A DNA stretch of 64,000 bases from Dehalococcoidia bacterium (lineage in GTDB: Bacteria; Chloroflexota; Dehalococcoidia; SpSt-223), in assembly GCA_025054935.1 (NCBI GenBank), contig JANWZD010000010.1, positions 1 to 64,000 on the forward strand, in the 5' to 3' direction. Below are positions 1-64,000 of the stretch, in pieces (within the stretch, counting starts at the first letter, position 1; every line of letters begins with the position of its first letter). Under the pieces are notes generated by a model, which was given only the letters and a program-made list of their open reading frames with translations, had not been told where the DNA came from and ran no database searches. A program made the position numbers and the translations under genes.

Positions 1-818
1 TGATTGGCGCGGACGCGGATGAGGCGGTAGCCGGGGCGGCCCGCAAAGCGCGCGAACTCCTCCGGATACAGTCCGGGGAGGAAATTGGCTTCCCCTCGTT
101 CAACAAGCCGCATCGCGTCGTTGCGGCAGGCGACGCCGACCATCGTGACCGTGTCGATCCCCGGCCGTCCCGCCCAGTAGTCGTCCCGAGCGCGAAAGTG
201 CAGCGTGTCGGCGGTTCGTCGCTCGAGTGTGAACGCGCCGAAGCCGGCGATATTGTCCGACAGCCATTCGACCGCCCAGGGGTCTGCTGGGGTGGCGTGC
301 AGCTTGGCAGCAGCGGCATCGACGATGTTATTAGTGGCGAAGGAGGTGTATGCGGCGAACTCTGGATTGGAGCGTCCGAGATTGAAGCGGAGGGTATAGT
401 CGTCGAGCACTTCCAGGTCGTCGATCGAGCGAAGGCCGGCGAGGTGATTGGAGCGCCAATAGCCCACTTTTTGCAGGTGGTACACCCGCTCCCAGCTCCA
501 GCGAACGCTCTCGGCGGTCAGTTCGTTGCCCCAATTGCTCTTCACGCCGCGGCGCAGCCGGAAGGTCCAGGTGCGGTAATCATTTGCCGGCTCCCAGCTG
601 ACCGCCAGCCTCGGCTGGAGATCTGTCGCGACAGGATAGCGGACGCCCTCGGCGTCTTCGGCGATCCGCGGGGTGGTCAGCGGCTCGTAGGGGATATGGA
701 TTTGGTGATAGCCCGCGGAGCGCCGCGCCCCTTGCCCAAGCCGTGTCGAGTCCGGATCCCAACTGACGGTGATACTGCTCTGAGCAACGGGCCAAACGAC
801 ATCTTTTGGTGACGGCAT
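1..818 (-). CDS. ABC transporter solute-binding protein, family 5 (partial)
   Basis: Ligand-capturing subunit of a peptide/oligopeptide-type ABC importer (SBP_bac_5). From an ATG at 818 the frame is open to the left edge (about 272 codons), so the C-terminal half lies outside the window. The family core is clear: a LAVSWEPAND...TWTFRLRRGVK segment at residues 71-93, then TAESVRWSWERVY at 101-113, matching the conserved early block of this family, followed by the later GFGAFTLERR block. A GAGGAGG ribosome binding site precedes the ATG. It is divergent from the FAD monooxygenase. Oddity: the protein begins directly with the mature-type sequence and shows no signal peptide or lipobox, so either export is lost or the start has been displaced. 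Family assignment is firm; the transported substrate is unknown. Confidence 0.85.
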   Translation of the reverse strand, partial: MPSPKDVVWPVAQSSITVSWDPDSTRLGQGARRSAGYHQIHIPYEPLTTPRIAEDAEGVRYPVATDLQPRLAVSWEPANDYRTWTFRLRRGVKSNWGNELTAESVRWSWERVYHLQKVGYWRSNHLAGLRSIDDLEVLDDYTLRFNLGRSNPEFAAYTSFATNNIVDAAAAKLHATPADPWAVEWLSDNIAGFGAFTLERRTADTLHFRARDDYWAGRPGIDTVTMVGVACRNDAMRLVERGEANFLPGLYPEEFARFAGRPGYRLIRVRAN

Positions 819-937
819 CCTCCATCCTCCTCGCACAGCGGCAGCGCCGGCGCGCCGCATCAGCAGCAGTATGCCAGGCCGAGGCAGATACGGGATAATG
901 GGTGACAGCAGGGCAGAAGGCCAGGTGAGGCAGGGAG

Positions 938-2107
938 ATGAAAGAGCTCGACGTGATCGTGATCGGCGCCGGGATGGGGGGCTTGGCGCTCGGTCTCGCG
1001 CTCCAGCGCGCCGGTATCCCCGCCCAGATTTATGAGCAGGCTCCCGAGCTTTCGGAGGTCGGCGCCGGGATCATGCTGACCCCAAACGCGTGCCGCGCGC
1101 TCATGGCGCTCGACGTCTTCGACCCCGTGGACGCAAAGGCGCAGCGCCCCGGGGCGACGCATTACCGCGACTATCGCACTGGGGAGATCATCTCCACGGT
1201 CGCCTACGACGAGGAGTTTCAGCGGCGCTACCGCGGCCCCTATCTGACGATCCATCGAGCAGACCTCCAAGACGCCCTCAAAGAGGCGCTGCTTGCCCGA
1301 GCGCCTGGCATCCTGCACTTGAACCATATGCTCGTCGACGTTGAGCAGCACGACGGCAAAGTGAGCGCCGTTTTCGCCAACGGCGCCCGCGTGACCGGCG
1401 ACCTTCTCGTCGGAGCGGACGGCATCAAGTCGCTCGTTCGCGAGAAGGTGTTTGGCTGGAAGGCCGCCAACTTCTCCGGGCATGTCGCCTATCGGGGCAT
1501 GGTGCCGATCGACCGCCTCGGCCCGGAATACCGAACCGCCGACACCTCGACGACCCTCGGACCAGGCCAGCATTGGGTGATGTACACCGTCAAGAAAGGA
1601 GCGTTCCTGAACTACGTCGCTATCCCCGAGAGCGGAAGCTGGACGGCGGAAGGGTGGTCGGTGCCGGCAACCAAAGACGAGCTGCTCCACGAATTTCGCG
1701 ATTGGCACCCGCGCTACCACGAACTGGTCGAGCAGACGCCTCACGACCGGATCTTCAAGTGGGGGCTGTTCGACCGCGACCCCCTGCCCGCTTGGGTGCG
1801 CGGCCGGGTTGCGCTGCTCGGCGACGCCGCTCACCCAACGACGCCGTTTATGGCGCAGGGCGCCGCGCTCTCCTTCGAAGACGCAGTTGTCCTCGGCCGT
1901 GCCCTCGCCCAAGCGGCACGCCCCGATGAGGCGCTCGCTTTGTACGAACGCGCACGGAAAGAGCGAGGAGGCTGGGTGCAGGTCCGTTCTCGCTTCTTCG
2001 GACAGCTCTATCACAAGCAAGCGCCTGCCGACGAGATCTCGGCTGAGCGCCGCGCCGCCAACGATGTCCTCTACAGCTACGATGCGGCCACAGTCCCGCT
2101 GACGTAG
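938..2107 (+). CDS. FAD-dependent aromatic-ring-type monooxygenase
   Basis: Class A flavoprotein monooxygenase of 389 residues, similar in layout to salicylate or 6-hydroxynicotinate hydroxylases, which use NAD(P)H and O2 to hydroxylate an aromatic or heteroaromatic acid in the cytoplasm. Seen directly: the N-terminal Rossmann dinucleotide motif GAGMGG at residues 10-15, the central DG motif in GADGIKSLVRE (about 160-170), and the C-terminal FAD-ribityl motif GRVALLGDAAHP (about 288-299). Length is usual for single-component enzymes. A GATAAT box at 894-899 could serve as -10. It is divergent from the partial binding protein, which would suit uptake and first attack of the same compound, but this is inference. 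The exact substrate cannot be read from the sequence. Confidence 0.88.
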   Translation: MKELDVIVIGAGMGGLALGLALQRAGIPAQIYEQAPELSEVGAGIMLTPNACRALMALDVFDPVDAKAQRPGATHYRDYRTGEIISTVAYDEEFQRRYRGPYLTIHRADLQDALKEALLARAPGILHLNHMLVDVEQHDGKVSAVFANGARVTGDLLVGADGIKSLVREKVFGWKAANFSGHVAYRGMVPIDRLGPEYRTADTSTTLGPGQHWVMYTVKKGAFLNYVAIPESGSWTAEGWSVPATKDELLHEFRDWHPRYHELVEQTPHDRIFKWGLFDRDPLPAWVRGRVALLGDAAHPTTPFMAQGAALSFEDAVVLGRALAQAARPDEALALYERARKERGGWVQVRSRFFGQLYHKQAPADEISAERRAANDVLYSYDAATVPLT

Positions 2108-2125
2108 CGCCTCCCCCAGAATCTC

Positions 2126-2755
2126 TCAGGAAGCGATGATCGGCGCGCTGCCGACCAGCGTCAGGTCATCCACTGCTTTGAGAAGCGCGTCCGCGAGGTC
2201 AGCGCGCGAGATGCGGGCCCCAAATCCAGCCGCGAAATAGCCAAGCCGATAGCGGCCGGTCCGCGGGCCATCCACGAGGAAGGGGGCGCGGATCACCGTC
2301 CAGTCCCGGTCGCTCGCCCGCAGCAGCGCTACCGCCCGCGCCGCGTCCTCGATCACCGGGCGGGCAATGCGCCGAAGCAGCCAGCGGATAACAGCAGTGG
2401 CGAAGCTGGGAGGGTCCTTGGGGTCGGGAACACCGGCACCGGAAGAGATGACGATCCGCCGGACGCGAGCCTCCTGCATCGCGGCAAGGATATTCGCGAT
2501 CCCGCGCGAAACCGCCTCTTTCGGTCCTTCGCGTCTTGGCGCGAGGGCGGCGATGACCGCGTCGACGCCCGCGACGGCGCGACGGACCGCGTCGAGATCC
2601 GTCACGTCGCCTTGAACGAGCGTAAGCCGCTCGTGGCGAAGCGGGAGCTTGGCAGGATCGCGGACAAAGGCAACGACCTCGTGTCCTGCCGCCAATGCTT
2701 GGTCAACGACCAGCCTTCCGGTTCGTCCACTAGCGCCGAACACGGCGATCTTCAT
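2126..2755 (-). CDS. NAD(P)-binding oxidoreductase (atypical SDR, NmrA-like)
   Basis: 209-residue Rossmann-fold protein of the extended/atypical short-chain dehydrogenase group (NAD(P)H-binding, YwnB/BLVRB-like). The N-terminal nucleotide motif GASGRTGR lies at residues 8-15, and VVAFVRDPAKL at about 30-40 provides the basic residue expected for NADP preference. ISSGAGVPDP sits where such proteins have a conserved Ser region, but no canonical YxxxK pair is evident, so it may be a sensor or a reductase with atypical chemistry. It is convergent with the FAD monooxygenase, with an 18 nt gap. A TATAGT box (minus strand, 2803-2798) upstream of the start is a candidate -10. Confidence 0.85.
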   Translation of the reverse strand: MKIAVFGASGRTGRLVVDQALAAGHEVVAFVRDPAKLPLRHERLTLVQGDVTDLDAVRRAVAGVDAVIAALAPRREGPKEAVSRGIANILAAMQEARVRRIVISSGAGVPDPKDPPSFATAVIRWLLRRIARPVIEDAARAVALLRASDRDWTVIRAPFLVDGPRTGRYRLGYFAAGFGARISRADLADALLKAVDDLTLVGSAPIIAS

Positions 2756-3175
2756 CGGCGAGTCTCCGAAAAGAGGGTCCTGACGAGTACAGGAGCAACT
2801 ATACCGCTTTCAGCGCGTCGCCATTCCGCATCTTTTCAAGCGGCGCAGACGAGGGCTCACTAGAGGGTGCAAGAGGCAGCCTGCAGGCCAGCCGCACTCA
2901 TCGACGAAGGCATTGTCTCCTCAGCCGCGGCGGTCGCTCTCTCGTTGCGCCGGCCGGACATGAGCGCGCGGGCGGAGCGACTGACGAGGGGGCTCCTCAC
3001 TGCGCCGGTGTCGAGCGCGCCCCCCTCGGCTCACTCCGCCGTGCCCGGCCTCCGCTGGCAACCGTGGTCGCGAGCGACGAGCAGGGCGCGTCACGCGCAG
3101 AGCAGGAGGCGGCGACCCCGCTTTGATTTGGGGGAAGAGCCGGCCGCTCCTGAGCGCGCGGAAGAGGAGGCGTCG
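2756..3175. other. 420 nt intergenic stretch without a recognisable gene
   Basis: No frame on either strand looks protein-coding. The open frames here are arginine/serine/alanine-rich shadows with no family resemblance and no ribosome binding site. The right part follows the stop of the leftward enoyl-CoA hydratase; the left part holds the likely promoter of the NAD(P)-binding gene. I see no T-tailed hairpin and no tRNA. Confidence 0.5.
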
Positions 3176-3925
3176 TCAGCGCGCTTGGAACCGCGGCGGT
3201 CGGCGCTCCATCCATGCGCGAGGCCCCTCTTTGGCATCGTCGGTCGCAAGCAGCCGCTGATAGGCGAGGTGGCTGAGGCGGGCAGCAGCCTCGAGCGGGA
3301 GGCTGAGCGTCGACCAGAGGATCTCCTTAATCGCGCGCACTGCCAGCGGCCCGTTGGCGCACAGCCTCTCGGCATAGGCTGTGGCGGCGTCCAGCAGTTC
3401 GCCGCTCGGCACAACGCGATGGACCAAGCCGATGCGATAGGCATCGGCTGCCGTGATCCAGTCGCCGAGGGCGAGCGCCTCGAGCGCATGGGCATAGCCG
3501 ATCAGGCGCGGAAGCAGGAGCACGCCCACCGGCGGGATCAGGCTCATGCTGGCTTCTGAGAAGCGGAAGCGGGCATGCTCGGCCGCGATCCGAAAATCGC
3601 AGCGCAACGCGCGCTCCACCCCGCCGCCGACAGCAACCCCATTGATCGCTGCAATCACCGGCTTCCATGTCTCCGGTTCGAGAGCGGGTCGTCTTACCTC
3701 TCCGCGCGCCCACACCCCTTGCCAGTCGTTCAAATCCCCGCCCGCCGAAAACGCCTGGTCGCCTGCCCCGGTGAGGATCAGAACCCAGCGGTCGGGATCG
3801 CGGTCGAAGGTAGCGATCGCCTCGTCCAGTTCGCGCTGCGTTTCGAAATCGACCGCATTACGCTTCTCTGGCCGATTGATCGTCAGGTAGGCGATGCGTC
3901 CCCGCGTTTCATAGAGGATGGCCAT
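3176..3925 (-). CDS. enoyl-CoA hydratase/isomerase family protein
   Basis: Crotonase-fold enzyme of 249 residues. These bind acyl-CoA thioesters and hydrate, isomerise or otherwise transform the acyl group through an oxyanion hole. Characteristic blocks: ITRY-type strand AYLTINRPEKRNA near residues 12-24, the first oxyanion-hole segment QAFSAGGDLNDW (about 57-68), and the second, NGVAVGGGVERALRCDFRIA (about 95-114). It is the last gene of a leftward operon, overlapping the racemase-like gene by 43 nt. The ATG is supported by GGAGAGG 4 nt upstream. The position normally held by the second catalytic Glu is not obvious, so hydratase activity itself is uncertain. Confidence 0.9.
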   Translation of the reverse strand: MAILYETRGRIAYLTINRPEKRNAVDFETQRELDEAIATFDRDPDRWVLILTGAGDQAFSAGGDLNDWQGVWARGEVRRPALEPETWKPVIAAINGVAVGGGVERALRCDFRIAAEHARFRFSEASMSLIPPVGVLLLPRLIGYAHALEALALGDWITAADAYRIGLVHRVVPSGELLDAATAYAERLCANGPLAVRAIKEILWSTLSLPLEAAARLSHLAYQRLLATDDAKEGPRAWMERRPPRFQAR

Positions 3926-4752
3926 GATGCCTCTCCGATTCTGGGAAGCCCAAAGGCGGCGCGAGTTTCCGCGATCTCCTCATCGCGCGGTCGGGCATAA
4001 CTGAGCGAGCGGCTTCGCAGAAGCCCGGTTTTCTCGTGAAGTTCGATCAGCATCTCGAGGTTCTTGATCCCCGCTGTCACGAGGTCAACGACGGCCGCCC
4101 CGCTCGCTGGCTCCTCGACAATCCCGTCGACCGCGAGCGCGACAGAAAGCAGGGTCTCGGCAGGGACGATCACCTCCGCGCCGCGCTCAATCAGCCCCCG
4201 CGCCGCTTCGAAAAACGCCTCATGCACGGCGGCCCGCGCGCCGCTCGCGATCGCGGCATTGAACGCTGCCGCGGACATCCCGATCTCGCTCCAGCCGACC
4301 AGCCGGCCTTCGAGCCCGTATTTGCGGACGTTCCGTAGGAGCGGGAGCACATGCTTGCCCGGGCGCACCCCGGACGGCGAGGGGATCGTCACCAGCGCAA
4401 AACGCTCGCCCAGCTGGTTCGCGAGATGGATCGCGCTCTCGAAAATCCCGGTGACGGGAATGTGGAGCAGCTCTTTGCTCTCGGTCAGGGCGGGCTCGGC
4501 GCTCTGGCCGATCAGCACCCCGTCATACCCTTCCGCTTCAGCGCGCTGGATCGTCTCGAAAATTTCGCGAGCGGCATAAAACTTGAAGTACTCATACGGC
4601 CAGAGCGACGCCCGCCCCCCGCGTTTCGGAGTGCGGAGATCGATCGTCGTGTCAGGGCGTTTGACCCGAGCGAAGACGGTCTCCAGCAGTTCAAAGACCG
4701 CGCCGCGGATCCCCATCAGGGGGGCAGGATACTGGTACCAGATCCGCATCAT
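3883..4752 (-). CDS. Asp/Glu/hydantoin racemase-superfamily protein
   Basis: 289-residue protein with features of the aspartate/glutamate racemase superfamily, which also holds maleate isomerase and arylmalonate decarboxylase; these are cofactor-free enzymes acting on alpha-carbons of acids. Seen: the start RIWYQYPAPL, a GVLIGQSAEPALTESKELL block near residues 93-112 and IPVTGIFESA following it. A paralogue at 26196-27020 shares the same blocks (RLWYQYPAPL; GQSLDPGLDIAKELL; IPVVGILEAA), giving a subfamily signature. The canonical pair of catalytic cysteines of racemases is not apparent, so the reaction is uncertain. Its ATG overlaps the stop of the upstream TPP subunit (ATGA), showing translational coupling. 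Confidence 0.75.
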   Translation of the reverse strand: MMRIWYQYPAPLMGIRGAVFELLETVFARVKRPDTTIDLRTPKRGGRASLWPYEYFKFYAAREIFETIQRAEAEGYDGVLIGQSAEPALTESKELLHIPVTGIFESAIHLANQLGERFALVTIPSPSGVRPGKHVLPLLRNVRKYGLEGRLVGWSEIGMSAAAFNAAIASGARAAVHEAFFEAARGLIERGAEVIVPAETLLSVALAVDGIVEEPASGAAVVDLVTAGIKNLEMLIELHEKTGLLRSRSLSYARPRDEEIAETRAAFGLPRIGEASWPSSMKRGDASPT

Positions 4753-5318
4753 TGGCGCTCCGCAAGCGCCTTCTGCACGACAGCCAGCTGGCGCTTCATG
4801 CGGCCGTGCTGGATCGCCGGCTGCGGCCCCGCCGGCGCGACGCGCAGGCAGACGAAGGTTGGCCCAGCCCCGGCAAGGATCTCCGGCAGCAGCGCCCGCA
4901 GCTGGTCAGCGCTTTCCGTGGTATAGGCGCGGGGGTAGCCGGCCGCTTTCGCCAGCAGCGCAAAGTCGAGGCGTCCTGCCGCGGGGATCGGCTGCCCGCC
5001 GGTGATGTTGTACGCCCGGTTTTCAAAGACGAAATGGACGAGGTTTGCCGGCTGCGCTTGAGCAATCGTCGCCAAGCTCCCGAGATTCATCAGCAGACTG
5101 CCGTCTCCATCCAGGCAGAGCACCTGGATGTCCGGCCGCGCCAGCGCGATCCCGAGCGCCAACGACGACGCTTTGCCCATACAGCCGATAAGCGGGAGAT
5201 GCAGCGGGTCATCGCCGACGACATCGTCCCACTGAAAGATCGCCGTCATCGTCGTCACCACTACTTGGGTGGTTCGTGCCGCGGCGATGGCACGGACCGC
5301 CTCCAGTGCTGGGCCCAT
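4749..5318 (-). CDS. TPP-dependent decarboxylase, beta (TPP-binding) subunit
   Basis: 189-residue C-terminal half of a thiamine-pyrophosphate decarboxylase, of the split kind seen in sulfopyruvate decarboxylase (ComE) or phosphonopyruvate decarboxylase. The TPP/Mg motif is explicit: LCLDGDGSLLMNLGS near residues 75-89 (GDG...N) and ENRAYNITGGQ about 20 residues on. GCMGKASSLALGIALA precedes it, as in the family. It pairs with the adjacent alpha subunit, its start overlapping that gene's stop by one base (TAATG). The decarboxylated 2-oxo acid is unknown. Sulfopyruvate is possible but nothing else here belongs to coenzyme M or sulfonate metabolism. Confidence 0.87.
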   Translation of the reverse strand: MGPALEAVRAIAAARTTQVVVTTMTAIFQWDDVVGDDPLHLPLIGCMGKASSLALGIALARPDIQVLCLDGDGSLLMNLGSLATIAQAQPANLVHFVFENRAYNITGGQPIPAAGRLDFALLAKAAGYPRAYTTESADQLRALLPEILAGAGPTFVCLRVAPAGPQPAIQHGRMKRQLAVVQKALAERQ

Positions 5319-5806
5319 TACTCATACTCCGCGCCGACTAGGACCGCCACTGGCCCGCCTCGCTCCTGCGCCTGCCGATACGCTGCCGAGATGCGTTCGG
5401 CGTGCGCATCGTCGACGACGAGAGAATAGGGAATGCCCCACGTCTTCAGGGAAGGCTCAAGGAAGCGCGCCGCCGAGTCGGTGAGCGGACCGTTCTCTTT
5501 CCAGCCGCGGTAGCCGATCATCATGAGAAGCGGCAGCCCTAAATCGAGCGCCAGCCCGCGGATCGAGTCGCCGGATTCGTAGTAGCCGGTGCTCTGCATC
5601 TGGACAATCGGCCGCGCGCCCCCGACCAGAAGGCCGGCTGCAATCGCGATCGTCTCCCCTTCCCGCGCCACCGGCACGAGGGTCAATTGCGGGGTGTCGA
5701 CGATCGCGCGGTACATCACGCCGGCTTCGCTGTCCGGCAGCCAGACAATGTGGGTGACGCCGCAGGCGAGAAACTCGGCAAGCACGCGCCGGGCAGTCAA
5801 TGCCAT
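5318..5806 (-). CDS. TPP-dependent decarboxylase, alpha (PYR) subunit
   Basis: 162-residue N-terminal-type (pyrimidine-binding) half of a split TPP decarboxylase, ComD-like. The conserved PVAREGETIAIAAGLLVGG block near residues 45-63 carries the catalytic Glu that activates the TPP aminopyrimidine; QMQSTGYYESGDSIRG and LLMMIGYRGW follow, as in sulfopyruvate decarboxylase alpha subunits. The ATG at 5806 was chosen over a start at 5890 because AGGAGGGG lies directly upstream and the extra N-terminus looks non-coding. First gene of a four-gene leftward operon (alpha, beta, racemase-like, enoyl-CoA hydratase), all overlapping. A short palindrome, GCGAG-TAT-CTCGC, lies upstream near 5835. Confidence 0.87.
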   Translation of the reverse strand: MALTARRVLAEFLACGVTHIVWLPDSEAGVMYRAIVDTPQLTLVPVAREGETIAIAAGLLVGGARPIVQMQSTGYYESGDSIRGLALDLGLPLLMMIGYRGWKENGPLTDSAARFLEPSLKTWGIPYSLVVDDAHAERISAAYRQAQERGGPVAVLVGAEYE

Positions 5807-5927
5807 TTCCCCTCCTTGCCCGTGAGATGACGGGCGAGTATCTCGCTGCCCTGCCAAGGCCAGCACGACCCATCCTCGATGCGAGGGCATGCAGTTGTGA
5901 TGTAAGCGAGCGTACTCGATGCGGGCG

Positions 5928-6119
5928 TTATTGCGCGCGGTAGACGCGGTCGAACCGGGAGAGAAGCGGGGCCGTCAGCTCAACATGCTGGATGGTGGGA
6001 CCATGGGCGACAAAGCGCGGCGTCGTGAGCAGGAAAATGCCCGGCACGTCGGCAAGAAGCGCCCGGTGCGCTCGCTGCATACCACGTCCCCAGAAGAGAG
6101 CGGAACGGAGCGCGCTGTC
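5928..6119 (-). pseudogene. C-terminal remnant of a family-5 solute-binding protein
   Basis: Between the VOC gene and the decarboxylase operon, the minus strand keeps an open frame of 63 codons, bounded upstream by TAA at 6122-6120 and ending with TAA at 5930-5928. It has no usable start with a ribosome binding site. Its translation ends in the manner of family-5 binding proteins: ALLADVPGIFLLTTPRFVAH, then LLSRFDRVYRAQ and stop. It is too short to fold alone and is read as the decayed tail of a lost binding-protein gene. The match rests on motif recognition, so homology is probable rather than shown. Confidence 0.5.
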
Positions 6120-6151
6120 TTACTCTGCCGACTGGGAGAAGCCGCAGCCGA

Positions 6152-7123
6152 TTAGGGTAGGACGATGAGCGACCATGCGAGGCCGTCGGGCGTGACGACC
6201 AGCGCGCTCTCCTCGCCGAACTCATTCTCTCGGCGCGCGCCGACGGTGCAGCCAAGCGCCCGCGAATCGGCCAGCACCCCCTCAAGGTCGGCCGTGCGGA
6301 ACGAATGCCACGTGATGCCGAGCGCGCCGGGCTGACAGACTGCGCGCGCATCGGGCGCGAGGTAGTAGGGCTGGAATGTGAACAGCTGCCCCTCCACAAA
6401 CCCCGGAGCAACCAGCCGCGTGTAGAGAAGACGCTGGCCTGGCCGCAGCTCGAGATGAACGCGCGCGCCGACCCGGCCGTCGTGCAGGTCGTGCGAGGCC
6501 AGCCGCTCATAGCCGAGCGCCGCCGTAAACCAATCGAGGGCGGTCTCGAGCGGCAGCACCACGCCATGATGAGTGAAGGGCCCGACGCCGCGGGGTGAGC
6601 TCGGATAGGTATGGCCGTAGCCCGGCCGCGTAAAGCCGGTGCGGCCGAAGAACACTTGGCGGGTCTCTGGGCCGGTGACTAAAAATTCGCGCATCACGAT
6701 CGGCCGGCGAAAGAAGCTCGGTGTCGAGTCCTGCGGCCCCATCCAGCTGCGCACGAGGTCATTCACTTTCCATCCTTCACCGGCCGCCTCTCCTTCCTTG
6801 AAACTGTCGTAGAGGTCGACCACCCCGTCGACCAGCGCTGCCGACCAGCGCATCCCGTAGGAGATGCAGGGAAAATCTGCGGGACGGCCCGGCCGCGGCC
6901 GCTCCCAGTTGACGAGCCGGACAAGGCTGTACGCCGCATGCGCGCCGTTCTGCAGCCGCAGCACGCGCGCGGCGCTCCGCCAGCCATAGAGGGTCTCCGC
7001 CTGGTCCGCCTCGAGAACCCCCGCGGCGACGCGCTCGTAGCCCAGTTCGTTCCAATACCGCTCTGCGGCGGCAAGGTCGGAAACGCCGACGATCGCCTCG
7101 TAGACCGGCCCAACCCGCGCCAT
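6152..7123 (-). CDS. VOC (glyoxalase/dioxygenase) superfamily protein
   Basis: 323-residue protein with two vicinal-oxygen-chelate-type halves. Half one starts at GPVYEAIVGVSDLAAAERYW (residues 5-24), the typical beta-strand/helix entry of the fold. Half two starts near GPFTHHGVVLPLETALDWF, with ITWHSFRTADLEGVLADSRA and a terminal DPDG-like turn (TPDGLAW). Such proteins bind a metal and act as dioxygenases, lyases or isomerases, but only some of the metal-ligand His/Glu positions are obvious here, so catalysis is unproven. The ATG at 7123 is preferred over 7153 because AGGAGG precedes it. Divergent from the binding lipoprotein across a promoter region with a 9-bp inverted repeat. Confidence 0.75.
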   Translation of the reverse strand: MARVGPVYEAIVGVSDLAAAERYWNELGYERVAAGVLEADQAETLYGWRSAARVLRLQNGAHAAYSLVRLVNWERPRPGRPADFPCISYGMRWSAALVDGVVDLYDSFKEGEAAGEGWKVNDLVRSWMGPQDSTPSFFRRPIVMREFLVTGPETRQVFFGRTGFTRPGYGHTYPSSPRGVGPFTHHGVVLPLETALDWFTAALGYERLASHDLHDGRVGARVHLELRPGQRLLYTRLVAPGFVEGQLFTFQPYYLAPDARAVCQPGALGITWHSFRTADLEGVLADSRALGCTVGARRENEFGEESALVVTPDGLAWSLIVLP

Positions 7124-7137
7124 TGTTCCTCCTGCTT

Positions 7138-7176
7138 TTGCCATTGTTGGCACATCCTTGCTAGGCTATGTGCCAA
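7138..7176 (+). promoter_or_regulatory. promoter and palindromic operator between VOC and binding-protein genes
   Basis: A perfect inverted repeat, TTGGCACAT (7147-7155) and ATGTGCCAA (7168-7176), is separated by 12 nt. A plus-strand promoter can be drawn through it: TTGCCA at 7138-7143, 18 nt spacer, TAGGCT at 7162-7167, placing the start site within the right arm. The arrangement suits a dimeric repressor controlling the divergent VOC and solute-binding-protein genes. No regulator gene is adjacent. Confidence 0.5.
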
Positions 7177-7236
7177 TCGGCACCAGCGTAGCAAAGACCG
7201 CCGGGCAAACGGCTAACCGGCGGGGAAGGAGGGTCG

Positions 7237-8811
7237 TTGCGCGCGTCTCTTCTCCGGTCCGTTCCCCTGCTGACGCTCGCCATCGCCACTGCCTGCGCTC
7301 CAACCGTCCCCACCGCGCCGACCGGCGGAGCAGCGCCGGGCGACGCTCCGCAGCGCGCCGAAAACCAGCGCCTCACGGTCGGCTACGCCGGCATCTGGTC
7401 GACGCTCGACCCGACGACGATCAACATCGGCCGCGCCTACGAGATTTTTGAAACCCTCGTCTGGGCCGACCCGACCGGCAAGAACACCGAGCCCTTGCTT
7501 GCCACCAGCTGGACCCTCGTCAACCCGACAACCTGGGAGTTCAAGCTGCGGCCGAACTCTCGGTGGCACAACGGCGACCCGGTGACCGCCGCGGATGTCA
7601 AGTGGTCGTTTGACCATTACACCAACCCTGCCCTCCGCTCTCCGATTGCCACGCGCATCCCCCTCTACCAAGAGGCAGAAGTCGTCGATGCTTCTACCGT
7701 CCGCCTCATCACGAGGCAGCCCGACCCGATCTTCCTGCGGGCGATCATGGACGTGCCGATCCTGCCGAGCGCCTACTACGAACGGGTCGGTCCGGGCGAA
7801 TTCCGCACCGCGCCGGTCGGGAGCGGGCCGTGGCGGCTGAAAGAGTTCCGCGCCGAGGATCGGGTTGTTCTCGTTCCCTTTGAGGGGCACCCGACCCGCA
7901 AGCCGATTCTGACCGAACTGACAATCCGCGCGATCCCCGAGCTCTCCGCTCGCGTCGCCGGGATCCGCACCGGCGAACTCGACCTGATCATCGACATCGC
8001 GCCCGACCAAGCCGAGACCTTGCGCCGCGAAGGGCTGGAGCTGCGTTCGACGCCAGTCGGCCAGATCTGGGGCTTCTGGATGGACTCGGTGATTGAGGGG
8101 TCGCCGACGATGGACCGCCGCGTCCGGCTCGCGATCAACTACGCGATCGACCGCGAGGCGATCGTCAAAAACATCTATCGCGGCTTCCAGAACCTCGCCG
8201 ACGGGCAAGTAGTCTCCCGCGAGACGTTCGGCTACAACCCCTCCCTCCGCAGCTACCCCTACGACCCCCAACGGGCGCGCGCCCTGCTCGCCGAAGCGGG
8301 ATACCCGAACGGGTTTAAGACGCAGATGTCCGGCCGCACCCAAGTCGCAACCACTCAGGCCCTCCTCCAGTTCGTGCAGGCGAACTTGAAAGATGTCGGC
8401 ATCGACGCCGAGATCGTCGCTATCCCGCCCGGCACCGGCGTGCTCGACCGGTTCATCGGCACCGTTCAGCGCGAGCCGCTGTTCTTCATCGAAATCGTCA
8501 CCCGCCCGGCGATGGATGCCTCCTTCGCCTACACTTGGTTCCTCTCGACCAACCCGGGGTCGAACGGGATGGGCACCAAGCACTACAACAACCCGCGCTT
8601 CGACGAGATCTTCCGCCAAGCGCAGACAGAGATGGATCGGGCAAAGCGCGAGCAGTTGCTTCAGCAGCTCGGCCAGATCCTGTACGACGATCCGGCGTAC
8701 GTGCCGATCCTGTCCTACAACTTGATCACCGCGAACCGGCCTGAGGTGCGCGGGATCGTCTTCCGCGTGACCGACCAGCCGAACTACGACTCGGCCTTCC
8801 GCGTCAAGTAG
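7237..8811 (+). CDS. ABC transporter solute-binding lipoprotein, family 5
   Basis: Complete 524-residue family-5 (peptide-type) substrate-binding protein. The N-terminus is a lipoprotein signal: RASLLRSVPLLTLAIATAC, with Cys20 as the likely lipidated residue, followed by a Thr/Pro-rich tether. The conserved core LRPNSRWHNGDPVTAADVKWS lies near residues 104-124, and the domain continues to a normal C-terminus. It starts with TTG, supported by AGGAGGG 4 nt upstream; no ATG fits. No permease or ATPase genes adjoin it, so it must share a transporter encoded elsewhere, as is common for this family. The ligand is unknown. Confidence 0.92.
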   Translation: MRASLLRSVPLLTLAIATACAPTVPTAPTGGAAPGDAPQRAENQRLTVGYAGIWSTLDPTTINIGRAYEIFETLVWADPTGKNTEPLLATSWTLVNPTTWEFKLRPNSRWHNGDPVTAADVKWSFDHYTNPALRSPIATRIPLYQEAEVVDASTVRLITRQPDPIFLRAIMDVPILPSAYYERVGPGEFRTAPVGSGPWRLKEFRAEDRVVLVPFEGHPTRKPILTELTIRAIPELSARVAGIRTGELDLIIDIAPDQAETLRREGLELRSTPVGQIWGFWMDSVIEGSPTMDRRVRLAINYAIDREAIVKNIYRGFQNLADGQVVSRETFGYNPSLRSYPYDPQRARALLAEAGYPNGFKTQMSGRTQVATTQALLQFVQANLKDVGIDAEIVAIPPGTGVLDRFIGTVQREPLFFIEIVTRPAMDASFAYTWFLSTNPGSNGMGTKHYNNPRFDEIFRQAQTEMDRAKREQLLQQLGQILYDDPAYVPILSYNLITANRPEVRGIVFRVTDQPNYDSAFRVK

Positions 8812-8832
8812 CGCGGCGCGCGCTTACTTGCC

Positions 8833-8865
8833 CTGCTGCTGAGGGGGTTCTCCCCTCGGCAGCAG
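8833..8865. terminator. bidirectional hairpin between convergent genes
   Basis: Fourteen-base arms, CTGCTGCTGAGGGG (8833-8846) and CCCCTCGGCAGCAG (8852-8865), pair with one G-U position around a 5-nt loop. It lies between the convergent binding-protein and purA stops. No T-run on either side, so it is a weak or bidirectional terminator candidate. Confidence 0.5.
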
Positions 8866-8927
8866 CCTCGTCTGCCCGTCGGCCAGCGCGCTGCAGTCTG
8901 TCGACCGCTCCGGAGGAGAGCGACCGC

Positions 8928-10199
8928 CTACAGCGAAACGACCTGCATCCGGCTCGGGCCAACGCCGACAAGCGTGACCGGGGCGCCGAGCACCTCGCCA
9001 ACCCGCTCGACGTACCGTTTCGCATTCGGGGGAAGGTCTGCAAACTGCCGCGCTTCGGTCGTCGGCGTCTGCCAGCCGGGGAGCGTCTCGTAGATCGGGA
9101 CACAGCGCTCGAGGGCGTCGAGATCTGCCGGCAACGTGTCGATGCGGCGGCCATCCAGTTCGTACGCCACCGCGATCTTCACCTCGGCGAAGGAATCGAG
9201 GATATCGAGCCGCGTGATCGCGATCTTCGTCACGCCGTTGACATCGCAGCCGTAGCGGCCCAGCACGCCGTCCAGCCAGCCGCAGCGGCGCGGCCTTCCC
9301 GTCCGGGTTCCGTATTCGTGGCCGATTTCGCGCAGCCGGTCGCCAAGCTCGCCGTGAAGTTCCGTCGGCAGCGGACCGCCGCCCACCCGCGTCGTGTAGG
9401 CTTTGACCACCCCGATCACGTCGGTGACGGCCGTCGGCCCGAGCCCGACGCCGAGACATGCGCCCGCTGCGGTCGGGTGCGACGAGGTGACGTAGGGATA
9501 GGTGCCTAGGTCAAGGTCAAGGAGCGTCGCTTGCGCTCCCTCGAGCAGCACCCGCCCGCCGCGCCGGACAACCTCGCGCACGAGGGCGCCTGTTTCCGCG
9601 ACGAAGGGCGCCAGCCGCTCCGCGTAGCCGCAATATTCCTCATAAAGCGCCTCAAAGTCGAGCGGCGTGCCGCCGTAGACGCGGGTGATCAGCGCGTTCT
9701 TGCGCTCGAGAACGTTCGCCAGCCGCTCCCGAAACAGGTCGGGCCGGATCAGTTCCGCGACGCGGATCCCATCGCGCGAGGTCTTGTCGCCGTAGGCGGG
9801 GCCGATCCCGTTCAGGGTCGTGCCGATGGCAAAGCGGCCGCGAGCGCGCTCCTCCGCCTCCTCGATGATCACGTGGTAGGGGAAGACCACATGAGCGCGG
9901 TCGCTCACCCGCAGGTTGTCCACCGAGACGCCGCGGGCGCGCAGTTCGTCGATCTCCTCCAAGAGCAGGCCGGGAGTGACCACCGTGCCGTTGCCGATCA
10001 CGCAGAGACAGTTGGGATTGAAGATCCCGGAAGGGACCAGCTTCAGCTTGAATTCGCCGAGGTCGTTGATGACCGTGTGGCCGGCGTTTGCGCCCCCCGA
10101 GTACCGGGCGACGACATCGCAGTCACGCGCGAGGAGGTCCACGACTCGTCCCTTGCCTTCATCTCCCCAGTGAACCCCCACGACGACAGTGACCGGCAT
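8928..10199 (-). CDS. purA: adenylosuccinate synthetase
   Basis: PurA, 423 residues, normal family length. It joins IMP and aspartate using GTP to form adenylosuccinate, the first committed step from IMP to AMP. The start MPVTVVVGVHWGDEGKGR has the GDEGKGR phosphate-binding loop at residues 12-18 (Asp13 catalytic), GGANAGHTV follows at about 36-44 with the second catalytic His, and RPRRCGWLDG lies in the C-terminal half. A much longer frame runs upstream to 11402, but the true ATG at 10199 has AAGGAG before it and matches the family. It is divergent from a glycosyltransferase, with a mirror-image promoter region between them. Confidence 0.98.
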   Translation of the reverse strand: MPVTVVVGVHWGDEGKGRVVDLLARDCDVVARYSGGANAGHTVINDLGEFKLKLVPSGIFNPNCLCVIGNGTVVTPGLLLEEIDELRARGVSVDNLRVSDRAHVVFPYHVIIEEAEERARGRFAIGTTLNGIGPAYGDKTSRDGIRVAELIRPDLFRERLANVLERKNALITRVYGGTPLDFEALYEEYCGYAERLAPFVAETGALVREVVRRGGRVLLEGAQATLLDLDLGTYPYVTSSHPTAAGACLGVGLGPTAVTDVIGVVKAYTTRVGGGPLPTELHGELGDRLREIGHEYGTRTGRPRRCGWLDGVLGRYGCDVNGVTKIAITRLDILDSFAEVKIAVAYELDGRRIDTLPADLDALERCVPIYETLPGWQTPTTEARQFADLPPNAKRYVERVGEVLGAPVTLVGVGPSRMQVVSL

Positions 10200-10235
10200 T
10201 ACTCCGCTCCTTGGATGTGAGAACAACAACCGGTC

Positions 10236-10286
10236 GAGTATAGCAAGCCGCTTTACGAGCGACGCGCTTCCCCGCTTGCTATACTC
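10236..10286. promoter_or_regulatory. mirror-image divergent promoters, purA / GT4
   Basis: A 13-bp perfect inverted repeat, GAGTATAGCAAGC (10236-10248) and GCTTGCTATACTC (10274-10286), flanks a 25-nt centre. Each arm contains an outward-facing extended -10 element, TGCTATACT, so one reads toward purA and the other toward the glycosyltransferase. No good -35 is visible, as expected for extended -10 promoters. Confidence 0.65.
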
Positions 10287-10316
10287 CGCGCCGCCGGCAT
10301 CGAGGGAGCGAGCGGA

Positions 10317-11420
10317 GTGCGCGTCGCGATTGTTCACGACTGGCTGAATCAGACTGGAGGCGCCGAGAATGTCCTCGACGTCCTGCACGAACTGTATCCC
10401 GACGCCCCCATCTATACCTCGATGTACGACCCCGTCCTCATGCATCCCAAATACCGGCAGTGGGATATTCGCACCTCGTTCATGCAGCGGCTGCCCGGCG
10501 TGACGCGGCACCACCAGCCGTACTTGCCGCTTTATCCCTTGGCGTTCGAGTCGTTCGACCTCTCGGCGTATGACCTCGTCATCAGCAACAGCAGCGGATT
10601 TTGTCACGGCGTGGTGACGCGCCCGGAAGCAGTGCATATCAACTACTGCCTGACCCCTCCTCGCTACTGCTGGATGCTGCCGCAGTATCTCGAGCGCGAG
10701 CGGGTCGGACGGGTTGCGCGCCGGCTCCTTCCGATCCTCGTCTCGGCGCTGCGCCTGTGGGATGCCGTGGCCAGCCAGCGCGTCGACCACTTCATCGGGA
10801 TCTCGCGCGCCATCGCTGCCCGCATCCGCAAGTTCTATCGTCGTGACGCCGAGGTCATTTATCCGCCGGTCGAAACGTCGAGGTTCGCTCCTCAGCGCGA
10901 GGTCGGGGAGTACTACCTGATCGTCTCGCGCTTGATCCCGTACAAGCGGGTCGACTTGGCGATCCGCGCGTTCAATCTGCTCGGCAAACCGCTCTGGATC
11001 GTTGGCGACGGCCGCGACCGACCTGCCCTCGAGCGGATTGCCGGACCGACGATCCGCTTCCTCGGCCGCCTTCCCGCAGGTGAGGTAGAGCGGTTGTTTG
11101 CCCAATGCCGAGCGCTTATCTTCCCCGGCGAGGAGGATTTCGGCATCACCCCCGTCGAAGCTCAAGCCGCAGGGCGCCCCGTTGTCGCGTTCGGCGCGGG
11201 CGGCGCGCTCGAAACGGTGCTCGACGGTCAGACCGGCGTCTTCTTTCACGAACCGACAGCAGAGTCGTTGGCCGAAGCAGTCGAACGCGTGGAGCGCCTT
11301 CCTTTTGACCCCGACCAAGCCGTCCGCTGGGCACGCACCTTCGACACGGCCATCTTCCGCGAACGGCTCACCCGTTCGGTAGCGCGCGCCATCGAGCGCC
11401 ACGCGCTTGCGGCGTCATGA
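10317..11420 (+). CDS. glycosyltransferase family 4
   Basis: 367-residue GT-B glycosyltransferase of the GT4 type, which transfers sugars from nucleotide donors to envelope or capsule precursors in the cytoplasm. The N-terminal half begins VAIVHDWLNQTGGAENVL (residues 3-20), a common entry for this group. The donor-binding half shows IVSRLIPYKRVDLAI near 202-216 and the E-x7-E motif in EEDFGITPVEAQAAGRPVV (about 272-290). GTG start with GAGGGAG upstream. Its stop overlaps the following small membrane-protein gene (ATGA), so the two are coupled. The acceptor is unknown. Confidence 0.93.
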   Translation: MRVAIVHDWLNQTGGAENVLDVLHELYPDAPIYTSMYDPVLMHPKYRQWDIRTSFMQRLPGVTRHHQPYLPLYPLAFESFDLSAYDLVISNSSGFCHGVVTRPEAVHINYCLTPPRYCWMLPQYLERERVGRVARRLLPILVSALRLWDAVASQRVDHFIGISRAIAARIRKFYRRDAEVIYPPVETSRFAPQREVGEYYLIVSRLIPYKRVDLAIRAFNLLGKPLWIVGDGRDRPALERIAGPTIRFLGRLPAGEVERLFAQCRALIFPGEEDFGITPVEAQAAGRPVVAFGAGGALETVLDGQTGVFFHEPTAESLAEAVERVERLPFDPDQAVRWARTFDTAIFRERLTRSVARAIERHALAAS

Positions 11421-11695
11421 CTGACCGCCGACGTTCCTCCTTCCGCGCTAGTGGGCGCCGCGGCGCAGTGCCCATGCGGGGACGCGGGCTTGGCCACGCC
11501 GTTCGCGAGTGGCTGGCCGACCGGACCGTCCGCCGCAAGTGGCGGCGCCTTTCTCTCAGCGACTGGCTTGTCGTCGCGGTCGCGGTCGTCGTGACGGCCG
11601 CCTTCCTACTCCTGCTTGGAATGCAGGCGCTCTGGCTTGCCATCCTCGTCGGCCTAGCAGTCGCAGTCTATCTCTATCGCGAGCTGGGAGCATAG
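11417..11695 (+). CDS. small two-helix membrane protein, unknown function
   Basis: 92 residues. The first 47 are strongly basic (many Arg), then two hydrophobic segments follow at about 49-66 (WLVVAVAVVVTAAFLLLL) and 69-86 (ALWLAILVGLAVAVYLY). The basic leader should stay cytoplasmic by the positive-inside rule. Translationally coupled to the GT4 gene through an ATGA overlap and followed by the lepB promoter. No family recognised; expression in a glycosyltransferase operon suggests an envelope role, but this is only context. Confidence 0.7.
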   Translation: MTDRRRSSFRASGRRGAVPMRGRGLGHAVREWLADRTVRRKWRRLSLSDWLVVAVAVVVTAAFLLLLGMQALWLAILVGLAVAVYLYRELGA

Positions 11696-11758
11696 ACGCA
11701 GCAGCAAAGAACCTCCTCACGATCGGTCTGCTGTCTGGTCCCGCTGCAAGGGCTGGGC

Positions 11759-11764
11759 TATACT
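11759..11764 (+). promoter_or_regulatory. -10 box upstream of lepB
   Basis: TATACT lies 59 nt ahead of the GTG start of lepB, identical to the box used at several other genes in this window. No convincing -35 at the proper spacing. Confidence 0.45.
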
Positions 11765-11822
11765 GTTCCCGTCGAATGCGAAGGCAAACGGCAGTGCCTG
11801 GCCGCTGCTGGCGGGGTATCAC

Positions 11823-12467
11823 GTGACGACCGAAGAAGCGCCTGTCCCACGTCGGAGCGCGATCGATGTCCGATCGGCATTCCGGGAGATCATCGAAACC
11901 ATTCTTTTGACCCTGATCATCTTCCTGGTCGTCCGCGGCCTCGTGCAGCCCTACCGGGTCGAGGGCACCAGCATGGAGCCGAACCTCCATTCCGGCCAGT
12001 TCCTCCTTGTGAACAAGGCAGTCTATTTCCACATCGACAACGAGACCCTCGGCAAATTCCTCCCCTTCCTCCAACGCCCTGACGGCCGGCCGTTCTACCT
12101 GTTCCAGGCGCCAGAGCGCGGAGATGTCGTCGTCTTCCGCTTCCCGAAAGAGCCGTCGCGCGATTTCGTCAAGCGCGTGATTGCGGTTCCCGGCGAAACC
12201 GTCGAGATCCGCAACGGCGTCGTCTACATCAACGGCCAACGGCTGCACGAGCCATACTTGCGTGACCGCGCCAGTTACAACTTTGGTCCCGAGAAAGTGC
12301 CGCCCGGCCACTTCTTCGTCCTCGGCGATAACCGCGACAACTCAAGCGACAGCCATGTCTGGGGCATGGTGCCGAGCGAGATGATCATCGGCAAAGCCTG
12401 GATCTCCTACTGGCCGGTGAGCGAGTGGGGGCTCGCCCCCAACTACCGGGTCACTGCCGGGAACTGA
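11823..12467 (+). CDS. lepB: signal peptidase I
   Basis: 214-residue membrane-bound type I signal peptidase, which cleaves signal peptides from exported proteins. One N-terminal membrane anchor (about residues 24-42) precedes the catalytic region. The nucleophile Ser50 sits in GTSMEPNL, the general-base Lys117 in FVKRVIAVPGE, and the GDNRDNSSDSHVWG box marks the C-terminal part. Length and the single anchor are typical of Gram-positive-type and related enzymes. GTG start with only a weak GGCGGGG upstream. Preceded by a TATACT box, so likely transcribed on its own. Confidence 0.96.
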   Translation: MTTEEAPVPRRSAIDVRSAFREIIETILLTLIIFLVVRGLVQPYRVEGTSMEPNLHSGQFLLVNKAVYFHIDNETLGKFLPFLQRPDGRPFYLFQAPERGDVVVFRFPKEPSRDFVKRVIAVPGETVEIRNGVVYINGQRLHEPYLRDRASYNFGPEKVPPGHFFVLGDNRDNSSDSHVWGMVPSEMIIGKAWISYWPVSEWGLAPNYRVTAGN

Positions 12468-12561
12468 CCCCTCCTCTCGCGCAGCCTGCTCTTCGCCCGC
12501 ACGCTGCTCAGGCACACGGCAGCACTGTCCCGACAATTGCGCTCGAATCTGCACCAGCGGA

Positions 12562-12590
12562 TTGAACTAACGTTCGCCTGCCCGTATACT
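12562..12590 (+). promoter_or_regulatory. nurA promoter (leaderless arrangement)
   Basis: TTGAAC (12562-12567), 17 nt spacer, TATACT (12585-12590). The nurA ATG at 12598 begins only 7 nt after the -10 box, where transcription itself should start, and no ribosome binding site intervenes. The message is therefore predicted to be leaderless. Confidence 0.7.
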
Positions 12591-12597
12591 CGCTTGC

Positions 12598-13809
12598 ATG
12601 ACGCTCGATCTCTCCCAGATCGCTGAGCAGCTCGGCACGCTGCGCGAGACACTGCAGGAGCGCGCGGCCGCCCGTTCGCGGGCGACTCGGCGCGCCGCGA
12701 CGCTCTTGGCTAGCACGCCGCTCTTTCGCATCGAGGACCGGATCGCGCTCGCAGGAAAGCGGCTCACCCTGCCGGTGCCGGAACTGCATGGGCAGCTCGC
12801 GGAGCGGCGCGCGATCCGCACTGCTCCCTCCGACTACGCTGTCGTTGCCGCTGACGGCTCAATGATCGAAATCGATCGCCACAGCCCGCTCGGCTGTTAT
12901 GTCATTAATATCGGCTGGGCGGTCCTCCGCTACGGCGCTGCGCCTGCCTGCGAACTGAAGGCAGAAGCGAGCCTCGAGACGCGCTCGCTCGCCTACGTCG
13001 ACCCTGACGACCACACCGTTCGCCGCCTCGATGGACAGCTGCTCGGCATCCAACGCTCGATCGAAGAATTCGAGCGAATCGCCTCGCTCGTCGAGCGGCT
13101 GCCGCTCGAACTGCCGGCACTCGCGATGGTCGACAACCCCCTCACTGTCTGGGGGCTCGCCGACCCGCGGGTGAAAGGCTTCATCCGCGCTCGCTCGGCC
13201 CAAGGCGGCCCGTCGCTGCTGGAGCGCTACGCTGAGGCGCTCGCCCGCGTCGAGCGCGCCTGCCAGAACCGGCAAGCAGCGCTCGTCGGCTATGTCTCGT
13301 CGCCATCGCTGGAGTTTGTCGCCAATCTGCTCCGCGTCGCCGAGTGCCCCCATCCCGTCTGCGACTGTCGCCACTACTGCCCGTCGAGCAACCCTGACGA
13401 GCGGGATTGCCGGACGGCCGGCACTTCGGACGCCGCCCTCTTCCAAGCGTTCCTTAGTGCGGGGGAGCACTCGAGCCTCTTCCGCGGCCGCCGCGCCGGC
13501 GCCGAGGATGCCGGCCCCGACATCTGGTTCTGCTATCTCCACACTGGCGAAGAGATAGCGCGCATCGAAATGCCGGAATGGGTCGCCCGCGACCCGGCGC
13601 GCACCGAGCTTGCGCTCGCCCTCGTCTTCGACCAAATCCAGCGAGGGCACGGCTACCCCGAGGCGCTGATCGAAGCGCACGAGCGCGCCGTGATCCGCGC
13701 CGAGGACCGCGAGATGTTCCAGCGCCTCGTCGCCGAATGCCTCGTCGCCGCCGGCTTGCCGGAAGACGGCACCGCGAAGGCGCGGAGTAAGCGGGTGCGC
13801 GGTGTCTGA
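12598..13809 (+). CDS. nurA: NurA-type nuclease
   Basis: 403-residue member of the NurA family, a Mn-dependent 5'-3' exonuclease/endonuclease that works with the HerA translocase in DNA-end resection; herA lies three genes on. The family's first acidic motif is clear: VVAADGSMIEIDRH, Asp86 in DGS. The second, usually DGS-like, reads AMVDNPLTVW (Asp179). An unusual cysteine cluster, C250, C255, C257, C261 and C271 (CPHPVCDCRHYC then C), lies in the middle and may bind a metal. Its stop overlaps the PLP-enzyme start by 8 nt. Probably translated from a leaderless message. The symbol is by family, not experiment. Confidence 0.82.
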   Translation: MTLDLSQIAEQLGTLRETLQERAAARSRATRRAATLLASTPLFRIEDRIALAGKRLTLPVPELHGQLAERRAIRTAPSDYAVVAADGSMIEIDRHSPLGCYVINIGWAVLRYGAAPACELKAEASLETRSLAYVDPDDHTVRRLDGQLLGIQRSIEEFERIASLVERLPLELPALAMVDNPLTVWGLADPRVKGFIRARSAQGGPSLLERYAEALARVERACQNRQAALVGYVSSPSLEFVANLLRVAECPHPVCDCRHYCPSSNPDERDCRTAGTSDAALFQAFLSAGEHSSLFRGRRAGAEDAGPDIWFCYLHTGEEIARIEMPEWVARDPARTELALALVFDQIQRGHGYPEALIEAHERAVIRAEDREMFQRLVAECLVAAGLPEDGTAKARSKRVRGV

Positions 13810-15001
13810 GCTCGCTCGCGAGACCCGGCTCGCTCACGCCGGCATCGCCCGCCCGCCGCTCGACCAGCGGGCAACCGTGCCCCCCATCCACGCCTCGGTG
13901 ACCTGGCTGCTCGAGCGCCAGCGCGACCTCGACCGGGCGCTCGCGACAGGCGACCGCTTCATCTACGGCCGCAACAGCAATCCGACTGTCGCTCTCTTTG
14001 AAGACGCCGTGGGCAGCCTTGAGGGCGGCGAGGCAGTCGCGTTCGCTAGCGGCCAAGCGGCGCTCCACGCCGCGCTCGCTGCTGTCGCGCTTCGTCCCGG
14101 CGACACGGTCGCCTTTGCCCGCGATTGTTACGGCATGACGCGCACTCTGGTGCTGGAAACGCTCGCCCCGCTCGGGGTTCGCCCGCTCGCGATTGAGGCG
14201 AACGACCCGGTTCGCGCGCGCGCCGCGCTCGCCGGGGGGGAGCGTGTCCGTGCCGTTCTCGTCGAAGCGCTCTCCAACCCGCTCGTTCGCGTCGCCGACC
14301 TCGCCGCTCTTGCCGATGCTGCCCATGCGGCCGGCGCGCGCCTTCTCGTTGATGCCACGCTCGCCACGCCGCTGCTCGTGCGTCCCCTTGAGCACGGGGC
14401 GGACCTCGTCGTTCACAGCGCCACAAAGTACCTTGCCGGTCACGGCGATGTTCTCGCCGGCATCGTCTGCGGAGCGGGCGAGCTGATCGGCGCTGTTCGC
14501 CGCCACCGCGCCGTCACCGGCAGCGCGCTCGGCCCCTTCGAGGCGTGGCTGGCGCTGCGCGGGCTGCGGACGCTTGCCCTCCGGCTCGACCGCCAATGCC
14601 GCAACGCCGCCGCGCTCGCCGCCTGGCTCGAGGAGCATCCCGCCGTCGGCCGGGTCTCCTACCCGGGGCTCCCCTCCCATCCCGACCACGCCCTCGCCGC
14701 CCGACTTTTCGACGGCGGACGGTTTGGCGCGATCATCAGTTTTGAGCTCGCCGACGGCACGCTGACGACCGTCGAGCGTCTGCTCGACGCGCTGGCGCTC
14801 TGCCTCCCCGCGACGACGCTGGGAGACCTCGTCACCGAACTTTCTTCTCCCGCCCTTGCTTCCCACCGCTCGCTCTCTCCCGAGGAACGCCGCGCGGCTG
14901 GAATTGGAGATCGCCTCGTCCGCCTCTCGGTCGGCATCGAGGACCTCAGCGACCTGAAGCGAGACCTCGCCCACGCGTTGGAGGCAGCGCATGACCGCTA
15001 A
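13802..15001 (+). CDS. PLP-dependent cystathionine gamma-synthase/lyase-type enzyme
   Basis: 399-residue Cys/Met-metabolism PLP enzyme (MetB/MetC/MetZ group), which carries out gamma-replacement or elimination on homoserine esters, cystathionine or methionine. Motifs: YGRNSNPTVALFE (55-67), the phosphate-contact FASGQAALHA (81-90), Asp184 in VDATLATP and the PLP Schiff-base Lys209 in VHSATKYLAGH. GTG start inside the end of nurA (8-nt overlap); its own end overlaps the next gene by 11 nt. It sits in a DNA-repair operon, which is unexpected for an amino-acid enzyme. Which of the family's reactions it performs cannot be told. Confidence 0.92.
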   Translation: MSELARETRLAHAGIARPPLDQRATVPPIHASVTWLLERQRDLDRALATGDRFIYGRNSNPTVALFEDAVGSLEGGEAVAFASGQAALHAALAAVALRPGDTVAFARDCYGMTRTLVLETLAPLGVRPLAIEANDPVRARAALAGGERVRAVLVEALSNPLVRVADLAALADAAHAAGARLLVDATLATPLLVRPLEHGADLVVHSATKYLAGHGDVLAGIVCGAGELIGAVRRHRAVTGSALGPFEAWLALRGLRTLALRLDRQCRNAAALAAWLEEHPAVGRVSYPGLPSHPDHALAARLFDGGRFGAIISFELADGTLTTVERLLDALALCLPATTLGDLVTELSSPALASHRSLSPEERRAAGIGDRLVRLSVGIEDLSDLKRDLAHALEAAHDR

Positions 15002-15587
15002 CCGGATCGGCGAAGTGCTGCATGCGACGACCACCGCATTCACCGCCGCCTGCGATGACCTGCATCGGCCGCCGCCGTTCGGCTCCTTGGTCTACGCTTC
15101 TGACGGCGAGCGCGACGTGCTCGGCCTCGTCTACGCTCAGACCACGGGGAGCGTTGACCCGGGGCGTCCGGCGATCGTGCGCGGGCGCGATCTTGGCAGC
15201 GAGGAAGAGGTCTATCGGAAGCATCCCCAGCTCGGCACCCTGCTGCGGACGGACATCCAAGCGCTGGTAGTGGGGTTTATTCAGGATGGACGCATCCGGC
15301 AGCATCTGCCGCCCCAGCCGCCGAGGGTTCACGCTTTTCTCTATCAAGCCGATGACCAGCTTGTCGGCCAGTTCTTTCACCAGCTCGACTTTCTGTCGAT
15401 CGTGCTCGGCACTGCGACCGCCGCGCCGGTGGATGAATTGATAGCAGCGGCGATCCGGCATGCCCTCGACCGCGCCTCGGAGGAGAAGCGGCGCGAGTTG
15501 GCGGTTCGCGCCGGCCGCGAACTCGTCGTGCTTTTGCGCGGAGACCCCGTGCGCGTTGGAGCAGTTCTGCGGAGGATGTGCGGATGA
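14991..15587 (+). CDS. HAS-barrel-like protein of the nurA-herA operon
   Basis: 198 residues, no catalytic motif recognised. The first ~100 residues (IGEVLHATTTAFTAAC, then FGSLVYAS...VLGLVYAQTTGS and ALVVGFIQDG) have the short-strand pattern of a HAS barrel, the domain that begins HerA and that docks HerA to NurA in archaea. The second half is mostly helical (VDELIAAAIRHALDRASEEK). Translated between the PLP enzyme and herA with overlaps on both sides (11 nt and ATGA), so it is probably made in step with HerA. A HerA/NurA adaptor is the simplest guess; the fold assignment itself is tentative. Confidence 0.6.
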   Translation: MTANRIGEVLHATTTAFTAACDDLHRPPPFGSLVYASDGERDVLGLVYAQTTGSVDPGRPAIVRGRDLGSEEEVYRKHPQLGTLLRTDIQALVVGFIQDGRIRQHLPPQPPRVHAFLYQADDQLVGQFFHQLDFLSIVLGTATAAPVDELIAAAIRHALDRASEEKRRELAVRAGRELVVLLRGDPVRVGAVLRRMCG

Positions 15588-17212
15588 GCGTGGAACGACA
15601 GCTTGGCGTCGTGATCGGCGGTTCGCTCAAGGAGGGGGTGGAGGTCAAGCTCGACCCGGCGGTTTCGGTGGAGGAGGTGAAGGTCGGCGCCTATGTCGTC
15701 GTAGAGGGGGAGACGAAGCGATTCTTCTGCCTTGTCACAGACGTGCGGCTTGCGGCGCTCGACAGCCGAGCGCTCACCGCACCGCCTGCGTTCGATGACG
15801 ACCTGCTGGCCGAGGTGTGGTCGGGTGCCGGCGTCTACGGCGTGATCGAAGTCATGCCCTTGCTCACGCTCGACCGGCGTACCGGCGCCCTCGACGGGCC
15901 GCAGCCGGTCAAATCGGTGCCGCGCCATTTCGCTCCGGTCCGCGAGGCAGCCGAGGAGGATGTTGCGCTCGTCTTCGGCCGCGATGAAGGCTCGTTCTTT
16001 GAAATCGGCACTCCGATCGACATGGAGACGAAGGTCTGTCTCGACCTCGCGAAGCTGGTCGAGCGGAGTGTCGGCGTCTTCGGCAAGAGCGGCACCGGCA
16101 AGACCTTCCTGACGCGGCTGCTCCTCGCCGGGATCATCCAGCGTCAGGTCGCGGCTACCCTCGTTTTCGACATGCACAACGAATACGGCTGGCAGGGAAG
16201 CGGCGAGAGCGACCCCCCGCCGGAGGGGCTGAAGCGGCTGTTCGGAGAGCGGGTGAGCATCTTCTCGCTCGACCCGCCGAGCACTCGTCGCCGCGGCGCG
16301 CCGTGCGACTTTGAACTCGCGATCGGCTACGACCAGATCGAGCCGGAGGACATCGAACTGCTGGCCGAGACACTCGGGCTGAGCGGCCCGATGATCGAGG
16401 CGACGCACCTGCTGGAGCGGCAGTACGGCAGGCGCTGGCTCGCCACGCTGCTCGAGGCCAGCACCGACGCCGACCGGCAGCAGCTTGCCGCCGGGCTCGG
16501 CGCCCATGCCGCCTCGGTCGGCGCGCTCTGGCGGAAGCTGTCAAAGCTCGCGCGGTTCGACTTCCTGAAGAGGGAACCCCCGGCAGACTACCTGAGGGCG
16601 ATCCTCGACCGGCTGGCGAGGGGGGTCAATGTGGTCATCGAGTTCGGCAAGTTCCGCTCACTCGAGGCGTACATCCTCGTCGCCAACGTCCTGACGCGCC
16701 GCATCCACCATCACTACGTCGACGCGATGGAACGCGCGCTGGGGGAGGGAAGAGAAGAGCCGCGGCCGCTGGTCATCACCATCGAGGAGGCGCACAAGTT
16801 TCTCCATCCCCGCGTCGCCAGCCAGACGATCTTCGGCGAAATTGCCCGCGAGATGCGCAAGTACAACGTGACCCTCCTCGTCGTCGATCAGCGGCCGAGC
16901 GGGATCGACGAGGAGGTGCTGTCTCAAATCGGCACCCGGCTCTGCTGCCTGCTCGACAACGACAAGGATGTCGATGCGGTGCTTGCCGGCGCCTCTGGCA
17001 AGAGCGAACTGCGGTCGGTGCTCGCGCGTCTAGAGACGAGACAGCAGGCGCTTATTTTCGGCCACGCCGTGCCGATGCCGGTTGTCATCAAGACCCGCAA
17101 CTACGGTCCCGAGTTCTACCGAGCTGTCCGCACGTTCCGTGACCTTGCCACGCTCAGTTGCGAGGAGCGCAGAGAGGCGCACGAAGCGATCGTCCGAGAA
17201 CTTTTTGACTAG
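15584..17212 (+). CDS. herA: HerA-type DNA translocase ATPase
   Basis: 542-residue HerA/FtsK-superfamily ATPase, expected to form a hexamer that pumps DNA and drives NurA during end processing. An N-terminal HAS barrel (residues 1-60, ERQLGVVIGGS...VGAYVVVEG) is followed by Walker A GKSGTGKT at 167-174, an acidic FDMHNEYGW at 195-203, and Walker B with adjacent glutamates PLVITIEEAHKF at 395-406. RQQALIFGHA near the C-terminus fits the family's sensor region. The ATG at 15584 was preferred to a GTG at 15578: it gives an ATGA overlap and a GGAGGA 7 nt upstream. Convergent with an LLM oxidoreductase 15 nt downstream. Confidence 0.93.
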   Translation: MSVERQLGVVIGGSLKEGVEVKLDPAVSVEEVKVGAYVVVEGETKRFFCLVTDVRLAALDSRALTAPPAFDDDLLAEVWSGAGVYGVIEVMPLLTLDRRTGALDGPQPVKSVPRHFAPVREAAEEDVALVFGRDEGSFFEIGTPIDMETKVCLDLAKLVERSVGVFGKSGTGKTFLTRLLLAGIIQRQVAATLVFDMHNEYGWQGSGESDPPPEGLKRLFGERVSIFSLDPPSTRRRGAPCDFELAIGYDQIEPEDIELLAETLGLSGPMIEATHLLERQYGRRWLATLLEASTDADRQQLAAGLGAHAASVGALWRKLSKLARFDFLKREPPADYLRAILDRLARGVNVVIEFGKFRSLEAYILVANVLTRRIHHHYVDAMERALGEGREEPRPLVITIEEAHKFLHPRVASQTIFGEIAREMRKYNVTLLVVDQRPSGIDEEVLSQIGTRLCCLLDNDKDVDAVLAGASGKSELRSVLARLETRQQALIFGHAVPMPVVIKTRNYGPEFYRAVRTFRDLATLSCEERREAHEAIVRELFD

Positions 17213-17227
17213 CGGGCTGCGCTCTCG

Positions 17228-18154
17228 TCAGACCGCGGCGAGGCGCGCGAGGAGGGCGAGCGTGCGCTCGTCCTCAAGACCGGCGATTGGGGAGACCAGC
17301 ACCTCCCCCTTTGCCCACGCCGCAAGGTCAAGCAGCCCGCGCTCGACAGCCTCTTCTCCGCCCGCAATGACAAGAGCGTCGATCATCGCATCGCTCCACG
17401 CGCCGTCGCGCGCCTCCGGGTAGCCGGCGCTCGCGAACATCGCCTGGTAATGCGGCAGCCGAACGTAGAAGCTGAACTGCTTACGAACAGCGTCGCGGAT
17501 CGCCTCGCGGTCGGCGGAGACTGTCACTACCGCGTGCGCGACGATGGGCGGGGCAGGCCGACCAGCCCGCTGCGCCCCCCGCTCCACCGCCGGGCGAGCG
17601 ATCTCGCGGATGTAGGATGCGGGCGTTATCCAGCTAATCGCCCCGTCTGCAACTTCGCCGGCGAGTTCAAATGCTGCCGGCCCGAGCGCCGCGATCATCA
17701 CTGGCATCGGCGTGGGAGAGGCGATCCGCGCTTGGGCGCGGTAGAAGCGGCCGGCGAAGTCAACTTCGCCTCGCTCGACGAGCGTTTTGATAATCGTCAC
17801 ATACTCGCGCAGGTGCGCGAGCGGCTTGGCATAGGCCGCGCCGAAGCGCGCCGCGCCCAGCACCGAGGCGACCCCGATACCCAGCCGAAACCGGCCGCCC
17901 GAAAGCTGGGCCGCTATCTGGCCGAGCAGCGCCATCGCAACAGGAGACATCGCCCACATCGTCGCGATGCCCGTGCCAAGGCGGGCGCGCGCAAGGCGCG
18001 GCGCCGTCGCGATCGCGAGACCGACCGGGTCGAGCCCTGACCCGCCGGTGAACCAGACCGCCGAGAAGCCGTGCTGCTCCTTGCGGAGCGCGTCTTCGAC
18101 TGCGGCGGCAGTGTCGCGGCCGCCGGCCGGAGTGCCAATCACCAGCTGCGCCAT
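17228..18154 (-). CDS. LLM-class flavin/F420-dependent oxidoreductase
   Basis: 308-residue luciferase-like monooxygenase fold (TIM barrel binding FMN or coenzyme F420). Family blocks: LGTGIATMWAMSPVAMALL (about 64-82), RFRLGIGVASVLGAARFG (about 92-109), LREYVTIIKTLVERGEVDF and MPVMIAALGPAAFELAGEVADG (about 150-171). The last block, ending in ADG, is typical of F420-dependent members such as methylene-tetrahydromethanopterin-reductase-like proteins. The ATG at 18154 has AGGAGG upstream; the in-frame 18175 start lacks it. Third gene of a leftward unit after the DUF3598-like gene and a related LLM gene. Substrate unknown. Confidence 0.9.
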   Translation of the reverse strand: MAQLVIGTPAGGRDTAAAVEDALRKEQHGFSAVWFTGGSGLDPVGLAIATAPRLARARLGTGIATMWAMSPVAMALLGQIAAQLSGGRFRLGIGVASVLGAARFGAAYAKPLAHLREYVTIIKTLVERGEVDFAGRFYRAQARIASPTPMPVMIAALGPAAFELAGEVADGAISWITPASYIREIARPAVERGAQRAGRPAPPIVAHAVVTVSADREAIRDAVRKQFSFYVRLPHYQAMFASAGYPEARDGAWSDAMIDALVIAGGEEAVERGLLDLAAWAKGEVLVSPIAGLEDERTLALLARLAAV

Positions 18155-18171
18155 CGTTCCTCCTCTCTCCC

Positions 18172-19119
18172 TCATGCCCCCGCGAGTGCGAGATACCCGC
18201 GGTAGGCAGCGACCGGGTCACGCTCGGCTCCGCCAGGACTGAGCAAAACGACGTCGGCACCCGCCTCTCGATAGGCGGCGATCCGCTCCCGCGCCGCTTC
18301 CGGCGGGCCCGCGATGCCGAGCCGCAGCACATCTTCATCGCGGATCGTTCCGTCAACGATCGAAACCCCATTCTCGCGCAGTTCGCGCTGGTAGAACGGC
18401 AGCCGCGCGTAGCCCGCTACCGCAGCGCGCAGCAGCGGAAGCGCTTCTTCTTGGGTCGGGCGCAGCACCGTGTTGACAATTGGGTAGATCCGGAGCGCGG
18501 CGCCATCGCGGCCGGCGGCGGCCGCCTCCTCGTTCAAGATGCGCCGGATCGTTCGGATCTGCTCGAGCGTCGCGAGAGAGAGAATGACGCCGTCGGCAAC
18601 CTGAGCAGCGAGGCGGACGCTGCCGTAGCCAAGCGCCGCGAGGATAATCGGCACCCGGCGGCGCGGAGCCCAAGCATTGGCCGGTCCTGTGATCTGGTAG
18701 CGCTCTGTCCGCACTTCGATCCGCTGTCCGCCCGAGTCGAGAACGGCACGCACTGCCGTCACGAAGTCGCGCATCCGGCTGAGCGGCTTGTCCATCCGCA
18801 GACCAAGCCCTTGCTCGTTCGTCACCTGATGGGCCGTGCCGAGACCGAGGATCAGCCGCCCCCCTGAGAGCGCCTCGACGGCCGAAGCAGCCAGCCCCAT
18901 TTCATAGGGATGACGAATGTAAATATTGGCGATGCCCGAGCCGATCTGCGCTCGGCTCGTTGCCAGCGCCAATCCCGCCAGCACCGTCATCGAGTCGTTG
19001 CCGCCCTCAACGACGAAAAAATGGTCGAAGCCCTCGGCTTCGAGCTCTTTCGCCAGTTCAAGGAGGGGACGCGGACCGCTGACGCCGCGGGGAAAGAAGG
19101 TGACGCCGAGATTGGTCAT
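18172..19119 (-). CDS. LLM-class flavin/F420-dependent oxidoreductase
   Basis: 315-residue paralogue of the next gene downstream, same TIM-barrel luciferase-like family. Seen: PLLELAKELEAEGFDHFFVV at 18-37, IGSGIANIYIRHPYEMGLAA near 58-77, GGRLILGLGTAH, and PIILAALGYGSVRLAAQVADG near 155-175. It starts one base after the stop of the DUF3598-like gene, and ends 17 nt before the second LLM gene, so the three form one transcript. Two tandem LLM proteins may form a heteromer or act on successive steps; neither is shown. Confidence 0.9.
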   Translation of the reverse strand: MTNLGVTFFPRGVSGPRPLLELAKELEAEGFDHFFVVEGGNDSMTVLAGLALATSRAQIGSGIANIYIRHPYEMGLAASAVEALSGGRLILGLGTAHQVTNEQGLGLRMDKPLSRMRDFVTAVRAVLDSGGQRIEVRTERYQITGPANAWAPRRRVPIILAALGYGSVRLAAQVADGVILSLATLEQIRTIRRILNEEAAAAGRDGAALRIYPIVNTVLRPTQEEALPLLRAAVAGYARLPFYQRELRENGVSIVDGTIRDEDVLRLGIAGPPEAARERIAAYREAGADVVLLSPGGAERDPVAAYRGYLALAGA

Positions 19120-19120
19120 C

Positions 19121-20008
19121 TCAGCGTCCCCGCCGCTCGTCAGTCAGCAGGGTGCGCCGCCACGCGCCGTCTTCATCGTATTCGCGCACCATCCGCCGCA
19201 GCCGGGTTGGCTCCGGCCACCACCACAGGCTGACCGTAAAGGCGCGATTGCCGCTCGCTGGGATCTGTTCCGGATAACCAAGCAGGATCCGGCCAGGGAG
19301 GAAGACGAGGCGGTGGCCATTCTCAAGCCGGACACTTCCCTCGCCGAGCGTCCCCGCCACGCTCTCGGCATTGTCACCAAAAGCGCTTACCAGCTGAAGG
19401 CGATCGTCCTCCCGGCGGACGAGCAGCCGCGCAGGAAGAGCCGTCTCCTCAGTACCGGCAGCCGTTACCATCCGCGCCTCGCCCGACCACTCGCCGAGCA
19501 GGTCGTCGACGGTCACGACCGCATGGTCATCGTCAACCAGCGTGCCGTTGCGGGTCTCCCGGATCGCAATCAGCGTCGCCGGCGCTCCCGCGCGATCGAA
19601 CATCACCATCCCGCGGCGTTTCCGTTCGCCGACCACGATCCCCTGCTCGCTGATAAACGGCAGGTTTTCCATCAAGCGCAGATACCCGCTGGTGAAGCAG
19701 TTTTCCCCCGAGAACGGGCGAATAGCCGCGATGAAATTGGGGTCGCCCGGCTTGCGTTCCTCGCCTTTGATCTCGAACCAGCGCAGGCCTTCCTCCGCGT
19801 CCTCATATTCCCATACGAGTTCGCCTTGGCCGTGGTAGCGGTTGGTCTGGCGCAAGCGGGAGGGGCCCAGACGCTCAAAGATGAGCGTGCTGGTGCGCTG
19901 ATTGATGGCCTCCGGGCTCGGCTGCTCATCAGTCGGCGGCCGAAAATAGGTCCAGACCCCCTCCCACACTCCCTCGTTGAGACACAGCGAGTCGAATGTT
20001 TTCGTCAT
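19121..20008 (-). CDS. DUF3598-like (calycin-type) protein
   Basis: 295 residues with no known catalytic motif. It opens [16 protein letters not shown] (about 8-23), the 'xGxWxGxY' type of start seen in lipocalin/calycin-like domains, including DUF3598 proteins known mainly from cyanobacteria and plants, and continues with regularly spaced strands ([50 protein letters not shown]). Two similar halves are likely. The longer frame to 20158 was rejected because ATG 20008 has AAGGAG at good spacing. First gene of an operon with two LLM oxidoreductases, suggesting that it binds their lipophilic substrate or product. Family assignment moderate. Confidence 0.6.
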
Positions 20009-20184
20009 GCTCCTTCCCCCGCAGGCGGCGCTGTAGCGCCATTGTAGCCCGAGAGCACGGAAGCAGTTTCGGGCCCTATCACCAGAGGAATGAGGCGAGG
20101 GATCAAAAGAGGTCGTATAGTGATAGCAGAGGGCGACCGCCGCGAACGGAGACGCCACGCACAGCCGGCCAAGAGGGCGCAGGA

Positions 20185-23109
20185 ATGACGAGCAACGTCG
20201 TTCACCAGCGAGAAGAGCGCACGCCGCTGCGAGAAATCAGCCTCGGCGTGACGGGCATGAGCTGCGCAGCGTGCGTCCGCCGGATCGAGCGCGCGCTCGG
20301 CGCCGTGCCGGGCGTCGCCTTCGCGGCCGTCAATCTCGCGACCGAGCGCGCCACCGTCCAGTATGACCCGGCCGTCTCTACCGTTGATCAGCTGAAAGCC
20401 GCGATCGAAGGCGCGGGCTACGGCGTGAAAGAGGAGACTGTTCAGCTGACGCTGCCGATCCGAGGGATGACCTGCGCCGCCTGCGTCCGGCGGATCGAGA
20501 AGGCGCTCAGCAAGGTCGAGGGCGTGGAGGCAGCGACCGTCAATCTTGCCACGGAGCAAGCGACTGTCCGCTTCGACCCGCAGCGCGTCGGCCGCGCTGA
20601 ACTGGTCCGCGCCGTTGAAGCGGCAGGCTACAGCGTCGCCGCAGAGCTCCCCGAAGAGCGAGATGAGCCGCTTGACCCGCTCGCGGAAGCGGAAGCGGAA
20701 CGGCAAGCTGAGCTTCGCCAGATGTTCGCCTTATTCGTCATCAGCTTCACTGTCGGGATGGCGCTGATGGCGGCGATGTTCGCTCCCGACTGGTTCTACC
20801 TCCCATGGTGGCGGTGGAATCACGAGGATCTCTTCCCGCTCTATTTCTTCGTGGCGACACCGGTCCAATTCGTCGCTGGGTGGCGCTTTTACGGCAGCGC
20901 CTTCCACGCTGCGCTCAATCGCGAAGTGAACATGAACACGCTCATCGCGATTGGCACGCTCGCAGCGTGGGGATACAGCGCCTTTATCACCTTCTTCCAA
21001 GCCGAAGCCCACGCGTGGGGCATTGCGAGCGAGGTCTACTACGAATCGGCCCTGATCATCATTGCCCTCGTTCTCCTCGGGAAGTATCTCGAAACCCGCG
21101 CCAAGAGCAAGACCGCCGGCGCGATCCGTTCGCTCATGGGGCTCCAAGCGCGGACAGCGCGAGTAGTGCGCGACGGGCAGGAGATCGATGTGCCGGTGGA
21201 ACGCGTCCAAGTCGGCGACATCGTGCGTGTCCGGCCCGGGGAGAAGATCCCGGTCGACGGGATCGTCATCGAGGGGCGAAGTGCCGTCAATCAGGCGATG
21301 CTGACGGGCGAGCCGTTGCCGGTCGAAAAGGGACCGGGGGACCCCGTGATTGGAGCGACGATCAACACCACCGGCACCTTCACCTTCCGCGCCACGAAGG
21401 TCGGTCAAGAGACGACCCTCGCCCAGATCGTCAAGCTGGTCGAGCATGCCCAAGGATCGAAAGCGCCGATCCAGCGCCTCGTCGATGTCGTCGCCAGCTA
21501 TTTCGTGCCGGCGGTGCTCGCGATCGCGGCCCTCGTTTTCGTGGGGTGGCTGTTGTTCGGCCCAGAGCCAAAACTGAGCTATGCCGTCGTTGCGAGCGTC
21601 TCGGTGCTGATCATTGCGTGTCCCTGCGCGCTCGGGCTCGCCACTCCCACCGCCATCATGGTCGGCACCGGCCGCGGCGCGGAGATGGGCATTCTTATCC
21701 GCGGCGGGGAAGCCCTCGAGAAGGCACGCAGCGTGAGCGCAATCGTTCTCGACAAGACCGGCACTCTCACGCGCGGCGTGCTCGCCGTAACCGAGATCAT
21801 GCCCCTCCCTGGCTTCGACGCCGAGCGCGTTCTCCAGATCGCCGCCGTGGCGGAGATGGGAAGCGAGCATCCCCTTGCTCAAGCCATCCTCGCCGCCGCT
21901 CGCCAGCGCAATCTGGACCTCACCCTCGACGTCGAGGAGTTTCGCGCTGTTCCCGGCCACGGCGTGCTCGCCACCGTCGATGGCATGCCGGTCGCGATCG
22001 GGAATGCCCGGCTCATGGAGCGCGCCGGGATTGCCGGCGTGCCTCCGGTGGAGAAGCTCGCCGCCGACGGGAAGACGCCGGTGTATGTCGCCGTGAACGG
22101 CCAGGCAGCGGGCGTGATCGCCCTCGCTGACCAAATCCGTCCTGAGTCGACAGAGGCCGTCGCTCAGCTGCGCGCGCTCGGCCTCGAGGTGTGGATGCTC
22201 ACCGGCGACAACCAACTGACCGCCGCCGCCGTTGCCAAAGAGCTGGGGATCGACAACGTGATGAGCGAGGTCTTGCCGGAGCAGAAAGCGGCAAAGGTCG
22301 CCGAACTGCAGGCCGCGGGGAAGGTGGTGGCGATGGTCGGAGACGGGATCAACGATGCGCCGGCCCTGGCCCAGGCCGACCTCGGCATCGCGATCGGGGC
22401 TGGCTCCGATGTTGCCCTCGAAGCGAGCGATATTACCCTCGTCGGCGGCGACCCGCGGCTGGTGACTACCGCGATTGCGCTCAGCCGGAAGACCGTCACG
22501 ACCATCAAGAGCAACCTGTTCTGGGCGTTCGCCTACAACGTCGTTCTAATCCCGGTTGCCGCTGGCGCCCTCTACGTTTTCACCGGCGACCTCCTCAATC
22601 CCGGTTTCGCGGCCGCGGCAATGGCGCTGTCGAGTGTCTCCGTCGTGACGAACTCGCTCCGTCTCCGCTCGTTCCAGCCCCCCCGCACCGCGCGCGAACT
22701 GCAGCACCCGCCGCTGCGCGCCCGCCTGGTTGACTACGGCTACCTTGCCGGCATCGCGAGCGCAGCGATCGCGCTCGCCGTCGGGGGATTGACGTGGACG
22801 AGGCAGGCAAATGCGGCGGCCCCGACCATCGAAGTGACAGCACGGAACTTCCGCTTTGACCCGCCGGTGATGACCGTTCGCGCGCGGGAAGGTGACCGCA
22901 TTCGCGTCGTGCTCCGCAACGAGGACCCGGTGCTCCACGACTGGGTAGTGCGCGGAGTGGCGAACGCTCATGTCTCCGCGCTCGGCGGCCAGACCCGTTC
23001 CGGCTTCTTCCGCATCACCGGCGCCGACGCCTTCCGCGTCGTCTGCACCGTCCCCGGGCACGAGCGCTTAGGAATGGTCGGCTTCCTCGTCGTCGAGCGC
23101 CCCGACTAG
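20185..23109 (+). CDS. copA: copper-exporting P1B-ATPase with C-terminal cupredoxin domain
   Basis: 974 residues. Two N-terminal heavy-metal domains carry GMSCAAC (Cys27/Cys30) and GMTCAAC (Cys97/Cys100). The P-type core has CPC 479-481 in the membrane, phosphorylated Asp523 in DKTGTLT, HP 562-563 and [10 protein letters not shown] from 719. The last core helix ends in the usual [12 protein letters not shown] (816-827). Unusually, an extra hydrophobic helix (about 850-871) and a domain of about 95 residues follow, with a full type-1 copper ligand set: His918, Cys954, His959, Met964 in C-x4-H-x4-M spacing. This tail should lie outside the membrane, at the exit side of the pump. ATG 20185 was chosen over 19996 by the heavy-metal-domain start and GCAGGA. 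Role: Cu(I) export. Confidence 0.95.
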
Positions 23110-23125
23110 GCTGTTCATGCGGCCG

Positions 23126-23142
23126 CGCCCGCCTTGCGGGCG
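23126..23142 (+). terminator. short hairpin after copA
   Basis: Perfect 7-bp stem CGCCCGC / GCGGGCG with a 3-nt loop, 17 nt after the copA stop. No T-run follows, so termination is possible but unproven. Confidence 0.35.
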
Positions 23143-23303
23143 TCCTAACCGGTTCTCCCTCGGCGGGCAGCGCGCCCCGTTGATCCTCCTCTCGGCGCCC
23201 TCCTTCCTTCACGCTCCAGTATCATGGGTGGTGCACCCTTCCCACTTTTCTGAGGGCAGGGCGGCGCGCGCTCACGACGATCACCCTTCTCGGGACGCGA
23301 GGT

Positions 23304-24470
23304 ATGGCGGAGCACACCCTCTTCGCGACCGCTCGCCAGCTGGCAGCCGACTTTGCCGGCCGCGCCGCGCAGCACGACCAAGCGGGAAGCTTCCCCTATG
23401 AGAACCTCGTTGCGCTGCGCCGCGCAGGGTTCTATCGGCTTACCCTGCCCGCGCACTTCGGCGGCCTCGGCGCAGACCTTGCCACGGCGGCGGGGGTAGT
23501 GCGCATCCTCGGCGGGGGCGACGCTTCCACCGCTCTAATCCTGACCCAGCATTTAGCGGTCACTGGCGCTTTCGCGTGGCTCGGCAGCGAGCGCTGCCGC
23601 CGCTTTCTCCGCGAGGAGGTCGCGGCCGACCGTTTCGTCGGCTTGTTCGCGGGCGCGCCGGAATTTGAGGGACGCGCGCCGACCGTTGCTGTGCGGGACG
23701 TGGGAGGATGGCGGCTGTTCGGGCGGAAGGGGTTCGGCACGGGCTGCCTCATCGCTGACTGGGCTGTCGTTTCGGCAGTGACGGCAGCGGGGTCGGAGCG
23801 CGAAAGCCTCAGCTGTCTCGTTCGGCTCGACGCGCCCGGCTTCTCGATCCTCGAGACGTGGGACACGGTCGGGATGCGTGCCACCGCCAGCCACGATCTG
23901 CTGTTCGACGGCTGCTTCGTGGCCGACGACGACGTCGTCGCCCGGAGCCCCGAGCATGACTTCGGTCCGCGGCCGGGCGGAGGCAACCTCGCTACCGGGT
24001 TCTTCTGCTATGGCGTCACCCTCTTCGCGGCGCTCTATCTCGGCATCGCTGACGCGGCTCTCGCCTCTCTGCACGACCTCCTCTCCAGCCGGACGCCGGT
24101 CGGGCGGCAGGAACGACTGATCGACGCGCCAGCGACCCAAGCCGCCTTCGCCGAGATTGCGCTTCTCCACCGCTCCGCTTCAGCGATGCTGGAATGGAAC
24201 GCGCACCGCCATCGCGACCCGGCCGCCTGGACTGCCGACACCTTTCCGGACCTCGTTGCCACCAAAGACATCGTCACCCGAACGGCCGTCGAGATCGTGC
24301 AGCGGTGCGTTCAGCTCGCCGGCGCCGCCGCTCTCTGGCGGCGGCTGCCCTTGGAGCGCTACCTCCGCGACGTTCAAGGGGGCCCGCTCCATCCCCTTAA
24401 TCACGGCGCCACCGTCGCTCTGCTCGGGTCGCTCGCGGCGGCAGTGGTGCCGCCGCGCGAGAGAGAGTAG
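23304..24470 (+). CDS. acyl-CoA dehydrogenase-fold flavoprotein
   Basis: 388 residues with the acyl-CoA dehydrogenase architecture: N-terminal helical domain (LRRAGFYRLTLPAHFGGLG near 38-56), middle strand domain (GWRLFGRKGFGTGCLIADW near 134-152) and C-terminal helices ending RYLRDVQGGPLHPLNHG. The usual catalytic Glu region of true dehydrogenases (YEGTSE-like) is absent, and the C-terminus resembles the group D flavin monooxygenases (DszC/HpaH-like) with this fold. It could therefore be an FMN-dependent monooxygenase rather than a dehydrogenase. Followed 40 nt later by the RraA-like gene in the same direction. Confidence 0.8.
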   Translation: MAEHTLFATARQLAADFAGRAAQHDQAGSFPYENLVALRRAGFYRLTLPAHFGGLGADLATAAGVVRILGGGDASTALILTQHLAVTGAFAWLGSERCRRFLREEVAADRFVGLFAGAPEFEGRAPTVAVRDVGGWRLFGRKGFGTGCLIADWAVVSAVTAAGSERESLSCLVRLDAPGFSILETWDTVGMRATASHDLLFDGCFVADDDVVARSPEHDFGPRPGGGNLATGFFCYGVTLFAALYLGIADAALASLHDLLSSRTPVGRQERLIDAPATQAAFAEIALLHRSASAMLEWNAHRHRDPAAWTADTFPDLVATKDIVTRTAVEIVQRCVQLAGAAALWRRLPLERYLRDVQGGPLHPLNHGATVALLGSLAAAVVPPRERE

Positions 24471-24510
24471 GATGACCAGCCGAAGCAACGCTCACTGAAG
24501 GAGGAGCCGC

Positions 24511-25185
24511 GTGCCGTATCGCATCATCACCAAAATCGAGCGGCCAAGTAAGGAGGCAATCGCTTCGCTTGGCGAGCCGCGGGCGACGTATGTCGGGAGC
24601 TTCGTTCGGGGATTCGGCGTTATGGACCCTGCCATCCAGCCCGCCGTTCCTACGTGGCGGATGATTGGTCCCGCAGTCACCGTCCAGCTCGATGAGCCCG
24701 ACGCCGGCCTTCCCATGCTGGCAATGGACCTGATGGAGCCGGGCGATGTGCTCGTCGTCGCCGCCGGCGGCAGGATGGACACCCTCTGCTTCGGCGGGGG
24801 AATGGCGGCGACCGGTCTCCAGAAGGGCCTCGCGGGCGCGGTGATCGACGGCGCCTGCTCCGACTGGGTTTACCTCTGCGAGAAGGGCTTTCCGGTCTTC
24901 AGCCGCGGGCCGGTCGCCTGCCACAGCGTCCGCTATACCGGCGGCTCGATCAACGTGCCTGTCGTCTGCGGCGGCGTGATCGTCAACCCGGGCGACGTCA
25001 TTGTCGGCAGCGGCGACGGCGTCTGCGTTGTCCCCAAGGATAAGATCGCGTGGGTCGCGCACGAACTCGAAGAGCAGCGCAAGCGCCTCCAGCGCTACTC
25101 CGAAATCTTGCGCGCCGGCGGGACGATCGGCGAGGGGGTGAGCGTCCGCGAGCGCTATTCCGGTCCAGAGTATCTCTGGGAATAG
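24511..25185 (+). CDS. RraA/HMG-aldolase-like family protein
   Basis: 224 residues of the RraA-like fold, which includes 4-hydroxy-4-methyl-2-oxoglutarate aldolase/oxaloacetate decarboxylase and the RNase E inhibitor RraA. The conserved phosphate/substrate loop region GGGMAATGLQKGLAGAVIDG (about 92-111) and the Asp of VIDGACSDW are present, with GDVIVGSGDGVCVVPK near 160-175, the block that carries the metal-binding Asp in aldolase members. GTG start with AGGAGG 7 nt upstream. An aldolase role fits the surrounding catabolic genes better than an RNase E role. Substrate unknown. Confidence 0.87.
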   Translation: MPYRIITKIERPSKEAIASLGEPRATYVGSFVRGFGVMDPAIQPAVPTWRMIGPAVTVQLDEPDAGLPMLAMDLMEPGDVLVVAAGGRMDTLCFGGGMAATGLQKGLAGAVIDGACSDWVYLCEKGFPVFSRGPVACHSVRYTGGSINVPVVCGGVIVNPGDVIVGSGDGVCVVPKDKIAWVAHELEEQRKRLQRYSEILRAGGTIGEGVSVRERYSGPEYLWE

Positions 25186-25233
25186 CGCGGGCCCTAACAG
25201 CGTTTCCGGACAGCGCGCTCGAAGGGAGGCCGC

Positions 25234-26049
25234 TCATCCCCCGACGTGGGAAGCGAGAAACTCCTCGACCACAGCGTTGAAGAGCGCCGGCGATTCGAGG
25301 TGGCAGGCATGGCCGCCCGGGATCGCGACAAAACGGGCGTTCGGCAGCTGCGCGGCCGCCGCCCGGCCGAGTTGCGGCGAGAACACCGCGTCCGCTTCGC
25401 CTGCCACCACGAGGGTCGGCGCGCTCACCGCGGCAAGGTCGACAATACCGAGGTCGGGCAGCGGCCGGCGCAGCAGTTCGCTCGGGTCGCTGGCAAGGAA
25501 GGCCGAGCAGTACCGTTCGGCCGCTTCGGCGGAGAAGGCCGGGGAGAACAGCCGCTGCAGTCGGCGCGGGAGGAGCGCAGCCAGTCCGCCCTCCCGCAGC
25601 AGCGCCTGATCCCGCTCCCAGGCAGCGCGCAGTGCCGGCACGTCTTGGGGACGCGCCGCGTCGGCATTGCCGCCGAAGCCAACGAGAACGAGCGCGCTGA
25701 CGCGTTCTGGCGCTGCAAGGGCGAGGCGGACGGCGACCGCCGCTCCCATCGAGTAGCCGATCACTGCCGCTCGTCCGGCGCGTTCCGCGTCCAGCACCGC
25801 GCGCGCATCGGCGACCATCGCCGCCGTGGAGTAGTCCCCGTCGAAGACGCGGGTTTCGCCGTGCGCCCGAGCGTCAAAAGCGATAACGCGGAAGGATCGC
25901 GCAAAGACCGGCAGCTGCTCGTACCAGCAGCGCGCATTGTCGCGACCGCCGTGCAGCAGGAGGAGCGGCGGACCCGCCCCCACGGTGTAGCCCCGCACCC
26001 GTGCCCCCGGTCGATCGAGCCACCACCATCGGAGCGAGAGCGACGACAT
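25234..26049 (-). CDS. alpha/beta hydrolase
   Basis: 271-residue alpha/beta-hydrolase-fold enzyme. The oxyanion loop LLLLHGGRDNARCW is near residues 24-37, the nucleophile elbow GYSMGAA (Ser about 97) near 95-101, an acid in VVAGEADAVF and the catalytic His in IPGGHACHLE near 250. These are the family's triad positions. ATG 26049 was preferred to 26196 because the extra N-terminus looks non-coding. Shares a 146-nt divergent region with the racemase-like gene. Esters, lactones or C-C bonds are possible substrates. Confidence 0.92.
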   Translation of the reverse strand: MSSLSLRWWWLDRPGARVRGYTVGAGPPLLLLHGGRDNARCWYEQLPVFARSFRVIAFDARAHGETRVFDGDYSTAAMVADARAVLDAERAGRAAVIGYSMGAAVAVRLALAAPERVSALVLVGFGGNADAARPQDVPALRAAWERDQALLREGGLAALLPRRLQRLFSPAFSAEAAERYCSAFLASDPSELLRRPLPDLGIVDLAAVSAPTLVVAGEADAVFSPQLGRAAAAQLPNARFVAIPGGHACHLESPALFNAVVEEFLASHVGG

Positions 26050-26195
26050 CCGCCTCGACCTCCATTCCCTTTCCTGAAGTAGGATAGGATGAACGAGCGG
26101 GAGCACGCAGCATAACGCCTGCTCTCGATGGCAGAGGCGCCCATCAGAGGAAGGGCGGCGCCACTGCGTGACGACCGCGTCAGGGGAAGGCGACA

Positions 26196-27020
26196 ATGGC
26201 GGGCATGCGGCTGTGGTATCAATATCCGGCGCCGCTCTCTCCCTTTCGATCGGTGGTCTTTGAGCGCGTCCGCGAGGCGATCGATCGCGCGCGTCGGCCG
26301 GACACCGAGGTCGTCATTCAGCCTGCCCGGCGCGGCGCGAAGAGCACCGCCCTCTACGCCTTCGAACTTGTCGGGCTGCTCACGGCGGCCGAAGTAGTGG
26401 ACCGGCTGCGCGAGGCGGAACGAGAAGGCTACGATGGCGCGATCATCGGCCAAAGCCTTGACCCCGGCCTTGACATCGCGAAAGAGCTGCTTGACATCCC
26501 GGTCGTCGGCATCTTGGAAGCGGCCGCGCATCTCGCGGCGATGTGGGGCGATCGCATTGGGGTTGTCACCATCCCGCCGCCCCCCGGCTACCCGCCGGCC
26601 AAATACCAGAACTACCACCGCCGCAACCTTGAGCGATACGGTCTCGGGCCGAAGATCGCCGGGTTCGACCACGTGCGAATGCCGCTGCCCGACCTCATCG
26701 CCAAGATCCAAGCAAGCGAGCACGATGCGATCGTCGCCGAATTCCACGCCGCCGCGCGGCGGCTCCAAGAGCGCGGAGCGGACGCGATCATCGCGGGCGA
26801 CACGATCATCTCGGTCATCCTCGTCCACGAGCGCGCCCTCCAAGTTCCGGAGACGGGGCAGGCGATCGTCGACCTGATCACGAGCGGGGTGAAGATGGCC
26901 GAGACCCTCGTCGACCTCCGCCGCGCGCTGGGCATCGTCCGCTCCCGGGGCGGAGGATTTGCGCGGCCCGGCGAAAGCGAACTGCGCGAGATCGCGGAGT
27001 CGTTCGGGGTGTCAACATAA
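26196..27020 (+). CDS. Asp/Glu/hydantoin racemase-superfamily protein (paralogue)
   Basis: 274 residues, paralogous to the protein at 3883-4752: same RLWYQYPAPL start (5-14), GAIIGQSLDPGLDIAKELL (about 81-99) and IPVVGILEAAAHLA. The later VTIPPPPGYPPAKYQNYHRR loop differs from the paralogue's VTIPSPSGVRPGKHVLPLLR, suggesting different specificity. Superfamily reactions are racemisation, cis-trans isomerisation or decarboxylation at an alpha carbon. ATG 26196 with GGGGAAGG upstream; an ATG 9 nt later is the alternative start. Ends just before a strong promoter for the next operon. Confidence 0.75.
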   Translation: MAGMRLWYQYPAPLSPFRSVVFERVREAIDRARRPDTEVVIQPARRGAKSTALYAFELVGLLTAAEVVDRLREAEREGYDGAIIGQSLDPGLDIAKELLDIPVVGILEAAAHLAAMWGDRIGVVTIPPPPGYPPAKYQNYHRRNLERYGLGPKIAGFDHVRMPLPDLIAKIQASEHDAIVAEFHAAARRLQERGADAIIAGDTIISVILVHERALQVPETGQAIVDLITSGVKMAETLVDLRRALGIVRSRGGGFARPGESELREIAESFGVST

Positions 27021-27026
27021 CTCATT

Positions 27027-27055
27027 TGTCCGCTTGTTGAACTGAGACTATAATC
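27027..27055 (+). promoter_or_regulatory. consensus promoter of the zinc-protein operon
   Basis: TTGTCC (27027-27032), 17 nt spacer, TATAAT (27050-27055), a near-perfect housekeeping promoter. Predicted start about 27062, giving a leader of some 16 nt that contains a GAGGG ribosome binding site before the ATG at 27078. Confidence 0.75.
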
Positions 27056-27077
27056 CGCCTCGCCAGCGAGGGCGACG

Positions 27078-27584
27078 ATGGCGCTCCAATGTGAGTCTCG
27101 GTCCGGTCTTTTCCGCCCGTGCGGCGAGACGGCGGTTGGCGTCTGCCACTACTGCAACCGTCCCTTCTGTGCTCGGCATGGCGGCGAGGGCGCCGAGCGG
27201 GAGTGGGTCTGCTTCCGCGCCCGCTGCCAGATGAAGACAGGCGTCATCGGCGTTGCGTTGGCAAGCCGGCGCCGCGCCCGGCTCCGCAATAGCGAAGGGT
27301 TGTGCGGTGCCCCGGCGTGCAGCGCGCGCGCTCCTCAGACGCCTTGCTCCCTCTGCAGTGGACGCTATTGCGTGGCGCATCTCAACGCGCGGACGTTCCG
27401 CGTGCTGATCAGCCCAAGCGACGCCCCGCCTCGCTACCGCCGGGAGCGCCACTATCTCTGCGACGACTGTGACGCCGTGATCGAGCGCTACCGACTGATC
27501 ACGCTGCCTCCCATTCCAGCGGATGATGGCGATTCAACGCGCGCAGCTTCAGAGCGCGTCGAGAGTGAGGTGTCGGCCCCATGA
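27078..27584 (+). CDS. cysteine-rich zinc-binding protein, unknown function
   Basis: 168 residues with two similar cysteine/histidine modules resembling B-box or treble-clef zinc fingers. Module 1, residues 5-57: CESRSGLFRPCGE, CHYCNRPFCARH, then CFRARC. Module 2, about 82-140: CGAPACS, CSLCSGRYCVAHL, then CDDC. Each offers enough ligands for two zinc ions in a cross-brace. No catalytic domain. The C-terminal 30 residues are acidic and probably disordered. First gene of a three-gene operon; its stop overlaps the membrane-protein start. Likely a protein-protein or membrane-recruitment adaptor, by analogy only. Confidence 0.75.
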   Translation: MALQCESRSGLFRPCGETAVGVCHYCNRPFCARHGGEGAEREWVCFRARCQMKTGVIGVALASRRRARLRNSEGLCGAPACSARAPQTPCSLCSGRYCVAHLNARTFRVLISPSDAPPRYRRERHYLCDDCDAVIERYRLITLPPIPADDGDSTRAASERVESEVSAP

Positions 27585-28579
27585 CTGCGCGACCTGCGAT
27601 CTCGAGCGGCGAACTAAAGGTCCTAGGCGCTGGCGTTGCGGTGAGCGTTGCGCTCACCCTACTGACCCGTCTCCTCGGCAAACGCCTCGACCCCATCCCG
27701 AAACGGGAGGAAGATATCTACCCGTACCAAGCGCGCCAGCCCCACCCGATGGGAGAACTGAGCGCCTGGGTGCTCTATGTTCTCCATCAGCTGTTCCAGT
27801 GGGGCTGCATCTACTGGGCGCAGACCCGCCCGCGCAAGTATGTCGACACCGTACACCCCGTCAACGTTGTCGCCCTTCTCGGCAACACCGTCTTCGCCAT
27901 CCTCCACCTCATCCAGACCCACCTCTGGTACGACGGGCTGGCGCGCCGGATCTCGGTGTGGGCGTCGCAAGGCTCGGTTATCCTGCTCCTGTGCCTCGCG
28001 CTGCTGATTGAAAATCCCCGCCGCGGGATGATCTTCGGAAAGCCGCTTCCCTTCCCGCGCCGGGTGATCGACTTTGTCCGCAAGTACCACGGCTATTACA
28101 TGTCGTGGGCAACGACCTTCACCTTCTGGTATCACCCGATGGAAGGGAACCAAGGGCACCTGAGCGGGCTGATCTACATGTTCTGGCTGCTGATGCAGGG
28201 CAGCCTGATGTTCACCCGCTCCCACATCAACCCTTGGTGGACAACCCTGCTTGAGCTGGCGGTGCTGCCGCACGGCGTGCTGGTCGCCCTGATCCGCCAT
28301 CCCCGCAACTGGACGATGTTCGCCTTCGGCTTCATTGCGATGTTCGTTCTGACGCAGATGCAGGGCCTGGGGCTGAAACTGCGGACCCAGCTGGCGATCG
28401 CCGCAACCTCGCTCGCCGGCGCGATCCTCGGCTACCGCAAGCGCGGCCTCCGTGCCGCCGAAGAGCCGTTGCGCATCCCGATCATTGAGTATGGCGTGGC
28501 AGCGGTGCTCGCTGGCGCCATTGGCGGCCGCCAATGGCTCGACGACCGCCTTGCCGCGCGCCGGAACGGTCACCAATGA
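27581..28579 (+). CDS. polytopic membrane protein, unknown function
   Basis: 332 residues, about seven or eight hydrophobic helices by eye (for example VLGAGVAVSVALTLL near 13-27, VNVVALLGNTVFAILHLIQ near 93-111, GSVILLLCLALLI near 130-142, a pair around 190-240, and two near the C-terminus). Several histidines lie at helix ends (HLIQTH, FWYHPMEGNQGH, SHINPWW), a spacing that could hold a metal or heme, but no known motif is met. Basic C-terminal tail. Coupled by ATGA overlaps to the zinc protein upstream and the 65-residue protein downstream. Confidence 0.75.
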   Translation: MTARPAISSGELKVLGAGVAVSVALTLLTRLLGKRLDPIPKREEDIYPYQARQPHPMGELSAWVLYVLHQLFQWGCIYWAQTRPRKYVDTVHPVNVVALLGNTVFAILHLIQTHLWYDGLARRISVWASQGSVILLLCLALLIENPRRGMIFGKPLPFPRRVIDFVRKYHGYYMSWATTFTFWYHPMEGNQGHLSGLIYMFWLLMQGSLMFTRSHINPWWTTLLELAVLPHGVLVALIRHPRNWTMFAFGFIAMFVLTQMQGLGLKLRTQLAIAATSLAGAILGYRKRGLRAAEEPLRIPIIEYGVAAVLAGAIGGRQWLDDRLAARRNGHQ

Positions 28580-28773
28580 ACCGTGAGCCCAATCCGCTTC
28601 TGGTCCCTGCCGCCATTTCGCTCGGCGCGCTGACTGCCGGCTTCCTCGGCTGGCTGATCGGACGCGACCGCGGCTACTACGATGGACTGCGCAGCCACGC
28701 CGCCGGCTTCCTCATCGTTGCAGGCGCTGGCCTCGGGTTTGCCGCAGTCGGAAACCTGGTGCGCCGCCGCTAA
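28576..28773 (+). CDS. small two-helix membrane protein
   Basis: 65 residues: hydrophobic segments at about 8-25 (LLVPAAISLGALTAGFLGW) and 39-58 (HAAGFLIVAGAGLGFAAVG), joined by a charged loop LIGRDRGYYDGLR, ending in Arg-Arg-Arg. ATG 28576 gives an ATGA overlap with the upstream membrane protein and replaces an upstream-extended frame at 28534. Likely a partner subunit of that protein; no family recognised. Its stop overlaps by 4 nt the stop region of the convergent GT39 gene. Confidence 0.7.
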   Translation: MNREPNPLLVPAAISLGALTAGFLGWLIGRDRGYYDGLRSHAAGFLIVAGAGLGFAAVGNLVRRR

Positions 28774-31160
28774 TCGTCGAGCGCGACCCAGCCAAGCGTG
28801 AGCGCCTCACGTCCCTGCACCGGAAGCGGCGCTCCATCGGGGCGGAGCAGCCGCAGCTGGAGCTGATAGCGGCCGCGAGGCAGGCTGCCCGAAAGCGCAA
28901 GGTCGAAGCGGCCGCTCGCGACCCCCTCCGCCGCCCACAGCGCCGGTGGGTCGGCAGGACCAGCAGGCGGCTGCTCGCGCTCGGCGACAACCCGGCCGTG
29001 CTGGTCGAGCAGCCGAAGGGAAGCGACCGCCGGCGCTGCCGGGCCGACCAGCCGCCAGTTCAGCACTACCGTCAGAGCTTGCCCTGCTCGCGCCGTGCTC
29101 AGCTCAAACAGGGTCTGTGGACCGTCGACGGTCTCAATCGTCGTCCGGCGCGCCGCCCCCGCGTCGGAAGGAAGAAGCCGCACCGCTTCCAGGGCGAACC
29201 GATTGTCAAACACGGCGAGCGTCCGCCCAGTCGACGGGGCGCGCCTGACCCGCACTTCGCCGAGGTCGACGTCGTTCCCAATGCGGCCGCCGTCGCTCCG
29301 TCGGTAGGCCCCCGCAACCACGCGGTAGACGCCGGGCGGTGTCCATGCAGGGACGACAAGCCCCCGCCGCTCCAGCAGCCGCTCCCCTGCCGCCCACTGG
29401 CCAGAGAGGCGCATGCCGGTATCCGGCTCTTCATCGCGGCCGGCCCAGCCGCTCCCATCCTGGCCGCGAAGGTGGAGGAAGAGCACGACGCGCTCCTCGA
29501 CGGAACGGCTCGCCTCCCAGCTGACGAGAACAGGAAGCGGCGCTCCGGCGGTCAGCTCTCGGCTCGCAGGAGCCGCCGCGATCGCGAGCCCATTCGGGAG
29601 CGCGGTCGGCGGCGGCAGGAGGGGGTCGGGCGCGGCGACGTAGCGGGCAACCCGCAGCGCACCGATCATCCGCTCGTCGACCCGATACGCCGCGCGATCA
29701 AGCCACTCTTCGAGGGGAAAGGCAGGATCGCGCCGCCCAACGCCCGTGAAGACAAGCCACAGCTGGCGGCCCTCTCCGAGCAGTGCCGGCCATTCGGACG
29801 GAGGCAGATCCCGCATTGCCACCAGACGCGGGAGGGGGTCGAGGCGGATGCGCAAGTAGCCGGCCTGCCACCACGGCTGAAGAATGACCGCGTCCTGCGC
29901 GCTCGCTCCGGCCAGCTCCTCTCCAAGCCGAACGGCATCCGGTTCGAGCATCCCTCGTTCGACCGGCAGCGTCATGGCGAGCGCAAGGAGCGTGATGACC
30001 GCGAGCGCGCCGCCCGCAAGCAGAGCCCAAGAGCGGCGAAGCGCAGCGAGCGGCACAGCGATCGCGAGGAGGACGAGGGGAACAAGCCCGATAAAGAATC
30101 GGGGACGTCCAAAGAGGGGCTGAGCGACATAGATCGCTGTTGCGCCAACGAGTACAGCGCCGGCGGCGAGCAGCGGCCAGCGAGGCCAGCGTCGGGCAGA
30201 GAGTAGGGCTCCGCCGGCGACTGCCCACCAGAGAAGCGCCAGTAGGACCGCGGGGACGAGCGGAACAAACGTGCCCACCGGCACAGCCACCGCGAGCGAG
30301 CCGAGGAAGTGAAGCGCCGTCGGCTGGGGGGCCACGCCGGCGATGGTCCGCTCAGTGTGGCGCAGCGACTCGCCGAGCGCAGAGGCGAGCCACGGCAGCC
30401 AGAGTGCGCCTGCTCCCCCGAACGGCCAGAGCGAGCGGATGGCGGCAGCAAGCGCGCGAAGCACTTCAGTCCGCCGCTCTCCCGTGCTCCTTGCCGGCGG
30501 AACTGCCGACCCCGCGCCGCCGCCATCTCCCCGACGGAGAGAGCGTGCGCCGACAGGAGAAGAGAGCAACGCGACAACTGCGGCGGCAACGATGACAACG
30601 ACAGCGAAGTAGTGGGTCATCAATGCCGCCCACGCGAACACCAGGAGAGCGAGAGCGTGACGCCATGACCGTTGCGGTCGGGCAGCGAGCAGGAGCACGA
30701 GGAGCGAGAGCAGCGCAAGGAGCGCATACATGCGCGGCTGCCGGCTGGAGACAACAAGCGTCGGACTGATCGCGGCGAGGAGGCCGACCGCCGTCCCCGC
30801 GCCTGCGCCAGCGAGCTGGCGGCCAGCAGCGAGAAGCAGCGCGACAAGCAGGACGCCGCAGAACAGCGACGGCAGCCGAGCGCCAAGTTCATTCCAGCCG
30901 ATGAGATCGAGGCTCAGCCGCAGCAGGTAGTAGTAGCCCGGCGGATGGCTATCGACAGCAGTCGCCGGCGCGATCCCGCCCCAGCCCTGCATGGCGAAAA
31001 AGACGCTCGCCGCCGCGTCGCCGAAGAGGACGAGGTCACTGAGACCGGCAAGCCGGACGCCAAGGGCACAAAGCAGCACCGCCGCGGCGGATAGCGGCCA
31101 CGGCGCAGCCGTCCACACGCTGCGCACTCGCGCCGTTGGGGGCGGCAGCGCAACGGTCAT
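28770..31160 (-). CDS. GT39-like membrane glycosyltransferase with C-terminal beta domain
   Basis: 796 residues. The N-terminal ~480 residues are a multi-span GT-C membrane glycosyltransferase (GT39/ArnT/PMT type) using polyprenyl-phosphate sugars. LVLFGDAAASVFFAMQGW near 42-59 holds the catalytic-type Asp of the first periplasmic loop, followed by DSHPPGYYYLLRLSL, the classic HPP-YY block. After the last helix comes a soluble part of about 300 residues rich in beta strands (LPVLVSWEASRSVEERVVLF; PPGVYRVVAGAYRR), probably extracytoplasmic. ATG 31160, one base after the upstream stop, was preferred to GTG 31193. Last gene of an envelope-polysaccharide operon. Acceptor unknown. Confidence 0.83.
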   Translation of the reverse strand: MTVALPPPTARVRSVWTAAPWPLSAAAVLLCALGVRLAGLSDLVLFGDAAASVFFAMQGWGGIAPATAVDSHPPGYYYLLRLSLDLIGWNELGARLPSLFCGVLLVALLLAAGRQLAGAGAGTAVGLLAAISPTLVVSSRQPRMYALLALLSLLVLLLAARPQRSWRHALALLVFAWAALMTHYFAVVVIVAAAVVALLSSPVGARSLRRGDGGGAGSAVPPARSTGERRTEVLRALAAAIRSLWPFGGAGALWLPWLASALGESLRHTERTIAGVAPQPTALHFLGSLAVAVPVGTFVPLVPAVLLALLWWAVAGGALLSARRWPRWPLLAAGAVLVGATAIYVAQPLFGRPRFFIGLVPLVLLAIAVPLAALRRSWALLAGGALAVITLLALAMTLPVERGMLEPDAVRLGEELAGASAQDAVILQPWWQAGYLRIRLDPLPRLVAMRDLPPSEWPALLGEGRQLWLVFTGVGRRDPAFPLEEWLDRAAYRVDERMIGALRVARYVAAPDPLLPPPTALPNGLAIAAAPASRELTAGAPLPVLVSWEASRSVEERVVLFLHLRGQDGSGWAGRDEEPDTGMRLSGQWAAGERLLERRGLVVPAWTPPGVYRVVAGAYRRSDGGRIGNDVDLGEVRVRRAPSTGRTLAVFDNRFALEAVRLLPSDAGAARRTTIETVDGPQTLFELSTARAGQALTVVLNWRLVGPAAPAVASLRLLDQHGRVVAEREQPPAGPADPPALWAAEGVASGRFDLALSGSLPRGRYQLQLRLLRPDGAPLPVQGREALTLGWVALDD

Positions 31161-31161
31161 G

Positions 31162-34100
31162 CTAGCGAGCCGGTTCGGCGGCGGCGTCGACACGCGCGCG
31201 GCGGTCGCGCCCGGCTAGCCGCCGCACGAGCGCGAGATCCTCGCGGTCGATCCCTCCAACAAGCGCAAGCGCCGGGAGATAGATCGCGCCGCCGACGATC
31301 GCGAGGACCGGCCACGGCACGCTCGCTGCGAGAAGCATGACCGCGCCGCCAGCGATCCCGGCGGCAAGAGCGGGGCGCAGCAGCAGGCGCGGCGAAGGCA
31401 GCCATCGCAGATCCTGCCTGATCGCGTAGAAGAACGGCAGCAACAGGACGATCTCGCTCAGCACCGTCACGGCGGCAGCGCCGGGATAGCTGAACTGCGG
31501 AATGACAAGAATATTCGCGACAATATTGAAAGTAACGCCAATCACAAAGGCAAAGGTGAGATAGCGCTGACGATTGAGCGCAATAAGCACATAGTGCGTG
31601 ATTGAATTGACGTAACTGAATGGCAGGAACCAGATCAGAATTTGAAGCGCGATAACCGACGGCTGAAACTCTTCTCCAAAAAAGAGAAGGATGATCGGTC
31701 CTGCTAGCAGAGTGGTCAGCACCGTAATCGGCAAGCTGATGCTGAGCAACAGCTTCAGCGAGCGTTCGAAGCCTAAACGCAGCCGCTCCGTCGAAGAGAC
31801 GGCATAGCGGCTGAAGATCGGAAAGACCGCGAGGGTGAAGAATGAGGGAATGATATTCAGGCCATCGATAAACTTATACGCCGTCGTGTAATACCCTGTC
31901 GCCGCATCGCCCTGCATCGGCTTAAGAAAGAGCACATCGATCCGGAAGAAGACACTGCTCAGAAAGTTGTTGATCATGAGCGGAAAGGACAACACCCACA
32001 GCCGCCGCGCCGCGGTCCAGTCGAAGCGCCAGGTTGGCTGGAAGAACGTCGTCGCGAGCAGCCGCCAGAAGATAAGCGCCGTCACCACATTGACAATGAG
32101 TGAGACCGCGCCAAGCCCCGCAATGCCAAACCCGCTCAGCAGCGCTGCCAAGCCGAGCGCGACTCGGAGAAGCGTGGCGATGCTTGTCAGCATCGCCGGG
32201 TATTCCATCTTCTCGAACGCGTAGAACACGGCGCTGTATGACGCGCTGAGCGCCCCCGGGATCAACCCGAGGGCGAAGAACGCGATCGTCAGAGCGCCAG
32301 CCGGCGTCAAGTTGAAGGCCGTCCAGTAGAGCGCGACCAGGCTCGCGACTACCGGCAGCGAAGCGATCACCAAGCCGAGACGCAGCCCGATAATGTTCGC
32401 AAGGTAGTCTCGCGCTCGCGTCCGGTCTTGGGCGACTTCGCGCGTCAGCAGGGTGCCCAGCCCAAAGTCGGTGAAAATTTGGAAATACCCGATCAGGACG
32501 ACGGCGAACGCGTATTCGCCGACGGTAGCAGGGCCGAGCAGTCGGGCGACAACGACGGCGAAGGCGAGGTCAACGAGCCGGTTGGCCAGCTGGGTCGCCA
32601 TCGGGGCAAAGCTGTTCTTCAGGATCCGCTGAAGCGTCGTCCCATCGTGCGGAGCGCGATAGACGGCCGACCAGAGCGCGTAGGCAAGGCCCAACACGAT
32701 CGCAAACAGCCCCATGAGCGAGAGATAGGCGCCCAGTTGGAAGCTGAGCGGACTGTAGCGGAAGACGACGCGATGCTCGCCCGGCGGCAGTTCGATCGCT
32801 CGGAACAGGCTGTTGGCGCGGAAAATCTCGACCTCGCGCCCATCGAGCGTGGCGCGCCACCCCGGAAAGTAGCTATCGGTCAGGAGCAGAAGCGCTGGCG
32901 CATCCGCGCGGGCGATAATCTCAATCCGAGTAGGCTCATAGCGGACGAGTTCGGCCGAGCCAGTCCCGCCGCTGCGCGCTAGTCCCGCCGGACCCTCTAC
33001 CGCCGCCACCGCTCGCGGATCGAAGTCCGGTCGGGTAATCACCGCCCGCGCCTCTGCGGCATCTCGGACTGGGACAACCGTGCCGACCACAAAAGCGCGG
33101 GGAAGAGCGCGTTCATTTCGATAGACGTTAATCTCGCCGCGGTAGACCTCCGTCCAGCCCGGAAGCCCGATGTTCTGCGTGGTGAGGACATACTTCACGC
33201 CGAGGAGGTCGAGCAGGGGCGACTGCAGCGAGCTCGCTTCGGTCAGCTTGTTGATCATGCTGTAGAGCAGCCCACTCGGGGGCTCCATGAGCGACCAATA
33301 GTCGACATAGGAGCGCAAGATCACGGTGTCATAGCCCCGAATGTCGGGAAGCCCGAACAGCATATTGCTGTTCGGGCGGAGCGTATCGTCATAGTTGAAG
33401 GACGTAATCCGGAACAGTCCCGGGTCCGCCTTGATCGCGGCAATGGAAGGCGGGACGAATTCGGCGAGACGAACGGGGCTCGCCGTATTGAACCCCCCGA
33501 ATGCGACAGTCAGGTCGACCGCCGTCACGACCCCAATCGCCACCACGCCAGCCGTCGGCCGACGTGAGACGATCCAGAACGCGGCGGCCACAAGCAGCAG
33601 CATGAGCGCGAAGCCGGCTACCACGCCCGCTTCATAGGAGTAGAACATCTCTGCCGTGGGAAAGGCGCGCCGCAAGCTCGTTGAGCGAGCGAGCAGCGCT
33701 TCGGCAGCCGCGAGCGTCGGCCCGAGGGCAAGCCGGCTGAGCGCGATCGCTGCACCGATCGCCAGCCCGAGCGCGGCACAGCCAAGCGCCAGCCGTTTCG
33801 CTATCCGGTCGGGCCGCGCACCCGGCGCTGTCTCGGCAGGAAGCTGGTCGCCTCCTCCAAGCGGCTGAGCAGCTGGGTCCTGTTGAGTAGCCGAAGCGGG
33901 GAGGAGCGCCGGCATGTCCGAGCGGCGGCGCAGCAACGTCTCCGCGCCGAGCGCGGCCAGCACCGCGAGGCAGAAGGTCGCCGGGTAGACCCATCGGAAC
34001 GGCGTGTGCAGTTGGTTCACGCCGGGGATCTGCCAGATGAGAAAGTAGAGTGGCGTGCCGAAGGCGAGCAGCAGACAGAAGAGCAGATAGCCGCCGAAGA

Positions 34101-35346
34101 ACGCGGTGTAGCGGTCGCGCCGGCGGAGCAGCGCCAGCCCTGCGAGCACGAGCGGGGCGAGGCCAACATAGACCGCCCCCTCGACGTAGTTCTTCACCCC
34201 CCAAAACGGATAGTCGCGCACGTTGCCGAACGCATCGCGCGAGCCGCTCACCGGCTCGAGCCGGCCGGTGACGAGATTGAAATAGTGATGGTGAGTGGGG
34301 TTGCCGAAAATGTCCGGAATGGCGAACGCCAGCACATGCTGAGGCGGCAGCGCCCACCCGACGACCTCGGCGTAGGTGACTTGGCCGATACGATAGTTCT
34401 CGCGGATCAGCTCGAAGAAGGGGATGACCTGCGCCGCCGCAAGGGCGAAGCCGATCCCGACCAGCGTCAGCAGCCCGAACCCGGCGCGGAGGGTCGCGAC
34501 CAGCTGGCGAGAGCGCGCGAGATAGAGCGTCAGCCGGACGGCGCTATAGGCCATCAAGGTGAAGAGGAAATAGAAGCTGATCTCGAGGTGCCCCGCGAGC
34601 AGCTGCATCCCGACCGCAAGCGCCCCCACCGGGACAACCACCCGTGCCGGGGGCGCGAGGCCGAGCCCGGCAGCTCCCCACTGCCCTCGCTCGAGGTAGC
34701 GCGCGACGAGCTCGCACATCGCCAGCCCGAGAGGCAGCCACACCGCAGCGCTCAGGATCATCGGCCAGACGAACGAGACGACGAGAAAGCCGGCGAGTTC
34801 GAAGGTGACCGCGCCCACGAATGCCGCCGGACGCTGGACGCCGATGATCCGCAGATAGAGATAGGTGAAGGCGCCGGCAAAGAAGAGGTGCAGTGCCGCG
34901 AAGGGGGCATAGGCGGCCGCGACCGGCAGGACGAGAAAGAGCAGCCCGAAAGGATACAGCGCGGCATACTGGCCCGCTGCGAGAAACGGCTGCCCCGCGA
35001 AAAGATAGGGGTTCCAGAGCGGCAGTTGGCCGCGCTGGTAGCTCTCGGCGATAAACCGCTTCCAAGAATAGTTTTGCAGGATAAGGTCGGCGATCAGTTC
35101 GTTGTGGACGCGAGTGACCCCCTGCTCGGCGGCGAACGCGCTCCAGGGCGGCGCGGTGTAGAGCGTATCAGCGGGAAGCAGCGGGTCGCCGAAGAGGAAG
35201 CGGCCGCAGAAGAGCACCGCCACCAGCGCGAGCGCGCCGACAGCGAGCCCATCGGGAGAGCGCGCAGCAAACGCCCCGATGCGCCCGAGACGCGCTCCTG
35301 CCTTGCGTCCCCTCCCGACGCCTAGTAGCGCCGCTTGATCTGCCAC
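31162..35346 (-). CDS. YfhO-like membrane protein fused to a polysaccharide flippase
   Basis: 1394 residues in one uninterrupted frame. Residues 1 to about 880 are YfhO-like: a large multi-span protein with ADTLYTAPPW and GQLPLWNPYLFAGQPFL in the first outer loop, and the closing LTDSYFPGWRATLDG block near 840, typical of YfhO proteins involved in glycosylating envelope polymers. From about 905 (LKNSFAPMATQLANRLVDL) to the end is a Wzx/MATE-type lipid-linked oligosaccharide flippase with about 12-14 helices (LLGPATVGEYAFAVV, REVAQDRTRARDYLANIIG). These are usually separate proteins. GTG start overlaps the GT2 gene by 25 nt. Predicted work: modifying and translocating a lipid-linked glycan. 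Confidence 0.85.
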   Translation of the reverse strand: MADQAALLGVGRGRKAGARLGRIGAFAARSPDGLAVGALALVAVLFCGRFLFGDPLLPADTLYTAPPWSAFAAEQGVTRVHNELIADLILQNYSWKRFIAESYQRGQLPLWNPYLFAGQPFLAAGQYAALYPFGLLFLVLPVAAAYAPFAALHLFFAGAFTYLYLRIIGVQRPAAFVGAVTFELAGFLVVSFVWPMILSAAVWLPLGLAMCELVARYLERGQWGAAGLGLAPPARVVVPVGALAVGMQLLAGHLEISFYFLFTLMAYSAVRLTLYLARSRQLVATLRAGFGLLTLVGIGFALAAAQVIPFFELIRENYRIGQVTYAEVVGWALPPQHVLAFAIPDIFGNPTHHHYFNLVTGRLEPVSGSRDAFGNVRDYPFWGVKNYVEGAVYVGLAPLVLAGLALLRRRDRYTAFFGGYLLFCLLLAFGTPLYFLIWQIPGVNQLHTPFRWVYPATFCLAVLAALGAETLLRRRSDMPALLPASATQQDPAAQPLGGGDQLPAETAPGARPDRIAKRLALGCAALGLAIGAAIALSRLALGPTLAAAEALLARSTSLRRAFPTAEMFYSYEAGVVAGFALMLLLVAAAFWIVSRRPTAGVVAIGVVTAVDLTVAFGGFNTASPVRLAEFVPPSIAAIKADPGLFRITSFNYDDTLRPNSNMLFGLPDIRGYDTVILRSYVDYWSLMEPPSGLLYSMINKLTEASSLQSPLLDLLGVKYVLTTQNIGLPGWTEVYRGEINVYRNERALPRAFVVGTVVPVRDAAEARAVITRPDFDPRAVAAVEGPAGLARSGGTGSAELVRYEPTRIEIIARADAPALLLLTDSYFPGWRATLDGREVEIFRANSLFRAIELPPGEHRVVFRYSPLSFQLGAYLSLMGLFAIVLGLAYALWSAVYRAPHDGTTLQRILKNSFAPMATQLANRLVDLAFAVVVARLLGPATVGEYAFAVVLIGYFQIFTDFGLGTLLTREVAQDRTRARDYLANIIGLRLGLVIASLPVVASLVALYWTAFNLTPAGALTIAFFALGLIPGALSASYSAVFYAFEKMEYPAMLTSIATLLRVALGLAALLSGFGIAGLGAVSLIVNVVTALIFWRLLATTFFQPTWRFDWTAARRLWVLSFPLMINNFLSSVFFRIDVLFLKPMQGDAATGYYTTAYKFIDGLNIIPSFFTLAVFPIFSRYAVSSTERLRLGFERSLKLLLSISLPITVLTTLLAGPIILLFFGEEFQPSVIALQILIWFLPFSYVNSITHYVLIALNRQRYLTFAFVIGVTFNIVANILVIPQFSYPGAAAVTVLSEIVLLLPFFYAIRQDLRWLPSPRLLLRPALAAGIAGGAVMLLAASVPWPVLAIVGGAIYLPALALVGGIDREDLALVRRLAGRDRRARVDAAAEPAR

Positions 35347-36035
35347 ACTCGCCAGGACGCCTCGATCGCGATCGCCGGCGACATCTTTGAGACGCCGACC
35401 GTGCGGTCGTCGAAGACGATGGGGATCTCAACAACCCGAAACCCGGCGCGTTCGCAGAGATACGCGATTTCGATCTGAAAGGCGTAGCCGTTGGACCGGG
35501 TCTCAGCGAGAGGAAGCTGCTCAAGGACATGACGCCGAAAGAGCTTGAAGCCAGCAGTCGCATCGCGCACGCGCAGACCGAGGATCGCGCGGGCGTAGGC
35601 GCTGCCCCACCACGAGATGAACTTGCGCCAGCGCGGCCACGTCGGGTCGACCATGCCGCCCGGCACGTAGCGCGACCCAACCACGACGTCGGCATCTTCT
35701 ATCGCCGCCACCATCGCCGGCAGATACTTCGGATTGTGCGAGAAGTCAGCGTCCATCTCGAGAACGAGGTCGGCCCCCTCCGCAAGCGCCCGCCGGAAGC
35801 CGTCGACATAGGCACGGCCAAGCCCCAGCTTTGCCGGACGATGGAGAACCCGGACTCGGCCATCTGATTGCGCGGCGAGCTGGTCGGCCAACTGTCCCGT
35901 CCCGTCCGGCGAGTTGTCGTCCACAACAAGCACATCCAACTCACATCCGGCGATCTGAAGGCTCAGCAGGGCGTCGAGCATCACCGGAAGGTTTTGGACC
36001 TCGTTATAGGTGGGAAGGACGACCGTCAGGTGCAA
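35322..36035 (-). CDS. polyprenol-phosphate sugar synthase (GT2, Dpm1-like)
   Basis: GT-A family 2 enzyme that loads a sugar (often mannose) from a nucleotide donor onto polyprenyl phosphate, supplying donors for GT-C enzymes such as the neighbouring GT39. Motifs: VVLPTYNEVQNLPVML at the N-terminus, LVVDDNSPDGTGQLA (DDNSPDG), and LVLEMDADFSHNPKYLP with the metal-binding DAD. VRDATAGFKLFRR and SNGYAFQIE follow, typical of Dpm1-type proteins. Soluble, no C-terminal helices. TTG 36035 was chosen because GGAG lies 5 nt upstream and the N-terminus then matches the family; a GTG at 36089 would add 18 atypical residues. First gene of the envelope operon. Confidence 0.9.
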   Translation of the reverse strand: MHLTVVLPTYNEVQNLPVMLDALLSLQIAGCELDVLVVDDNSPDGTGQLADQLAAQSDGRVRVLHRPAKLGLGRAYVDGFRRALAEGADLVLEMDADFSHNPKYLPAMVAAIEDADVVVGSRYVPGGMVDPTWPRWRKFISWWGSAYARAILGLRVRDATAGFKLFRRHVLEQLPLAETRSNGYAFQIEIAYLCERAGFRVVEIPIVFDDRTVGVSKMSPAIAIEASWRVWQIKRRY

Positions 36036-36151
36036 GCCTACTCCGTCCCGCCAGCACGGCGTCTGACCGGGGATTCTAGCGAGGGGCACCCCCTCCGTCT
36101 AGCGCGACGGCGAAGCTAGCCGGCGGCGTCTCTCGCGAGAGCACGGTCGGC

Positions 36152-39100
36152 TTACGCGAGGTCATCTACGGTCGTCAGGCGAACGCCGCTGGGAACAGGT
36201 GCCGGCACTCCCTCCTGCGCCGGGAGAGCAAGCCGCCGCTGGAACGGCCGCCAGCTCGCCAGCCGCCGCAGCCCGCCATGCATGTCGTCAAAGAAGGTGT
36301 ACATCGAGGGCACGACATAGAGGCTCAGGAACGTAGAGGTGATCATGCCCCCAATGATGAGCGCTCCGATGCTCCGGTAGAGTTGGCCGCCCTCCTCGGC
36401 GCCGATGGCGATGGGCAGCAGCCCGAAAACGAGCGCCGCTGAGGTCATCAGGATGGGGCGCAGCCGCGTTGGGCCCGCCTCGAGGATCGCCTCCAAGCGG
36501 CTTCGCCCGCGCTGCCGCAGCGTGTTGGTGTAGTCAACGAGCAGAATTCCGTTCTTCCCCACCAGCCCCATCAGCACGATCATGCCGATCAGCGACAGTA
36601 GATTGAGCGTCAGTCCGGTGATGGCGAGACCGAGGAACGCGCCAACCGTGGCAACGGGTAAGGCGAACATGGTCGCAAACGGCATAACGACGCTCTCATA
36701 GAGCGCGGCGAGCAGCATGTAGATCAGCACAATAGAGAGCGCGAGCGCGAAAAGAAGCTGGGTGAATGCCTCGGCCTGCTCTTCGGCTTCTCCCCCTTGG
36801 GCGACAGTGATCCCATCCGGCAGCGTGCGGCGGAGCTCGGCAAGCCGAGCCTCTAGGGGGTTCGTCACGTCATTGAGCGGGGTCTGGCCAACGAGCGACG
36901 CTTGAATGGTCGCTTGAGGCACGCGGTTGCGCCGCGTGATCGCGGCCGGCCCAGCCACCTCTTCGACCCGCGTCACTTGGCCGATGCGGACCTGCACCGG
37001 CTGGCCATCCCGGAGGACGGTGATCGGCACCGCCTCAATGCCGCTGAGCGAGCCGCGGGCGCCGACATTCGCAATCACCCGCACATCCTGCTCGCTTCCG
37101 CCGGTCGGCCGGAACTTTGTCGCAACCGTGCCCTCCACCGTCGTGCGCAAGGCGCTCGCTACCTGGTCGGCAGTCAGCCGGGCATCGGCAAGCCGATCGC
37201 GGTCAACGACCAGCCGGTATTCGGGATTCCCGAGCGAGGAACTGTTCCTCACCGTGTCGACGCCGGGGATCGAGCGCACGATCTGCTCAACTTGGGCGGC
37301 AACCCGCTCCACCTCTGCCCGGTCCTGGCCTTGAACGCGCACGACTATCGGATACTGACCGGAAAAGCCGCCGCCGTTGGTGACATTGACGATCGCGCCG
37401 TCGATCCCGCGCACCTTGGGCTTCAGCTCTTCGATGATTTCGAAGACGGAGCGCTTGCGCTCATGGAGCGGATGCAGCCGAACGAAGATCTGCCCGGTGC
37501 GCGTGTTGCTGCCCGTTGCGAGAAATCCGATGGTGCCGCCGCTGCCTGCAGTTGAGAGATACTGTTCCACTTCGGGAATCTGATCCAGCTCGGCTTCGAT
37601 CTTCCGGAGCACTGCTTCGGTCGCCTGAAGCGACGAACCCGGCGGCAGCTCGACATCGACCTGGATGAACGAGTCGTCCGATTGCGGAATGAATTCGAAT
37701 TTGACGAAGCCAAGCGGGATCAGCGAGAAGGCGAGGACAAGCGACGCGGCACCCACCAAAGGCGGGATCCAGCGCGCCGCGAAGATTGTCCCGAGGAAAC
37801 GGCCGCCGGGGAGAGGAGGCTGGTACCGCTTTGTCAGCAGCCAATGGAGAGAGCGCTGATAGTTGCGCTCGATCGTGTCGAACATCGCATTCCAGCCGCG
37901 GACAAACCAGCCCCAAGGACCGCCCCCAATCCGAAGCGCCTTCTGGTTCAGCCAGCGCGACGACAGCATCGGCGTCAAGGTGAAGGAGATGAAGAGCGAG
38001 GTCAGCACCGCAGCGACAATCACCAGCCCAAACTGGCGGAAGAAGCTGCCGGTGATCCCGGAAAGAAAAGCAACCGGCAAGAAGATGACCACATCAACGA
38101 GCGTGATCGCGATCGCAGCAAGTCCGATCTCCGAACGGCCGTTGAGCGCAGCCTGGAAGGGATTCTCCCCGAGTTCGAGGTGACGGACGATGTTTTCGAT
38201 GACGACGATCGAGTCGTCGACCAAGACGCCGATCACCAGCACGAGCGCCAAGGTCGACATGATATTCAGCGTAAAGCCGAGGATCGCCATCCAGAGGAAG
38301 GTCGTCAGCAGCGACGTCGGGATGGCGAACAGAACGATGGTCGTGCTGCGCAAGGTGTGCAGGAAGACAAGGAGGACCAGCCCCGTGATGATGATCGCCT
38401 CGATCAGCGCTCGCTGCACCCCATAGAGCGAGTTGCGCGTGAACGCCGACCGGTCGAACACTTCAACGACTTGGACCCCAGCCGGCAGCGAGCGATTGAT
38501 CGTGGTCACGGCGCGGCGGATATTGTCGGCGGTCTGGACTTCATTCGCGGTGGCATTTTTATTGACCGTGATCGCCACCGCCGGTTTGCCGTTGAAGCGC
38601 GCGATCGTGGTGACCTTCTTCGTCGCCTGCTGGACTGTCGCGACATCACGGAGGAGGATCGGGCCCGTCCCCGGATTGGCGATGACGAGCTGCCCGAGCT
38701 GATCAGTCGTTTGGAAGAGACCGGAGAGCCGAATATTCAGTGACCGGTCGCCATCCGAGAGAGCGCCTCCGGGACGGCTCTGATTGTCGCGCGCGAGCGC
38801 GGCAATGATCTGGTCGTAGGTCAGGTTGTACGCCGCCAGTTTGACCGGGTCGACGACGACGTGGATCTCGCGCGCCAGCCCGCCGGAAAGCGCGACTTGC
38901 GCGACGCCGTCGAGCGCTTCGAGCCGAGGGCGGATGTCGGTATCGGCGATGCGGTAAATCTCCTCGAGCGGACGGTCACCTGTCACGGCGAGGAAGTAGA
39001 TCGGGGTGGCAGTGAAGTCGAACTTCGAGACAACCGGCGCGAGCGCCTCGTTGGGCAGTTGGCCCCGCGCCGCCCCCACCCGGCGCTCCACCTCAACTGC

Positions 39101-39412
39101 CACCAGATCTTCGCGCGCGCGGTCGTTAAAGGCGACGAGGACGATCGACTGTCCTTCCGCCGAGGTCGACTGGATATAGTCGATGTTGCTGATGCCCGCG
39201 ACGGCATCCTCGATCGGCTTGGTGACAAGCCGCTCAACATCCTCCGGCGCCGCGCCGGGATAGGCAGTGACGATCGTGACAAAAGGCGAGCTGACCGTTG
39301 GGTACAGCTCGGCGTTCAGGCCGCGGAAGGAGATTGCGCCGAGCAAGGCCAGCCCGAGGATCACCATCGACATGAAGACAGGGCGAAAGATCGCAACTCG
39401 GGTCAGTCCCAC
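36152..39412 (-). CDS. RND-family efflux/transport permease
   Basis: 1086 residues, the AcrB/HAE1-like inner-membrane pump driven by protons. It starts VAIFRPVFMSMVILGLALLG and shows the duplicated six-helix halves. The proton-relay aspartate pair is visible in GVLVDDSIVVIENIVRH (about 388-404), and SFTLTPMLSSRWL and LMGLVGKNGILLVDYTN mark further conserved helices. GTG 39412 was preferred to 39445 because GGGAAAGG precedes it and the residues match the family start. No membrane-fusion protein or outer-membrane channel gene lies beside it. Upstream promoter at 39539-39511. Confidence 0.93.
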   Translation of the reverse strand: MGLTRVAIFRPVFMSMVILGLALLGAISFRGLNAELYPTVSSPFVTIVTAYPGAAPEDVERLVTKPIEDAVAGISNIDYIQSTSAEGQSIVLVAFNDRAREDLVAVEVERRVGAARGQLPNEALAPVVSKFDFTATPIYFLAVTGDRPLEEIYRIADTDIRPRLEALDGVAQVALSGGLAREIHVVVDPVKLAAYNLTYDQIIAALARDNQSRPGGALSDGDRSLNIRLSGLFQTTDQLGQLVIANPGTGPILLRDVATVQQATKKVTTIARFNGKPAVAITVNKNATANEVQTADNIRRAVTTINRSLPAGVQVVEVFDRSAFTRNSLYGVQRALIEAIIITGLVLLVFLHTLRSTTIVLFAIPTSLLTTFLWMAILGFTLNIMSTLALVLVIGVLVDDSIVVIENIVRHLELGENPFQAALNGRSEIGLAAIAITLVDVVIFLPVAFLSGITGSFFRQFGLVIVAAVLTSLFISFTLTPMLSSRWLNQKALRIGGGPWGWFVRGWNAMFDTIERNYQRSLHWLLTKRYQPPLPGGRFLGTIFAARWIPPLVGAASLVLAFSLIPLGFVKFEFIPQSDDSFIQVDVELPPGSSLQATEAVLRKIEAELDQIPEVEQYLSTAGSGGTIGFLATGSNTRTGQIFVRLHPLHERKRSVFEIIEELKPKVRGIDGAIVNVTNGGGFSGQYPIVVRVQGQDRAEVERVAAQVEQIVRSIPGVDTVRNSSSLGNPEYRLVVDRDRLADARLTADQVASALRTTVEGTVATKFRPTGGSEQDVRVIANVGARGSLSGIEAVPITVLRDGQPVQVRIGQVTRVEEVAGPAAITRRNRVPQATIQASLVGQTPLNDVTNPLEARLAELRRTLPDGITVAQGGEAEEQAEAFTQLLFALALSIVLIYMLLAALYESVVMPFATMFALPVATVGAFLGLAITGLTLNLLSLIGMIVLMGLVGKNGILLVDYTNTLRQRGRSRLEAILEAGPTRLRPILMTSAALVFGLLPIAIGAEEGGQLYRSIGALIIGGMITSTFLSLYVVPSMYTFFDDMHGGLRRLASWRPFQRRLALPAQEGVPAPVPSGVRLTTVDDLA

Positions 39413-39510
39413 GTTCTGGTCCTTTCCCTCAGGCAGCGCCGCCACAACGGCAACGGGAGGGGCCCGTGGCGGGGATAAGCGACACTCGAAGGTTCAGCGT
39501 TGTCGAAGTA

Positions 39511-39539
39511 ATTCTAGGTTGTGCCAATCCGACCGACAA
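39511..39539 (-). promoter_or_regulatory. promoter of the RND pump
   Basis: On the minus strand, TTGTCG (39539-39534), 17 nt spacer, TAGAAT (39516-39511). Predicted start near 39504, leaving an untranslated leader of about 90 nt before the GTG at 39412. Confidence 0.6.
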
Positions 39540-39628
39540 GCAGCGTCCTGCGTAACAAGCATACTGAGGACGATCAAGCCCGGCCGCGCCCGCCGAGCCG
39601 CAGCCAGCCCGCAGCAGCGCAACGGCGG

Positions 39629-39634
39629 TATACT
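39629..39634 (+). promoter_or_regulatory. -10 box upstream of the split-barrel flavoprotein
   Basis: TATACT, 73 nt before the ATG at 39707. Same hexamer as at several other genes here. No clear -35. Confidence 0.4.
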
Positions 39635-39706
39635 GACTACCCGATAAGCGACACCGTCCGCACGGAAGCGGCGGGAGCGCACTATTGCCTGCAGAGGAGG
39701 AGAGGG

Positions 39707-40219
39707 ATGGGAGTTACCTACGATGGCGAGCGCGAGCTCCCCAAGGAGATCGCCGACTCGTTGCGCGAGGAGATCCGCCGGTTCATCACGCAATGGAACC
39801 AGATCCCGTCGTTCCTGATGACCTTCCGAAAGGACGGGCGGCCGATCATGCGTCCGGTCAGCACCTTCGTCGAAGGGTGGATCGTCGGAACGATCACCCA
39901 AGACCTGCACATCAAGACGCAGCACATTCGCAACAACCCAATCGTCGGCTACCTCTGGGTAGACAAGCAGGGCCGCGGCGGCATGGACTGGGCTCCGCGC
40001 AGTGTCTGGCTGCAAGGCCGGGCAGAACTGATCGACGACCCCGACGAAGTCCAAGCGTTCTTCGAGCGGCGGAAAAAGGCGTTCGGCCAAGGCGACGCCC
40101 ATCCGCACGATCAAAGCTATCGGCGCATTCTCATCCGCACGACGCCCGAATATCTCCGTGCCGAAGGCTTCTACCAGGACAGCATGCGGCCGGTCATCAT
40201 CCGCGATTTTTCGTACTGA
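39707..40219 (+). CDS. pyridoxamine-5'-phosphate-oxidase-family (split-barrel) flavoprotein
   Basis: 170 residues of the FMN/F420-binding split-barrel fold. PSFLMTFRKDGRPIMRPVST near 25-44 is the family's first strand pair. IVGTITQDLHIKTQHIRNNP near 49-68 carries the conserved K..H.R.NP element that contacts the cofactor phosphate, and SVWLQGRAELIDDPDEV is the third conserved block. ATG 39707 follows GGAGGAGAGGG; the longer frame to 39521 is not coding-like. Function could be an F420H2-dependent reductase or a small FMN oxidase. Divergent from the RND pump. Confidence 0.85.
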   Translation: MGVTYDGERELPKEIADSLREEIRRFITQWNQIPSFLMTFRKDGRPIMRPVSTFVEGWIVGTITQDLHIKTQHIRNNPIVGYLWVDKQGRGGMDWAPRSVWLQGRAELIDDPDEVQAFFERRKKAFGQGDAHPHDQSYRRILIRTTPEYLRAEGFYQDSMRPVIIRDFSY

Positions 40220-40222
40220 GCG

Positions 40223-40549
40223 CTAATGTCCATTCCGCTGCTCGTCAAGATCGTCCTCGTCCTCCTCAAACGTGTCGTCGCTATAGATCCCGACTTGTCG
40301 TCCCGTAAAGACCGTGATCACGAAGTCTTCGCGAGTCACATCAGCAGTGAGGACGAGCTGCTCGTCGATCAGTTCAATCAGCTCAGAAATCTGCTCGGCA
40401 TCGCGGTCATCAAGAACGACGAGCGTTCCATAAACAACATTCTGGCCGTAATGGAGGTCAATCCGTCCGACCTCTTCGCCCTCAGCCCGAATGAGATAGA
40501 CTTCCGAATGAGGCGTTCGGCAGTGGCGGTCGAACTGGTAGGTCGTCAT
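40223..40549 (-). CDS. small acidic protein, unknown function
   Basis: 108 residues, soluble, with a strongly acidic tail (TFEEDEDDLDEQ). Alternating hydrophobic strands (VYLIRAEGEEVGRIDLHYG; VVYGTLVVLDD) and one helix (EQISELIELIDEQLVL) suggest a small alpha/beta fold. No motif recognised. Its start overlaps the proB stop by 4 nt (ATGA), so it is co-translated with proB as third gene of the ACAD-proB unit. Confidence 0.65.
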   Translation of the reverse strand: MTTYQFDRHCRTPHSEVYLIRAEGEEVGRIDLHYGQNVVYGTLVVLDDRDAEQISELIELIDEQLVLTADVTREDFVITVFTGRQVGIYSDDTFEEDEDDLDEQRNGH

Positions 40550-41757
40550 GCCCGCGCTCCTTGATCGAGTACTTCGGTCACGGTGTCGAGGCGGGCGTCC
40601 CCGCGTTCGATCACCACAAGATTGTTGCGATGGACCACCTCGGCGCCGTAGTCGTAGCCGAGGACATCAGCAATGTGCCGGCTTTTCACGCCGCGGATGC
40701 GGTCGATATCGGCAGCGCTGTAGCTTGTCGTCCCGTAGGCGAGGAGCGTCCGATCGAGGGCGAGGATCGAGACGGTATCGCCGCGCTCGAAGCGGCCCTC
40801 GACTGCGACGACGCCGGCCGGCAAGAGGCTTTTGCCGCGCTCGCGGATGGCGACGGCTGCCCCAGCATCGACGAGAATACAGCCCTTGCTGCCCATCCCC
40901 GACAGCAGCCAGCGCTTCCGCCCTTCGAGGCGGGTCTGCGACGGCGCAAACAGCGTGCCGAGCGGCTCGCCGGCAAGCACCCGCGCGATAACGTCGTCGG
41001 CGCTGCCGGAAGCGATCACGACGGCAGTGCCGGCAGCCGTCGCGAGGCGCGCCGCTTGGACCTTCGTCCGCATGCCGCCGCGCCCGCGCTCGGAGCCGAC
41101 CCCCCCAGCCATTGCCTCAACAGTGTCATCCACCACCGGCACGAAAGCGAGGCGCCGCGCTGTCGGGTCGCGGCGCGGGTCCTTAGTGTAGAGGCCGTCG
41201 ATGTCGGTCAGGATCAGCAGAAGGTCGGCATCGACGAGGTTCGCGACCTGACCCGACAGCGCGTCGTTATCGCCGAAGGTGAGATCGTGCAGCTCATCGA
41301 CTGCCACGACGTCATTCTCGTTGACAATCGGCACGACGCGGTGCTCGACGAGAGAGATGAGCGTGGTCCGCGCATTGAGGAACCGCGTCCGGTCGGCGAG
41401 GTCGGCGCGCGTCAGGAGGGCTTGGGCCACGATGATGTCGTGCCAGCCGAACAGCTGGTCGTAGACGGCCATCAGCCGGCTCTGGCCGACTGAGGCGAGG
41501 ATCTGGCGGTGCGGCATCGAGCGATGGTGGGCGAGGTGAGCGCGGGAGAGAAGGCTCCGCCCGGCGGCAACCGCTCCCGATGAGACGACGATCACCTCAC
41601 GGCCAGCGGCCCACTGGCGGGCGATCTGCTCAACGAGGCTGGCAATGCGCGCAAGGTCAAGCCGGTCCTTGCCTCCCGTCAGCACATTGGTCCCGAGCTT
41701 GACGACAAGACGCCGCGTTCCCGAGAGGCGAGCCCGCGCTGCCGTCGCCCCGTCCAT
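40546..41757 (-). CDS. proB: glutamate 5-kinase with PUA domain
   Basis: 403-residue ProB, the ATP-dependent first step of proline synthesis. Amino-acid-kinase domain: LVVKLGTNVLTGG near 17-29, IVVSSGAVAAGR near 57-68, VPIVNENDVVAVDEL and DNDALSGQVANLVDADLLLI. The C-terminal ~75 residues form a PUA domain (CILVDAGAAVAIRERGKSLL, then GVKSRHIADVLGYDYG), common in full-length bacterial ProB. ATG 41757 was chosen as the family start; the track of frame to 41985 is antisense-like sequence. Ten nt after an acyl-CoA dehydrogenase stop, so in one operon with it; no proA here. Confidence 0.97.
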   Translation of the reverse strand: MDGATAARARLSGTRRLVVKLGTNVLTGGKDRLDLARIASLVEQIARQWAAGREVIVVSSGAVAAGRSLLSRAHLAHHRSMPHRQILASVGQSRLMAVYDQLFGWHDIIVAQALLTRADLADRTRFLNARTTLISLVEHRVVPIVNENDVVAVDELHDLTFGDNDALSGQVANLVDADLLLILTDIDGLYTKDPRRDPTARRLAFVPVVDDTVEAMAGGVGSERGRGGMRTKVQAARLATAAGTAVVIASGSADDVIARVLAGEPLGTLFAPSQTRLEGRKRWLLSGMGSKGCILVDAGAAVAIRERGKSLLPAGVVAVEGRFERGDTVSILALDRTLLAYGTTSYSAADIDRIRGVKSRHIADVLGYDYGAEVVHRNNLVVIERGDARLDTVTEVLDQGARA

Positions 41758-41767
41758 CACCACTGCC

Positions 41768-42883
41768 TTACAGTCCCAGCGCCGCTGCCACCTGCCTGCG
41801 ATGGTAATCGGCGTCGCCGAGCGCCCCTTCGAGCACCCGCATCCGTCGCGTGAACAGCTGGAGATCGTACTCCCAAGTAAAGCCGATCGCCCCGTGCATC
41901 TGGTGCGCTTCCGTGCATACCCGCCGATACGCCTCGCTTGTCCACGCCTTCGCGATCGACACCTCGCGGTCTGCTGGCGGCTCATGGAACAGTAGATACG
42001 CCGCCTGAAACGTCACAAGACGCGCCCCTTCGACATCGACCAGCATATTCGCAGCCTTGTGCTGCAGCGCTTGGAACGAGCCGATCGGCCGGCCGAACTG
42101 GACCCGAGTTTTCGAATAGTCGACTGCCATTTCGAAGGCGCGCTCCATCCCCCCCACCATGAACGCACACGTCGCCACCGTCCATTCGGCAAGGGCAAGG
42201 CGAATGATCTCAGCGGCACCGCCCCGGGGACCGATCGTCGCCGTCGCCGGCACGCGCACCTCCCGGAAGACCACTTCGTACTGCTGGCCGCGGTCGACGA
42301 CATTGAGGCGGGTCCGCTCAATTCCGGGCGCAGCCGCGTCGACAAGGAGCAAGGAGAGCCCACCGCGGTCGCGCGCGACGACAAGCAGGTCGGTAGCGAT
42401 ATGCGGATACGCCACAAACAGCTTGACGCCGTTGAGGATCAGTTCCTCTCCCTCCTCGCGGACGGTCGTCTCAATCACGGTCGGGTCATAGCGCGCTGCC
42501 GGCTCCTGGCCCGCCCACGTCACAATCCGCTCGCCGCGAATGATTGCCGGCACGAGCGTGCGGCGCTGCTCCTCGCTGCCGGCACGGGCAATCGTGCTCG
42601 CCGCCGGAACGACACAGGGGAGGAACGGCCCCGGGACGAGCGCCCGGCCGAGCTCGACGAGCAGCACGCACAGGTCGACGAAGTCCCCGTCACTGCCGCC
42701 AACGGCGCTCGGCAGCGCCAAGCCGAACCAGCCGAGGTCGGCCATCTGCTTCCAGAGCGCAGCGGGAAACCCCGTCGGGTCCTCTTCCATCGCGCGCACC
42801 AGCGTCAGCGGCGCTTCGCGCTCGAGAAACTCCCGCGCTGCGCGCGCGAGCAAGCTCTGCTCCTCGCTGAGAGCAAGGTCCAT
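41768..42883 (-). CDS. acyl-CoA dehydrogenase
   Basis: 371 residues, FAD-dependent acyl-CoA dehydrogenase family. N-terminal LSEEQSLLARAAREFLERE (4-22), middle domain LILNGVKLFVAYPHIATDLL near 140-159, C-terminal RVQFGRPIGSFQALQHKAANM near 248-268 and MHGAIGFTWEYDLQLFTRR near 333-351. The GFTWEYDLQL variant is seen in members acting on steroid or other bulky CoA esters rather than plain fatty acids. ATG 42883 with GGGAGAGG upstream; the 43123 extension is non-coding. First gene of the operon with proB. Confidence 0.92.
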   Translation of the reverse strand: MDLALSEEQSLLARAAREFLEREAPLTLVRAMEEDPTGFPAALWKQMADLGWFGLALPSAVGGSDGDFVDLCVLLVELGRALVPGPFLPCVVPAASTIARAGSEEQRRTLVPAIIRGERIVTWAGQEPAARYDPTVIETTVREEGEELILNGVKLFVAYPHIATDLLVVARDRGGLSLLLVDAAAPGIERTRLNVVDRGQQYEVVFREVRVPATATIGPRGGAAEIIRLALAEWTVATCAFMVGGMERAFEMAVDYSKTRVQFGRPIGSFQALQHKAANMLVDVEGARLVTFQAAYLLFHEPPADREVSIAKAWTSEAYRRVCTEAHQMHGAIGFTWEYDLQLFTRRMRVLEGALGDADYHRRQVAAALGL

Positions 42884-43053
42884 CGTCCTCTCCCTGCCAC
42901 TGCGGTGGCGAAAGGTGGTGATATCGAGGGGCGGCGTGGCGGTAGCGTCGAGGGGAAGGGCTGGCCGTCTCTCCAGAGCGGCGGTCACTCCCGTTGCCGC
43001 GCCGTCGGCGCACCAATCATACCGCAACCTGCGCGCCCACCGGTCCGCCAGCG

Positions 43054-43059
43054 TATACT
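43054..43059 (+). promoter_or_regulatory. -10 box upstream of selB
   Basis: TATACT, 24 nt before the ATG at 43078, with a GGAG ribosome binding site between. -35 not evident. Confidence 0.5.
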
Positions 43060-43077
43060 CCGGGGCGGAGCGCAAGC

Positions 43078-44970
43078 ATGTTCGTGCTCGGCACTGCCGG
43101 CCACGTCGACCACGGCAAGTCAACCCTCGTCCACGCGCTGACCGGCATCGACCCGGACCGCCTTCGCGAAGAGAAGGAGCGCGGCATGACGATCGACCTC
43201 GGCTTCGCCTGGCTGACCCTGCCGAGCGGACGCGAGGTGAGCATCGTCGATGTGCCCGGCCACGAGCGATTTATCAAGAACATGCTCGCCGGGGTCGGCG
43301 GGATCGACCTCGCGCTGCTCATCGTCGCCGCCGACGAAGGGGTGATGCCGCAGACACGAGAGCACCTCGCCATCCTCGACCTGCTGCGTGTCTCCAACGG
43401 CATCGCGGTGATCACGAAGAGCGACCTTGTCGACCCAGAGTGGCTCGAACTCGTGGTCGCCGACGTCGAAGAGATGCTCCGCCCGACCTCGCTCGCCGGC
43501 GCGCCGATCCTCACGGTCTCCGCAGTGACGGGAGCCGGGCTGAACGAGCTGAAAGCCGCTATCGATGCGCGGCTGAGCCTGCACGCGGCGCGCGCCGACC
43601 GCGGCCGGCCGCGTCTCCCGGTCGACCGGGTGTTCACCATCGCCGGTTTCGGCACCGTCGTCACCGGCACACTGATCGATGGAACGTTCGCTGTCGGCGA
43701 TGAAGTCGAGATCGTCCCGAGCGGACACCGCTCGCGCATCCGCGGCCTGCAGATGCACCGCACGAGGATCGACCGGGCCCTCCCTGGCAGTCGGGTGGCG
43801 ATCAATCTCGCGGGCCTCGCGACAACAGACCTCCGCCGGGGCGATCTCGTCGTCCGACCCGGCTGGCTTCAGCCAACAACCGCCTTTGACGCGCGGATCC
43901 GTGTGCTCGGCTCCCTCGAGCGGCCGCTCCGGCACAATAGCGAGGTGACCCTCCACCTCTACTCGAGCGAGGTTGGAGCGAAGGTGCGCCTTCTCGAGGC
44001 TGACGCGCTCCTCCCGGGGGAAACCGGCTGGGCGCAGCTCCGGACCGCCGCCCCGATCGCGGCCACGAAAGGCGACTTGTTCGTCATCCGCTCTGCCAAC
44101 GAAACCCTCGGCGGGGGCGAGGTCGTGGACGTGCACGTCAAGCGCCATCGCCGGCGAGACCCGCGCACGATCGAGCGGCTCGCCGCCCTCGAGCGCGGCA
44201 GCGAGCGCGACTTCCTAGTCCACCTCGTGCGCTCGCGAGAACCTGCCGAGATGACAGAGGTGCTGAAGCGGACGCCGCTTCCGCCGCAGGCGGCCGAGCA
44301 GGCCCTCGCGGCGGCGGTCGGCAGCGGCGACATCCGCGTGCTCGCCGGACGGCCGCTCGGACCAGGCACGTTCCTTATGTCAGAAGCTGGCTGGCGCGCG
44401 CTCCGCGACCGCGCGTGCGAGATCGTCGCGAACTACCATCGGCTGTTTCCCTTGCGCGCCGGCATGCCCCGCGAGGAGCTGCGCACGCGTCTCGGTATCG
44501 GAGCGAAGATGTGGCCCGACACGCTCGCCGAGCTGATCGCAACCGGAGGCGTCGCTGAGAGCGGCTCGCTCGTTCGGTTGCCGAGCTTTGCGCCAACTCT
44601 CTCTCCGGCGCAGCGCAACGCTGCTGAGCGCTATCTCGCTGCGCTGCGCGCTTCTCCCTACGCTCCCAACGCCGCTCCGCCCGACGACCCGGAGCTGCTC
44701 AGCTATCTCGTCGAGAGCGGGCAGGTGGTGCGGGTTGCCGAGAATGTCATCTTTGCGGCGGAGGCGTACCGCGAGCTGGTAGAAGGCGTGGTTGCGCACC
44801 TGCGCGAGCACGGCACGATCACCGTTGCGGCGCTGCGCGATCGGTTTGGCACCAGCCGAAAGTTCGCTCTCGGCCTCCTTGAGCACCTCGACGAACGACG
44901 GATCACGCGGCGCCAGGGCGATGCCCGCGTCCTGCGCGATCCGTCGGCCAATCGGGGAGAGAGAAGCTAA
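43078..44970 (+). CDS. selB: selenocysteine-specific elongation factor
   Basis: 630-residue SelB, the GTPase that carries selenocysteyl-tRNA to UGA codons followed by a SECIS hairpin. GTP motifs: [13 protein letters not shown] (G1) at 5-17, [12 protein letters not shown] (switch I) near 35-46, [13 protein letters not shown] (G3) near 57-69, TKSD (G4) near 119. Beta-barrel domains follow, and the C-terminal ~250 residues are winged-helix repeats ([51 protein letters not shown]) that bind [21 protein letters not shown] is a hallmark of SelB. No selA, selC or selD is in the window. Convergent, 4-nt overlap, with an acyl-CoA dehydrogenase. Confidence 0.95.
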
Positions 44971-46109
44971 CGGCTGAGCGTATCGCGAGCGATGACGATC
45001 CGCTGCACTTCGCTCGTCCCTTCGTAGATCTGGGTGATCCGGGCGTCGCGATAGTAGCGTTCGACGGGAAAGTCGCGCAGGTAGCCGTAGCCGCCATGGA
45101 TCTGGATCGCCTTTGAGGTGATGAACTCGGCCACCTCGCTGGCGAACAGTTTAGCCATGGACGTCTCGGCAGAGTGCTTGAGGCCGCGATCGTGCATATC
45201 TGCCGCGCGGAGGGTGAGCAGCCGCGCGGCTTCGAGCCGCGTGCGCATGTCGGCCAGCATGAACTGAATCGCTTGGTTGTCCGCAATCGGCCGCCCAAAC
45301 TGCCGCCGCTCTCGGGCGTAGGAAACTGCCGCTTCAAAGGCGGCTTGGGCGATCCCAACCGCTTGGGCGGCGATCCCGATGCGACTCGAGTCCAAGACCT
45401 GCATCGCGATCTTGAACCCCTCGCCCTCCTCGCCGAGGCGGTTGCTCGCCGGCACGCGCACATTCTCAAGGGCGAGCGCGGCCGTGGAGGAGCCGCGAAT
45501 GCCGAGCTTCTTCTCCACTTTCAGCACAGTGTAGCCCGGCTGGTTAGTCTCAACGATAAACGCGGTGATGCCGCGCGACCGGAGCTCCGGATTGACCGTC
45601 GCGAACAGGATCATGGTGTCTGCCCGGTCGCCGTTCGAAATGAACTGCTTCGTTCCCGTGATGACGTAGTCGTCGCCGTCGCGGCGAGCGCGAGTGCGGA
45701 GCGAGGCAGCATCTGAGCCCGCTTCCGGCTCAGTCAGCCCATAACACCCGAGCCGTTCGCCGCGAGAGAGCGCCGGCACATAGCGCCGCTTCTGGTCCTC
45801 GTTGCCGAACGCCCAAATGACATGATTGCAGAGCGACAGCGTCACAGCATACACCGTGCTTGTGGAAGCGCAGCCGCGCGCGATCTCTTCAATCGCGATG
45901 GCGACCATCGTGCTGTCGCCGTCGCTGCCGCCGTAGGCGCTGGGAATTCCGAGCCCAATCAGGCCGAGGTCGGCGATCTTCTTGAGATTGGCCTCAGGGA
46001 AGCGGGCGTGCTCGTCGATCTCGGCAGCAGTGGGAGCAATTTCGCGGTCGACGAATTCCCGAACGTTGCGCTGGAAGAGCTGCTGCTCCTCGGTAAGGCG
46101 AAAATCCAC
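44967..46109 (-). CDS. acyl-CoA dehydrogenase
   Basis: 380-residue canonical short/medium-chain-type acyl-CoA dehydrogenase. FAD/substrate blocks CYGLTEPEAGSDAASLRTRA near 122-141 and VITGTKQFISNGDRAD near 149-164; RQFGRPIADNQAIQFMLADM near 268-287; IHGGYGYLRDFPVERYYRD near 338-356. The catalytic Glu is in IYEGTSEVQRIVIAR near the C-terminus. All expected elements are present, so alpha,beta-dehydrogenation of an acyl-CoA is well supported; chain specificity is not. Electrons would pass to ETF. Confidence 0.96.
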   Translation of the reverse strand: MDFRLTEEQQLFQRNVREFVDREIAPTAAEIDEHARFPEANLKKIADLGLIGLGIPSAYGGSDGDSTMVAIAIEEIARGCASTSTVYAVTLSLCNHVIWAFGNEDQKRRYVPALSRGERLGCYGLTEPEAGSDAASLRTRARRDGDDYVITGTKQFISNGDRADTMILFATVNPELRSRGITAFIVETNQPGYTVLKVEKKLGIRGSSTAALALENVRVPASNRLGEEGEGFKIAMQVLDSSRIGIAAQAVGIAQAAFEAAVSYARERRQFGRPIADNQAIQFMLADMRTRLEAARLLTLRAADMHDRGLKHSAETSMAKLFASEVAEFITSKAIQIHGGYGYLRDFPVERYYRDARITQIYEGTSEVQRIVIARDTLSR

Positions 46110-46157
46110 GGCGATCTCCTTGCCGAGCGGCGGCCGATTGAGACGGCGCGTTAAGGC

Positions 46158-47216
46158 TCAGGGCGCTTCGCTAAGCGTCAGCTTGACGCGGACGCGCTGC
46201 CCGTCCGCTTGCGCACGATACTCGACCACAACCTGCTCGCCGACGGCGCGCCGAGCGAGCAGCGAGTCAAGGTCGTCAAGCGTCGCGACGGGAACGTCGT
46301 CCACCGCGATAATGATATCGCCGACCTGCAATCCCGCAGCAGCAGCAGGCGAACCGTCAGGAACGCGGGTTAGGAGCAGTCCCCGCGTCGGGTCGCCGTC
46401 GTGGCTCGCTGCGACACCGAAGACGCCGAGCGTCGGCCGGATCACCCGGCCGTAGGCGATGAGTGAGTCGATGACTGGCACCACGCGGCTGACGGGAATG
46501 CTGAAGCTCGTTTCGGTTCGACCGAGCCGCCGCGTCAGGATCGCCGCATTAATGCCCACCACCATGCCAGCTTCGTCAAGGAGCGGCCCTCCGCTATCGC
46601 CTGGATAGAGCGGAATGTTCGAGCGGATGAGGCCCGCAAGCTCGACCTCCCCCGCGAAGATGCGGCTATCGAGCGCGATAATGGCGCCCGCCCGCGCTGC
46701 TGGGGTTTCGGGCTGGCCGACGGCATAGCCGATCGCGACAACTTCTTGCCCGATCGTTAGCGCGTTGGAGTCGCCAAAGCGAAGAGGCGCGATCCCGTCG
46801 ACCGCAACGCCGAGCACCGCGATGTCCGACCGTGTATCCCGCCCGATGAGGCGGGCATCGTGCCGAGAGCCGTCAGCGAGAGTGACGACAAAATACTCGC
46901 CGTCGACAACGACATGATTATTCGTCAGGACATGCCCGCGCTCATCGATGATCATGCCGGAGCCCTGCCCAACCAGGATCGGCTCTGGAGCGCCGGGCAA
47001 GTCGACGTAGGCGAAGACCCGCACGACAGCGGGACGAGCAGCCTGCGCGATGGCCATTGCATCGATCCGGCCTTCGACTCCCCCCACCCTAGGCGCTGCC
47101 GCCGGGAGCGCAGGAAGCCACCGCGCCTCGGTGCCGAATGGTTGGCTGAGCAGCACCGTGCTGGTGATCAATGCAACGGCAACGCGATTGCGAAGCACCC
47201 GCGCGTTCCTCATCAC
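46158..47216 (-). CDS. HtrA/DegP-type trypsin-like serine protease with PDZ domain
   Basis: 352 residues, exported or membrane-tethered quality-control protease. N-terminal hydrophobic signal/anchor (about 11-25), a trypsin-like domain with complete triad His101 (TNNHVV), Asp131 (RSDIAVL) and Ser208 (PGDSGGPL), then a C-terminal PDZ domain (LLLTRVPDGSPAAAAGLQVG, then DIIIAVDDVPV) that senses exposed C-termini. Tandem ATG codons at 47216 and 47213 are alternative starts. It is preceded by a leader of about 220 nt holding two intrinsic-terminator hairpins behind a strong promoter, so expression may depend on read-through. Confidence 0.94.
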   Translation of the reverse strand: MMRNARVLRNRVAVALITSTVLLSQPFGTEARWLPALPAAAPRVGGVEGRIDAMAIAQAARPAVVRVFAYVDLPGAPEPILVGQGSGMIIDERGHVLTNNHVVVDGEYFVVTLADGSRHDARLIGRDTRSDIAVLGVAVDGIAPLRFGDSNALTIGQEVVAIGYAVGQPETPAARAGAIIALDSRIFAGEVELAGLIRSNIPLYPGDSGGPLLDEAGMVVGINAAILTRRLGRTETSFSIPVSRVVPVIDSLIAYGRVIRPTLGVFGVAASHDGDPTRGLLLTRVPDGSPAAAAGLQVGDIIIAVDDVPVATLDDLDSLLARRAVGEQVVVEYRAQADGQRVRVKLTLSEAP

Positions 47217-47294
47217 ACGCCTGCAGCGGTTCTCCGGCGTGTGGGCGAACTGTAGCGCGTTCCTCGCTCATCCGCAAGGCAGGGGAGAAGCGAG

Positions 47295-47344
47295 AAAAAA
47301 CCACTGGCAGACCGTTATCCCCGCCAAACGATCTGCCAGTGGTT
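47295..47344 (-). terminator. promoter-proximal intrinsic terminator 2 in the htrA-type leader
   Basis: Minus-strand hairpin with perfect 13-nt arms, AACCACTGGCAGA (47344-47332) and TCTGCCAGTGGTT (47311-47299), around a 20-nt loop, running straight into TTTTTT. It is a textbook intrinsic terminator, placed 80 nt before the protease start rather than after a gene. Confidence 0.75.
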
Positions 47345-47374
47345 GCCGTGGGAAGCGTGCGCGAAGCGCCCAAC

Positions 47375-47403
47375 AAAAATGGCCGAGCGTTATCTGCTCG
47401 GCC
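47375..47403 (-). terminator. promoter-proximal intrinsic terminator 1 in the htrA-type leader
   Basis: Minus-strand hairpin with perfect 8-bp stem GGCCGAGC / GCTCGGCC (47403-47396 and 47388-47381), 7-nt loop AGATAAC, followed by ATTTTTG. The loop shares GATAACG with the loop of the second hairpin downstream. Confidence 0.7.
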
Positions 47404-47436
47404 ATCATCACCGTGCTTCGCGCCACCGTCAGCGCT
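47375..47436 (-). ncRNA. candidate short leader/small RNA
   Basis: A transcript from the promoter at 47471-47443 should start near 47436 and stop at the first hairpin, giving an RNA of about 60 nt; read-through would reach the second hairpin (about 140 nt) or the protease gene. It could be an attenuator leader or an independent small RNA. A reading frame from ATGATG at about 47411 crosses both hairpins, but its composition does not look like a real peptide. Only the signals are seen; the RNA itself is inferred. Confidence 0.4.
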
Positions 47437-47442
47437 GCTCTA

Positions 47443-47471
47443 AGCCTAGGCGAAATCGCTGTGGCTGTCAA
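47443..47471 (-). promoter_or_regulatory. strong promoter upstream of the HtrA-type protease leader
   Basis: On the minus strand, a perfect TTGACA (47471-47466), 17 nt spacer, TAGGCT (47448-47443). It faces the protease gene and is followed by two terminator hairpins. Confidence 0.7.
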
Positions 47472-47494
47472 GGTGCTGGCACACTCGGCCGGCG

Positions 47495-48265
47495 ATGAGC
47501 TACCTTCCTGCCATGCTTCTGCGCGTGCTCGCCGAGTATCTGCGGGATCCGGCGGCGGCCTCCCGTTTCCTGCCTGTGCTCCCCGACATTATTCTCCTCT
47601 CCCTTATTTCGCTCCTCATCGGGCTGACGATTCACGAAACGTCGCACGCGTTCGTGGCCGACCGGCTGGGCGACCCGACCCCCCGCCGTGCTGGCCGCCT
47701 CAGTTTGAACCCGTTCCGTCACCTCGACCGCACGGGGACGCTGCTCCTGCTCGTTGTCGGCATCGGATGGGGGCGGCCTGTTCCGATTGATCCCTTCAAG
47801 CTGCGGTTCGGACCGCTCCGCGGCCCCGCGATCGTGGCGCTTGCCGGTCCGCTTTCCAACCTCGCTCTCGCCTCGCTGCTCACGCTGCCGATCCGGCTCG
47901 ATTGGGTGAAATGGCATTCCCCGGACTTTTATCCCGTCCCGTTCGCGAGCCTCGACCCGGCTTGGGTGGTAGCCGATGTCTTGGGATACCTCATCTTCTT
48001 CAACCTGATGCTGGCCGCCTTCAACATCGTGCCGATCGCGCCGCTCGATGGCTCCCGCCTCTTGGGCTTCTTCCTGCCGCAGCGCGCGCTTCCGCTTCTC
48101 CAACGCTACGAACTGGTCGGCCCCGCGCTCCTCGCTCCCCTCATCTTGCTGCTGCTCGCGCTTGACCTGATCACCGGCGGAGCCCGGCTCGCCGGACTGA
48201 TCGCCCCGCTCGCCAACCTCCTCGCGATGGTGATTGTCGGACGCCCGATGCTCCAAACCTTCTGA
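47495..48265 (+). CDS. site-2 protease family (M50) membrane metalloprotease
   Basis: 256-residue multi-span zinc metalloprotease (S2P/SpoIVFB-like, short form without PDZ). HETSH at residues 47-51 lies in a membrane segment (IGLTIHETSHAFVADRLGDP) and supplies two zinc ligands and the catalytic Glu. The partner Asp lies in FNIVPIAPLDGSRLLGF near 177-193. LSLNPFRHLDRTGTL is the family's conserved linker. Such enzymes cleave regulators such as anti-sigma factors or membrane proteins within the bilayer. Divergent from the HtrA-type protease, whose promoter lies immediately upstream of this start; a shared stress-response role is possible. Confidence 0.9.
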   Translation: MSYLPAMLLRVLAEYLRDPAAASRFLPVLPDIILLSLISLLIGLTIHETSHAFVADRLGDPTPRRAGRLSLNPFRHLDRTGTLLLLVVGIGWGRPVPIDPFKLRFGPLRGPAIVALAGPLSNLALASLLTLPIRLDWVKWHSPDFYPVPFASLDPAWVVADVLGYLIFFNLMLAAFNIVPIAPLDGSRLLGFFLPQRALPLLQRYELVGPALLAPLILLLLALDLITGGARLAGLIAPLANLLAMVIVGRPMLQTF

Positions 48266-48273
48266 GCCCGCAG

Positions 48274-48303
48274 TTGCGGCCGACAGCGGATGCCGGGTAT
48301 ACT
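48274..48303 (+). promoter_or_regulatory. promoter of the tRNA pair
   Basis: TTGCGG (48274-48279), 18 nt spacer, TATACT (48298-48303); predicted start near 48310, 5 nt before tRNA-Ala. Confidence 0.65.
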
Positions 48304-48314
48304 TTTGCGCCCGC

Positions 48315-48387
48315 GGGGATGTAGCTCAGTTGGGAGAGCGCGGCGTTCGCATCGCCGAAGTCAGGGGTTCGAGTCCCCTCATCTCCA
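48315..48387 (+). tRNA. tRNA-Ala (anticodon CGC)
   Basis: 73-nt cloverleaf: acceptor GGGGATG / CATCTCC, D arm GCTC...GAGC, anticodon arm CGGCG-TTCGCAT-CGCCG with anticodon CGC, T arm AGGGG-TTCGAGT-CCCCT, discriminator A. The 3' CCA is not fully encoded (CCG follows). Separated by only 4 nt from tRNA-Leu, so processed from one precursor. Confidence 0.95.
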
Positions 48388-48391
48388 CCGC

Positions 48392-48477
48392 GCCGAAGTG
48401 GCGGAACGGCAGACGCGCTACGTTCAGGGCGTAGTGTCCATACGGGCGTGAGGGTTCAAATCCCTCCTTCGGCACCA
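48392..48477 (+). tRNA. tRNA-Leu (anticodon CAG)
   Basis: 86-nt class II tRNA: acceptor GCCGAAG / CTTCGGC, anticodon arm CTACG-TTCAGGG-CGTAG with anticodon CAG, a long variable arm, T arm GAGGG-TTCAAAT-CCCTC, discriminator A and an encoded CCA. Followed directly by an intrinsic terminator. Confidence 0.95.
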
Positions 48478-48478
48478 G

Positions 48479-48508
48479 CCCCGCAGGAATACCGCCGGCG
48501 GGGTTTTT
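48479..48508 (+). terminator. intrinsic terminator of the tRNA pair
   Basis: Stem CCCCGC (48479-48484) / GCGGGG (48498-48503) followed by TTTTT (48504-48508), beginning one base after the tRNA-Leu CCA. Confidence 0.8.
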
Positions 48509-48647
48509 CTACGCCCAACGCGTTCTCCGCTCTCGCTCGCGCGCTGCCCGTTCCCATGCGCTCAGTTGCGGCGGGCGCTTTCCGGTTGCCCCCTCGCTCG
48601 GGAATGCGCGTGATATCATCGGCGCAGCAGCACTTGGCGAGGAAGGC

Positions 48648-49553
48648 GTGGACCTTCGGCTGATCGAGGCGTTCGTGGCTGTCGCGCGCCACGGAACGTT
48701 GACCAAGGCGGCCGAGGAACTGTATCTCGCCCAGCCGTCGGTCACGGCACGCATTCAGGCGCTCGAGAACGAGCTCGGCCAGAAGCTTCTCACCCGCAGC
48801 CGCCGCGGCGTCGTGCTGACGGAGGCCGGGACGCGGTTTCTCCGCCATGCCGAGCGCATCCTGCGCGAGATCGACGAAAGCCGCAAGGAGCTCGCGGACC
48901 TGAGTGCCGGCCGGCGCGGCCGCTTGGTGATCGGCGCCGCGCCGGCCATCAGCGCCTATTTCCTTCCGCCGATGGTCGTCCGTTTTGCCAAGGCGAATCC
49001 CGACGTTGAGCTGTCAATCCGCACCGGCCACTCCGAGGACATCCTTCGTCTCGTTCTCGACGATAGCGTCCATCTCGGGCTGGTGCGCCGTGTCGTCCAT
49101 CCCGCGATCGACTCCTATCCCGTCGCCTACGAAGAGCTCGTCCTCGTGGCGCCGCCGGGACACCGCTTCGCCGCCGAGCGCGAGATCTCTATCACCGAAC
49201 TGGCGAACGAGGGCCTTGTGCTGTTCGACCGGACTTCGCGCTGGCACGAGCTGACATGGGCGCTGTTCGCCGCCCAAGGAGTGACGCCCCGAGTGCGCCT
49301 CGAGACCGATAACGTCGAAACGGCAAAACGGATGGTCGAGGCCGGTCTGGGGGTCGCGCTGCTCCCTCGCGTTGCGGTCGAGCGGGAGATCGCCTACGGC
49401 TCCCTCGTCGCCGTTGTTCTCGCCGACACGCCGCCTGTCCGACGCGAAGTGCTCGCCATCCGCCGCCGCGAAGCAGGGCTGACCTGGCCGGTTCAGGCCT
49501 TTCTTATGGTCCTCCCCGGCCGGGGCCAAGAGCTGTTGCCCCAAAGCGAGTAG
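48648..49553 (+). CDS. LysR-family transcriptional regulator
   Basis: 301 residues, usual LTTR length. The N-terminal winged helix-turn-helix is plain: LIEAFVAVARHGTLTKAAEE, then LAQPSVTARIQALENELGQK and LLTRSRRGVVLTEAG. The C-terminal periplasmic-binding-protein-like effector domain (from about 90) begins GRLVIGAAPAISAYFLPPMV. GTG start with GAGGAAGG 3 nt upstream. It stands alone between the tRNA pair and the convergent ligA, so its target genes are not indicated by position. An extended -10-like TGATATCAT lies at 48611-48619. Confidence 0.94.
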   Translation: MDLRLIEAFVAVARHGTLTKAAEELYLAQPSVTARIQALENELGQKLLTRSRRGVVLTEAGTRFLRHAERILREIDESRKELADLSAGRRGRLVIGAAPAISAYFLPPMVVRFAKANPDVELSIRTGHSEDILRLVLDDSVHLGLVRRVVHPAIDSYPVAYEELVLVAPPGHRFAAEREISITELANEGLVLFDRTSRWHELTWALFAAQGVTPRVRLETDNVETAKRMVEAGLGVALLPRVAVEREIAYGSLVAVVLADTPPVRREVLAIRRREAGLTWPVQAFLMVLPGRGQELLPQSE

Positions 49554-49559
49554 AGCGCG

Positions 49560-52936
<3,377 letters not shown>

Positions 52937-52953
52937 CTGTCCGAGGAGCAACA

Positions 52954-53070
52954 ATGATCGACACGTCGGTTGTGAAGACGATCGACCTCTTCATGTATTT
53001 CATGATCGGTTTTTCGCTGCTTGCGATTGCGGGCGTGCTCTGGTCGTTCAAATGGGGAGATAAGAACTAG
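52954..53070 (+). CDS. 38-residue single-span membrane peptide
   Basis: Short gene with its own ribosome binding site (GAGGAG, 6 nt before ATG). The product has a polar N-terminus, one hydrophobic helix at about residues 13-32 (FMYFMIGFSLLAIAGVLW) and a short charged tail SFKWGDKN. Size and layout recall accessory subunits of membrane complexes, but no family is recognised. Seventeen nt after the acyl-CoA dehydrogenase stop; its stop codon is one base from that of the convergent MDR gene. Confidence 0.65.
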   Translation: MIDTSVVKTIDLFMYFMIGFSLLAIAGVLWSFKWGDKN

Positions 53071-53071
53071 C

Positions 53072-54025
53072 TCAGGGCCGCAGCACGACCTTGCCGACGC
53101 GCCCTGCTGAGAGTGCGAAGCGGCAGGCCGCCTCGACGGCATCGAGTGAGAATGTGCGGGCGACGACGGGCGCAAGCGTGCCGGCACTCAGATAGGTGAG
53201 GGCGAGCGCGTAGACCGCGTCCCGCTCCGTTGGGGCAGCGTTCTCCAGCCAGCGCTGAAGCCAAAAGCCGCGCAGCCGCTTCTCTCCGTAGATAAGCGAA
53301 GCCGGGTCCACCGCGCACGGGCGCCCAGACAACATTCCATAGACCACCACCTCCCCTCCCGGCTGCACCGCCTCGAGGCACGTTTGGGTCCACTCCCCCG
53401 CCACCGCATCGAGGGCAGCGCGGAGCGGCACTCCCGCAGGGACCGGCCACGCCGGCCAGACCGTCACTGCTTGGTAGCCAGGCGGCGGCGCGCCCTCGCG
53501 GCGAGCGACGCCATACAGCCGGAGCCCCGAGACCGCCGCCAGCTGGCCGAGCGCGAGGCCAGTGTTCGAGCGCGGCGCAGTGACGAGGATCGCCTCGCCT
53601 TCGGCACAGCCCAGCGACTCCATCAGCACCACCGCTGTCAGCGAGGTCAGAAGCGCAGCGCCCGCCTGATCATCGGAAAGCCGCTCTGGCGTCCTGAGGA
53701 GGGACTCTGCCGGCGCGACGACAAGGCTGCGCCACGTTCCTTGGCCGCGCGCCGCCCCCAAGGCGAGGATCACGCGCTCGCCGACGCAGGGCTCCTTCAC
53801 TCCTGCTCCAACCGCGAGCACCACTCCTGCCGCCTCGAGGCCGGGCGTAGCGGGCAGGGGAGGACGAACGCCGTAGCGGCCGGCGATCATGGCGAGGTCC
53901 GCAGGATTGACGCCCGCGGCGACAATCCGCACCACGGCTTCGCCCGGCCCAGGCACCGGGTCCGGCTCCTCGACGACGCGCAGCACCTCCGGTCCTCCAA
54001 AGCGATCGAAGCGGACAACACGCAT
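53072..54025 (-). CDS. MDR-family (quinone oxidoreductase-like) zinc-free dehydrogenase
   Basis: 317 residues, medium-chain dehydrogenase/reductase fold. It opens MRVVRFDRFGGPEVLRVVEE and has VRIVAAGVNPADLAMIAGRY near 32-51, the quinone-oxidoreductase block with Asn-Pro-x-Asp. No structural zinc cysteines. Odd: the nucleotide-binding segment reads ILVTAPRSNTGLALGQLAA, with PRSN where the family has a glycine-rich GxxGxG turn, so cofactor binding may be altered. ATG 54025 follows GAGGGAAG; the longer frame is non-coding. Divergent from ribB. Confidence 0.88.
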   Translation of the reverse strand: MRVVRFDRFGGPEVLRVVEEPDPVPGPGEAVVRIVAAGVNPADLAMIAGRYGVRPPLPATPGLEAAGVVLAVGAGVKEPCVGERVILALGAARGQGTWRSLVVAPAESLLRTPERLSDDQAGAALLTSLTAVVLMESLGCAEGEAILVTAPRSNTGLALGQLAAVSGLRLYGVARREGAPPPGYQAVTVWPAWPVPAGVPLRAALDAVAGEWTQTCLEAVQPGGEVVVYGMLSGRPCAVDPASLIYGEKRLRGFWLQRWLENAAPTERDAVYALALTYLSAGTLAPVVARTFSLDAVEAACRFALSAGRVGKVVLRP

Positions 54026-54070
54026 CTGGCTTCCCTCGCGCCCGAATTCGCGCGCAGTCGGGCCCCATGC

Positions 54071-54076
54071 TAGACT
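54071..54076 (+). promoter_or_regulatory. -10 box of ribB
   Basis: TAGACT, 24 nt before the GGAGGT-supported ATG of ribB at 54101; the leader is only about 18 nt, too short for an FMN riboswitch. Confidence 0.45.
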
Positions 54077-54100
54077 TTCGCGAAGTTCCGGAGGTACTGA

Positions 54101-54781
54101 ATGTCCAGAAACCACCGGGAGGCGCCGTTCGCGTCCATCTCCGAAGCACTCGCCGCCTTCCGTCAGGGCCGCATGGTGATTATCGTCGACGACGAAGACC
54201 GGGAGAATGAAGGGGACCTCTGCCTCCCCGCCGTCGCCGTCACCCCAGAAGCAATCGCCTTCATGGCACGGCATGGCCGCGGGCTGATCTGCGTCCCTGT
54301 CCGCGGCGAGCAGCTCGATCGCCTCGGCGTTCCTCTCGCCCGCCGCGAGCTCGACGCCGGTCGAGCGCTTGACCAGCCGAATTTCGCCCTGCCAGTCGAC
54401 GCTGCCCGCGGGATCGGCTCCGGGATCTCTGCCGCCGATCGCGCTACCACGATCCGGGTTCTGACTGACCCGACCTCAGCGCCGGACGATCTCTGCTGTC
54501 CCGGCCATGTTTTCCCGCTCCGCTATACCGAAGGGGGCGTCCTCCGGCGGCGAGGTCAGACTGAAGCCTCGATCGACCTTGCCGTTCTCGCGGGCCTTCC
54601 TCCTGCTGCCGTGATTTGCGAGGTGATCAACGACGACGGTACGGTCGCGCAGCTCGACGACCTCGCCGCGCTGTCGCGCCGCTTCTCTCTTCCGATCGTC
54701 ACCGTACAGCAGATTGTCGACTATCGGCTGAGCGGCATCTGGCCCCTTGACGCAGAGGCCCCGATCGCTCTCGTCAGCTAG
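54101..54781 (+). CDS. ribB: 3,4-dihydroxy-2-butanone 4-phosphate synthase
   Basis: 226-residue stand-alone RibB, which converts ribulose 5-phosphate to the four-carbon riboflavin precursor. Catalytic acidic loop IIVDDEDRENEGDL at 27-40 binds the two metal ions. HGRGLICVPV near 58-67, the DRATTIRVLTDP block (residues 112-123) and CPGHVFPLRYTEGGVLRRRG with TEASIDLAVLAGL complete the signature. Unlike many bacteria it is not fused to GTP cyclohydrolase II. Riboflavin supply suits the many flavoproteins nearby. The IMPase-like gene follows after 27 nt, so co-transcription is likely. Confidence 0.96.
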   Translation: MSRNHREAPFASISEALAAFRQGRMVIIVDDEDRENEGDLCLPAVAVTPEAIAFMARHGRGLICVPVRGEQLDRLGVPLARRELDAGRALDQPNFALPVDAARGIGSGISAADRATTIRVLTDPTSAPDDLCCPGHVFPLRYTEGGVLRRRGQTEASIDLAVLAGLPPAAVICEVINDDGTVAQLDDLAALSRRFSLPIVTVQQIVDYRLSGIWPLDAEAPIALVS

Positions 54782-54808
54782 ACGCTACGCTTCCCTCAAG
54801 GGAGGCGC

Positions 54809-55603
54809 ATGAACCCACTTGCGATCGCACTCGACGCCGCCGCGGCGGCAGCGGAGCGGCTGCTTGCGCTGCGCGGCCGCATCAGCGAGTATGCCACCAA
54901 GGTGAACCGCACCGATCTTGTCAGCGAGGCGGACCTGACCGCAGAGCGGACGATCGTGGAGATCATCCGGCGCCACGCGCCGCGGCATGTCATCGTTGCC
55001 GAGGAAGGTGCGGGCGGGGGCGACGATGACACCCATCGCTGGTATATCGATCCGCTCGACGGGACGACGAACTACCTGCACGGCCATCCCTTTTTCGCTG
55101 TCTCAATCGCCTACGCTCGGCGGGGCGAACTGGTCGCAGCCGTCGTCCATGCGCCCGCGCTCGGAGAGGTGTTCGCTGCCGAGCGCGGCGCAGGGGCGAC
55201 GCTGAATGGCCGGCAGATTGCGGTAAGCAGCACCCCGGACCTGAGCAGCGCTATGCTCGCAACCGGCTTCGCCTACACGCTGCCCGAGCGGCTTGCGAAC
55301 GTCTCGCTTTGGCGCGCGTTCCTCGAGCGCGCGCTCGCGCTCCGCCGCGATGGCGCCGCCGCCATCGACCTCGCTTATGTCGCGGCGGGCCGCTTCGACG
55401 GCTATTGGGAATGGCCGCTCAACGCTTGGGATGTGGCAGCTGGGCTGCTGCTCGTTGAGGAAGCTGGCGGGGTGGTCACCAACTATCGCGGCGGGCCGAT
55501 CGATCTCTCCCGTCCTGCCACTGTTGCCAGCAACGGCCGCATCCACGCCGCGCTGCTTGCGGTCATCGCGGAGACGCTGCCGGCAATGCCAGTCGCGCCG
55601 TAG
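54809..55603 (+). CDS. inositol-monophosphatase-family phosphatase
   Basis: 264 residues, Mg-dependent Li-sensitive-type sugar/inositol phosphatase fold. Metal ligands visible: Glu in VIVAEEGAGG near 62-71, the motif WYIDPLDGTTNYLHG near 78-92, and Asp in LNAWDVAAGLLLVEEAGG near 208-225. Members dephosphorylate myo-inositol 1-phosphate, histidinol phosphate, fructose bisphosphate or, in plants and some bacteria, riboflavin-pathway intermediates. Its position behind ribB makes a riboflavin-pathway phosphatase worth considering, but this is inference. Confidence 0.92.
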   Translation: MNPLAIALDAAAAAAERLLALRGRISEYATKVNRTDLVSEADLTAERTIVEIIRRHAPRHVIVAEEGAGGGDDDTHRWYIDPLDGTTNYLHGHPFFAVSIAYARRGELVAAVVHAPALGEVFAAERGAGATLNGRQIAVSSTPDLSSAMLATGFAYTLPERLANVSLWRAFLERALALRRDGAAAIDLAYVAAGRFDGYWEWPLNAWDVAAGLLLVEEAGGVVTNYRGGPIDLSRPATVASNGRIHAALLAVIAETLPAMPVAP

Positions 55604-55604
55604 T

Positions 55605-55645
55605 GCCGCTTGCGGGTGTTGGGTAACCCAACAGCCGCAAGCGGC
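55605..55645. terminator. long bidirectional hairpin between convergent genes
   Basis: 41-nt near-perfect palindrome: GCCGCTTGCGG / CCGCAAGCGGC (11 bp), a single G-G mismatch, then TGTTGGG / CCCAACA (7 bp) around TAA. It lies 2 nt after the IMPase-like stop and 10 nt from the glgB stop. No T-run on either side. Confidence 0.6.
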
Positions 55646-55654
55646 CCCGCGCGC

Positions 55655-57841
<2,187 letters not shown>

Positions 57842-57941
57842 AGAGCCGTCCTGTCGGCGCGCGGGCAGCGCTCCTGCCCCGCGCGTCCGGTTGCTGGATC
57901 ACCGTATTCTACCTTTCCTTGCGGTCCGGTTCGCCAGCAGG

Positions 57942-59690
57942 CTAGGTCAAGGCGCCGACCGCCCGCTGGCTCGCCAGCAGCCGCGCGTAGGCGCTTTCCC
58001 GCTCCAGCAACTCCTCGTGCCGGCCGCTCGCAACTACCCGGCCCCGGTCCAGCATCACCACCCGGTCAGCCGCTTGGATCGTTGAGAGGCGATGGGCGAT
58101 CACGAGGGTCGTCCGCCCCGCCATCAGGCGGGCGATCGCCTCGCGGATCAGCCGCTCGTTCTCGGTGTCGAGGTTGCTCGTCGCCTCATCGAGGATGAGG
58201 ATCGGCGCATTCTTCAGCAGGGCCCGGGCGATGGCGATCCGTTGGCGCTGCCCGCCCGACAGTTTCGCACCCCGCTCCCCGACCACCGTGTCATACCCCT
58301 GCGGCAGCGAGAGGATAAAGTCGTGGATATTCGCATCGCGCGCTGCCTGCTCCATCTCCGCCTCGGTCGCGTCGGGCCGCCCGAGCTTGATGTTCTCACG
58401 GATCGTAGTGTTGAACAGGTAGTTCTCCTGCTGGACAATCGCGATCCGCTTCCGGAGATCATCGAGCGGCAGCTGACGGATGTCGACGCCCCCAATCCGG
58501 ATCACGCCGGATTGCGGATCCCAGAAGCGGAGCAGGAGGCTGGCGCACGTCGATTTGCCCGCTCCTGAGGGACCGACCAGCGCAACCGTCTCTCCCGGCT
58601 GGATTGAGAAAGAGACCTCCTGCAGTACTGGAGGCTCATCGGGGTAGTAGGCAAAGGTCACCCGATCAAACTCGACTGCCGGCGTCAGCGGGCCAGGCGA
58701 CTCATGCACCAGTTCGCGGACCAGCACCGGCTCGTCAACGACCTCGAAATAGCGCCGCGCCGCCGCCGTGATCTGGTTCAGATTTTTCGCCACATCCGCG
58801 ACATCCAGCACGGCGCGGAAGGCGGTGAAGACGAGCATCAACACCAGCGGAAGCAGCGAGGTGGCCAGCTGCCCAGTTGCGACAAGCGCCATCGCCGTCA
58901 GCAGCACTGCTACTCCCCCAAGGCCGACCACCACATCGGTCGCGCCGAGGACGCTGCCCGTGAACGCGGCGTTCTTGATCTGCGCGCGCACAAGTGCGCG
59001 GCTCTTCTCTTCCACCTCTCCCGCCCGAGCGTCGGCACGGCCGAACGCGATCAGTTCGCGCAGACCTTGAATGCCATCAACGATGTGGGCTGCCACTTCC
59101 GCCTGCCGCTCGCGAACGGTCCGAGCGAGCGGGATGCCGACGCGCCAGCCGACGATCGGGATGACTACAATCAGCGCGAGGAAGGGAAGCAGGACGAGCA
59201 TCAGCGGCAGCGCAACAGCCGCCAGCACTCCCAGCACCACGACCGAGAGGACAGCCGCAATCGTCGAAGGAACGAGCGCCCGCGAATAGAACGGCTGAAT
59301 CTGGTCGACATCGGCCATCACCATCGAGACAATGTCGCCACTGCGCCGCTTCACGGTGTACGCCGGCGCCAGCGGTTCGAGGGCATGGTAGGCATCAGCG
59401 CGGAGGGCAGCCGTGAGCCCGACCGCAACCCAGTGGAGATACCACTGGTCCAGCCAGTTCAGGACTGCCTTCAGCAGGGCGAGCGCGGCGATCACGGTCA
59501 GCGCCGTGCCGAACTCGGTCGTCTGGCCGGTCGCGATCGCGCCGACGAGCAGCGCTGTTGCGGCCGCGAGCGCCAATCCCGCGCCCTGATTGAGCGTTGA
59601 AATCCCAAGCGCGACGATCATCAGCGGCCAGCGGTCGCGCAGCCGAAGGAGAAGCCGAAGCAGCACCGGCAGCGAACGGCGTTCAGTCAT
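57942..59690 (-). CDS. cydC: ABC exporter, CydC-like (membrane + ATPase)
   Basis: 582 residues: six-helix exporter membrane domain (about 20-300) and a C-terminal ATPase. Walker A GPSGAGKST near 372-380, Q-loop QQENYLF, signature LSGGQRQRIAIARALL, Walker B ILILDEATSN, and switch His in VIAHRLST. With the preceding gene it would form a heterodimeric exporter of the CydDC type, which exports cysteine/glutathione and is needed for assembly of bd oxidase and cytochromes. The symbol is based on pairing and layout; a general heterodimeric exporter is the alternative. Start overlaps the upstream stop by 4 nt. Confidence 0.8.
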   Translation of the reverse strand: MTERRSLPVLLRLLLRLRDRWPLMIVALGISTLNQGAGLALAAATALLVGAIATGQTTEFGTALTVIAALALLKAVLNWLDQWYLHWVAVGLTAALRADAYHALEPLAPAYTVKRRSGDIVSMVMADVDQIQPFYSRALVPSTIAAVLSVVVLGVLAAVALPLMLVLLPFLALIVVIPIVGWRVGIPLARTVRERQAEVAAHIVDGIQGLRELIAFGRADARAGEVEEKSRALVRAQIKNAAFTGSVLGATDVVVGLGGVAVLLTAMALVATGQLATSLLPLVLMLVFTAFRAVLDVADVAKNLNQITAAARRYFEVVDEPVLVRELVHESPGPLTPAVEFDRVTFAYYPDEPPVLQEVSFSIQPGETVALVGPSGAGKSTCASLLLRFWDPQSGVIRIGGVDIRQLPLDDLRKRIAIVQQENYLFNTTIRENIKLGRPDATEAEMEQAARDANIHDFILSLPQGYDTVVGERGAKLSGGQRQRIAIARALLKNAPILILDEATSNLDTENERLIREAIARLMAGRTTLVIAHRLSTIQAADRVVMLDRGRVVASGRHEELLERESAYARLLASQRAVGALT

Positions 59691-61441
59691 CGCACGCCTC
59701 CTCCAACTTCTTGGGGCGCCGCAAGCTGGCCTGCAGCAACAAGCCGGGCATAGACGCCGCCGGCAGCGAGCAGGTCGGCATGCCGCCCCTCTTCCACGAG
59801 ACGCCCCTGCTCAAGGACGAGGATTCGGTCAGCATCGGCGACAGTTGAGAGGCGGTGCGCGATGACGATCGTCGTTCGGCCCTCTGCCAGCCGCCGCAGT
59901 GCCTGCTGAATGCTCTCTTCGTTCTCAGCATCAACGCTGCTTGTCGGCTCATCAAGCAGGAGAATAGGAGCATCCTTGAGCAGCGCCCGCGCGATCGCGA
60001 TCCGCTGACGCTCACCGCCCGAGAGCCGCATTCCGCGCTCGCCCACGACCGTCTCGAAGCCGTGGGGCAAGCGCTCAATGAAGTCAAGCGCATTGGCCGC
60101 CTCCGCTACCGCGCGCAGTTCCTCCATCGTCGCCTCGGGCTTGGCGAGCCGAAGATTGTCTGCCACCGTGCCGTGGAAGAGGTAGGTATCTTGGCCGACA
60201 TAGGCAAATCGCGCGCGGAGATCGTCGAGCGCCAGCTCGCGGAGGTCGACGCCATCCAGCAGCACGCGCCCGCTCGTCGGGTCAAAGAAGCGCATCAGCA
60301 GGTGGAGCGCCGTCGTCTTGCCGGCGCCAGACGGGCCGACCAGAGCGACAGTTTCGCCCGGCTCGACCCGGAAGGAGACGTCAACGAGCGCGGGGCGCGC
60401 CCCCCGGTCGTAGGCAAAGCTGACCCGCTCGAAGGTGATCGCCGGCTGACGCGCAGGAAGGGAACGCGGCGCAGCGGGAGGCGTCACTTCTGGCTGCTCA
60501 TTGAGGATGGCGAAAATGCCCCGGGCCGCGGCGACGCCCGTCTGTCCCTGATGAAACAGGCCGGCCAGTTCGCGGATGGGGCGGAACGCTTCGTTCGAGA
60601 GCAGGAGCACGATGACGAGAGCGCCCGGTCCGAGCGCGCCATTCGCTGTCGCCCAGGCAGAGAAGACGACCGCAGCAGTCGCCCCGCCAGTCACCACGAG
60701 GTCCATCACGCCCGCAACTCCGAAGTTGACTGCGAGCAAGCCGCCGAGCGACTTTGCCACCGCATCCGCTGCGGCGCGGATCTCGCGGCCGCGGTCCTTA
60801 CTCCGCGCAAACGCCTTCAGCGTTGGCAGCCCTTGGAGGCTGTCCACCATCAAGCTGGAGAGCATCCCGAACCGCATCCAAAACAGCCCGCCGAGCCGCC
60901 CCGTCAGTTTCATAAATGCCGCCGGAGCGACGAGGGCGAGAACGATGCAGGCCGCGAGGATCAGCGGGAGCATGGGGTGAAGGGTGAAGAGAAAAGCCAT
61001 GATCCCCAGAGGGGCGAGGACAGTAACGACGAGCTGAGGAAGATACTTGCCGTAATACACTTCGAGCGCCTCGACGCCATCGACCGCTCGCGAGAGCAGG
61101 TCGCCCGTCTGCCGGCGCTCGAGGTATCCCGGGCCGAGCGTGACGAGATGACGGTAGAGCCGAGTGCGCAGGCGCACCTTGACGCGCCCCGCGATTGAAG
61201 CGGCCAAGATCTCTTTCCCGGCAAGAAGTCCACCCCGAGCGACGACAACAACCGCAGCGGCGAAGACAAACGGCATCGCTGCAGCGAGCCCGCTGCCGGC
61301 GAACAGCACGCCGATCGCCTGACCGAGCAACGCGAGCGAGGCAATGGCCGCGATGGTGCCGAGGAGACCAAGCAGCATAGTCGCGACAATCCGAAGGCGA
61401 ACGCCCTCGGCGAGCCGAAGCAGCGCCGGATCGATATGCAC
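59687..61441 (-). CDS. cydD: ABC exporter, CydD-like (membrane + ATPase)
   Basis: 584 residues, first half of the heterodimeric exporter. Its transmembrane part carries RRQTGDLLSRAVDGVEALE (near 109-127), LPQLVVTVLAPLGIMAFLF and the loop RELAGLFHQGQTGVAAARGI near 294-313, which is typical of CydD. ATPase motifs: GPSGAGKTT, QDTYLFHGT, LSGGERQRIAIARALL, ILLLDEPTSS, IVIAHRLST; all consensus, so both ATP sites could be active. GTG start with AAGGGGG upstream. Preceded by a promoter whose start site coincides with a palindrome. Confidence 0.82.
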   Translation of the reverse strand: MHIDPALLRLAEGVRLRIVATMLLGLLGTIAAIASLALLGQAIGVLFAGSGLAAAMPFVFAAAVVVVARGGLLAGKEILAASIAGRVKVRLRTRLYRHLVTLGPGYLERRQTGDLLSRAVDGVEALEVYYGKYLPQLVVTVLAPLGIMAFLFTLHPMLPLILAACIVLALVAPAAFMKLTGRLGGLFWMRFGMLSSLMVDSLQGLPTLKAFARSKDRGREIRAAADAVAKSLGGLLAVNFGVAGVMDLVVTGGATAAVVFSAWATANGALGPGALVIVLLLSNEAFRPIRELAGLFHQGQTGVAAARGIFAILNEQPEVTPPAAPRSLPARQPAITFERVSFAYDRGARPALVDVSFRVEPGETVALVGPSGAGKTTALHLLMRFFDPTSGRVLLDGVDLRELALDDLRARFAYVGQDTYLFHGTVADNLRLAKPEATMEELRAVAEAANALDFIERLPHGFETVVGERGMRLSGGERQRIAIARALLKDAPILLLDEPTSSVDAENEESIQQALRRLAEGRTTIVIAHRLSTVADADRILVLEQGRLVEEGRHADLLAAGGVYARLVAAGQLAAPQEVGGGVR

Positions 61442-61454
61442 GGTGCCCCCTTAA

Positions 61455-61477
61455 TGTCAGTCCTGACACGCAGTATA
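61455..61477 (-). promoter_or_regulatory. promoter and operator of the CydDC-like operon
   Basis: On the minus strand an extended -10, TGCTATACT (hexamer 61477-61472), is followed by the perfect palindrome TGTCAGGACTGACA (61468-61455), which covers the predicted start site. This places a likely repressor site directly over transcription initiation. Confidence 0.55.
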
Positions 61478-61568
61478 GCACACCGCCTTCCCGTCAGCAG
61501 CATCCCCACGGTACACTTTTGAGAAACTGATCCCCTGCTCGCCGCCCCGCCCGGCAAAGGAGTCCTCG

Positions 61569-62432
61569 ATGGACCCGTATCTCGCCGCCCTGCTCTCGTG
61601 GTCGTTCGACCCGCTCGTCATCGGAGGGCTGGCGCTCCTCGCCCTTCTCTACTGGCGCGGCGCGCGTCGGCTCGCAACGCGCGGGGGGCTGACCCGCCAC
61701 ATCAGCGGCGGACAGCTCGCCGCGGCCATTGCCGGCTGGCTCTCTCTCGTGTTTGCTCTCGTTTCGCCGCTGGCAGTCTTCAGCAGCTTCTTCCTCAGCG
61801 CGCACATGGCGCAGCACCTGATCTTGACCCAGATCTCCGCTCCGCTCGTGCTGATGGGGCGCCCCGTGCCGACGCTCCTGCTTGGGCTGCCGCGTCAGCT
61901 CGGGCGCGATATCGCCCCCCTCCTTGCCCGTGATGGACCGCTCTACGCGATTGGGTCAGCTCTCGTTACACCGCCCGTGGCGCTCCTCGTCTTCCTCCTC
62001 GTCTTTTTCGGCTGGCATGTGCCCGTGCTCTACGACGCCGCGATCCGCATCACCGTGCTTCACGACTTCCAACATCTGACGTTCTTTTGGGCAGCGATCC
62101 TCTTTTGGTGGGGCGCGGTCGACCCCGTCAACGGACGCAACCAGCGCCGCCGCTTCTTGAGCCTCGTCACGATTGCGCTCGCTTTCATGGCCGCCAATGC
62201 GCTCGGCATCTGGTTCACCTTCACCCCCAACATCATCTACCCGAGCTATGAGGTGGGACCGCAGCTGTTCGGCGTCTCCTCGCGCGACGACCAAATCGTG
62301 GGCGGGCTGGTGATGTGGGTCGCCGGCAGCCTGCTGTACGCAATCGCCGCGCTTGTAGTGCTCGGCGCCGCGATGCATGCCGAAGAACGAGCAGCGCGCC
62401 GGCGCGAGGCGCAGGAGGCCGCGCTCGCGTGA
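61569..62432 (+). CDS. ctaG: cytochrome c oxidase assembly factor CtaG (caa3 type)
   Basis: 287-residue polytopic membrane protein with about seven helices, matching the CtaG_caa3 family needed for assembly of aa3/caa3-type cytochrome oxidase. Conserved histidine-containing helices: SAHMAQHLILTQISAPLVLM (about 77-96), FFGWHVPVLYDAA (about 146-158) and LHDFQHLTFFWAAILFWW (about 164-181). Its end overlaps the next gene (GTGA). With the CydDC-like pair divergent from it, this is an aerobic-respiration neighbourhood. Distinct from the unrelated copper chaperone Cox11, also called CtaG. Confidence 0.9.
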   Translation: MDPYLAALLSWSFDPLVIGGLALLALLYWRGARRLATRGGLTRHISGGQLAAAIAGWLSLVFALVSPLAVFSSFFLSAHMAQHLILTQISAPLVLMGRPVPTLLLGLPRQLGRDIAPLLARDGPLYAIGSALVTPPVALLVFLLVFFGWHVPVLYDAAIRITVLHDFQHLTFFWAAILFWWGAVDPVNGRNQRRRFLSLVTIALAFMAANALGIWFTFTPNIIYPSYEVGPQLFGVSSRDDQIVGGLVMWVAGSLLYAIAALVVLGAAMHAEERAARRREAQEAALA

Positions 62433-63013
62433 GCAGCCGGCCTCTGCTGAGCACGTCTGCTCTTGCCATCATCGTCGCTGCGCTTGCGCTCGCCCTCGGG
62501 GTGACCGAGGCGAGCGCCAACGGCCTCGGGGAGATCCGCGTCGCCGACGCACCAGTGGGCAGCTACCGCTTGACCGTCGCCACCAGCCCTTCCCCCCTCG
62601 AAGCGGGGGATGCCCTCCTCACCATCCTCGTGCAGGATGAGCACCGCTTCCCCGTTCTCGATGCTGCTGTCTCGGTTCGCGCCGCTCGCGAAGGCGAGCC
62701 GCTCGGTCCCCCCCTCTCCGCCCGAACCGGGCTCGTCGCGAACCGCCTGCTCTACGCAGTGACCGTCCCTCTCGACCGCCCCGGACGCTGGCAGCTCCTC
62801 ATCCGAGTCGAGGGGAGCGCGGGCAGCGGCGAGCTGCCGCTCGCGCTTGATGTCTCGCCTCCCGGACCGCTGCGCTTCCTTGGCCCCGCGGTGCTGATCG
62901 CGCTCCCCTCGCTCCTCGTGATCGCCGGTTTCCTCGCGCGCCGAGCGCGATACCATCGCGAGTCGAAGCAGGCCGTCTCTTCCCACCTGAGCAGCAAAGA
63001 GGGAACCCCATGA
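62429..63013 (+). CDS. exported YtkA/FixH-like protein
   Basis: 194 residues: N-terminal signal/anchor (about 6-28, LSTSALAIIVAALALALGV), an extracytoplasmic beta domain (YRLTVATSPSPLEAGDALLT; FPVLDAAVSVRAAREG; RPGRWQLLIRVEGSAG) and a C-terminal membrane helix (about 152-172, PAVLIALPSLLVIAGFLARR). The strand pattern fits YtkA-like/FixH-like domains, which accompany oxidase assembly or copper handling. GTG start coupled to ctaG by a 4-nt overlap. A role in delivering copper to the oxidase is plausible from context only. Confidence 0.72.
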   Translation: MSSRPLLSTSALAIIVAALALALGVTEASANGLGEIRVADAPVGSYRLTVATSPSPLEAGDALLTILVQDEHRFPVLDAAVSVRAAREGEPLGPPLSARTGLVANRLLYAVTVPLDRPGRWQLLIRVEGSAGSGELPLALDVSPPGPLRFLGPAVLIALPSLLVIAGFLARRARYHRESKQAVSSHLSSKEGTP

Positions 63014-64000
63014 TGATGGGCCATGGCCTCCGCGGACGGGGGCCAATGGCGGGAGGGCGTCCTGAGCGGCTTGGCCTTCCCAAAGCCTTGCCTCGCTCCC
63101 TGCGATTTCTCCGTCCCTACTGGCGATCAACTCTGGTCGCCTTTGGCGGGCTTGTCCTTGTCACCGTGACAACGCTCGCCAGCCCGCAGCTGGTGCGGCT
63201 GGCGATCGACCGCGGGCTGGAGCCCCGCGACCTGACGTTGCTCCTCCTTACAACCGGCGGTATGCTCGCCATCGCGCTCATCCGCGGCGCGGCGAGTTTC
63301 GCCCAGACTTACGGCTCTGAACGCGCTGCACAGGGGCTCGCCTACGAACTGCGCGACGCGCTGTTCACCCACATCCAGCGCCAGAGCTTCAGCTTCTACG
63401 ACTCGATCCAGACCGGCCAGCTGCTCACCCGGATCACGAGCGATGTCGAACAGGTCCGTCTCTTTGCGAGCGCCGGCCTTCTCCAAGCGATCAGCGCGGT
63501 GACGCTCTTACTTGGGAGCGTCGCCGTGCTCGTTGCGCTGAACTGGAAGCTCGCTATCCTTGCCCTGCTGCCCATCCCGCTTGTTCTCCTCCTTGTCTTC
63601 GGGTTTCTGGCCAAAGCCGGCCCCCTCTTTGGACAGCTGCAGCAGAAGGTCGGCGAACTGAATTCCATCCTCCAAGAGAACATTGCCGGTGTTCGGGTCG
63701 TCCGCGCGTTCACGCGCGAGCGCGTCGAAGAGGCGAGGTTCGGCGCGCGCAATCGCGAGTTGCTAGAGACCTCGCTGCGCACGCTGCACATGATCTCCCT
63801 CAACTTCCCTCTCGTCTTCTTCCTCGGCAACCTCGGCGGGGTTCTCGTCGTGCTTGTCGGCGGCATCGACGTCATCAATGGCGCTCTCACCATCGGAGAA
63901 CTGATCGCGTTCAACAGCTATCTCGCTTTTCTGCTCTTCCCCGTCCTCTCACTCGGCTTCCTGTCGATCGCCGCGGCGCGCGCCGATGCGTCGGCGGTTC
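63010..64000 (+). CDS. ABC exporter, MsbA/LmrA-like (partial)
   Basis: Truncated by the right edge after about 330 codons; only the membrane domain is present. Helices from about 39 on: LVAFGGLVLVTVTTLASPQL, then LLLLTTGGMLAIALIRGAAS. The intracellular loop LFTHIQRQSFSFYDSIQTGQ, followed by LLTRITSDVEQVR, is the exporter signature, with LQENIAGVRVVRAFTRERVE later. The ATPase domain should follow outside the window. Three successive ATG codons (63010, 63013, 63016) could serve; the first overlaps the upstream stop. Substrate unknown. Confidence 0.9.
   Translation, partial: MMMGHGLRGRGPMAGGRPERLGLPKALPRSLRFLRPYWRSTLVAFGGLVLVTVTTLASPQLVRLAIDRGLEPRDLTLLLLTTGGMLAIALIRGAASFAQTYGSERAAQGLAYELRDALFTHIQRQSFSFYDSIQTGQLLTRITSDVEQVRLFASAGLLQAISAVTLLLGSVAVLVALNWKLAILALLPIPLVLLLVFGFLAKAGPLFGQLQQKVGELNSILQENIAGVRVVRAFTRERVEEARFGARNRELLETSLRTLHMISLNFPLVFFLGNLGGVLVVLVGGIDVINGALTIGELIAFNSYLAFLLFPVLSLGFLSIAAARADASAV

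Follow-up and report, generated by a model that had tools for sequence, protein, structure and literature searches.

The analysed window is a stretch of 64,000 nucleotides from a Dehalococcoidia bacterium, and on its reverse strand (-) an ORF check shows an uninterrupted frame of 1394 aa that runs from a GTG at 35346 to a TAG at 31162. The frame encodes a fusion of a YfhO-type transferase with a flippase, and its parts and neighbouring genes are located as follows.

31162-35346, reverse strand: fusion gene, YfhO-type GT-C transferase plus MOP/Wzx-type flippase (open frame, Pfam, orthologues)
32662-35262, reverse strand: YfhO half, about residues 29-895, predicted GT-C fold whose final membrane helix spans 867-895 (model, Foldseek)
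34954-35190, reverse strand: putative first extracytoplasmic loop, about residues 53-131, holding Asp60 and Asp87 (conservation in 39 fusions)
32749-33429, reverse strand: putative extracytoplasmic domain, large and beta-rich, about residues 640-866, followed by the last YfhO helix (model)
32626-32661, reverse strand: short linker, probably cytoplasmic, about residues 896-907 (models, junction comparison)
31195-32625, reverse strand: flippase half, about residues 908-1384, predicted MOP exporter fold (Pfam, Foldseek)
35322-36089, reverse strand: GT2, probable polyprenyl-phosphate sugar synthase (PF00535, 5mlz match, linkage)
28770-31193, reverse strand: PMT_2 (GT39-like) membrane transferase with an extra C-terminal part (PF13231, 55.8 bits)

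The GT2 gene overlaps the start of the fusion gene by 25 bp, and the PMT_2 frame, counted from its first GTG, overlaps the end of the fusion gene by 32 bp. An AcrB-type RND transporter gene lies on the same strand directly upstream of GT2 (36152-39445), and among the loci compared this position is common only to the same-genus relative. A membrane-protein-like frame at 27581-28579 has no Pfam match at 0.001 and is conserved in the same-genus relative. Elsewhere in the source genome there are at least five standalone YfhO-like genes (L064 and L106-L109) and another flippase gene (L002, G000:C14:4521-5945), whose matched stretch contains two stop codons; this may reflect a pseudogene or a boundary effect.

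The initial annotation had proposed that a single frame joins a YfhO-like protein to a flippase, and the open frame, the Pfam matches, and the orthologues bear this out. It had placed the borders of the two halves near residues 880 and 905; the YfhO half now ends at about residue 895, and the rest of the assignment stands. No missed frameshift or stop is found at the junction. The same-genus genome contains the whole fusion frame with 75% identity, and between the two copies residues 861-925 show 11 differences at first, 9 at second, and 34 at third codon positions, an excess at the third position indicating that translation and selection extend across the junction. Relatives do not uniformly carry two separate genes, as the fusion recurs across them, and the identical frame is present in dozens of independent assemblies, some of them assembled into a single contig or a few (G477, G618, and G299). 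One relative (L019) appears split, but the break in its frame coincides with a stretch of N in a metagenome contig. A sequencing or assembly error joining two genes is thus ruled out by the relative's frame, the independent assemblies, and the junction codons, and we give it next to no probability.

The YfhO half matches PF09586 with 50.1 bits (Pfam cut-off 28.5) in two stretches, the best at residues 805-876, and a profile of the whole fusion finds no match among the sequences of solved structures. Two AlphaFold2 models were built, one from 39 aligned fusions and one from 38, and that of the YfhO half has a mean pLDDT of 92 and a pTM of 0.92. Its Foldseek matches are AftD (E 9.7e-7) and ArnT (4.1e-6), then oligosaccharyltransferase (OST) and protein mannosyltransferase (PMT), all of them remote GT-C matches with TM-scores by target of 0.25-0.5 for the best five. 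The predicted fold of the YfhO half is thus a GT-C fold. In the first outer loop, Asp87 is present in 39/39 fusions and Asp60 in 95%, most standalone YfhO proteins from these genomes likewise have an Asp where Asp87 lies, and the strict DXD spacing is absent from this loop of the fusions. Residues W111, N112, R166, H253, R319, E389, R451, and W830 are common to the fusions and at least 80% of 17 standalone YfhO proteins. Because these family-core residues are kept, the fused YfhO copies look active as judged by sequence, and purifying selection acts on the YfhO half. MOP flippases have a cytoplasmic N-terminus. If the last YfhO helix runs from outside to inside, the N-terminus of the flippase would likewise lie in the cytoplasm. 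YfhO of B. subtilis has the same layout, a large domain followed by one last helix (PMC5836110).

The flippase half matches Polysacc_synt (PF01943) at residues 908-1181 with 107.5 bits (cut-off 28.2), and the Polysacc_synt_3, MurJ, and MatE profiles likewise exceed their Pfam cut-offs. Foldseek places its model closest to WzxE (9g9n, TM 0.81) and MurJ (6nc6, TM 0.80), and the second half is therefore predicted to have the MurJ/WzxE (MOP) fold. The nearest profiles are exopolysaccharide and O-glycan Wzx models, and the NCBIfam equivalogs tested fail far below their cut-offs (Wzx_EPS 75 against 800 bits, PRK10459 55 against 273, and Oglyco_Wzx 44 against 720).

With an 18-row profile, and counting both complete fusions and those truncated at the edge of a contig, we found it in 14/294 genomes of the same class and, by the count of listed matches, in 42/400 sampled Chloroflexota genomes. 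A broad genome scan with six peptide patterns returned named full-length matches from Chloroflexota only, mostly from Caldilineaceae, and one match labelled only 'bacterium' groups among Caldilineaceae in the tree. The absence of the fusion outside Chloroflexota is based on this one scan and on a plasmid search, in which flippase and YfhO genes are present separately and never fused.

The two halves differ in their trees, the roots of which are not fixed. In a quick tree of the YfhO half, the 32 fused copies group together, separate from the 17 standalone copies (SH-aLRT 100), and this single clade rules out independent fusions among the sampled loci. The flippase-half tree interleaves 38 fused rows with 22 that had been called solo, the latter nesting among the fused ones; about 8 label changes are needed, at least three of which are forced by well-supported branches, and one solo row is really the L019 fusion broken at a run of N. 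When N-terminal segments of the solo flippases were compared with the last YfhO helix, five outscored almost all control windows. The helix is convincing in L066, L068, L069, and L080, weaker in L074, and not found in the remaining solo flippases. In L066, L069, and L080, the extra N-terminal helix ends in WRR.YR and resembles the last YfhO helix, and it is likely, judging from these sequences, to be the scar of a lost fusion partner. L068 (6894-9584) has the middle of YfhO deleted and the flippase intact; H253 and R319 are replaced, and the positions of E389 and R451 are missing. The simplest account is one fusion early in the phylum followed by several losses of the YfhO half; the reverse direction, in which solo flippases gained the helix, is less likely. 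The standalone YfhO nearest the fused clade by score is L118 (1052-3562, 574 bits), and its genome also has the fusion.

The neighbours had been described as a polyprenol-phosphate sugar synthase and a GT39-like transferase, and profiles and the 5mlz match agree with this, with a DPMS-like GT2 upstream and a PMT_2 protein downstream. The GT2 protein belongs to PF00535, carries the GT-A motifs DD.S.DGT and DAD, and has dolichol-phosphate-mannose synthase (5mlz, 5.7e-31) as its best solved relative; it scores under the cut-off of the PpgS equivalog. A GT2 orthologue lies directly upstream on the same strand at 26 of the 39 fused loci with enough upstream sequence, and the other 13/39 have no adjacent GT2; the orthologues at fused loci are 49-84% identical where measured. 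In the class sample, the GT2 orthologue is present in 12/14 genomes with the fusion and in 22/280 without it (Fisher p 6e-11, uncorrected for kinship). In four fusion genomes (G429, G471, G387, and G478), the orthologue lies on another contig beside a GtrA gene, as is expected if the GT2 product is a lipid-phosphate monosaccharide. No GtrA (PF04138) match was found in the source genome, and GtrA is present in 26/35 fusion genomes checked, including that of the same-genus G001. A systematic replacement of GtrA by the fusion is ruled out, as many fusion genomes keep GtrA. PMT_2 is next to the fusion in five further genomes of the class besides the source genome. At L077 (6235-8857), a GT2 orthologue adjoins a solo flippase with no YfhO, and the family has the fusion elsewhere.

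Because flippase and GT-C transferase are one protein and GT2 adjoins it, the best reading is a two-gene unit for donor supply, flipping, and transfer. We favour, at somewhat better than even chances, a compact multi-component transmembrane glycosylation system in which GT2 loads, the flippase half flips, and the YfhO half transfers. GT2 would load polyprenyl phosphate at the inner face with a sugar taken from a nucleotide sugar, and the flippase half would turn the lipid-phosphate sugar over. The tethered YfhO half would then use the flipped sugar as donor at an outer-face GT-C site with Asp87 and perhaps Asp60, and pass it to a surface acceptor held by the large outer domain; PMT_2, encoded downstream, may draw on the same donor. 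The fusion itself, the two folds, the kept family-core residues, the linkage to GT2, and the one origin of the fused YfhO half with its later losses are computational results, whereas we infer the substrates, the acceptor, the direction of flipping, and direct hand-over between the halves. The GT-C enzymes matched by the YfhO-half fold (ArnT, AftD, and PMT) use polyprenyl-phosphate sugars. The identities that the initial annotation gave to the halves and neighbours are upheld by profiles, predicted folds, and trees, and its physical joining of modification and translocation fits the conserved GT2 partner and the kept core residues, although the functional side of that joining is putative. Its cargo, a lipid-linked glycan that is itself modified, gives way to a polyprenyl-phosphate monosaccharide donor as the more likely one. 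Wzx proteins are best known for carrying diphosphate-linked oligosaccharides. That a Wzx protein flips monophosphate monosaccharides is proposed only, for GacK (PMC8035078). Also against the favoured system stand the 13/39 fused loci with no adjacent GT2, the presence of GtrA in 26/35 fusion genomes checked, and the several lineages that retain the flippase but no YfhO, so that the flippase has its own role. A stronger form, in which the fusion is bifunctional, GtrA-independent, and phylum-wide and its Wzx-type domain hands polyprenyl-phosphate monosaccharides directly to its own transferase domain in a channelled manner, is possible at less than even chances.

The flippase half could instead move a diphosphate-linked oligosaccharide to which the YfhO half adds side-branch sugars at the outer face, with the donor flipped by another protein. 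The nearest profiles are consistent with this, though far below their cut-offs, and so is the fold, which is nearest to MurJ and WzxE, movers of diphosphate-linked cargo; the presence of GtrA in 26/35 fusion genomes also means that a separate donor flippase is often available. But within the window no polymerase or repeat-unit assembly genes are recognised next to the fusion, its constant neighbour over the loci is a single DPMS-like GT2, and the source genome is without detectable GtrA, so that we regard an oligosaccharide cargo as rather unlikely. The fusion might also be a tether or expression device only, with the halves in separate pathways or one half catalytically unused. In favour of this, loss or truncation of the YfhO half occurred several times and left the flippase in place. 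Such a device is nevertheless distinctly improbable, as nearly all of the 38-39 diverse fusions retain the core residues in both halves, the YfhO half is under purifying selection, and core residues are lost in the truncated L068, as expected only after function is lost.

The favoured system of GT2, flippase half, and YfhO half would pack three usually separate steps of cell-surface glycosylation, by their putative functions, into two adjacent genes, and the fusion looks to have formed once and later come apart in several lineages, where remnants can still be recognised. It is largely an open question which protein flips polyprenyl-phosphate sugars, and equally whether cargo passes directly from flippase to transferase; both questions are testable in one protein because the natural fusion fixes the pairing and a 1:1 ratio. 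A lipid-acting enzyme fused to its own flippase is found in MprF, where the families are unrelated and the chemistry is that of aminoacyl-phosphatidylglycerol. We found no description of a YfhO-flippase fusion in openly licensed papers (searches for YfhO with flippase fusion and YfhO with Chloroflexi). Compared to the Wzx/MurJ MOP flippases (PF01943, PF03023), the flippase half has the same Pfam matches and a predicted fold at TM ~0.8, whereas a whole transferase precedes it and it falls outside the curated Wzx equivalogs tested. YfhO of Bacillus subtilis and Listeria (PF09586) shares the many membrane helices and the large outer domain before the last helix, and it is a putative GT-C transferase that works with a GT2 (PMC5836110). 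In contrast, the fused clade has an extended first loop, the extra Asp60, and a typical KNYVE motif, and here YfhO is fused to a flippase and partnered by a short, DPMS-like GT2 (255 aa). Known multi-component systems combine a GT2, a flippase (GtrA, or a proposed Wzx type in Gac), and a GT-C transferase (PMC8035078, PMC7389260). CsbB-GtcA-YfhO and GacI-GacJ-GacK-GacL thus have the same three components, the Gac flippase being of the proposed Wzx type (PMC8035078), whereas here flippase and GT-C are one protein, no GtrA is found in the source genome, and the host belongs to Chloroflexota and not to the Gram-positive Firmicutes of the described systems.
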